Shown here: positions 1 to 64,000 of the stretch, one piece after another | Numbering within the stretch: the first letter of the stretch is position 1 | How the letters are laid out: each line of letters opens with the position of its first letter | Assembly: GCA_009746045.1 (NCBI GenBank) | Contig: RPFO01000667.1 | Span: forward strand, 2,221,380-2,285,379 | Direction: 5' to 3' | From: Mesostigma viride | Taxonomy: Eukaryota; Streptophyta; Mesostigmatophyceae; Mesostigmatales; Mesostigmataceae | Length of the DNA: 64,000 bases | Notes under the pieces: model-generated | Seen by the model: the letters and a program-made list of their open reading frames with translations, nothing else | Told to the model about the DNA's origin: nothing | The model's database searches: none | Program-made: the position numbers and the translations under genes

Positions 1-148
1 TCTGCCCATGTATCTTGTCCTTGACTAACCCCCTCTCTGCCTTTTGATTATGACCCCCTCCTACAAGCCATCTGCTCGCTAGGCACCTATTGATCATGCC
101 TTGCTCACTCGCCCATCGTCGGATCCATACTGCCTGCCCCCCACCCGC

Positions 149-493
149 GCACCTGCCCACCCACCCACCCGCCCGCCCGCCCGCCCGCCCATCCACCCAC
201 CCCGCGCACCCACCCACCCACCCACCCACCCACCCACCCACCCACCCACCCACCCACCCACCCACCCACCCACCCACCCACCCACCCACCCACCCACCCT
301 CCCACCCACCCACCCACCCACCCACCACCCACCACCCACCCACCCCACCCACCCACCCACCCACCCACCCACCCACCCACCCACCCACCCACCCACCCAC
401 CCACCCACCCACCCACCCACCCACCCACCCACCCACCCACCCACCCACCCACCCACCCACCCACCCACCCACCCACCCACCCACCCACCCACG
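149..493. repeat. (CCCA)n microsatellite with (CCCG) start
   Basis: About 340 bases of almost pure CCCA units, beginning with CCCG units. It ends just before the splice acceptor at 546-547. Long reading frames here (Thr-His-Pro-Pro or Trp-Val-Gly-Gly repeats) only reflect the repeat. The opposite strand is G-rich (TGGG) and could fold into quadruplexes. Confidence 0.95.
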
Positions 494-547
494 ATCGTTG
501 AACAACTGGAACCACCCCACCCCTTGACCACCCCTGCCCACCAACAG

Positions 548-16258
<15,711 letters not shown>

Positions 16259-19207
16259 AAGAGTGGAGGGAGGGGGGGATAAGGAGGAGGATGGGAAAGC
16301 AGGAAGGGGGAAGGCGCCACGTCGACTGGGCATGGGGCGCCGTGCCCATCACTAGCCCGGCACCGCGCAGGGAGCGCCGCATATCCATGGATACACCAGC
16401 AGCTGGGAGGGTGGTATCTTGGGGCCCATCACCCCATCGCGTCCACGGGTGGTCACTGCTGGGACGGCTAGCGTGGCTGGGTGACTCTCCCATGCACGGG
16501 TGGCCATGATGGCCTTTATGGCTTTGGTGGCTTCAATTACTGCTTTGATGGCTTGGACTATGCTCCCTTGCCAATGGCTTATTTGGTTGGCTCTTAGAGC
16601 TGATTGGGGTCGAGGGCTCCAAAGGCGTCATTGCATTGAAGGCGTGGCGCGCATGCCATCCAGATGCGCTGCAAGTAGTGGTGTCAGCCACGGGCCGCCC
16701 TTCTGGCCATCCCTGCGTTGATGCCACGTATCAGTAATGTGGCGCACTCTTCACGGGATGCCCCGCCAGGTGGCACGTAGAGACAGCCTTGGCGTTGGTG
16801 ACCGAACGGACGAAACCTTGGGAAGGGCCCGGTGGCAGGCGCGGCGGCTCCAGCTGGTGGCAGGGCCCGTTGGCTGCCTGGTGGGCATGGTTAGTGCATG
16901 CCGCGCGAGTGCTTGCTGCCACATGGGAAATAGGGGTGGCCGGAGCATGCCAATCATGTGAGTACTTTGGGTGGGCCTACTGTGCGGCTGCGAGCCATGA
17001 TTCCTCGAGCAGTCGGTCAGCGGTTGCCTTGCCAAGGATGGCTGGCGATTGCTTGTCATGGGGGCGCTTTTGACAACCTGCTTTCGACAGCATGTGCCAG
17101 TTAGCGGGTGGTGGCGGGTGGCACTGCCCCCGGTCGCGGCCTGCCGCAACAGCGGGCATGGGCAAAGAACGGCAATCTGCCAGGGGGGCAGGCTGACCGC
17201 CGTGCCGGAGATGAAGCACTGTAGAGGAGCACATGACACAGTGGGGGCCTGGTTTTGTTTGGGAGGGTCCAGGGGATCGATAAAGACACTGGGCCAGTGG
17301 GCAATACTGCCAGAGTGGCCTTCTTCCATCGGCCACACCGCGCCGTTCACCGTATATGATCGAGGACTGGAGACGGCCAGCGCAACATAAGTGCATGTCG
17401 GGCAGCACGCGACCCTCTGCCTTCCTGCACGGAACCCTCCCTGCCTATCATTTGCGGACGATGGAGGGTCACGCATCATGGTTTGCATCCCTGGCCGTCC
17501 CTGGGTTGCTTGTGGCATCACCCTCAGGAGCGCGCTGCCATCCCCCAACTTCGCGCTCCCGCGTCCCGTCCTGTGTTTCCGCCGGCACAAAAGACTCTCC
17601 CCCCCGCAAGACTCTACCCCCCATGGCATATGCCCCTCGTGGTGCTGTGCTGGCGGCGCCTCCCAGCTGGGAGCTGAGGGAGACATTGGTGTCGATGATG
17701 GGCGTTGGTGTGTCCATCCAGCTTTACCTTATGTTCGCTCGCCGTACACACCCTGCTCCGCCCACCGTCTAGGGGTCCACTGGTCAGACCGGCTGTCCCG
17801 TGTGGGCACCGCCCTCCCCCATGGTCGCGTCTGTCATGGCCTGGTAGGGGCGATGGGGAAGCCGCTGGAGCGGCCGCTGAGGAAGGCGCTTGCGCAAGCC
17901 ATGCTTGGGCGCGGTGAGAGACGGCGCGCGTAGACGCAGTCCCTTTCCGTCCCCGCTGGCGCAAGGGCCTTGCGGGGTGGGTGGCACCTGCTGGTCCCGG
18001 GATGCAGCCAGGGACCACTCCAAAAGACAGCAGATGCATGCAGCCAATGCATGGCGATGGGCTGCACAGTGTCGTATGGATGGGTGACTGTCGTTATGCT
18101 AGCAATAGGCATCGTAATACTGTCGTCATGCTGGCATTAGGTGTTGCGCGGATGCGCGCTGTATGGAGGGGGGGGATTGGAAACGGGAGGAGGGTCGCTG
18201 GCCAGGAGGCCTGGGACCCTGGAGGTGTCAGAGGTGGATGCGGTGCATGTTGTCTGGGGCTGAAGGCCTCTACAAGGGCTCTGGGGGTACTAGTTTGGGT
18301 ATCCCGTTGGATAACGCTTTTGATAGCCCTTTGGTTAGGCCTGTGCTTTTCCCTGGGCTCCTGCTGGGCTTGGTGAGTCAGAATAAGGGGGAAATATTCG
18401 CGGTACCAGCCTGGAGGCGTCTCCAGTGTGTGGCACCGTGGTGAGGAGGCGGGAGGCGGAGGAGGCAGCCGTGAGCTACCAGTCGACCTGCATGGGCTTC
18501 CTCTGCGCTGGGTTACGCTCTGCCCGCCTGCAGGGGGTTTTCTACCACCAGTGTGCTGCTCATTGCGGGACCATCGTTGAGGTGCCGTCGCGGGTTGTGC
18601 TTGTTGGGTGGTGGTGCTTGACGGGTCCTTTTGTCCATGCCTTGCTATGCGCGGTGCCTTGCCTTGTATGGCGCCTTGACCTTGGCTTGGGGCCTGGGCT
18701 GGTGGGCGCGTGCGGGCTCCCCCCAATGGGTGTCATGCCCCGGTGTCGCATGTGCCGAGAGGCAAGGCGAGCCCGGCTACACATTATGGGCTGAGAGGCT
18801 GAGGGAGACACCTGGAGACGGCTCTGGTGGGCATATTGATGCCGCTGCTGCCACATGGCCTCCTGTGACCGTGCGTAATGCGCGTGGCAGCTCGGATTGC
18901 GCTTACCATGATGTCATTGCATGTATATGACATGCCCTGTAGGCCCTGCCGTGGCTCTTATTCTGGAGACTTCCATGAAGTCCATGTCATGGCACCGGGT
19001 GCCATTTATTTCTCACTTTACTTGATACCTTTGCATGCTGTGGGCTCATTGACGGTCCAGCCATGCATCAGATGAGGATATGCTGGTGTTGGATTCTAGA
19101 GAGCATCACGTGGACATGCTGACTGGCACTCTTGAGTTGATGGCCAGTTGGCCACCATGCCGACTAGTATGAAGTGAGGCAACCAGTGTTGTCAGATAGT
19201 ATACCTT
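16259..19207. other. No recognised gene; 3' flank of the membrane protein gene
   Basis: This 2.9-kb stretch holds many overlapping short reading frames on both strands but no recognisable domain and no matched splice pairs. I did not find a TGTAA polyadenylation signal in the first 700 bases after the stop at 16258. Part of it may be a long 3' untranslated region. Confidence 0.5.
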
Positions 19208-19211
19208 TTAA

Positions 19212-19292
19212 CCCGTGTTTTTTTTTAAGAACGCGATATGTTTCGTTGTGAGCTATTTATAGACCACGTCAAAACATCTAGAGAATTTTTTT
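19212..19292 (+). mobile_element. Single end of a TTAA-type (piggyBac-like) transposon
   Basis: TTAA at 19208-19211 is followed by CCCGTGTTTTTTTTTAAGAA and GCGATATG. The same start, with TTAA before it, bounds the element at 40189-42157. The other end is not found; a LINE 3' tail begins about 80 bases further on, so this copy is probably truncated. Confidence 0.5.
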
Positions 19293-19640
19293 TCATTAAA
19301 TTAAATTAAATTAAATTGGAACATATCTCCGTTGGGAGAACATGTAGCAGATATCCCTGCTCAAGAAGGGGCAGATGGCTTTCAATACATTCTTGGCTAC
19401 TTCCTGCAAGGGTAGCGTGTAAACTACACCTGCTCTGGGTGCACAAGGTGCACCTGCACCACTATGTATTCCAGCACCTAAGGCGCGGACACAGGGTGGA
19501 AGATCATCATGGCTAAACAATGGCTATGGCATAGCGTGTAAGCAGAGAGTAGCTCTCCGGATAGGCAGAGCTTGGCTAAATTCTTAATGCATCATCCATG
19601 GGGAGTCCCATTATAGTCGGAGCTGAGCTAAATTACTAAA
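19293..19640 (-). mobile_element. LINE 3' end fragment with AAATT tail
   Basis: Read on the minus strand, a 3' untranslated region ends in TCTCCCAACGGAGATATGTT and then a tail of AATTT units (plus strand 19293-19318). The same ending is seen at 41500-41556, 45080-45138, 45440-45492 and, less exactly, 59278-59330. No coding part remains in this copy. Confidence 0.6.
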
Positions 19641-19644
19641 ACCC

Positions 19645-20545
19645 GCCTTCCCCGCTCGCGGGGTAAGGCCGGGGCGCCTCCGCTTCTTCTCATCTTTGAG
19701 AACCCGGCGGACAAGACTTCTTTTCTCAGACGCCGCAAGCGGCTCGAGAAGACTCACTTCACCCTGGACTACGACTTGACCCTGGCGCATGCAGCAACAA
19801 CCCGGCGACGGGAGCTATGGCCGACCTACCTCCGGCCAGCTCCAGCAGACCGCGGCGGGGAAGCCGGTGTACTGGAAGGGGGCGGCCATCTACGTCGGCC
19901 ACAAGCCCTGGCAAGCGCCCCCCGCGGCCCCAGCACCTCCAGACGCCCCAGCTTAGGGGAATACAGCAGTAGTAGTGTAGAAGCGTGAGCACGGCGGGGG
20001 CGGCACTGGCTACCGCCTGGCCGACCTGATTTATGCGGATGACACCACCCTCATCGCGCGCCCCGAGCACATTCAGACAGTGGCTGGACTGTCTGGGCTT
20101 GGAGGCGAGGGCGGTGGGGTTGGAGATTGGTGTCAAAACTGAGGCGATGGTGATAGGGGCCTCCAGTCGCCCGCCTCTGCCGCGCCTGCTCGACGGGACG
20201 GAGGTCCCGCTCCGTGATCGCTTCAAACTGTTAGGGAGCATGCTCCCCGACACCGCCGACGATGTGGACATCCGCATCGGCCTGGCCTGGGCCAGGCTCC
20301 GTTCGCTCAACACCTACTGGCGCTCGAAGGGCCTGGGCGAGCACCGTAAGCGCATGCTCTTCAAGGTCTTCGTCCTCACGGTACTTACGTATCGCGCCGA
20401 GGCATGGACACTAGCTCACGGACACACTGGCGGCTAAGCTAGACGGCACGCTTTACAGGATGCTCCGACAGGTCCTGAATGTAGGGTTTTCCAAGCATAG
20501 TTCATTAGAGTCTTTGTATCAGGGTATGCCTCGCAGTCACGGGTC
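19645..20545 (+). pseudogene. LINE remnant: end of ORF1 fused to part of the reverse transcriptase
   Basis: From 19700 to about 19955 the frames encode the end of an ORF1 RNA-binding domain (RRKRLEKTHFTLDYDLTLAH, RRRELWPTYL), closely like 44470-44697. It runs straight into a reverse transcriptase piece from about 19995 with YRLADLIYADDTTL, then LLDGTEVPLRDRFKLLGSML and RSKGLGEHRKRMLFKV up to about 20530. Everything between the end of ORF1 and the YADD block is missing, and several frameshifts are present. It is a dead, internally deleted copy. Confidence 0.7.
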
Positions 20546-23201
20546 TATCAATTAATTAATCAATTAAGGGGACTCGGCGCGGCGAATATTTTCCGCGCCA
20601 AAAAAATTCTGCGGTACCCCTCCGTACCGTGAAAAGTGGGTGCACGGTGCGCGCACCCCTTGCGGAAGTGGCCATGGCGACTGCTTTTAGACGAAACGTG
20701 ACATATCTGGCACGCGGAAAGCAGAAAAAATGCTCGATTGTTGGAGAAAATCAGTTACTGATTCTACTCTATGGTGGGATGGTTGCGATCTATAATGTCG
20801 CGGGCTTTTTTTCTTTACCATCGGCAGGGGGGGTCCGGCCTGAATTTCTGTCGGGATTAACTAATTAATTAATAGACACGTGACTGCGTCACGTGAGCAT
20901 AAGTCCTCAGTGGGAGGGGAACATGGGATGGAATGGATGGTATAAGCTATCTAGGTCCTAGTTACAGGGGTGTGGGCACCGCGGCCCGAATCGCTATGAA
21001 TGCCATACTTGGTCACACGCGGAGCCCCCACAGGCTTGGGGGTGGTCTCCTTCATCACTACTTGCCATCTATCCTTGCGCACCATCTGCCTCCATATTAC
21101 AGACAAACCAGGAGGCTGCCCGGGGGTGAGCCCGTCACGTCTAGTGTAGCACATGTCCATGCCGAGTCTATCACGAGAAGTCCACGGGTGGCGGCCCTGC
21201 CGCGCATCTGTCGGGATGAATAAAGTATAATGGATGCCTGCCGGTGTGATTGTCGATTGTTGCCAGTTTTGATGGTCGCAGGGAAAGCTAGTTTAATGAT
21301 GTTTCTAAAGCCGTGAAAATTCCCGCTGCTATCTTTACCTTTCCCGTCATTTTGCGGTAAGATAACATTAGGCCTGCGCGATGCGCGCCCGACCTCTCCA
21401 TGAAAGGGTGGCCTTTCTTGTGCGCCTCAGTGGGCACGAATAAATGCCCGTTATGGTACGTTCTTGTATTAAACGTCTTAAGCTAGCGTTTTCCTGCATT
21501 CTTAGCTCGTTGAGCGTAAGCTTTTTGCCCTCTTTCCGGCCAGATGCAGCCAGGAAGTTGCGGGTCCTGGCGCTGCATCGCTCGATTCCTGGATGTCTTT
21601 TAGAAAGTTCGTCTGTGACGTGGCTGGCTTGCTGCAGCGCGTGGCCAGCCCACAACCTGTCGGGAAGGTGTGATGCTTTTATTTCCATGCTTCTCTGACA
21701 TTTCTTTTGCTTTATAGACAGTTGTGTTCGAGGAAATTCACGCGGTCTTCCTAGCGCTCAAGCAGCGGCATCATTTTCCCCAGACACTGACGAGCTGGCA
21801 CCTGTCTCCTAAAGAAAGTGGCTCGTGCTTGTTAGAAAGGAGGCAGTGTGCATTTTGCGGGACACAATGCTTTGGTGGCACATGCGTCAGGTAGGTTGTT
21901 CCAATGGTCTCTTCACCTTTCCCACTGAGTAAATGATAGCCTTTGTCATGCTAACCAGAGCAGCTAGCCACAGGTTGGCTGGATAAAAAGTCAGCTTATT
22001 TTCTCTTTATATTATACTGCGTGTGTGGTCCTCCACGTGTCCGGCTTGTTGGGCATTTTGGAAGAGGGTTTTTAATGTGTTGTTGGGTGCGGGAACAACT
22101 TGGTCAGTTGTTGGCACAAAACCACACATTATTAGCCTGAGATAGGCGTTACATATGCTGCTCAGGCGTGTCGTCCTACCAGCCTTGTTGTTAAGGGTAG
22201 ACTCACAAGGCTGGCTGTGCCGATGGAGCGGTGGGGCGTATGACGCTCCAGACATCCTCCTCACACTCCGTGATCAAAGTGGGCATGTTTTTGGGTGTCT
22301 AGGGTAGCCAAACAGATGTCATTTTGGCTCAGCACTAGCTCAATTCTCTTTTAGCGTCTACCCAGGTGGCATCACAGGAAAATCAATAACTTGAGCTATG
22401 CTTGTCAGAATGAGCTCAAACTTTTGGGGTGTGTTTCCCCCTACTCAGTGAAATTTCGCATTATTATGGATGACCCCATTCGATGTGTTGATGATTTGAT
22501 TTTTTGTTTTGCTCAAAAAAGTACCCATTTTGCGGGGAAATTAATAACTCAAACAAATGTGATTATTTTGACCATGTGAATAGCCCATATTTTTTAGAAG
22601 TGGGGAGAACTTTGCAGGAGTGTATGGGCAGGTCATTTGGATAAGTGGTTCGTCTTGGGCAAAATATCTCAAAAATAGCGTCTTTTTCTATTTTTAGCTC
22701 GCCACCGGTGCGTGGTTGGGGGTAGTACCCCCAACAAGTGGTGGCATGAATGTCCAAACATCATATTTATGGTACTCAATCATCACTAGATGGTTCCCAA
22801 GTGCATTGGAACTGATATTCATCAAAGTCAGTTTTTCAGGCTTTTGGACGTGCGAGTGAATGGACTGAAGAGGACTCAGCATAATGAAATGCTACGCCAA
22901 GTGTTTATTGGAAAATCATTACCTATCATGAAGTGCATGGCCTCATGACCTTCCATGGCCGCACCGGGCCACTCAGGGCCATGCCCGGCCCTATATTATA
23001 ACTAATCAGACTAATCTGTGACTGATGATTCATTGATAAGCTGGGTATATCATTCATTAACCTGCCACTGACCATAACAAGTCGATGGGCTCGCAGACCT
23101 AAAACTTTGCCTTCATTTTGGGTCGCAAACTAAAATTTTCACCCTGTTTTTGGGTCGCAAAGTAGGGTCGTCGCGAAGTGATCTTGACCACTACGGTACA
23201 G
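20546..23201. other. No recognised gene
   Basis: A GC-rich piece (20573-20857) is flanked on both sides by AATTAATTAAT and may be a small insertion. The rest is AT-richer with scattered short reading frames and no recognisable domain. Around 21180-21240 there are weak ORFs without support. Confidence 0.4.
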
Positions 23202-23274
23202 TCATTCCCGCGTTAAGTTGTGATCGCCCCCTAAAACTTTGCGCCGCAACTTAAAGCGGGAACGCAACTTAACG
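23202..23274. repeat. Short palindromic repeat, family member 1
   Basis: It starts GTCATTCCCGCGTTAAGTTG and contains GCGCCGCAACTTAA and AACGCAACTTAACG, so it can fold on itself. A second member is at 33614-33712 and ends with the inverse of this start (19 of 20 bases). The two lie outside the HUH element complex on either side. Confidence 0.6.
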
Positions 23275-23567
23275 GTAGAATTAGGCTAGCAGCCGACCAC
23301 CTCCTCCTCTGACGGACTTCTATACGGCATTCGACAGCTCTCGTCAAGCCCGATCCAGCTGCAGCGTCAAAGCCGGCCAAAGTCCATTTTCCAGGCCAGA
23401 TATTTTGGACAAAGGCGGGCAGCAAAACACGCCGTGGGCAACCACGCAGTGAGTGCCCGCGTTTTATACTACCACAAATGTGTGTTTTTACCCTCTGACT
23501 TCGGCTCTCTTTTTCAGTGGCGGGTTACTTAATTGCCGACCGGCTTCACGTTTGACTGTGACAAAAC

Positions 23568-23729
23568 ATGGGAACAGTCGTGGGGGAAGCTTCATTTACC
23601 GTCAATGGCCTGCATGTAAACACCGGCTATAATAACAGCATGGAGGCCACAGGCAGCGAGACTGCCTATGGCCTCAACGACCTTGTCTTGTCGCGTACTC
23701 GTGCCAAACTGCACTTCTCAAAAAGGTGA
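23568..23729 (+). CDS. Possible short coding exon, 53 codons
   Basis: An ATG opens MGTVVGEASFTVNGLHVN and runs to a TGA that overlaps a good splice donor (AAAAG/GTGAGA). It is too short to judge by length alone. A downstream frame (23840-24141) behind an acceptor TGTTTCAG does not join in phase. No family is recognised; it may be chance. Confidence 0.2.
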   Translation: MGTVVGEASFTVNGLHVNTGYNNSMEATGSETAYGLNDLVLSRTRAKLHFSKR

Positions 23730-25177
23730 GACCTGAGAGTGAGGTATGACTAGGTTAGGCTTCACACTGGGTTCTTTGTTGCAAATGAAATAACGTTTTT
23801 ATTACCAATACTCTACCTAACTTGGCAGCTCTGTTTCAGCAATAGCTGGGCTCGATGAGAGAAAGGAGGGCTGGCCACACTTGCCACGCACCACCATGAC
23901 CAAGACAGAGTTCAAGGATCCACACAGAGCTACATCCAACGCCCTGGTGGAAACACACACTTATCCCAATGAATGCCTTACACTTACGCAATATCTTGCG
24001 TCAGCCTTACCTCGTAGCCACGCTCAGTATCTGATCCTGACGACAACCGCTTTGTCGTCCATACTGCTTCAATTACACCAAAGCTACTCCGTGGCACTCG
24101 GCTTTGGTCAGCACCAAGACCTAAAAGTACACAAATCCTAAGTCGTTGTCTGCAACGACTCCCTGTTCCGCATATGAAACATATCATCTAGCACTTTCTC
24201 TTTAGACGACAAAATCAACTAGACAACCTGGGTAGGCCAGAAATCCCAGACGACAAAATGCCCTTGTCGCAGAGCACTCCAGTGTCGACTTGCCGACCCC
24301 TGAGCTTGCCAAACAACTATATCACCAACCAAGCATGTGCGACAACTAGCTGGCCCTGACGAGAAAAGCTGCCTCGTCGCATTCACAAAAGCGGCTTGCC
24401 AGCCTGCCGAATATCAATGCCAATATTGCACGACATTATCTACCTGCAGCGGAGTTCTCGAAATCAATAACGCGCCAGCTTGCGTGCACGTGCATGTTGA
24501 CTGTTGAGCCTGCACGATCCGCATAATTGCCAGGCTGGCAGCCTAGCTCGGTCCGTGTTGTACGGTCCAGCAGCCAGTGCGTGCTGCTTGCCAGCGTTGG
24601 CACTGACCTCCTGGTGACGCATGTCAGTACCGCTGTCAACTCCCAGTGCTGCGCGTCGCGCTACGGCGCATGCGTTGCTCAGTTGCTCCCGTAAGGCCCA
24701 AATGCCAAAGGCGTAACAACTCGCACACGCGCAATGCCTAGCTGCCTCGCCTCGTCCCCCGGGCCGGCCGCGTGGCGGCCCCGCGTAAAGCCAATACTCG
24801 TGCGAATCGGAACGGCGCGCGACAGTCTTTGCCGCCCTTCTGTGGTGCATTCGGCATGATGATGGTGGTAATTATTTCCTGCAAGATGTCTCAATTACAT
24901 TACAGACCCTGCATCAGTGGTCGTGGATTCTTATGTACCGCAGCCCGCAGGCTGCAAAACTGAATCTGTAAGGTTGCATTCGCGCTTTTCACCTAATATT
25001 AAGCTTTTTGTTGTATTCACCTTTGCCCGGACTTACTTTTACCCATACTAGGATGTGCCGAACTCTGAAACTCTGAAATTCTCAAAATTCTCACTTTTCA
25101 TCATTAAAGTCATATATACCATATACAGAGATATACACTTAAAATTTCTCAAAGAGACAACCAGCGAGGCCAGAAAT

Positions 25178-26323
25178 TTATGTGTGAAACGCTATGTCAG
25201 AGTCGGAGTCGGATGACAACATGATATCAGGGTCATCCTTATTCCGTTCGTCACGCAGGACTTTGTCAAGGAGTTGCTCATCTGTTAATTCGTCATCACC
25301 ACGAGGGGGCTTTCGCACCTCTTCGATGATGGCATCTATGTCAAAATAGCCAGACCCTGGTGGCTCTTCTGTGCGTGCTGCACGTTCTTGGCGTTGAGCC
25401 GCGCGTGCATCAGGAAAAACTGCATCTACCTCATCTGAATCAAAGTATCGCTCACGCGGATTGAAAAGGGCCCTTTCGAGCCCACGTGCTATAGCTGACA
25501 ACGAATGTTCACCAAGTCTGGGTTCAACCATGATCTCGAATGCAGCTTGTACACGAGGATAATCAAGACCCCTACCCATCAGAAACCTAGCATCTAGAGA
25601 GTATCGGCCCGTCTTGAACATGTGGGCCATTGTTTTAATCAGGTTTGGACGCAAGCTAATACTATTGTGGTGCTTAAACCAGTACACAGCAGCACGTTCG
25701 AGCAAATTGTAGGCGGTCAAGCAGCACCGTCCCTTGAGAGTGGGGGACCCATGAAGTAAATATTCTATCCGGCCTTCTTCTTTCTCGTCCTCATCAATGC
25801 CGTGGCAATACAAGATCTGGAACCCTTCTTGCTCTTCCGACTTCAGCAAATAGCCTATCATCCCAGAATAATTCAACTTGTGGCTAGGCTTAACTTGGCG
25901 TGCCACGAGGCTTGGCTTGGTTTTGTCATGTTTCCCTTTTTCATCTATCGGTTCTCCCCACCCAAGTTCCTTCTTGAGCTTCAGTTTCACAGCATGGGCT
26001 GATGTAGCCTCAACATCGATTAGCATGTGCACGTGCTTGTGCATTTCTAGTATTCCTTCTTCCACAATTGACATGCCCTTGCCGCCATTGGCTACATGGA
26101 AGGCTTCAATCTTGCCAAGCTCATCGTCATTAAGATCACGAGCCCCCCTGAAATGGAGATGTGGAGTGTCATATTCTTTAGCGGCGTGCGCCCACGTGCG
26201 TGCTTGGGTTGACGTAATGGAATGAACTCGTCAGTTTCTTGAGCTTCTTCGTGCTGAGTTGCGGTGTTGTGTTCCTCATTGAGTGCAGCGTCCTCACGCT
26301 CTTGTAGATGTCGTCTCGCTTCT
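25178..26323 (-). pseudogene. HUH endonuclease exon, left copy, broken by 1-base deletion
   Basis: This is the mirror of the right-arm exon. The G-run after the first motif has six bases (26143-26148) instead of seven, which shifts the frame just after HISISGG. The later part reads openly for 298 codons from a Met at 26074 and includes HVH, the YLLK block and the complete C-terminal third without the four-base insertion. So each arm is intact where the other is broken. A homopolymer error in sequencing could also explain the missing G. Confidence 0.65.
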
Positions 26324-26489
26324 CTGTCATATACATTGCACATGCCAAGGAAAAATATATCGCACATTTTTAGCAAGAAGGGTGGTTAACACATTTTTAA
26401 AAAGAAGCGTTGAATAAAAGACATATTGGCGTATAATTTGGCAAGGAATTCCAATAAAAAAAATTACACAAGGAAGAGTGGCACCTTAC

Positions 26490-27118
26490 CGCCCACGTTT
26501 TATCTTGCACGTCACGTGATTGCTGAGACCACGTTGGCTCTTGGCTACGAAGGGCGGCTCGCAACAGTTGCACCTCAAATTCTCATGCTTACTTGCCCCT
26601 GCTTCACCATCGCTGTCCTCGTCATCATCCGAAACACCGGCTTCATCATCTATGAATTTTACTTTTTTAGCCCGGCGTGGAGGGGGATCCTCTTCGTCAA
26701 CCTCATCCCCTTCCTCCTCCTCTTCCCCTTCCTCTTCCCCTTCCTCCTCCTCTTCCACTTCCTCTTCCCCTTCATCCTCCTCTTCCCCATCCTCTTCCTC
26801 ATCCTCGGAGGCATCGTCTAAGATAGCATGTCGCCGGCGGCGCCGGCGCCTTGCTGCAACGTTTAAGTCAGGCACTACGTTGTCCTCCACTCTCTCCGGG
26901 TCCCGGTGTGGTGGATCCAGTGAGTCCCGTTGCTGGGGATGAACAAATAGGTCCGGCGTGGCTGTCGGTTGCTGGGCTGGCGTGGTCGTCATGGACAGGG
27001 TCGTCTTCTGGAGACGGCTCAAATGCAGGCGTTTTCTCATCGCATTCGTCAAAATTGAGGGCTCGTTTAGTCCCCTTGCCAGGCCGAGTCGACTTGCCGG
27101 CGTTTTGGTCTTGGCCAT
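26490..27118 (-). CDS. Acidic and zinc-finger exon (left copy)
   Basis: It is identical in protein to the right-arm frame, with the same apparent TAA inside a GTAAGG donor (GT at 26489-26488). The predicted intron runs to the acceptor just before 26323. Phase is conserved, as on the right. Confidence 0.55.
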
Positions 27119-27659
27119 GTTGTTTTGTGGACGTTTGTGTTGATGACGATGGGGTTACAGATGACCCACCCCCAGCAAGCTTGCCCGCTGCAGACAAAAC
27201 GGAATTCAGTAATTCGTCCTCCTCCGCCTGGGACCCCGTCAGATCCACGCTATCCACCAAAGCGCCTTTATTGATTGCGTTGGAGAGCAGGGGCCCTATT
27301 GTCTCAAGTGTGGACAGCACCTCATTTGTTGCATGTTTGACCACCCCCTCCCACAGTTGTTCCTTTTTGCCCAAGGCGACTTTCAGCCGCTCTAGCGTCT
27401 TTAGTTGGGGCTCTACGGTTGTCTCGTACGCCTTTCGCACTTTCTCCTCGCAGGCCTTTTCCTCCCTTTCCTTGAGTTCATGATACCTTGCCTTAGCAGC
27501 ATTTACATTCTTTGTTTGTACCTGTACACCTTCGTTGGCACGGTCCAGGTTAAGCTTTCTGTCTCTGATGGCGTTAGTTAAGTCGACTCGCTGCTTGTTT
27601 ATTTTTCCAACGAGGTCCTTGAAGAGGTCTTGTTGCGCCAGATTTTTCATCGCCGCCAT
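26868..27659 (-). CDS. Coiled-coil protein (left copy)
   Basis: Its protein is identical over all 263 residues to the right-arm frame. The perfect identity beside small indels elsewhere indicates a very recent duplication or gene conversion. The upstream region toward the spacer contains the same G-run array as the right arm. Confidence 0.5.
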   Translation of the reverse strand: MAAMKNLAQQDLFKDLVGKINKQRVDLTNAIRDRKLNLDRANEGVQVQTKNVNAAKARYHELKEREEKACEEKVRKAYETTVEPQLKTLERLKVALGKKEQLWEGVVKHATNEVLSTLETIGPLLSNAINKGALVDSVDLTGSQAEEDELLNSVLSAAGKLAGGGSSVTPSSSTQTSTKQHGQDQNAGKSTRPGKGTKRALNFDECDEKTPAFEPSPEDDPVHDDHASPATDSHAGPICSSPATGLTGSTTPGPGESGGQRSA

Positions 27660-28015
27660 GGTCCCGGCCGCCTTTCGTTTCTTTTTATTCCCCTTCGTTC
27701 ACACACCTATATTCGCGTGTATCCTGTCAATCACATGAATCGTGACGCGTGGCCGACCTCCTTCTGCCTTTGGTCTTCGTGCCCCGTTAGTAGCCAACCA
27801 GTCACACACGATGTAAGGTTCGTAACCGCAATCAGTTTCCAACGTGTCGGCCATTTCCATTAAATGATATCCCTGTAACCGCTATTCTGTAGATTGCAAG
27901 GTACGTGTCAAAACCTCCACCTGGACCTTACTGGGCCTGACGCCCGGAAGTGCCGAACTAATCGCCATCTACAATGTCCTAGAACTACGGTCCAATAGAT
28001 ATTCGGTTTGAAACT

Positions 28016-28275
28016 GACAACTGCGACTCCCCCCCGGTGTAACACCGTTCCCCCCATTAAGGATTCGCTGATACTCATTTGCCCTCTCACCTCTTTGGTC
28101 CATAATTGGCTAATTTCCCCGATAACACCGTTCCCCCCCCCACATAAGTGCGTTCCCCCCCTCGTTGTAACACCGTCCCCCCCCCCCCCATAAATGCGTC
28201 CCTCCCCCCGTTGTAACACCGTCCCCCCCCCCCATAAATGCGTCCCCCCCCCGTTGTAACACCGTCCCCCCACAC
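28016..28275 (-). repeat. G-run tandem array upstream of the element genes (left)
   Basis: Units of about 40-48 bases contain ACGGTGTTACAACG, a G-run of 7 to 10, ACGCATTTATG and a second G-run. The right arm has the counterpart at 29452-29700. The G-runs differ in length between arms, as expected for slippage. The location between the inner terminus and the first ORF suggests a promoter or replication region, but this is inference. Confidence 0.7.
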
Positions 28276-28586
28276 GTACAGTACTTTCAACCGCAGCTCT
28301 GCCTTTTAACCGTCGAAAGCGCAAACGATCTAGAAAGTATCCGCGATTTCAGTACATGCCGTCACCCTTGACAGTTGTCGTACAATACTACAAATTAACG
28401 CCAATAGAAATTCGCCTCCGAACATAGATCTCGATAGAGCCATGCCTCTTAATTAATCTCGGCCCCCGCCCTCTGAGAATTCGAGAACTGAGAACTCTGG
28501 AGCCAATTTTACCCCGACTTAGGACACTGGTTTTTGGAAAACTTAGCCCTGACCGGGAGAAGACAAGTCTGCGGCCTGCGGGGGCT

Positions 28587-29164
28587 GAGATTAAATAAGA
28601 GGTACCTTGAAATTAAATAAGAGGCGTGCATCTATGAATATATAGTTTTGGAGGCGAGTTTCTGTTGGCGTTAAGTCGTAGTATTGTACGATTGATAGAT
28701 TGGTAGTGCACTGGTGGTACTGCACGACGGTATTGGACGGAGTTCCCGGAATCCCGGTCTGGCAAGCGGATTTTGCATCTCACGGGTACATCTCACGGGT
28801 ACATCTCACGGGTACACGACGCGGCACGAAAATGGCTCGCAGAAAAGCTAGGAACCTAGGCGACTACCTATTTGGCGCCGCGTCGGTCGTGACGTTGTTT
28901 ACTCCGTTGGATCTGCATCTACGGCGTTCGTGGGTTGTTTCGAAACCCGGTCGATGAGATTTAACGGAGAAGTCGGGTATAAAAATGATCCTTTTCTGAC
29001 AACTACGAGAAAATGTAAAAGTCGAAAGGAATTAAACGGCTTGACATGTTGTCGGCTTGCCGTCCAATACTACAGGTTAACGCCAATCGAAACTCGCGTC
29101 CTAAAATATATTTGGATAGAGGCATGTCTCTTATTTAATTTCAAGGTACCTCTTAATTAATCTC
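28587..29164 (+). mobile_element. Non-autonomous relative with about 105-bp inverted ends, in the spacer
   Basis: It starts GAGATTAAATAAGAGGTACC and ends in the approximate inverse (GGTACCTCTTAATTAATCTC). The inverted ends extend over about 105 bases and include GGAGGCGAgTTTCTgTTGG and GTAGTATTGTACGA. The start-type terminus also occurs at the inner end of each autonomous arm. The middle shares about 350 bases with 32890-33150. It encodes nothing recognisable. Confidence 0.65.
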
Positions 29165-29451
29165 GGGCCCCGCCTCGGGCTATAAGTTTGCAAAAAAAAA
29201 GTCTGTAAGTCGGGGTAAAATTGGCTCCAGAGTTCTCAGTTCTCGAATTCTCAGAGGGCGGGGGCCGAGATTAATTAAGAGGCATGGCTCTATCGAGATC
29301 TATGTTCGGAGGCGAATTTCTATTGGCGTTAATTTGTAGTATTGTACGACAACTGTCAAGGGTGACGGCATGTACTGAAATCGCGGATACTTTCTAGATC
29401 GTTTGCGCTTTCGACGGTTAAAAGGCAGAGCTGCGGTTGAAAGTACTGTAC

Positions 29452-29700
29452 GTGTGGGGGGACGGTGTTACAACGGGGGGGGACGCATTTATGGGGGGGG
29501 GACGGTGTTACAACGGGGGGAGGGACGCATTTATGGGGGGGGGGGGACGGTGTTACAACGAGGGGGGGAACGCACTTATGTGGGGGGGGGAACGGTGAAC
29601 ATTATCGGGGAAATTAGCCAATTATGGACCAAAGAGGTGAGAGGGCAAATGAGTATCAGCGAATCCTTAATGGGGGGAACGGTGTTACACCGGGGGGGAG
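29452..29700 (+). repeat. G-run tandem array upstream of the element genes (right)
   Basis: Mirror of the left array, with several compensating length differences. A 138-codon frame spans the array in both arms and keeps the same total length despite the indels. A five-base insertion (AACAT) occurs near 29600 only here. Confidence 0.7.
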
Positions 29701-30065
29701 TCGCAGTTGTCAGTTTCAAACCGAATATCTATTGGACCGTAGTTCTAGGACATTGTAGATGGCGATTAGTTCGGCACTTCCGGGCGTCAGGCCCAGTAAG
29801 GTCCAGGTGGAGGTTTTGACACGTACCTTGCAATCTACAGAATAGCGGTTACAGGGATATCATTTAATGGAAATGGCCGACACGTTGGAAACTGATTGCG
29901 GTTACGAACCTTACATCGTGTGTGACTGGTTGGCTACTAACGGGGCACGAAGACCAAAGGCAGAAGGACCGGCCACGCGTCACGATTCATGTGATTGACA
30001 GGATACACGCGAATATAGGTGTGTGAACGAAGGGGAATAAAAAGAAACGAAAGGCGGCCGGGACC

Positions 30066-30857
30066 ATGGCGGCGATGAAAAATCTGGCGCAACAAGACCT
30101 CTTCAAGGACCTCGTTGGAAAAATAAACAAGCAGCGAGTCGACTTAACTAACGCCATCAGAGACAGAAAGCTTAACCTGGACCGTGCCAACGAAGGTGTA
30201 CAGGTACAAACAAAGAATGTAAATGCTGCTAAGGCAAGGTATCATGAACTCAAGGAAAGGGAGGAAAAGGCCTGCGAGGAGAAAGTGCGAAAGGCGTACG
30301 AGACAACCGTAGAGCCCCAACTAAAGACGCTAGAGCGGCTGAAAGTCGCCTTGGGCAAAAAGGAACAACTGTGGGAGGGGGTGGTCAAACATGCAACAAA
30401 TGAGGTGCTGTCCACACTTGAGACAATAGGGCCCCTGCTCTCCAACGCAATCAATAAAGGCGCTTTGGTGGATAGCGTGGATCTGACGGGGTCCCAGGCG
30501 GAGGAGGACGAATTACTGAATTCCGTTTTGTCTGCAGCGGGCAAGCTTGCTGGGGGTGGGTCATCTGTAACCCCATCGTCATCAACACAAACGTCCACAA
30601 AACAACATGGCCAAGACCAAAACGCCGGCAAGTCGACTCGGCCTGGCAAGGGGACTAAACGAGCCCTCAATTTTGACGAATGCGATGAGAAAACGCCTGC
30701 ATTTGAGCCGTCTCCAGAAGACGACCCTGTCCATGACGACCACGCCAGCCCAGCAACCGACAGCCACGCCGGACCTATTTGTTCATCCCCAGCAACGGGA
30801 CTCACTGGATCCACCACACCGGGACCCGGAGAGAGTGGAGGACAACGTAGTGCCTGA
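30066..30857 (+). CDS. Coiled-coil protein or N-terminal part of HUH element protein (right copy)
   Basis: The frame encodes 263 residues from a good ATG (GGGACCATGGCGGCG). Residues 1-110 are rich in Lys, Glu and Leu in heptad-like spacing, suggesting a coiled coil (ERLKVALGKKEQLWEGVVKH). Residues 160-263 are Ser/Thr/Pro-rich and probably disordered. Its last 250 bases overlap the acidic/zinc-finger frame, which has no stop from 30571 on. An intron or a frameshift in this overlap could join the two into one protein upstream of the HUH exon; I cannot place the junction. No known family is recognised. The left arm holds an identical copy (27659-26868, minus). Confidence 0.55.
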   Translation: MAAMKNLAQQDLFKDLVGKINKQRVDLTNAIRDRKLNLDRANEGVQVQTKNVNAAKARYHELKEREEKACEEKVRKAYETTVEPQLKTLERLKVALGKKEQLWEGVVKHATNEVLSTLETIGPLLSNAINKGALVDSVDLTGSQAEEDELLNSVLSAAGKLAGGGSSVTPSSSTQTSTKQHGQDQNAGKSTRPGKGTKRALNFDECDEKTPAFEPSPEDDPVHDDHASPATDSHAGPICSSPATGLTGSTTPGPGESGGQRSA

Positions 30858-31235
30858 CTTAAACGTTGCAGCAAGGCGCCGGCGCCGCCGGCGACATGCT
30901 ATCTTAGACGATGCCTCCGAGGATGAGGAAGAGGATGGGGAAGAGGAGGATGAAGGGGAAGAGGAAGTGGAAGAGGAGGAGGAAGGGGAAGAGGAAGGGG
31001 AAGAGGAGGAGGAAGGGGATGAGGTTGACGAAGAGGATCCCCCTCCACGCCGGGCTAAAAAAGTAAAATTCATAGATGATGAAGCCGGTGTTTCGGATGA
31101 TGACGAGGACAGCGATGGTGAAGCAGGGGCAAGTAAGCATGAGAATTTGAGGTGCAACTGTTGCGAGCCGCCCTTCGTAGCCAAGAGCCAACGTGGTCTC
31201 AGCAATCACGTGACGTGCAAGATAAAACGTGGGCG
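30607..31235 (+). CDS. Acidic and zinc-finger exon of the HUH element (right copy)
   Basis: The frame encodes a basic block (ARRRRRRRH), a long Glu/Asp run (about residues 104-142) and a C-terminal finger: CNCC, twelve or so residues, then LSNHVTCK. This resembles GLxxHxxxC-type fingers of transposon proteins. The frame appears to end at TAA (31237), but that stop lies inside a strong splice donor (GGCG/GTAAGG). Splicing from 31235 to 31402 joins it in phase to the HUH exon, giving an Arg codon at the junction. The ATG at 30607 may not be the real start, since the frame is open from 30571 and overlaps the coiled-coil frame. Confidence 0.6.
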
Positions 31236-31401
31236 GTAAGGTGCCACTCTTCCTTGTGTAATTTTTTTTATTGGAATTCCTTGCCAAATTATACGCCAAT
31301 ATGTCTTTTATTCAACGCTTCTTTTTAAAAATGTGTTAACCACCCTTCTTGCTAAAAATGTGCGATATATTTTTCCTTGGCATGTGCAATGTATATGACA
31401 G

Positions 31402-32552
31402 AGAAGCGAGACGACATCTACAAGAGCGTGAGGACGCTGCACTCAATGAGGAACACAACACCGCAACTCAGCACGAAGAAGCTCAAGAAACTGACGAGTT
31501 CATTCCATTACGTCAACCCAAGCACGCACGTGGGCGCACGCCGCTAAAGAATATGACACTCCACATCTCCATTTCAGGGGGGGCTCGTGATCTTAATGAC
31601 GATGAGCTTGGCAAGATTGAAGCCTTCCATGTAGCCAATGGCGGCAAGGGCATGTCAATTGTGGAAGAAGGAATACTAGAAATGCACAAGCACGTGCACA
31701 TGCTAATCGATGTTGAGGCTACATCAGCCCATGCTGTGAAACTGAAGCTCAAGAAGGAACTTGGGTGGGGAGAACCGATAGATGAAAAAGGGAAACATGA
31801 CAAAACCAAGCCAAGCCTCGTGGCACGCCAAGTTAAGCCTAGCCACAAGTTGAATTATTCTGGGATGATAGGCTATTTGCTGAAGTCGGAAGAGCAAGAA
31901 GGGTTCCAGATCTTGTATTGCCACGGCATTGATGAGGACGAGAAAGAAGAAGGCCGGATAGAATATTTACTTCATGGGTCCCCCACTCTCAAGGGACGGT
32001 GCTGCTTGACCGCCTACAATTTGCTCGAACGTGCTGCTGTGTACTGGTTTAAGCACCACAATAGTATTAGCTTGCGTCCAAACCTGATTAAAACAATGGC
32101 CCACATGTTCAAGACGGGCCGATACTCTCTAGATGCTAGGTTTCTGATGGGTAGGGGTCTTGATTATCCTCGTGTACCGACAAGCTGCATTCGAGATCAT
32201 GGTTGAACCCAGACTTGGTGAACATTCGTTGTCAGCTATAGCACGTGGGCTCGAAAGGGCCCTTTTCAATCCGCGTGAGCGATACTTTGATTCAGATGAG
32301 GTAGATGCAGTTTTTCCTGATGCACGCGCGGCTCAACGCCAAGAACGTGCAGCACGCACAGAAGAGCCACCAGGGTCTGGCTATTTTGACATAGATGCCA
32401 TCATCGAAGAGGTGCGAAAGCCCCCTCGTGGTGATGACGAATTAACAGATGAGCAACTCCTTGACAAAGTCCTGCGTGACGAACGGAATAAGGATGACCC
32501 TGATATCATGTTGTCATCCGACTCCGACTCTGACATAGCGTTTCACACATAA
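31402..32552 (+). pseudogene. HUH endonuclease exon, right copy, broken by 4-base insertion
   Basis: Behind the acceptor TATGACAG the exon encodes the three hallmarks of a one-tyrosine HUH nuclease: a strand MTLHISIS (motif 1), HKHVHMLIDV with the metal-binding HVH at 31691-31699 (motif 2), and GYLLKSEE with catalytic Tyr at 31874 and Lys at 31883 (YxxK, motif 3). A conserved region of about 200 residues follows, then an acidic Ser/Asp tail ending in TAA at 32550. No helicase motifs are visible. Relative to the left copy, four extra bases near 32178 put the last third out of frame. The same frame can also be opened from an ATG at 31349, but that lies inside the predicted intron. The nuclease core itself is intact here. 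Confidence 0.7.
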
Positions 32553-32759
32553 ATTTCTGGCCTCGCTGGTTGTCTCTTTGAGAAATTTTAAGTGTATATC
32601 TCTGTATATGGTATATATGACTTTAATGATTAAAAGTGAGAATTTTGAGAATTTCAGAGTTTCAGAGTTCGGCACATCCTAGTATGGGTAAAGTCGGGGT
32701 AAAATTGGCTCTTTTTTAGCAAATTTAGCAAATTAGCAAATTAGCGGAAGGCGGGGGCC

Positions 32760-33366
32760 GAGATTAATTAAGAGGTACCTTGAAATTAAATAAGACGCAC
32801 ACCTCTATCGAGATATATGTTCGGAGGCGAATTTCTATTGGCGTTAATTTGTAGTATTGTACGAAAACATGTCAAGGGTGACGGAAAGAAGGACTTATGT
32901 TCCAATTCAATTCAATGCACGACGGTATTGGACGGAGTTCCCGGTCTGGCAAGCGGATTTTGGATCTCACGTTCAGAAAAGGGCTTGGGTACACGACGCG
33001 GCGCGACGTACGTTGTAAAATGGCTCGCAGAAAAGGAACCGTGGCGACTATTTGGCGCCGCGTCGGTCTTGACGTTGTTTGCTCCGTTGGATCTGCATCT
33101 ACGGCGTTCGTGGGTTGTTTCGAAACCCGGTCGATGAGATTTTACGGAGAAGTAGGGTATATAAGTGATCTTTATTGTTTTCTTGATATAAGTGATCCTT
33201 TTTTGACCAAGCGGTGAACTGAATGTAGAAGTCGGAATAAATTATACGGTCTGACACGTTGTCGTACTATACTACAACTTAACGCCAATAGAAATTCGCC
33301 TCCAAAAATATATCTGGATAGAGGCGTGCCTCTTATTTAATTTCAAGGTACCTCTTATTTAATCTC
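32760..33366 (+). mobile_element. Non-autonomous relative, downstream copy
   Basis: It has the same inverted ends and core as the spacer copy and lies directly after the right arm, behind an AGTCGGGG motif at 32692 and before another at 33384. A short frame ends in LDLHLRRSWVVSKPGR in both copies; this may reflect DNA rather than protein conservation. Confidence 0.65.
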
Positions 33367-33613
33367 GGGCGGCGCCCTCCGGGAGTCGGGGTAAAATTGG
33401 TTAATTTGTAAACTGGGGACAACCTAGTCAGTATAAAATTAGCAACCTAAGTCGAAACCATTTTTTCCTCCTGTTAAGCGGCCAGCTGAGGCGGGGAAAT
33501 TTGCGCGCTAGTGGAGCTTGCGTATTTTGCCGCCTAAAATCACGTAGCGGGTCCGGACTATGCAAAAAATGGCCTCCTGCGCGGCCAAAAATGGCCTGAC
33601 ACCTACAAATTGA

Positions 33614-33712
33614 GTCATTACCGCGTTAAGTTGCGGTCGCCCCCCAAATCTCGGCGCCGCAACTTAACGCGGGAACGCAACCTTAAGAAACGCAACTTGA
33701 CGCGGGAATGAC
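33614..33712. repeat. Short palindromic repeat, family member 2
   Basis: It begins GTCATTACCGCGTTAAGTTG and ends CAACTTGACGCGGGAATGAC, imperfect inverted ends of 20 bases, about 99 bases in all. Related to 23202-23274. It looks like a miniature inverted-repeat element. Confidence 0.6.
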
Positions 33713-33719
33713 GCGAGGT

Positions 33720-36700
33720 CTGTGAACATCACAAGTCAGTCTGACGCAGCAATCAGGCAGGAAATGGACAGCTCCGGGCAGTGGGCAGCCGGAGCGTCTC
33801 TCTTGGTCACTTTTGACCCGAAAAGTGATGACCCGCCCGGCACCCTCTATTTGCTTTAATTGCGTCTTCACTCTTCTGCGTATGTGTTTTTTTTTTGTTG
33901 TTGAGAGTATGTCGACATCGATGATTTTGGCCGCCCTGAATTTTGGCTCCTTGCTTGGCCGGGGACCGGCCACAAAAAGTACAAGCTCTACATAATGTCG
34001 CGGGCGAAGCCCGCAAAACTTGTTAATTACTGTGCTTTCTGCTGAAAGCGTGCGCGTTTCCCCGACCCGTGATTCGTGAAGCGTTTCCCGGCCCCGCGAC
34101 CCGTTTGTAATTATTTGTTCCTGAACTTTAATTAGCCGCCGCCGGACGTCATGCGGACTGTGGACCAGGCCTCAGAATATAGTGGTTTTTGTTCATTCCC
34201 ACGCCGGTCATGGTGGCCAGGACTATATAGATCTCGGCTAAGTGCTAGCTACCCATGACGTGCGGCGTGGGGCTCAACAACAACAACAACAACCATTGGT
34301 AAATAAACATTTTAGTACCCATTTACCCGGAAACGTGACTGCGATCGTTGACTTCGTTGTGTTGTTTCCCGTTCGGTTGCACTACTGTAATGTAATAAGA
34401 ATGGCGCTGTCCTGGGTTCGAAACTTGCCGCCTACAAACAAGAATGGCGCACGACCGCCTCCGGACTCCGTGAAGCGTGGAGGGTTGCCAGCTATGGGCT
34501 CCAGACTAGCAATCCAGAGCATGAGAAATCGCGGCCGTTGTAAGGGTATGAGCGAATTAAGTAGCTACATTAACCCGACAAATACGGGAACGTGAGAACC
34601 CTGCGATATCCTCGTGAATATGGTAAGACGCTTCAACGGAAGTTGTCCGAAAGCTTCCAGATGGCTGGTGTGCATCACTAGCCTAGTACTGCTGCATGTG
34701 CTGCTCGTAAGCTGCGCAGATGAACGTGTACACAGAAGCAGGTCGGAGGGTGGTGCCGGGTCCGCATCGTCCATCGTCGAACAAAATTTGGTGAGAAAAA
34801 TGGCGGCGACGTGTGTTCGAACCTTAAGACGTTGCTTGCTTCTTATAGCGTTACACCGCAGGCCCAATATAGGAGCCTGTTTGTACTCTTTTGGCATGGT
34901 TCGTATCACATCTATTTTTGTACGCGCTGTCGCCTATAAACTATAGCCGGTGAAGGAACTGTGGAACGGCCAGACTGCCTGCAGAGAACACAGGCACTAA
35001 CGTTGATTAAAATTTTGTGTGTGTATAACGCTACTGGATGGTGGCACGGCGAGTGTCGGTGGATTTCAACGTTAGGTGGGAACGCCCCATCCGCCCTGCG
35101 AGGCTCAGAGCATACTGCAGCAACTGGCAGATCGAGAGTAAGAGGGGAACACCGACCATAACATCTACATCATCCCGTTCTGTCGGGATCCAGATACTGC
35201 GGGAAGCAAAATTGCTAATTCTGTTCTTGAATAGGACGCTGCAGAAGTCTGCCTGGATGAGGACGGTCATTCCAGGTTTAGCAGTACCTAAGTAGCCATG
35301 GTTTAGAATAAGCCCCTCGTTGTGCTCTGCTTGGTGTACACATTATGACTGGTGCTAGAACGTAGCGTTGTGGGTATTATATACTTGGTACTCTTACATG
35401 ACTGCGTTTGACGTCTTACTATTTGGGTTGTACGTGCCACCTGCATGCCTGCGCATGCATTCTTATTTTAGGGCATAGGCAGGGTACGTCCTTTCTTCGT
35501 CAACAAGCATGGCTTTTTTATCAATATTTGCTGGGATGCCTGTGAATACGCTCATCCTAGCATCCCTGCAAGTGGCCCCTTGATGGAATCCAACCACCAC
35601 ATAGAGCTCACCACTATGACCCTTGACTATGAATCTCGAATTGGTTGCAAATGGCCTCCGTAGAGTGTGAGGAATCAGGATTGGTATTGCCGTGGCAGCT
35701 TCAAGGATACCAGGACACTCATCGTGGCCTACGAAGGGACGCAACCAACGTGCCTCCTACATGCGTCGCGCTTTAGACACAAAATTTCTCCCCGAAAGGT
35801 TGCACTTCCTGCCCCGTGTTAACCCATAGTCCGGGAATGGGTTTTTGGCATTTTTTGACCCCTGAAAATGAAAAAAATCATAACTCATAGACCACAACTC
35901 CAAATACCCCCAACCAAGGTGCTAGGAATATCTACACTTCAAGGGCTTTCAGAATATGCAATAATATCATGAGTTTATAAAGTGGCTTGCAAGATATTTA
36001 ATGTCAGAGTTGGCCAAAAGACGATCATTTTCAGGCAAGGGAAATCCCCTTAGTAGTTTACCCCTGCAGGGAGGGTTCTAAAAAATTATTCTGGGGTTGG
36101 ACAATGTCAATAGATAGTGCCACCATGCTTTCCTTGGGTCAGACCGCACGGATAGCCCAACTGACCTATATAATCCGCTCACGTGTGTGGGTTACGCGCG
36201 CGTATGCAGCTATCCATGAATTGCCAGACACTTATGCATTGTATACAGCCACATAGGACCGTCAAAAGTGCTGCAAAACAAAGAAGTTGCTAAACCAGCA
36301 CCAACGGAATGGCATCCTCCAAAGAAACACCACAAACTGAGCAGATTTGGGGCTAATAGCACTCATACAGCAGGCATGGAAACCTGCTGCAAGAGGCACT
36401 GATACACTCGTGAAACAAGGATGCATAAACGACAGATTCCCGTGCAAACGACATGCAAACACGTTGCCGTACCTGGCTCAATCACGACCTTTCCGGGTTA
36501 TGCTGGCCGGGACCCTCATATCTCACACGGGCTAATGCTTTCCAGGCATAGGCCGCCATAGCCTGATAATGCATGCATCCACCATGATTACCAGGTTGAT
36601 GTTCTGTGCAAAGATGACCTATAAACGCATCCGAATTCACAGGGACGCTGCTGCGGATGTCCAGTACCAAAACTGGGTGCTCGGGCTGGCGAAGCCTGCC

Positions 36701-37348
36701 CGGCCATAAGAAGAAAATCCAAATATGACGTGCCATTACTCATCTGGTACTGGCGACCAAGAAATCAGTAATTCCCTACCTGTATTTTCCCAATGCTATA
36801 CATCTGGCCACCCCTGACCTACGAAAATCACGCATCATCATTCTGAACAACATTCTGAACCGTTACAAGCCGCGAGACGCAAATTTCCATGACAACGGCA
36901 CGCTGGCAGCCATATCTAGTTACGCGCGCGCGCGAGTGAAAATTTCCCGCCAAAGTCACGTGATACTTTCTCAATACACGTTGTATTTACCAGGCTAGCT
37001 ATGGCGAATATTACCCCCAAACCTATGCATCACCTTCGTCCCTAAGTGTTCCCAGACCCACCGGACAACTTACATCCGTCACGGGTGGCGCGGCGCTCCT
37101 GGAATTAAGCGCCGCGCCACCGGGGGTCAAACTGCCAGGGCGATATATGGCCCAGTTTCCGGACTACTGCCTGCGAACACTGATGTCAAGTGTTTCTGCC
37201 ATGATGGTATTTCTCCCCGATATGTACCCAAGGCCAAGCATGTCAGCATAGTACCCTGCAATAGGGAGGTGGGTAAATGAGCTTCCAGAGCCAACGCCTG
37301 TGCCCTCGCCAGCTCGCCTGAGATTAGCCGAGAGAGAACAAGCATTGA
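33720..37348. other. No gene that I can support
   Basis: Short frames exist at 34614-34946 (+, with a hydrophobic stretch WLVCITSLVLLHVLLVSC near its start) and 35463-35744 (-, 93 codons), but neither shows a known domain or splice context. A CAA run is at 34276-34293. Base composition is lower in GC than around the host genes. Confidence 0.4.
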
Positions 37349-37516
37349 ATGAAGGACCTAGCTTGCATGAGCATGCATTACATAACTGACGCTGCATCTC
37401 TCCTGTCCATGCCTGCCCGCTTTCCACTTCACCGTGGCGGTCATGGTTTGGCCGCACGTGCCTTGTTTTTGTTGCAAATCTCTCGCCACATCTTGTTTCC
37501 CCGTGCTCATTCGCAG

Positions 37517-39755
37517 GATCGTTTTGCGTGCCCACGGGGGGCGCACCTGGACGCCTCACCCGTTACCCTGGCGGAGAGGAACCGGCTGTTGCAGGGGCAT
37601 GTGCAGCAGCTGCTGCGCGAGGGGTACGAGGTCATGCCCGGCTGGAAAACAGGGATGAAGCTGGCGCAACGGCGGATATGGACATTTTCGGACCCCATGT
37701 GGCCCAAGCCGGCGCACTGCAAGGGGGTGTGGGGGGACACCACGGCCATCATCAATGACTGCATAACGATCAATAACGGGCGGTGCGTGTGGGCTCTTCT
37801 AGCTCATCTATGTAACATTAATGCTTGATCTGAATTCGTTGCAGTACACAACCTGATACTCTCCTATAGCCAGCACGCTGCCATGGAATGAATACACATG
37901 CAGTTAAAGATGCCATACTAAGATGTTCGTTGAACCCCAAATGGTGATGTCATTGGTATAACGGTATGGCAATGGTTATTGATGTCCAATAGTAGCGCCT
38001 GGGTGGCATCATGGCATCATGACCAAGTAGGCACGTGCGTGCGCAATGCCAGGGTGCCTATTCTGTTATCGCGTCCTCACAAGAATTTTTTTGCTTTGTG
38101 ACTTGGGTCGGGGGTGGGGTCGGAGGTGGGGGGGGAAAGCTATTAAGTAAGTGCACAGACCATCCTAGTAGGCAGGCGCGTCCGGCCCCGCTTCCCTCAA
38201 GGCACAAAATGTCACTATAGCGATGCTGGAATAGTAATAACTCAAGCTACGACACCGGTCCTTGCACCCCTGTTAAGTTCCCTGGTGGCCGGACCTGTCC
38301 AATCTCCCCCCCCCACACACACAGTGCTTTGTTCGTCATCACGAAGACCTCCAGCCTTGGAACTTTCAAGTGTAATCTTCCTGCGGCAGTTGGTATGGCG
38401 TTTAGTTTTTCCTGTCAGGCCCGGTTGCCAATTCATATTTTGCCTACCACGTACACACCTACTTATCTCCCTATCAGCTTTTATGCATGCATACTCCCAT
38501 GCCTGCTTAGCTCCCAAACAGCCTCACATGTTTGCTTGCCAACTATCAGCTCAGACACAGCCTTGCTTACCCCCCTATCAGCAGTTCCTGCAGTTACTCA
38601 CTGTCATCCCTACCCTCATGATTCTTCCCTAGCCTTCCTGACCCTGCGGACACCCGGTGGACACCCGGCGCCTCTCCCCTGCTGTGCACTGGCTTAAATC
38701 TGTCTCCCATCGTCCAACCACCATGTCTCCCCCCATGCTGCCGGCTCCCATGTCATATGCTTGTGTCCTGCAGCATGATGGTCAACCACAAGTACCGCTA
38801 CCTTTTCCGGCTCATCCCCAAGGCTGCCAGCACGGCCATTCTCGAGAACACGGGCAGGTTGCTGCCAGGGACCCAGGTGGTGCGCTGGGCGGTCGACAGC
38901 CCTGAGCGCAGCGGCGGCAGCTGTCGCCGCAAGCTGGAGCCCAGCAACTTCAATGGGGCGTACCACCCCTATGTTTCGAGCCAGCCCTACCTGCTGTTGA
39001 CCGGCGTGCGGGAGCCCTTGGCGCGGTTCATATCTGCGTATAACCACTGGGCAGGAAAAAGCCAGCGAAAGATAAACGCAAGGGTGGAAGACTTCATGGG
39101 CACCCTGAAGAGTGCGTTTGAGTGCGCAAACTATGCGTGGGGCTCACGCTCTTGGTCGCTCAAGAACTTTGTCCATTTTGTGCCGGCGGTGGGCTACTTC
39201 CTGCTGCCCTATTTATCACGTGCAGGGGACAACGAAACGGTGCCCTATATAGACAAGCTTTTCCTAATGGAGGACCTGGGCGATCTTATACCTTATATGG
39301 AACAAATCAGGGCTGGCTCCATCACAGCAGGCCCCGGCGGCAAGAAGCAGTTGGTACTGCCCAAAAAACAGACGAAAACGGCTAACGTGAAACCCCATGA
39401 ACCGTTGACGGCGCAGCTGATGAAGGCGTTATCGGAGCGGCCGGACATGCTGCGCATGTTTTGCCGGGCATTCATGCAGGACTACCTCTGCTTCGACTAC
39501 CCACTCCCGGACGAGTGTCAGGACATGCTCCCTGGTTGGAATCGTACTTCTTTACTAGCATACCTACCGGTAGTATCACCTTCATTTAACTTGACGGAAA
39601 GACTGGAAAGGGCCTACAAGGACGGGCCTTGGTCCAAACTTGACCAAGGCAAGATGAACAGGCTGCTTCTGGTCATTATTGGGCTATTGATGGCCCTAGT
39701 TTGCTGGCAAAAGTACCAATTGAATAGAGGAGACTTCTTGGATGAGAGTAAGTAA
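37517..39755 (+). CDS. Carbohydrate-type sulfotransferase, at least two exons
   Basis: Exons 37517-37782 and 38774-39755 join in phase 2 (CG + C, an Arg codon) across a GT-AG intron. The second exon has the two PAPS-binding elements of membrane sulfotransferases: LFRLIPKAASTAILE (5'-phosphosulfate loop) and VREPLARFISAYNH (3'-phosphate site). The family moves sulfate from PAPS to sugars in the Golgi, here plausibly wall glycans. Possible N-glycosylation sites are NRTS and NLTE. A hydrophobic segment (VIIGLLMALVCW) lies near the C-terminus, which is unusual because these enzymes normally have an N-terminal anchor. The first exon can be extended openly to 37349, or further exons lie upstream; the true start is not resolved. 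The stop overlaps a perfect donor (see findings). Confidence 0.65.
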
Positions 39756-39974
39756 CTACAACTAGCCGGATGCATCGAATGTTTGTACTAATTAGGATGG
39801 GTACTTACCCCTGTGCTAAACACAGGGCAGGTAGTTATACGTGCAGTCGGATGGGGACAGAAGCCCATCCAATGCCCTATGCCATGGGAAACGCGGTGGC
39901 CCTCTATGTCAGAGGCTTCCGCTGCCAGATGCAATCAATTAGTTAATTAAGTAATACATTAATTAAGATCATAC

Positions 39975-40184
39975 CTCCGCATCGGCCTGGCCTGGGCCAG
40001 GCTCCGTTCGCTCAACACCTACTGGCGCTCCAAGGGCCTGGGCGAGCACCGCAAGCGCATGCTCTTCGATCAAGGTCCTCGTCCTCGATCACGGTGCTCA
40101 CGTATGGCGCCGAGGCGTGGACACTCACACCCACACTGGCAGCTAAGCTCGACGGCACGGTTTACAGGATGCTCCGACAGGTCC
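39975..40184 (+). pseudogene. LINE reverse transcriptase fragment
   Basis: It encodes RIGLAWARLRSLNTYW, RSKGLGEHRKRMLF and DGTVYRMLRQVL, as at 42460-42660, with small frameshifts. It is cut off on the right at TTAA (40185), where the piggyBac-like element begins. Confidence 0.7.
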
Positions 40185-40188
40185 TTAA

Positions 40189-42157
40189 CCCGTGTTTTTT
40201 TTAATTAGAACGCGATTAATATCGCGTTGTAAGCTTTTTTTAGAACGCGTATAGCACCTAAGGAAAATGGTCATGTATATACTTTCCTGAAAGCCCATAA
40301 ATCAAAGGATTTTTTGAGCTACTCAGACCTACAAAATGCTTATTCATTAGAGAGATACACTGGTTTGAATACAGGGGGGTCTGACCATGACCGCGATTTC
40401 TTGACCCTAGGTCACAAGTCATGTGCTTATTCACAAATGGTTCATGAAAAAAATCTGGCTTCTTGCACGAGCTATGGGCAACATATGCAGGCTCTGTGAA
40501 ACAAAACTCAGGCCCATTGGGCCACTGTAGCTATTTTTCATTAGCATCACAATTACAACGCAGTACAACGCAGTGGGAAACATGAGAGCCCTTCACAACA
40601 TTACGCAACGACACGAGCCCCATAAACGGGGCCATAGTGAGCTTGGAGGGTCAAAACGTTGAAAATAGGTGTTGTATAAGTTATACTGCATCAAACATGC
40701 ATCAAACATCATGACTGGATGACCTAATATGACTGAATCAGGCAGCCATAGCCAAAGCATCATCCACTCTCACAACGTGTTGAGCCGGCACATGCCTCGT
40801 GGGAATGGAGGTGCTGGGTTTTCATTCCATAACGCGTGCAATACTGAAAGAAAGAGGCACGTGTAATGCAAGGCTTGGATAGGTTGAGTGATCCATGAGC
40901 TTACATGCAGGCAAAGATGACGCTGGAATGCATGCTAGCAAATGGTGGCAAGATGCTAACAACACATGATTATACACCATGATTATGGGCACCCAGCTGA
41001 TCTTCTTGCACAATCAACGCAGTATAAACCATCAACATCCAATCCTCACGATATATGCACGGCTTGACGACGTATACAGCACCTAAATACTGCACAACTG
41101 CAACCTGCTATGGCTGACATGCAAGCAACGTCGAGTAGGATGGCGGTCTTAGAGAGGCTGGGCAGAGGTCGGTAGAAATAAGTGGAAAACTGGCAGAAAC
41201 TAGGTGGAAACACGATATACTTACGCCTGCAAGCACTATTGAGCCGGTGGCAGAGGCCATTTCCAGGAAAATACAGCATACCGTAGCAATAGCCACGGTC
41301 ACGCCTTACGCTATTTGCAGGCACCATCATGCCCGGCCAGGCCCCCCCTTGACAGGCTCCCCCTTCGCTGGGCATAGCTTGAAGATCATGGGGATGCAAT
41401 GTGCCCTGGTGCACCTAGAGCAAGGGTCCTTTACATCCCCACCCTTGCAGGAAGTAGCTTAGGATGTATGATAGGCCATATGCCCCCTCTCAAGGGCTAT
41501 GTGCTACATATACTCCCAACGGAGTTATGTTACAATTCAATTCAATTCAATTCAATCAAGTGACCGGAGCTACCCAATAAAAGTCTGCACAAATCTCGGT
41601 TTAGCCGAGAGTCCGGGCGTTCGGAATGAATAAACATGCGTTAAGAAGTCGAAACACCATGGAAATACCAAGCATGGTGCCGCAGCAGACCCGAGTCTTG
41701 ACGTAATAATATGTATGCCGGTTTGCAGGGTTTCCGCATGAAAGTTGGGTGAGAAACTGGGAAAAACTACGTTTCCTTTGCCCCAGTACCTCAACAAACT
41801 CGTAGAAACCTAATTATCAACCTTTGAACGCATCATCATGGTCGTGCTACCCAACAGCCACTGAAATTCGCGCGAAAACTGGCGAGATCTACCTGCCGCC
41901 ATCGCCGTCGTCTTCACCTTCGTCCCGCGAAAATGCCTGATTTCAGTGGTACATATTTGTTTGCAGCTGTCACAAAAAAAATACCAAATATACCAGGATT
42001 TTTTCTTGAATTCTATGAGATGTTTCTGACCTATTTTGAAAGTTTCAGACCAAAAATCGCATGTTTAATAGGTTTGCCACGTGTCAGATTACAACGCGAT
42101 ACATCGCGTTCTAGCCCTACAACGCGATGTATCGCCGGCGTTGTAAAAAAACACGGG
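40189..42157. mobile_element. TTAA-flanked (piggyBac-like) non-autonomous transposon
   Basis: TTAA stands at 40185-40188 and 42158-42161. The element begins CCCGTGTTTTTTTTAATTAG and its other end, read inward, is CCCGTGTTTTTTTACAACGC, so the inverted ends match over about 13 bases. Palindromic ACGCGATGTATCGCGT-like motifs follow at both ends. TTAA targets and CCC starts are typical of piggyBac. No transposase is visible in the 1969 bases; a LINE 3' fragment lies inside (41320-41556). The two flanks are different parts of the same LINE family, so the insertion site is not a simple one. Confidence 0.65.
41320..41556 (+). repeat. LINE 3' end with (AATTC)n tail
   Basis: The sequence closely matches 44935-45138: GTGCACCTAGAGCAAG, CACCCTTGCAGGAAGTAGCT, ATGATAGGCCATATGCCCC and CTCCCAACGGAGTTATGTTA, then AATTC units. 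It is nested inside the TTAA element. Confidence 0.7.
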
Positions 42158-42169
42158 TTAACGTGAAAG

Positions 42170-43103
42170 AGCACGGCGGGGTTAGACCTGGTTACCGCCT
42201 TGCCGACCTGATTTATGCGGATGACACCACCCTCATCGAGAGCCCCGAGCACATTCAGACCTGGCTGGACTGTCTGGGCCTGGAGGCGAGGGCGGTGGGG
42301 TTGGAGATTAGTGTCAAAACTGAGGCGATGGTCAGTGATTGGGGCCTCCAGTACACCACCGCTGCCGCGCCTGCTCGACGGGACGGAGGTCCCGTTCCGC
42401 GACCGCTTCAAGCTGTTGGGGAGCTGGCTTCCTGACACTGCCGACGATGTGGACACCCGCATCGGCCTTGCCTGGGCCAAGCTCCGTTCGCTCAACACCT
42501 ACTGGCGCTCCAAGGGCCTGGGCGAGCACCGCAAGCGCATGCTCTTCAAGGTCCTCGTCCTCACGGTGCTCACGTATGGCGCCGAGGCGTGGACACTCCC
42601 ACCCAAACTGGCAGCTAGGCTAGACGGTACGGTTTACAGGATGCTCCGACAGGTCCTTAACGTAGGGTTTTCCGAGCGTCCGTCATCAGAGTCTTTGTAT
42701 CATGGCATGCCTCGTATTTCGGACGAGATTAGGCAGCGTAGGATAGGATTTGTAGGACACCTTGCTCGCACCAGCCAGGTAGACACCGCCCTTGGTCTGG
42801 CCGGCCCCCAACGGCTTGGCCAGCCAGGGCGCCACATTCTGACCTGGCCTCAGTGGCCCCGAGGACATTCCCAAAAGGGTAGGGAAACCTGTCACGAACT
42901 ACATCCAGATGTTGCTGGACGACCTAGTGGTCCCAGCCCAGTTTGAGCACCGCATCCACTCTCTCTCCCGTCTTTGGACTGCCATGCAGGACAAGACGCG
43001 GTGGAAGAGGATTGTCAAGGCGCACACGCCCGACCCTGTGGGCAAGCCCCCTCCCCCCAAGAGGAGGAGGCGTTTTGATGAGCTGAAGGTAGGTCGGCCA
43101 TAG
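42170..43103 (+). pseudogene. LINE reverse transcriptase, C-terminal part
   Basis: Three frames in turn encode one protein: YRLADLIYADDTTLIES with the catalytic YADD block, then DRFKLLGSWLPDTADDVDTR, RRIGFVGHLARTSQV, and finally LWTAMQDKTRWKRIVKAH to a stop at 43103. The 5' half is missing and two frameshifts are present (about 42335 and 42870). The C-terminal GHLART block is typical of non-LTR elements. Clade not assigned. Confidence 0.75.
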
Positions 43104-43339
43104 CGTCCGCATTGTTAAATTTAATTCGGTTCAGCCGAAAGGCCCTTCGGAATTAGATAATTACGTTTTATTGGTTGGAAGAAGAAGTCGACCCGTCCAA
43201 TTAATTAATTATTAGTTTGTTTGTTTGGTTACCGAACAACCGTTGAACTGGCTGCGTAATTTAATAACTCTTTGTTTATTTGGTATAACCCAGCCGGCAG
43301 CTATATATGATATAATTTTCCGAATCTAAAACGCAATAT

Positions 43340-45138
43340 ATGGCGAACAAACGCGCCTCGACGCAACGCAGCCTGGCGGCTGCGCTCGGCAATGAAAATA
43401 CGTCTGCAGCTCCGGCTGCAGCTTCGCCATCAGGTCCTGCAGGCGGCGATGACACTAGTCGTGCACTGGTGGTCGCCCCGCAACCCCCCGGGCTTAACGC
43501 CTCGCCATCTGCATCGCCTGACCCCAAGCGCACCCGCCCAGCCGACGACACAGGAGGGTCTTCACGCCCCCAATACACAGACCCGGGCTTTCGTCCCCGG
43601 ACTTTCAAGGTCACAGATTACGACTGGGCCACCATTTCTCCGACCGATGCTATGCGCTGCATCTTCTTCGGGGATTACGCTTCGCTTAACGACCTGTGCC
43701 TCCATCTCTACTCCACCAATCGCCTCCTCGCCCCGGACGGCCGCCGCTGGGACAACATCTACGGGCTCATCGGCAGCTTCCGCCCCCATCTCCAGCACGC
43801 CATCCTCAACTCCCTTCTCCAGCGCTCTGACGCCGAGATCTGGGCTTCACCCCTTTCCGTCCCCACCCTCCGCTCCATCCTCACGGAAGCCTTTCAGCAG
43901 CACGTGACCCCCCTTGCTGCCGACATAGCAGCAATCGGCGGCACGCTGACTGCTGAACTTCCTCACATTTCCACCGCCGCCGCCTCCACCTCCACTGCCA
44001 TTTCCGCCTCCACGGCCGACATCAAAGCCCAGCTCCTCGACCTCGACCAATGCCTTCAAGCCACCGCCAACGCCCTTGAGAGCTTGCATGACACCGCCGG
44101 CCTCACCGCCCAAGCCGTGAAGGACATCGCCACCCAGCCGGCGCCTGCTGGCCCGGCCGGCAATGCTCCCTCCACCTGGGCGGACTTGCTTAAGCAGCAC
44201 ACCACCTCCACCACCTCCACCATCTCGGCACAACTCAAGCAACAAGCCCTCGACCTTCGCGAGGAAGCCGACATCGCCCGGCGCAGCCACAATGTCATCG
44301 TCAAGCACTTCGACCAGCCGGCAGGTGAGACCTCCACGAGCCTTCTTGAGGCATTTAAGCGCGACATTCTTGCCCCCATGCTACTCACTGGTGAGCTGGA
44401 CATGTCGGCTGTCCGCCTCCCCCGCGCGCGGGGAAGGCTGGCCCGGCACCCGTGCTCCTCACCTTTAAGTACATGGCGGACAAGCTGTCGTTCCTTAAAT
44501 GCCGCAAGAAGCTCTCGAGGACTCGCTTCACGCTGGACGACGACTTGACCCTGGCCCAGCAACAGCGGCGACGCGAGCTATGGCCGACCTACCTTCAGCT
44601 CCGGCACAGCGCAGGGGGGAAGCCGGTATACTGGAGGGGGGCGGTCATCCACGTCGACCACAAGCCCTGGCAGCCCCCTCCTGCCACCTCAGACTAGGGA
44701 ATTCATACCAGTAGTGTAGATTAGTCAGGCTTAGCCTAGCATGTGGCCCACGCGCATGTGCGCCCATAATGGCCCCCATGGATGTTGCCTACAGAATTTA
44801 GCCAAGCCATGCCTATAACGGGACCCCCATGGATGTTGCATTAAGAATTTCGCCATGCTATGCCATGCAGAGAGATGCTCTCTGTAGAGAAGCCATGTCC
44901 TAGCTCTTGTATAGCCATGCTGATCTTCCCCACCTATGACAGGCTCCCCTTCGCTGGGTGTTGCCTGAAACTCTGGGTGGTGCAGGTGCCCTAGTGCACC
45001 TAGAGCAAGTGTTGTTTACATTCCCACCCTTGCAGGAAGTAGCTTAGAATGTATGATAGGCCATATGCCCCTTCTCTGGGCTATGTGCTACATATACTCC
45101 CAACGGAGTTATGTTACAATTCAATTCAATTCAATTCA
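43340..45138 (+). mobile_element. LINE-like element with ORF1 only
   Basis: ORF1 (43340-44697) is followed by about 420 bases of 3' untranslated sequence and an (AATTC)n tail at 45118-45138. ORF1 begins MANKRASTQRSLAAAL, has an Ala/Thr/Ser-rich helical middle (about residues 190-290) and an RRM-like end (HNVIVKHF, then LTFKYMADKLSFLKCRKKL, RRRELWPTYL, YWRGAVIHVDHKPW). One frameshift near 44430 splits it. No reverse transcriptase lies between ORF1 and the tail, so the element resembles mammalian half-L1 (HAL1) in layout. The reverse transcriptase remnant just upstream belongs to a separate fragment. Confidence 0.6.
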
Positions 45139-45427
45139 GCCGGCAGCACTGCTGTTACTGCCAGTAAGAGCACATTTGTCAGCCAAAGATTTGATAATTC
45201 TTTGTTTTTCATCGCGAAAGAAGCGCTTTGAGGAGTCAAAGAAAATTTATTTACACTTTCTTTGTTTGTTTGGTAGCTGGAAAAACGAAAGGGACGTACA
45301 CTCGGGAATTAAATTTATAAAATTTTCTTGTTTTATTTAGCACTTTCAGGTGGCAAACTAAAATAATTAACAATTATAATTTAAATTAACAATGCGGACG
45401 GTGTACGCGGCTCTCTCCACTCCACCA

Positions 45428-45492
45428 TCCATCAAGGAATATGTGCTACATGATCTCCCAACGGAGGCATGTTATAATTTAATTTAATTTTA
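45428..45492 (+). repeat. LINE 3' terminal fragment with AATTT tail
   Basis: It retains ATATGTGCTACATGATCTCC, CAACGGAGGCATGTTA and an AATTT-type tail. It lies about 300 bases downstream of the preceding LINE end and close to the possible polyadenylation signal of the malate dehydrogenase gene. Confidence 0.5.
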
Positions 45493-45520
45493 ATGGCAAC
45501 TTCATTGGGAAAAAAGTATG

Positions 45521-45525
45521 TTACA
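45521..45525 (-). terminator. Possible TGTAA polyadenylation signal of MDH
   Basis: On the minus strand TGTAA occurs 288 bases after the MDH stop codon. TGTAA is the usual signal in chlorophycean algae. It is the first such signal found downstream, but five bases recur often by chance. Confidence 0.35.
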
Positions 45526-45812
45526 TCATGTTACTGATAGCGGCCATCGTGGAAACCTTCTCTGCCAAACGGCAAATGAATAACTGCCTAACGGCAACAT
45601 GTATAGATCTATTAACAGACAGGCCAGTATCATTGACACAACCAACACAAGCCAGACGCCTGCGCATTCTGTCTCCTCAAGCTGTACATAAGCCCAAAAC
45701 TGCGTGTACCATCCTCCTTATTGCAGAAAAGCCTGGCACAACTACATCCAGTAACATTCTACTGCCCAAATGGAACCTATTTATTCAATGCTATATGCTG
45801 TACAAATCCCCT

Positions 45813-49477
<3,665 letters not shown>

Positions 49478-49479
49478 GT

Positions 49480-50885
49480 TTGCAAGGTTTTCTGGCACTG
49501 AAGTGTAGGGTAGAACCAAAAGCTGCGACACCCGGAAGGCAGGGCAAGGCACAGTCGATATTCCTGCACGAGTGCGCACACCAGGTCAAAGCTTCCAGAA
49601 CGCTGGCCCGTCGGGCTGGCCGCCAACGTCACGCCAAGCCGCATCGGCCACCGCGTGACGTAGCCGGGACCAGAGCTGCTCCCAACCGTTTCGCGCTAAC
49701 TGCCCGATATTTTGATGGTTTTGCCCTGGTTTTGCCAGGTTTTTGCTGATATCTCCAAAAAAAGGCGTTAGCAGGCGGGCGGCGGCGCGGCGCTATGCCT
49801 GCAATTCCTCGGCCTGCCCAGACATGCAAACTGCACTTGACAGTCCTGTCCCAGACAGACTCCTGGCTCCTGCGGCCTGTCTCGTTGAGGTCCCGCGCAC
49901 AGACCTTTCCACCCCATGACGTCAACGGCACGTGATATCTCGTCGCGTCGTTTTACGGCAAGCCTCCGCCAGGGGAAAATTAAGGGCTCAATGCGTAATA
50001 CCTAATGAGAACAACAAGAGCGAAACGCACGAACAGAGTAGCATGCTGTATTACAGACTGTAAACAAGTTTCCTGTTCTTCTGGGTAGTTATAAAGGTAG
50101 CTATGCCGGTTAGAAATAAACAGGCTTAAAAACTTGGTACAACGCAAGATTTTTGTCTAGTGTACGTAGTGTGCCCGTAGCGGGTTTTCAAGTACGTGAC
50201 TTCCTCATGATCATACGTCTCGTTTCTGCCAACAATGTTCTCGTTACGATCCGAGCGCAGCTAATTTTTCTCTGGGAAAACAAATTGTGAACTTACATAG
50301 TTGATGACGGAACGGCTCATGGTAACTTAAATTTGCCGCCAATTATTATCGATCGGTTGCGGACGGTCCATTATTATAACACTGCACCGGCGCGCGCCGA
50401 AGTTTCTAGACCCTTGAGCCCAGGGCATCCGACCGGTATCTGACGTCACACCCCTCTCCCCATAAGGAATCCTCGAGACTGCAGGTTCCCAGCCGCAACC
50501 TGCCCGCAAGCATTGGCGTTTTTTTGGTGGGTGGCACCTCATGGTGTGCATGTGACCGATTACTGATATGGGCTCCCTTACTGCATAATTATGTTTTCTG
50601 TTGTCTCCACGGTTTTTTAACGTGCGAGTTCGGTCTGGCGGGGTACCGTCGACAGGCGACGTCAGCAGTTGGAAGGGCTACCACAACGACGTGCACAATA
50701 CTGTGATGTTAGCCCGGTTCTCTCACACATATAGGCCATAAGTTATCTTGGATATGCAGCGTCTCCAGCCTGTCTGGGGTCGCTGGCGACGTGGCGACTG
50801 CGCCTCATCCCGCTTGAGGCGGGCTAGGAGGCGTGCGAGGCCGGAAAATTGGCGGGAGAGTCGAACGTTGCGTGCCTGGTGACCG
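49480..50885. other. No gene recognised; upstream region of MDH
   Basis: The first few hundred bases should hold the MDH promoter and 5' untranslated region, but no clear core element is seen. The remainder has only short frames. No repeats of note. Confidence 0.4.
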
Positions 50886-50889
50886 TGCA

Positions 50890-51815
50890 TCTCGATCATG
50901 CATGCTCGCACGGCGCGACATGGAGATGGAAAGGGGCCGTTTTAATCAAAGGCTGCATGTGCCCGATGCCTCTAATACCGCGTGGCCGCGAGTTTGTGCC
51001 CTTTGGGGCTCCATCGCAGCCTGGGGGCCGCGTTGATGACGGGGCTGCCCACCGCTGCGGCCTGGACTTCTTGTTGAGGGGGAGCACGTCAGGGTGAGCC
51101 TCCCCGTTGATGAAAAGAACAGGGCGATCTCGGACCAGGGGGACACAGATGTGAGCCCTATGGTGCCGGGCCTCGGCCGCCGGCTCACTGGCCAGCAGGG
51201 CCTTCTTTTCTTTTTTAATGCGTAGCTGCTCCGGGAAGAGCAGGTCGCGATCGTTGATGCTGGGTGCGTTTTGCGGGCCTGCAGGACCTTCACCCAGCTG
51301 GCCACGTTCGTGAAGGTTAGTTGGATGAAGCCAGGCTGGCCTGCCATCCAGGTGGCCGACTGGATGAGTATGTGGTGCGTACCCAGCTTAAGAGGCTGAG
51401 TAGCGAGCACGGTATGCTACCGGGTGACGACCATTGTATTCGTCTCCAGGTGTGGCGCCACAGGGAAGAAGCGCACCACTATACTGCGTGATCGGTGGTC
51501 GTCCTCCAACGCCGTCTCGTGGGTTGCCGCCCCTTTCCGGGCGGCGGTCTCAATCACGCATGGTATCAAAGTCTGCCGGCTTCGCCATAGGGGCATAATA
51601 GCTAGGCAGTGTCTGCGCTGCAGGCGTGGGCGAGGCAGCCATGGCTGCCTTCACCTCGGCCAGGCTGGTGTGCAGGGCCGAGGTGTCAGTGCGCATGGGC
51701 ACATGGTAGTCGACATTTCCTCGATGTGGGCAGCCATGGCTGCGACCATCTTGGTGAGCTGCAGCAGGATGTCTTCCGGGGAAGCAAGATTGGCGGAGCC
51801 AGTGTTCATGTCGTT
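50890..51815 (-). pseudogene. LINE ORF1-like remnant
   Basis: Read on the minus strand from 51815 the broken frames encode a helical start (ASPEDILLQLTKMVAAMAAH), then SIVVRFFPVAPH and PGFIQLTFTNVASWVKVLQA (the two RNA-binding strands of an RRM), LLFPEQLRIKKEKKALL and VPLVRDRPVLFINGEAH. The order matches LINE ORF1 proteins, but the sequence differs from the ORF1 family at 43340 and 59699, so it is probably another family. At least two frameshifts and one stop are present. Confidence 0.5.
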
Positions 51816-51916
51816 GAAGGCGGAACAAGTGCCCGGATGCAGGGAGCCTGCGCGCGCGCGTAGCTCAAAAGGACGAATTAAGAGTCAAAGCTGTGGCTCG
51901 TTCAGGTCGGTAATGT

Positions 51917-52105
51917 CGTTCATTCATTCATTCATTCATTCATTCATTCATTCATTCATTCATTCATTCATTCATTCATTCATTCATTCATTCATTCATT
52001 CATTCATTCATTCATTCATTCATTCATTCATTCATTCATTCATTCATTCATTCATTCATTCATTCATTCATTCATTCATTCATTCATTCATTCATGCATT
52101 CATTA
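51917..52105. repeat. (TTCA)n microsatellite, about 45 copies
   Basis: Pure ATTC/TTCA units over nearly 190 bases with one variant near the end. It separates the minus-strand ORF1 remnant from the plus-strand reverse transcriptase remnant. Confidence 0.97.
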
Positions 52106-52649
52106 ACGTGCGCCTCAGTTGGGAGAGTCACGGGGTACCAACTGGCAACCTTTTGGTAGGTACCTTCCATCCCCATGTGGAAGCACCCCACGGAATCCAC
52201 ACAACACGCCATGTGCCACTACCACGTCCTCCCAACTACGCACATGTGACCCCACCACGACAACACGCCTCCCAATTACCAGACCCCCACCCCCCCCCGG
52301 CCCCCCAACACGCAGAAAGCTAGGCATGGCCCTCCAACACCCAGCTCGATATACAACCCGCGTCGTCATGCGTTCAGTCTTCAGTCCTCGGGGAGCTTCT
52401 TACTGTCGTCCAGCCTCTGAGGCTCCCAGGCGGAGTTTGGCGGCCAATTACGTCACATCCAGGAAGTATCACTGCCGTCTCTGGTCATATGATTCCACCC
52501 CAAGCCATCCCATCGCAGCGATCGATATTGCTAGGACACACCAAGCTGCTGCTACCGGGCCAGCACAGGTGTCTCTGATGATGCGACCGTCCAGGTCACA
52601 TTACCCCGATATAGACATATAGTACCACTGATACTAAATATATATCGAG

Positions 52650-54480
52650 TTGTCATTGCTGCGCACTCGGATGTTGTGCTCCTCGCCTATATGGACGATA
52701 TCCATGCCCTTGGCCCGGCCGACGCTGTGGTTGCAGCCCTGGCTAGCTGCCCTTGAAGTGGCCATGGCGGCCATCAACCTTCGGCGGCGCTCACCCTCCC
52801 CAAGTGTGCAGCCTTTTTGCCCCAGGGGGACTGCTCTAGCTGGCTTCCCCGCGGCTATCCCGGGGGCATTGGCGCGGGCGCACGCGTGGTTTCTCGTGCC
52901 TGGTGGGCCGGCGTCCTGTGGGTGACCCTGACTACGTCGAAGGGGAGCTCCGGGCCACCGTGGAACAGCGCACCCATGTCCTCGAGACTTGGGCGCGCCT
53001 CAAGGACCCCCAGACCAAAGGGCTCCTCCTGTGGTTTTGCGTCCACCCGCGGGTGGTTCACTGGCTCCGTGGCGCTCCCCCCCACTTGGTGCGGCTTGCT
53101 GCGGAGGGCCACGACGAGTGCATTCAGGCCGCCTTGCAGGTGCTCCTCCCCGGCCCTAGCCTGTCAGCTCACTCCATGCGCTTGGCCACCCTCCCGTGCC
53201 GCATGGGCGGGTGTGGGCTCACCCGCGCCGCCCGCCTCGCCCCCGCCGCGCCTTCCTTGGCTCTGTTGCTCAGGCCTGGGCGGAGATCCGCCGCCGGTTG
53301 GTCCCCAGCGCCGTCAGCGCCCTTCCCGACTTGGTCGCCCCATCCCCCTTCCCCTTAGTGCATGCAGGCTGTGCATGCAGGATTCTTACCTCGCCCCTCG
53401 GGATCCAGCAGGCCTAGCTGCGACCTCGTCCGCCCCGCCAAGGCCGTCCACCGCCGCCTGCCCCGGGGCACGCCCGGCGTGCATGTCCACTGTCGTCAGT
53501 CCTAGTGTCTTCCCTGCCTGCGTTCATGAGAATTAAACAACAAAAGATCTTCGCGGGTATACTACACTGTGCCGACTGGATGGGTCTGCATGCGAGCTTG
53601 CATGAACGATCAGGGGAAGGCTTGGCTTCACTCCGTTTCCCTTGAGGGGAGCGTGGGGGCCGCATTCCTGCGCGCCCTCCCCATGAGCCCTTTGTTCACG
53701 CTGGTTCCGGCTCTAAGTTTACGCCATCGCTCTCCGCCACCAGCTGCTTGCCCCGCATTGAACCTCTCATCCACGCCGGGCGGGTGCGTCCGGGCAGCTG
53801 CGGCCTACGGCTTGCTCTCGATACTACGGGGACGCATGCACTACATCGCGACGTGCATGGGTGGCCACTGGCCAGCAGAACTGCATGGTTCCTCTATCCC
53901 CAGACCGCTCTCCTAGCTCCGGGACCGTGGTGTGTGCCATGGTTCGGTCGGTCTTTCCCCACTCCACCATCAAGTGCGAGGACGCGGATCGATGGGGCCG
54001 CCCTCTGTAGTCTACTCACCCAACCACCGCCCCGACATTATTACCGTGGCAGCTTGACTACGATGGGCAGGGTTGCCACCTGCTCATCGATCGATGTCTC
54101 CGTCGCTCGCGGCCGCTCTCCGGTCGCCACATCCTCCGGGCGGCTGTGGATGCCGGCGCTGTGGCTGAGCGCGACAAGTTTGCCTCCTACGGCAATGTGG
54201 GGCCCCACTGGGTTATCCCCTTTGTCCAGTTAAGGAGTTCGGGGCCATCATTGGGCCCCAAGACGGCGGCCGGAGTTTTTCCACGAGAGCTGGGCACATG
54301 CGCGCCGTGAAGACCACCTCGACCTCGAAGGTCAGACCGCCCCGTGGTCTGCCCGCACGTGGTCCTCGTATTGTATTGGCGGCAGCGCCTGTCACTCGCC
54401 CTCACTCGCGCACCGTGGCTGATGTGTTATTCCGCCGCGCACCCGGGCTGACTTTGTCGCAACCCATGCGGTCTAGATCC
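52650..54480 (+). pseudogene. Reverse transcriptase-like retroelement remnant (YMDD type)
   Basis: Across several frames it encodes LLAYMDDIHALGPADAVVAA (the YxDD core), then PDYVEGELRATVEQRTHVLE, LKDPQTKGLLLWFCVHPRVV, RLATLPCRMGGCGLTRAARL and a tail near 53800 with LALDTTGTHALHRDVHG. The set DPQ..LLL..C..PR and LP..MGG.GL is a familiar C-terminal pattern of non-LTR-like reverse transcriptase proteins in algae and oomycetes. The protein is broken in many places. The hAT-like element interrupts its downstream end at 54487. Confidence 0.6.
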
Positions 54481-54833
54481 CTCCCAGGCCTGCACCGTGT
54501 TGGTTCGTACGGCAGTACGGGGTACTCGGTAAAACCCTCGCGTACTGTTAAAGTACGGGTGTTTTCGCGAGGGGTAAAAAATACGCAAAAAAATATGCAA
54601 TACGGCAGTATACGGGTATTTTTGAAATTGTGGTCAAGAAGTACGGGGTATTATTGATGCCAAGGCTTAAAGTACGGGGTATTCTAAGGATGTGTGACCC
54701 TAAGTAAGTAAGTAAGTAAGTACTTGCGTGTCATGCGCAAAGGCATGCCACGGAGTACTATGCTAATCTCATTAGAAAAATAATTACACAAAAGGTTAGA
54801 CAAATATCGTCTGCATCATCCCCCAACCGTTAA

Positions 54834-56553
54834 CACGTCGTTCGTCACTGCACCTATTCTTAGGACTGAGTTCAACTCAGTCCTATTCTTAGGACTGAGT
54901 TTTTGGGTTTCGTAGAAAATTCGCCCAAGTCGGAATGTTTGTCCAAAAAATTCCCTCAAAATTTATTCAAATCCTACGTGAAATGACCTTTCTTAGACAT
55001 ATTTTTGCGATTTTTTTGGATTTTGTTTGGGCGGCTAAATGTACGGTCAAAGTACAGGTGGTAAGGGTACTTTTTCACGTGAAACGTGAGTTCCGGAAAT
55101 GCACGACCTAGCCATGGCGGCTTGCGCCCATGCATGCAGTTTACGTTTGCGGACGATTTAGCTGGTAAAACCCAGGAAATAGATTTTATATGTCCTAAAG
55201 ATGACACAAACCAATTTTTAGCTCCCGGGGATGCGATTTACCAGGTGTCGGCACTGCTCTTGCTGGAAAAAACTGCGACCAGGCAGGTTGACGGAATTGA
55301 TGACTAAATTTACTTTACGGTGCAGTTCGAAGGGTTTATATGCTTCTTTCTACTTATTATCATGCATGTGTGTAGAATTAAGTCAGTGGCAGTAAAGATT
55401 TGATGATTTCGACCACTCTGTCATGTCATGGTTTGTGTGCCGCAAGTGTCACTTTTGCGGGCACCGCCTGGGCCAAGATAACGCCATCCGTGCACGGTAA
55501 AGCTGAAATATCGTCACCTCATCGTTTTGTTATGTTCTTACATGAGTTTGAGCTTGCAAGGCGCTGTCAGTTTCGAATCTTGATGCGCTTTCTTGACCGT
55601 TGCCTGCCCCTCTCTAAACCCCCCATTTTTTATGATGTTACCAGGCATTTGCCTTACCCTAGTGTACTTTTGCAGTTTTTTAGGCGCTGTATGGGTTTAA
55701 ATACCTTCATAGATGTTAGTTATTCTTTTGCTACGTTCATACTGCGTGATTGTATGGCCATGGGCTGCATCCAGCGTGCTTTCAAGCTTATACGGGTGAG
55801 TGAAGAATCTTGGTGATAAACCACTGTCATCATGTGCCAGCAAGTATGTTGGCCATGCCATGGCAAGGCAAAACAGTGTTAGCCATCTCTATTCTTGTTA
55901 AAAACAATTGAAATATGCTTAACCTACCCATTATGTTGGTGGTTAAGGCTCATAATAAAACCCTTTGTAGGTAGGTATCAATGCCCATTCCCTACGTGCG
56001 TGCATAGGCTCTCACACATATACTAAGGTATAATATAACTGCAATATGATGATGCAAGTATGTTTTCCTGTTATGCTAGAAGGGAAATGAGTTGATTGGC
56101 ATGGTTGGTTGCCACGGTGGTGTGTAGTATGACCGCACTTACATGCTTGCACATTGCTAGCAACCTCGAAACCCATTCTTAGGGCTGGTGGTTTTTGGTG
56201 AGTTTCAGGTAGAGGCTGTGGCCAAATTGAGCCCAGTTTTTTGCCATGTTTCAAGAACTATATTGTTTACACGCCTATATTTTTTCAACATGCATATGGA
56301 TTTTATTGAATTTTCCCAACTCGTCCTTCCACAGAAAATTGCCAAATCGCGAGCATGGGTTGACACCCTTGTAAAATTTTACATGATTTGGTCAACATAT
56401 GATTTTTTAGGCATATGCCCAAGCATTAGCATGATATTGAGTGCTCTGATGCATATCAAACATATGGGGTACCCCCCTACCCTTACCGCTACATGATCTC
56501 AAAGTTGGCATACTCAGTCCTATTTTTAGGACTGAGTTTTGACGTACGACGTG
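54834..56553. mobile_element. TTAA-flanked transposon, 1720 bp, unknown coding content
   Basis: TTAA stands on both sides (54830-54833 and 56554-56557). The ends are inverted: CACGTCGTTCGTCA and, read inward from the right, CACGTCGTACGTCA. CTATTCTTAGGACTGAGTT motifs repeat just inside both ends. The intact LINE at 62580 lacks the insert. Two frames are notable: 55086-55307 (73 codons) and 55400-55816 (138 codons, which runs into a strong donor GG/GTGAGTG at about 55795). Neither is recognised. TTAA targets occur in piggyBac and Kolobok; the CAC start is not the usual piggyBac one. Confidence 0.6.
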
Positions 56554-56560
56554 TTAAGCA

Positions 56561-57999
56561 CTAGATGGGGATGTAATCCTCATCCGAGCTGTCCTCTACT
56601 GTAATGGCAGACGAGGCGGTAGTGTAGCGGCTATCCTCAGGACCAATAACCTCCACCTGCGGACTTCTACCCTGGCTAGCAACGGGCCGCGGGGCCCGTG
56701 GGGAGAAAACAGGAGCATACCCCTCGGGGAGGTGCTTATCGCAGATGGCAGCCCATTTCTCCTTGTCAATCATGCGGGCGCGGAGTACGGATAGTCCCAG
56801 AAGCCCTGCATCTTCAAGCAGTTGTGTCACATAGGTCCGGGTCGCGCCGCGCCGCGGTGCCCGGCGCGCGCAAGTTTGCCAGTGGGTTGCGATGGGACAA
56901 GGGGACCCTGCCATAGGAGGAGGTGTCTACCTGGTTGGCCCGTCTTAAGCCCCGGGCCGGCAGGGCCCACATCGGTATTCACCTGGTCTGTGCGGGCAAG
57001 ATGGCCGGCAAAGAGGAGGCGGCGGTGTCGGATGGTATGGGTGACAAGAGGGAGCTCGCAGTAGAGCTCGGCCCGGGTGCGGCGTTCTTGGTAGCGGACG
57101 CCGAGGATATGACGGAGCATTCGAGTGACGGTGCCGTCAAGCTGCCTGCTCAGCGCCTGGTCCAGGGTCCACGCCTCGCAGCCATAAAGGAGGATGCTGA
57201 GGACAAGGGCCTTGAACAGAATGCGCTTGCGTCGCTCACTCAGGTAGCGACAGGTCCAGAACCTGTCGAGGCGGCGGAGGGCCGCCCAGGCCTGGCCAAT
57301 GCGGGTGTTGATGTCGTCGGCCGTGGAGGGAAGCCAGCTGCCAAGGAGCTTGAAGCGAGTCGCCGGGGGGACGGGGCTGCCGTCTAGCAAGAGGAGGGTG
57401 GGTGGGGCTATCCCAGCAGGGAAGCCGATGGCCATGACCTCCGTTTTCTTGCTGATCATAAGCCCCACCGCCCGCGCTTCCAGTGATAAGCTGTCTAGCC
57501 ACAGTTGGGCTGACTCTGGGGTTTCCACGAGTGTCGTGTCATCAGCGTAGATCAGATCGCTCAGGCGGTAGGGTGGGTCAACCCCGCCGTAGCTGGCGTA
57601 CTCCGTGACCTCGATCCCCGGCGGGCGCCCCTCCACCCGGGCGAAGCGGGCTTGTGCACGCCGCATAATATAGTCCACCATAATGATGAATAGATATGGG
57701 GAGAGCACACAGCCCTGCCACACCCCGGTGTGCAGGGGAAACGCCGGAGTGACGCCGTCGGCGGTACGGACCTGGGCTTGGGACCCTTCATAGAACTGGC
57801 GGATGATCTCAACGATGTACGATGGGACACGGAACAGGTGAAGGACCACCCACAGGGCGTCCCATATAACCGTATCGAATGCCTTGGTGTAATCCACGAA
57901 GATCAATAGCAATGGCAAGAGGCCGGGGGCCAGGCGGCCCACTTCCTCGATCAGGCGGCGCGCGGTAATAGTGACCATAACACAATTGCGACCCTGCAC
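56561..57999 (-). pseudogene. LINE reverse transcriptase (ORF2, C-terminal two thirds)
   Basis: The main frame (57999-56827, 390 codons) contains LLIFVDYTKAFDTVIWDAL, GVWQGCVLSPYLFIIMVDYI, SDLIYADDTTLVETPESAQL (catalytic YADD), RFKLLGSWLPSTADDINTR, ILLYGCEAWTLDQALSRQL and RRLLFAGHLARTDQV. A frameshift near 56900 moves to a second frame with RDPDLCD-type sequence and RARMIDKEKWAAICDKHLPE, ending SSDEDYIPI and TAG at 56561. These are reverse transcriptase motifs in the right order for a non-LTR element. The N-terminal endonuclease part is lacking, so the copy is 5' truncated and inactive. Confidence 0.8.
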
Positions 58000-58539
58000 G
58001 TGTGACCCTGCACGGCCAACAAATGTTACTATGTACTATGCTCTATGCTATTCATATCATGAGCATAATGGCAGTGACTTGCCACCTGCCACACTTAGTT
58101 AGTAGATCGACATTGCAATACATCCTTCAAGTACATTTGTATATTGTGGACATGCAAACTATTGACCATCTAACACCGGTCTCTTTTATTACAATGCATT
58201 ATTGACAGCATAACACATGGTTGAATGGTATAATGCACCCAGAGCTCTGGCTGGCAGCCTTGATGCAGTTCGATGTCATAGCACTATAGATGGCAGCTTC
58301 GCTGCACAATGACAACAAGTGCATGCATGCCATGAATCCCTGAAAAATAAAATCATTGGCAATGGATCCAGAATTGACCATACAATATGACTGCCAAGGA
58401 CGTGCCTGAAAAAGTAAAAAATAAGTGGCAAGTAGCCCATAAAACACACTGTCAACTGCATGCCAGGGCATGCCTGAGAAAAGTATATGGCAAACTGCCC
58501 ATAAAACACTGTCAACTGCAGAGGATATGCTTGGAAAGG

Positions 58540-59051
58540 TTAACTGCGGGAAACTATATTGCCCTTCACTGCTGCGGCAGGTCCATACTTTACCACTGCC
58601 GCGATCATGTTCTTGTACGATGAGCTGGCGGCGACGTGAAACGGAATGCCAGTCATGTTCGTAAAAGAAAGAGGCCTGGGCAAGGCGGACTTCCTGGAGC
58701 TGCACATTGGTAGTAAAGCACTGTGGAATCGTCTTCTGCACAGCCTTGCTGGATCCAGAAGTTCCAGCACTCGAAGCAGCGGCAGGCAGCAGGGCCTTGG
58801 CCATGCGGGCACCGAGCACTGCCTTTTGCTCACTCCTTTCCAACCGGCCGGGCTGCCTCAGCCGCCTGAAGCCTCCCGGTCAGGCCTTCTACATTCCCAG
58901 ACTGCTGGCAAAATGTGGCTCCCTTGTTGGGGATGTGGCCGAGATGGCCGACAGCGCAATCCTTGCTAAAGTTGCCAGGCTTGCCGAACTTGTAATCGCG
59001 CATGAGCTTGCACGCCCACCTCTGGCCGACTAGTAACCACGTCTTCCCCAC
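58540..59051 (-). pseudogene. hAT transposase remnant: BED-like finger and DUF659 start
   Basis: Three frames in succession encode QRWACKLMRDYKFGKPGNFS then GHLGHIPNKGATFC, fitting a BED-type finger as found at the start of hAT transposases (Cys, then HL..I..KG...C). A linker follows, then VQKTIPQCF, LAQASFFYEHD and GIPFHVAASSSYKNMIAAVV with KYGPAAA. The IPFHV..S..YK.MI..V..YGP pattern is the start of the DUF659 domain of hAT proteins. Two frameshifts are present and the catalytic half is not seen. Its orientation makes 60780 the 5' end of the transposon. Confidence 0.65.
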
Positions 59052-59277
59052 GAACGGTCTTTTCCACCTCTGACCTCGTCAATCAGGTGGAGGTATTGAT
59101 ACTCCTCTCCCCTTCTGAGTTCTGACGACTGGAACTCTAGAGTCTAGGCATGGTCGCCTCTTAGGATTGCCTGGCGCACAATGCATGAACCGTCGCACCA
59201 CCGTCCACCCTCTATTTGCTTTATATATATACGTCACTCTTCTGCGTCTTCTGGAAGTGCACCCGTCCCTAAACCTT

Positions 59278-60470
59278 ATTAATTAATTAATTAATTAAAC
59301 TCGTGCTCCCGTTGGGGAGTCACGGAACACCGAAGTGCTTTTAATCCCTGTGTGTGCACTACAGGAGAAAGGGCAGAGACCCCCAGTCTCCTTCATGCCA
59401 AAGGCATGCCACAGCTGCAATCGGGCGCGGCTAGCTAAAAGGACAAGCTAACGATCCGGCAAACTGTGGGTGCAATAAGACCCATGTGAGCATATCATAG
59501 CAAGGAGCGTGGGCAAGTAATCTGAACATAGCCAGGGCGTAGCATGGCTGTACTAGGACTAGGCTAAGGCTATGGCTGCTGGTTGTGTACCGTGCGTTGG
59601 CGGCACGTGACTAGGTGGGTTGGCACAGCTAGGCAACAGTCTAGGCATGGCTGCCTTAGCGGCAGTGACGCCAATGGTTACAAGCTAGGGCTATTATTCT
59701 AGCCCGCTGGGGGCGTCCACATCTTGTGGTTGATCATCAGGTCCCCGCCCCTCCAGTACACCTTGGGCTTCTGGGGGTCCTGCTTATGGCGGAGGTATTC
59801 CGGCCACAGGTCGCGTCGCTGCTGTTGCTGAGCGGGGGTGAGGTCGTCATCCAGCGTCCAGGTGAGGTCGTGCAACCGCTTGCGACGAGAGAGGAACCGC
59901 TGCTTATCCTCAGGGGAGGGGAAGGTGAGTAGGACTGGTGGGGGAGCCGCCTTGTCCCGTGAGTGGGGAAGGCGGTGGCACCCACGCAGTTCTACCTCAC
60001 CTACCAGGCCCATGAGGGTAAGAAGCTGGTTCTTGAGCTCGTCAGCAAGAGAGGTTGACGTCTCACCTGGCTTCTGGGGGAAGCGACGTAGCACCACTCG
60101 GCACTCGCGGCGAGCGCGGTCGGTGACCTCCCGTTGCTGGGCCTGGCGGTGGTCCTCCAGCTCCTGGAGCTTTGTGGCGATGGCGTCGGTGGTGGAGGCG
60201 GTCGCTGACCGCAGCAGGTCCGCGTAGGAGAGCGGCGGGAGGTCGCCAGCATCCTGCCGGGGTGGCTGGGATGCAATGGTGGCCGTCTGCTCCGCTATCT
60301 TGGGGACCTGTGTGGCCAGGGCCTCGGTGTGGGCGGTGATGGCCTCAAGCTTCTTCAGGAGCACGCCACACTTGCCCTCCACCTGGTTAAGGCGAGAGAC
60401 AAGTGCAGCATGCGTTTCCGAAGCCTGCGCCGCGGTGTGTAGCGCCGTGAACTGTGGTTGTAGCTTGTGC
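59278..60470 (-). mobile_element. LINE-like element with ORF1 only, second example
   Basis: On the minus strand ORF1 (60556-59699) is followed by 370 bases of 3' sequence ending CCCCAACGGGAGCACGAG and a TTAA-unit tail (plus strand 59278-59298). Again no reverse transcriptase lies between ORF1 and the tail. The upstream end merges with the right end of the hAT-type element. Confidence 0.6.
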
Positions 60471-60556
60471 CTAAACCTTATGATTCTGCCAGGCTGTCCC
60501 CTTACATCCCGCGCAATAAGAATCCTGTCAAAAAATGTAAATAGGCACACCGTCAC
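59699..60556 (-). CDS. LINE ORF1 protein, coiled coil plus RRM-like domain
   Basis: The uninterrupted frame has 285 codons. Its first 30 or so residues probably derive from the host element. The rest has a coiled-coil-like part (SRLNQVEGKCGVLLKKLEAI), then CRVVLRRFPQKPGETSTSLA and VLLTFPSPEDKQRFLSRRKR (the two RNA-binding strands), and the conserved end TLDDDLTPAQQQQRRDLWPE, VYWRGGDLMINHK. ORF1 proteins bind the element RNA. It is similar to the 43340 copy and is the best preserved ORF1 in the window. Confidence 0.65.
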   Translation of the reverse strand: MTVCLFTFFDRILIARDVRGQPGRIIRFRHKLQPQFTALHTAAQASETHAALVSRLNQVEGKCGVLLKKLEAITAHTEALATQVPKIAEQTATIASQPPRQDAGDLPPLSYADLLRSATASTTDAIATKLQELEDHRQAQQREVTDRARRECRVVLRRFPQKPGETSTSLADELKNQLLTLMGLVGEVELRGCHRLPHSRDKAAPPPVLLTFPSPEDKQRFLSRRKRLHDLTWTLDDDLTPAQQQQRRDLWPEYLRHKQDPQKPKVYWRGGDLMINHKMWTPPAG

Positions 60557-61309
60557 GCGTGTACTAGCAAGTAGCTATGCAATCGCTGCAATTTCAGCAC
60601 CACCGACAGGTTCCTGGGCCTCTCCCCACCGCGTGACACATCCGCGACCTCCACAATCGGCTAAGTCCAAAGTGAAAAACAGTGAAAATCGTACGGCGTA
60701 CGCGCGGTCGAAAGCGTCAGTACCGTGGAATATGTACGGCGTATTTTCATATACCCAAGGTGCCGTACGAACCAACACGGGGCCTGCATATGGTGGGCGG
60801 GCAGCGATATGTTGCTGCGTGTCGTAGTTTTGTGATGTAGTTAGTTGTACAGTTGTGCAGCAGCCTGGCGTGATCCTTGTGCACATGCCCGTGTCAGATT
60901 ACTATTATTAATGTTCTTCAGGGTTCTTCTTCTTTTTGGGTTTTTCCTTTGCATGCCAATCTCACACGGCTCCGTAATTCATCATTCTCAATGAATTAAA
61001 TATATATCAATCCGGCCCTCGGCCACCACAGAATTCCTGCAGCCCATGTGCGACGTGGGAATCAACAACAACACAACAGCCTTCCATCCCGGCCTGTTTG
61101 ATGCACAGCAAGAAGGGGCCTCCCGGCCCTTCCCTCGCTGCATTAAAACTTGAAATGCAGGTCGAGCGTTTGTTGTGCAGCGATGGTAAAGGTGGTTGAG
61201 GTGGTATGGTTTTAAAGCGCATGGCGGCCCAGGTCTGGGTGGGTGAGGGGCATCGCCGGCAGGGCCAGCAGCTAGGGGCTGGCCGGCCGGCCGGCAGCAA
61301 GGTTCTTCA

Positions 61310-62075
61310 CCGCCTGCAGGCAGTGAGGCCAGCGGTGTTTTGCTGTGACGGCGTTGCATGTCCTTGAGGCGCTTGTCGATGTCGATCGAGGAGCTCGGGC
61401 AGTGATGGCATCGGTGGTGGCGGTGGTGGCCGGGTGGTGGCGGTGGTGGCGAGTCCGGGCTTGGAGGTGGGCCCGGTGGTGGTGGAGGAGAGGAGGGGAA
61501 GCTCAGCAGCTAGCGTGCCTCCCATGGCCGCCACATCTGCAGCGAGGGCGGTGTCACGTGCTGCTCGAAGGCCTCCTTGAGAATGGAGCGGATGGAGGTG
61601 TCGGTCAAGGTGGGGGTGGGGGGTGGGGGGTGGGGGGCAGATCTCCTCGACGGTGCGCCCGAGGAGGGAGAAGAAGGCGTACTTCTGAAGGCAGGGGCGA
61701 GGGTGGCTGTTGAGTGACTCAACCGATTGATTATGTACGAATAATCGCTCGGGTCATCACGGAGGCGGTTCCGTCGGAGGAGATGCCTGCACAGCTCAAG
61801 AAGCGAGGTGTGCAATCCCCAGAAAACGCATGACTGGAATCTGTCGGGGTTGAGCTTGTCAAAAAGGCCGGGCTGGTTGACGTCGAAGTCGAACTCGTTC
61901 CAGATCGGTACGTGCTGCAGGGTGACTACGCCTGGGCTCAGGCCATACCGATGGCGAAACGAGCCCAGGGGGAGCCGAGGCGACCACTAGAGCTTGACTA
62001 GTGGCACCGCTGCCTTCCGGGCCAGAGGGCAATTAAGCTGCAGCCGGAGCTGCAGACGTATTTTTCAGGGCCCAG
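61310..62075 (-). pseudogene. LINE ORF1 fragment, N-terminal part
   Basis: On the minus strand it encodes FDFDVNQPGLFDKLNPDRFQ, LLELCRHLLRRNRL, IRSILKEAFEQHVTP and AAMGGTLAAELPLLSSTT, matching in order the N-terminal third of the ORF1 at 43340. Frameshifts and a CT-rich stretch break it. It is not continuous with the ORF1 at 59699, which lies inside the hAT element. Confidence 0.6.
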
Positions 62076-62140
62076 TGCAGCCGCGATCGAGGCTGCGTTA
62101 ACGTCAGGTAGGCATGCGTCAAGTCCTGAGCGTTTGCTCG

Positions 62141-62170
62141 ATTTCTGGCCTGCGCTGGTTGTCTCCTTGA
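62141..62170 (+). repeat. Relic of the HUH element 3' region
   Basis: ATTTCTGGCCTGCGCTGGTT GTCTCCTTGA is close to the sequence just after the HUH stop codon (32552-32581). A shorter match, AATTCTGGCATGCGCTGGTT, lies at 62362. No nuclease remnant is recognised beside them. Confidence 0.4.
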
Positions 62171-62463
62171 TAATATTGCGTAATAGCTTCGGGAAAATAT
62201 ATCAGCGTGTGCGTCTTAGAAAACGAAGCGATCGTGGTAGTCACGTCAAAGTTTGGAGCCCAAACGTGAAAGTTATGGGCGCTGCCGTCAGCCATGGCTA
62301 TCTCGTGGCTCGTGGCTGCACGCAAATGATTGTGCGAAGTGTGAATAAAAAGTGCTTCAATAATTCTGGCATGCGCTGGTTGTCATTAATTTTTATAATT
62401 ACTAACTACTACTATAATTCTGATTTGGCACTCCGCAAATAGTGAAAACCTACTATAATGTTG

Positions 62464-62710
62464 CTAGCCAGGGTAGAAGTCCGCAGGTGGAGGTTATTGG
62501 TCCTGAGGATAGCCGCTACACTACCGCCTCGTCTGCCATTACAGTAGAGGACAGCTCGGATGAGGATTACATCCCCATCTAGTGCGGTTGGGGGATGATG
62601 CAGACGATATAATTGTTTAAACTTTTGTGTAATTATTTTTCTAATGAGATTAGCATAGTACTCCGTGGCATGCCTTTGCGCATGACACGCAAGTACTTAC
62701 TTACTTACTA
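62464..62710 (+). pseudogene. LINE 3' end: last codons of ORF2, 3' UTR and ACTT tail
   Basis: It encodes GRSPQVEVIGPEDSRYTTAS and ends SSDEDYIPI with TAG at 62580, then 3' sequence and TACTTACT tail. It is nearly the same as the minus-strand copy at 56560-56700 plus 54700-54829, but without the TTAA insertion, and therefore serves as the empty site. Confidence 0.75.
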
Positions 62711-62879
62711 CTATAATGAATGCTATAATGAAACTACTATAATGAATAATAATGCAAATATCAAGGAAACTCCACAAGGGTAGGCTAATTAACTTTTTTC
62801 CAAGGTTGATGCCAGCACGTAACCCATTTTTACTAAAGAGACAACTATGATGATGCGCCGCCTCAACAGGTTCTCAGAC

Positions 62880-63640
62880 ATGTCGCTACCTGAGTGAGCG
62901 GCGCAAGCACGTTCTGTTTAAGGCCCTTGTCCTCAGCATCCTCCTTTATGGCTGCGAGGCGTGGATCGACCCTGGACGGCCAGGCGCTGAGCAAGCAGCT
63001 TGACGGCACGGTCACTCGAATTATGCTCCGTCACATCCTCGGCATCCGCTACCAAGAGTGCTGCACCCGGGCCGAGCTCTATTGCGAGCTCCCTCTTGTC
63101 ACTCATACCATCGATCCGACAACGCCGCCTCCAGAGCTTTGCCGGCCATCTTGCCCGCACAGACCAGCTAGGTGAATACTGATGTGGGCCCTGCGGGCAG
63201 GCTTAGGACTAGACAACCAGGTAGACACCTTCTCCTATGGCAGGGTTCTCTTGTCCCGTCGCAACCCACTGGCAAACTTCATGCGCGCGCCCTGCACCGA
63301 CGCGCGGCGTGACCCGGACCTATGTGACGCAATTCCTTGAGGATGCAGGGCTTGTGGCATTATTTGTACTCCGCGCCCGCATGATAGAAAAGGACAAATG
63401 GGCTGCTGTCTGCGATAAGCACCTTCTTGAGGCCGGGGCATGCTCCTATAGGTGTTTTATCCCCACGGGCCCCGCCGCCCATGCATTGCTAGAATGCAGG
63501 GTAGAAGTCTGCAGGTGGAGGTTGTTGCCCCTGAGGATAGCCGCTATAGCGTATAGGCGGTGTATACACTACCGCCTCGTCTGCCATTACAGTTGAGGAA
63601 AAATCAGATGAGGATTATATCCCCCTCCGGTGACTATATT
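62880..63640 (+). pseudogene. LINE reverse transcriptase C-terminal fragment
   Basis: Broken frames encode CRYLSERRKHVLFKALVLSI, LLYGCEAW, QLDGTVTRIMLRHILGIRYQ and later VTRTYVTQFLEDAGLVALFV with RARMIEKDKWAAVCDKHL. The order matches the copy at 56561-57999. Many small indels; inactive. Confidence 0.7.
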
Positions 63641-64000
63641 CTGATCAGACACTCCGCAAAGGTGAAAACCATTTGCGTTCAGTGCCGGGCCGCGGAAAAC
63701 GCGGAAAAACGCGATCTGCAAATGAATCCGACCGGAATCGAACTAGGGACCTCTCGCACCAATTTTGCTGACTATAGGACGGACGTCTCCGGTTACCATG
63801 GCATCGCCGTTGCAGGTGGAGTGCAACGAAAATGGCTGACGGCGGTATGGCTGACGGCGGAGCTCAGATCTTTTGCATCTGAGCCCCAAATTCGGTCAGA
63901 CCACTCGCATTCGATGCGCTTTTTTGAGACGCACCCGCCAGTATAATCGGTTACGGCTGAAACGCAGTATTGCGGAAGTTATCACGTGACAGGCAGCTAT

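Follow-up and report, generated by a model that had tools for sequence, protein, structure and literature searches.

Does a long palindrome built from two head-to-head copies of an HUH-endonuclease element record a single replication event, or did its two halves arrive separately? Parvovirus rolling-hairpin replication makes inverted dimers, and the initial annotation of the locus described here had proposed such a dimer, arising as an intermediate in rolling-hairpin replication or in aberrant rolling-circle transposition. The locus lies in a 64,000-nt stretch of Mesostigma viride DNA (hereafter the window), from a genome of 440 Mb. We argue here with good confidence for a nest of insertions, in which two Replitrons and a smaller relative occupy one copy of a resident family, M, and the spacer between the Replitrons reads inverted.

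Results

Self-alignment of the window shows that the 7.6-kb palindrome is real and far above chance, and the alignment of its arms confirms the initial description of a near-perfect palindrome with HUH copies head to head. The five longest gap-free blocks between the arms (277 to 1613 bp) are 100% complementary (rounded). Arm against arm there are 2 substitutions and 7 small indels, 4 of them in G runs, and two separate comparisons agree on this; the remaining 6 mismatches and 1 gap of the arm alignment fall in the spacer edge. The arm coordinates first given, 25038-28521 (-) and 29206-32692 (+), stand as the maximal shared block. The elements proper are slightly shorter (Table 1), because the block includes flanking TAAGTC. 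A spacer of 684 bases separates the arms, and its loop has no palindromic structure.

By their domain the arms are Replitrons. The right-arm protein P0001 matches the Pfam family PF21859 (Replitron_HUH) with E 2.2e-6 and 28.5 bits, equal to the cut-off of 28.5. Just under that cut-off are the left-arm protein P0002 (27.8 bits, E 3.6e-6), P0003 (26.6) and P0004 (26.0), and PF21859 is the database's precomputed domain for the latter two; P0005 has no PF21859 domain. The expectation of a Replitron or a relative in an alga is thereby borne out. Helicase families were absent from P0001-P0004 up to E 1 in the Pfam search. The motif I histidine, HxH and YLLK stand in the same order and unchanged in 4 aligned rows, 2 of which are the window's own arms, and the identity of the acting tyrosine is an assumption. 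Outside two small indels the frames of the arms are identical, as had been noted before: the left arm lacks 1 G just past HUH motif I and the right arm has 4 additional bases further down, so that neither arm, as assembled, holds a single open HUH frame. The proposal of one spliced gene was correct for the acidic stretch, the zinc-finger-like motif and the HUH domain, which occur together in P0003, a 599-aa public model that matches the intron. It is not borne out for the coiled-coil-like part, a separate overlapping frame that is absent from P0003 and matches no Pfam family above its cut-off.

Protein searches returned only Mesvir1-labelled models (2, 3 and 2 matches, with about 8000 candidates scored in each of the first two). 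A PDB sequence search gave 7 matches, all at E 0.88 or worse, and PHROGs gave none below E 0.05. Relatives were not confirmed in phage records, IMG/VR or GTDB contigs, the IMG/VR and GTDB searches being sensitive to close relatives only. Two AlphaFold models were poor (pLDDT 37.6 and 43.3); with them Foldseek found no match at E 0.001 or better, IS200/605-type structures matched these low-pLDDT models only at E ~6e-3, and VIA-align listed common alpha/beta folds, for example ACT domains.

Comparison of genome copies gave AGTCGGGGTAAAATT as the usual 5' end of the Replitron family. The 3' end is also AGTCGGGGTAAAATT in L006 (14/15 the same as its own 5' end) and in L010 (5' end outside the locus), and has diverged to AGTATGGGTAAAAG in L002-L005. 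The elements are about 3.48 kb long, inside the 0.9-4 kb Replitron range, with a direct terminal repeat of up to about 15 bp, no terminal inverted repeat and ends that differ between the two strands; a subterminal inverted match between 5' and 3' ends is weak (p ~0.03 and 0.003, 300 shuffles). Among the first 30 loci AGTC directly precedes 27 of 28 distinct 5'-end matches, a few of the 28 being terminal-repeat copies at 3' ends, and this constant AGTC may be part of the element itself. Target duplications vary in length (6 bp at the left arm and at least 13 bp at L020, whereas L004, L016, L022 and L024 show no clear one). In a simple score, values of at least 5 were reached by 9 of 18 loci with both ends and by 53 of 306 swapped pairs, where the 18 include the same copy twice, on two contigs (L012 and L023). 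The duplications are partly supplied by the constant AGTC. Alone they count for little; the weight is carried by M copies free of arms. A TAA duplication and an M2 end at 33391, both read from the window only, were replaced after comparison with the genome copies.

The spacer is the core of M, a separate foldback, MITE-like family with at least 41 matches no shorter than 579 bases; of 1025 candidates, 40 were scored. Eight of the 41 long matches, all without arms (L035-L042), were retrieved, and the ends and TAAGTC sites of M, which is about 0.74 kb long, were taken from them. Both inverted repeats of M carry TAAGTC and the two sites mirror each other; the right site is present once in 7 of the 8 arm-free copies, the left site, as GACTTA, in all 8. 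The two arms sit at these mirror-image sites. TAAGTC flanks the left arm on both sides and is single at the same site in arm-free copies. The whole nest, 25005-33475, is contained in a single M copy, both edges of which show GCTT(AA). A supposed third element starting with GAAACC (L008, L009 and position 33454) was recognised as M's own left terminus.

In this assembly the orientation of the spacer is opposite to that of its own M termini, which is a new observation. Read by eye, the linkage of core to terminus is identical in 8/8 arm-free M copies and swapped at both sides in the window; a stricter pattern for the same linkage caught 7 left sides and 6 right sides among the 8 copies. A simulated flip of the spacer through the arms restores the M order and, again by eye, extends the left-arm duplication from 6 to 7 bp (GTAAGTC) and the one around right arm and M2 from 6 to 8 bp (CCTAAGTC). 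The 1 and 2 bases gained lend modest support to an inversion, and restored order and longer duplications together are what recombination between the arms would give. The junction of GTCTGTAAGTC with GGGGTAAA occurs at 3 genome places at up to 1 mismatch, the sole exact one being in the window; the other two (GGGGCAAA) are taken for plain M ends.

The kinship of the copies was read from substitutions. The right arm differs by none from L002, on another contig, by 1 from L004, by 2 from the left arm and by 16 from L005, and no substitution site unites the two arms to the exclusion of the other copies. The shorter G run of the left arm is common to L004 and not to the right arm. Indel counts rank the copies unclearly (for the right arm, 6 against L002, 7 against the left arm and 9 against L004).

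Table 1. Features of the nest, with positions in the window
Feature	Position	Strand	Remarks
M target duplication, far side, GCTTAA on -	24999..25004	-	partner 33474-33479
Resident M right terminus, CGGGCAAAGGTGAATACAACAAAAA on -	25005..25029	-	matches L035, L037, L038, L039, L041, L042 except A-run length; L036, L040 differ
TAAGTC, 3' copy of left arm's target duplication	25030..25035	-	single TAAGTC here in 7/8 arm-free M copies, GAAGTC in L042
Left arm, Replitron of family A, 5' GGGGTAAAATTGG ... GTATGGGTAAAAG 3'	25036..28515	-	HUH frame broken by 1-base difference in G run
Left-arm HUH frame P0002, 350 aa	25181..26230	-	downstream of 1-base difference
TAAGTC, 5' copy of left arm's target duplication	28516..28521	-	preceded at present by M left-type core flank GTCC
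Spacer, M core	28522..29205	+	termini of M in - orientation, hence inverted
TAAGTC, 5' flank of right arm	29206..29211	+	preceded at present by M right-type core flank GTCTG
Right arm, Replitron of family A	29212..32690 (end ~32688-32691, overlapping duplication)	+	HUH frame broken by 4-base insertion 32176-32179
Upstream 263-aa reading frame, coiled-coil-like by eye	30066..30854	+	overlaps next exon in another frame
Rep gene exon 1, acidic stretch and zinc-finger-like motif	30607..31235	+	189/209 aligned residues identical to P0003
Rep gene intron, GTAAGG...GACAG	31236..31401	+	consistent with joined protein model P0003
Rep gene exon 2, HUH endonuclease (LHIS, HKHVHM, YLLK)	31402..32203	+	right arm, to stop after 4-base insertion; PF21859
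AAGTC, target duplication between right arm and M2	32691..32695	+	-
M2, non-autonomous relative with family B ends, 3' end ...CCTAGTCAGTATAAAATTAGCAA	32696..33445	+	head-to-tail behind right arm
CCTAAGTC, target duplication behind M2	33446..33453	+	same as flank at present beside left arm
Resident M left terminus, AACAGGAGGAAAAAATGGTTTC on -	33454..33475	-	intact M copies
M target duplication, near side, GCTT running into AA that starts M	33474..33479	-	partner 24999-25004

Discussion

We propose that M was resident first, on the minus strand, and that TAAGTC in both its inverted repeats would have been a good target for the Replitron family. One full Replitron, the left arm, would have entered one M repeat, and M2 with another full Replitron, the right arm, the other repeat in head-to-tail order. 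Right arm and M2 may stem from two insertions or from one insertion of a tandem pair, the junction being too short to discriminate. The Replitrons face each other and form the palindrome because their target sites are mirror images. We infer the order of the insertions and also the strand chemistry, in which, after the Replitron scheme, the HUH protein would nick a single strand at the end of the element and join it beside AGTC. Later recombination between the 3.48-kb arms would have reversed the spacer and exchanged the target duplications, and within the nest explanation such recombination in vivo is the probable origin of the inverted spacer.

An inverted dimer formed in one event, be it by rolling-hairpin replication, aberrant rolling-circle replication or local inverted duplication of one Replitron, would also give near-identical arms head to head. 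It is nevertheless extremely improbable, and the proposal of a dimer intermediate finds no support: the homology ends at the element ends, both arms lie at TAAGTC target sites of M, L002, elsewhere, is nearer to the right arm than the left arm is, and the arms have no private substitution in common. Parvovirus dimers are inverted like the arms here, but a rolling-hairpin dimer has a terminal-hairpin joint and one source copy, whereas the junction here is another mobile element of an independent family, whose loop lacks palindromic structure, and contains no terminal hairpin unit. Hardly credible at all is a fold-back sequencing artefact. Chimeric reads can yield such palindromes; here, however, the loop is not palindromic and the outer flanks differ, being opposite ends of a single M element, which makes such an artefact unlikely, and in addition the spacer is imperfect and the arms carry different indels.

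The same nest could owe its inverted spacer to an assembly choice, with the inner piece joined the wrong way round. The near-identical 3.48-kb arms and the high-copy spacer are both repetitive, and the published M. viride NIES-296 assembly, from which the window presumably derives, is described in the excerpt used here as made by Canu from PacBio RSII reads with an N50 of 11.2 kb (PMC6947507); PMC7027972, on another M. viride strain, was left aside. However, at the 113-fold coverage given with that N50 (PMC6947507, same excerpt) some reads are expected across the 8.5-kb nest, and we regard an assembly choice as possible though doubtful. Inversion by the Replitron machinery, that is, aberrant transposition using the ends of both copies, in place of recombination along the arms, is very unlikely: the locus has neither a new target site nor lost element ends, and ordinary recombination is simpler given such long near-identical arms. 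A tentative extension of the nest reading, and an unlikely one, is that the facing Replitrons form an inversion cassette, whose spacer would flip repeatedly in culture, with nicks made at the element ends by the Replitron nuclease helping to start the exchange.

The Helitron protein carries a helicase; the elements described here, with no helicase match and a junction at AGTC, lack the Helitron hallmarks of a RepHel protein with helicase and insertion between A and T without duplication. Helitrons have been found adjacent to relatives or just upstream of their 5' end, which the authors, in the excerpts used here, read as successive insertion (PMC2267711, PMC5148889). Our HUH elements are likewise stacked beside relatives, but they belong to a different family, which follows a target rule of its own. 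Replitrons, in the short description compared here, have direct terminal repeats of 5-11 bp and target duplications of 2-8 bp (PMC10741241). The Mesostigma elements resemble them in the PF21859 endonuclease, the lack of a helicase match, the direct terminal repeat, the size of 3.5 kb and, less clearly, the target duplication. They differ from that description in a terminal repeat of up to about 15 bp (AGTCGGGGTAAAATT), a duplication of up to at least 13 bp (L020) and, as a feature of this family, the constant AGTC at the 5' junction. For the inversion, the nearest parallel that we compared is Galileo in Drosophila, where, according to the excerpt used, chromosomal inversions are flanked by opposite, chimeric copies with exchanged target duplications, and uninverted chromosomes have been sequenced (PMC2775673). 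Both systems show an inverted segment bordered by a pair of opposite transposon copies whose target duplications are exchanged. The Galileo inversions, however, are chromosomal and due to a transposon of a different kind, whereas here a 0.7-kb spacer between Replitrons is concerned, and the locus is known from the inverted arrangement alone.

A tempting piece of evidence on mechanism, the inverted dimer intermediate, is removed, and in its place stands a history legible at the level of single bases. A Replitron family of the streptophyte alga Mesostigma is now described with its ends, its target preference and near-identical recent copies, and its members are stacked on one MITE target. The locus is a natural test of recombination between inverted Replitron pairs. 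If the inversion cassette were true, HUH transposons could invert DNA in eukaryotes.

Results

The inverted copies that the initial annotation had placed at 25038-28521 and 29206-32692 are present, as seen in a repeat search and an alignment of the window. With the first segment reversed, the alignment shows 2 substitutions within the arms, along with 7 small indels, and a second comparison gave the same counts. One G missing directly downstream of HUH motif I in the left arm, and 4 additional bases at 32176-32179 in the right arm, leave neither arm as assembled with a single open HUH frame. The shorter G run is also found in L004, another genomic copy, and the 4-base insertion in none of the four other copies compared. 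Close to each arm's 5' end lie G/C-rich 45-46 bp tandem repeats (28123-28271 and 29456-29597) with indels between the arms. Beyond both sides of the whole structure a 69-bp repeat, partly palindromic itself, is found (23200-23268 and 33613-33681, 88% alike).

Features of the window
Feature	Coordinates	Strand	Remark
Tandem array	1989-4720		18-bp unit
Tandem array	4824-6264		32-bp unit
Tandem array	9522-10432		127-bp unit
Tandem array	13519-13768		4-bp unit
Tandem array	14056-14571		12-bp unit
Left arm, Replitron	25036-28515	-
Spacer	28522-29205
Right arm, Replitron	29212-32690	+
Exon 1, right arm	30607-31235
Exon 2, right arm	31402-32203		HUH
M2, non-autonomous relative	32696-33445		family B ends
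Frame with sulfotransferase match	38622-39752	+	PF03567, E 6e-7
Tandem array	51919-52104		4-bp unit
Reverse-transcriptase frame	56830-58035	-	PF00078, E 6e-17

Inverted repeats adjoin the reverse-transcriptase frame (56625-57276 with 62856-63546, and 56558-56683 with 62460-62585).

When the 439.9 Mb genome (2243 contigs) was searched with the right arm, at least 79 matches were obtained (best 39 of 1649 candidates scored; counts are lower bounds), and the best 30 loci were examined together with as much as 1.5 kb of flanking sequence. Family A, comprising the arms, L002, L004, L005 and others, has the 5' end GGGGTAAAATTGGCTCCAG and the 3' end GTATGGGTAAAAG or GTCGGGGTAAAATT. Family B is 83-93% alike to it, has the same 5' start followed by a different subterminal block, and mostly ends in CCTAGTCAGTAAAAA. 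The junction is constant: AGTC forms the four bases preceding the 5' start in 27 of 28 distinct matches, a few of which are terminal-repeat copies at 3' ends. A target-repeat score of at least 5 was reached by 9 of the 18 two-ended loci, which include one copy present on two contigs (L012 and L023), compared to 53 of 306 swapped-flank pairs. The clearest duplications are those of L020 (TGTTATTCTAAGT), L019 (TCTTAGTC), L015, L017 and the left arm (TAAGTC); L004, L016, L022 and L024 have no target duplication worth counting. By eye, the search table holds three close pairs of long matches, two head-to-tail (on contig C1801, and on C1 near 1.628 Mb) and the window's head-to-head pair. Head-to-tail tandems of a Replitron with a Replitron or short relative occur at L025 (C1), L014/L017 (C1801) and L015 (C113); at L025 a single terminal repeat (3788-3815) is common to both copies.

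The spacer has at least 137 genomic matches (best 40 of 1025 candidates scored), and at least 41 of those listed, one being the window's own, are 579 bases or longer with 92-100% identity. The spacer belongs to a mobile family in its own right, here named M, a MITE-like foldback element whose arms in the window measure about 113 bp (84%). Eight copies, picked among those matched end to end, were fetched, and all read AACAGGAGGAAAAAATGG...GACTTA-GGACTTTGG...core...GTCTG-TAAGTC-C or near variants. One base varies in L037 and L040 on the left and in L040 and L042 on the right, and the end of L036 differs beyond CAAAGG; because of this variation a stricter pattern matched only 7 left and 6 right sides. 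A right-end A run of 5 to 10 is present in the window and in 6 of the 8 copies, and a further copy in L021 has an uninterrupted right end.

On the minus strand, from 33479 downward, follow GCTT, AACAGGAGGAAAAAATGGTTTC, GACTTAGG, M2, the right arm, the spacer and the left arm, then TAAGTC, CGGGCAAAGGTGAATACAACAAAAA and GCTTAA at 25004-24999. With M termini and GCTT(AA) at both edges, one M element therefore encloses 25005 to 33475. Its two TAAGTC sites, which are empty in other M copies, are both occupied: the left arm lies in one, M2 together with the right arm in the other, and the insertions are flanked by duplicated TAAGTC or AAGTC. Relative to the M termini the assembled spacer is reversed, with its GTCTG side towards the left-terminus block and its GTCC side towards the right-terminus arm, a linkage opposite to that of the eight fetched copies.

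Of 5.8 billion proteins searched, the candidates scored yielded relatives only among gene models with the label Mesvir1: there were two at E 0.001 and three in a profile search at E 1, and the HUH region at E 10 gave two, again Mesvir1 models. The HUH region scored at the curated cut-off of Pfam Replitron_HUH, with the other rows slightly under it. By domain the element is a Replitron, and domain together with anatomy makes a good case for membership; the Replitrons described in PMC10741241 have shorter terminal repeats and target duplications than those reached in this family. None of the papers listed for Replitrons concerns Mesostigma viride by its title, and predicted structures were too poor to inform on the HUH protein. 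Upstream of the 4-base insertion the right arm matches P0003, a public 599-residue model, at 259 of 259 aligned residues, while exon 1 is identical at 189 of 209 (20 differ); such divergence beside a fully identical HUH part may reflect a mosaic or a relaxed acidic region. The "one spliced gene" of the initial annotation is partly supported: the acidic stretch, the zinc-finger-like motif and the HUH domain are all contained in P0003, whose structure the 166-base intron fits. The upstream frame 30066-30854 lies outside the model. Where it overlaps the zinc-finger exon, codon-position G+C weakly suggests that the frame of the zinc-finger exon is the coding one.

Discussion

The palindrome had been read as an inverted dimer, possibly a replication intermediate. 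The copies themselves speak against this: counted along some 3.46 kb, the right arm shows 0 substitutions against L002 on another contig, 1 against L004, 2 against the left arm and 16 against L005, the left arm's two are private, and no substitution groups the arms against the other compared copies. Indel events (6 for L002, 7 for the left arm, 9 for L004, 12 for L005), many in homopolymers, give no clean ranking. The arms' similarity is of the kind left by a recent burst, with no sign of local copying. Mirror-image Replitrons result because the target sites are mirror images, and no special replication step is required.

For the reversed spacer, inversion by recombination in vivo is fairly probable. 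A scripted flip of the segment between the arm middles recovered the normal M linkage; by eye, the same flip lengthens the left-arm duplication from TAAGTC to GTAAGTC and that around the right arm and M2 from TAAGTC to CCTAAGTC. In the Galileo study, opposite copies flanked by exchanged target duplications are regarded as the hallmark of ectopic recombination (PMC2775673). An assembler could produce the same picture, arms and spacer both being repeats.

In the putative mechanism, the HUH protein would nick at AGTC/GGGG, a single-stranded or circular intermediate would be joined, the insertions would enter M in some order, and host recombination would then invert the spacer. Family B copies in L012-L017, L019, L020 and L024 end in CAGT and an A run whose length varies; in several M copies the end is ACAAC and 5 to 10 As. 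A-run ends and variable target duplications look unlike precise HUH strand joining. The structure is real and largely explained by two ordinary Replitron insertions in M and a small inversion.
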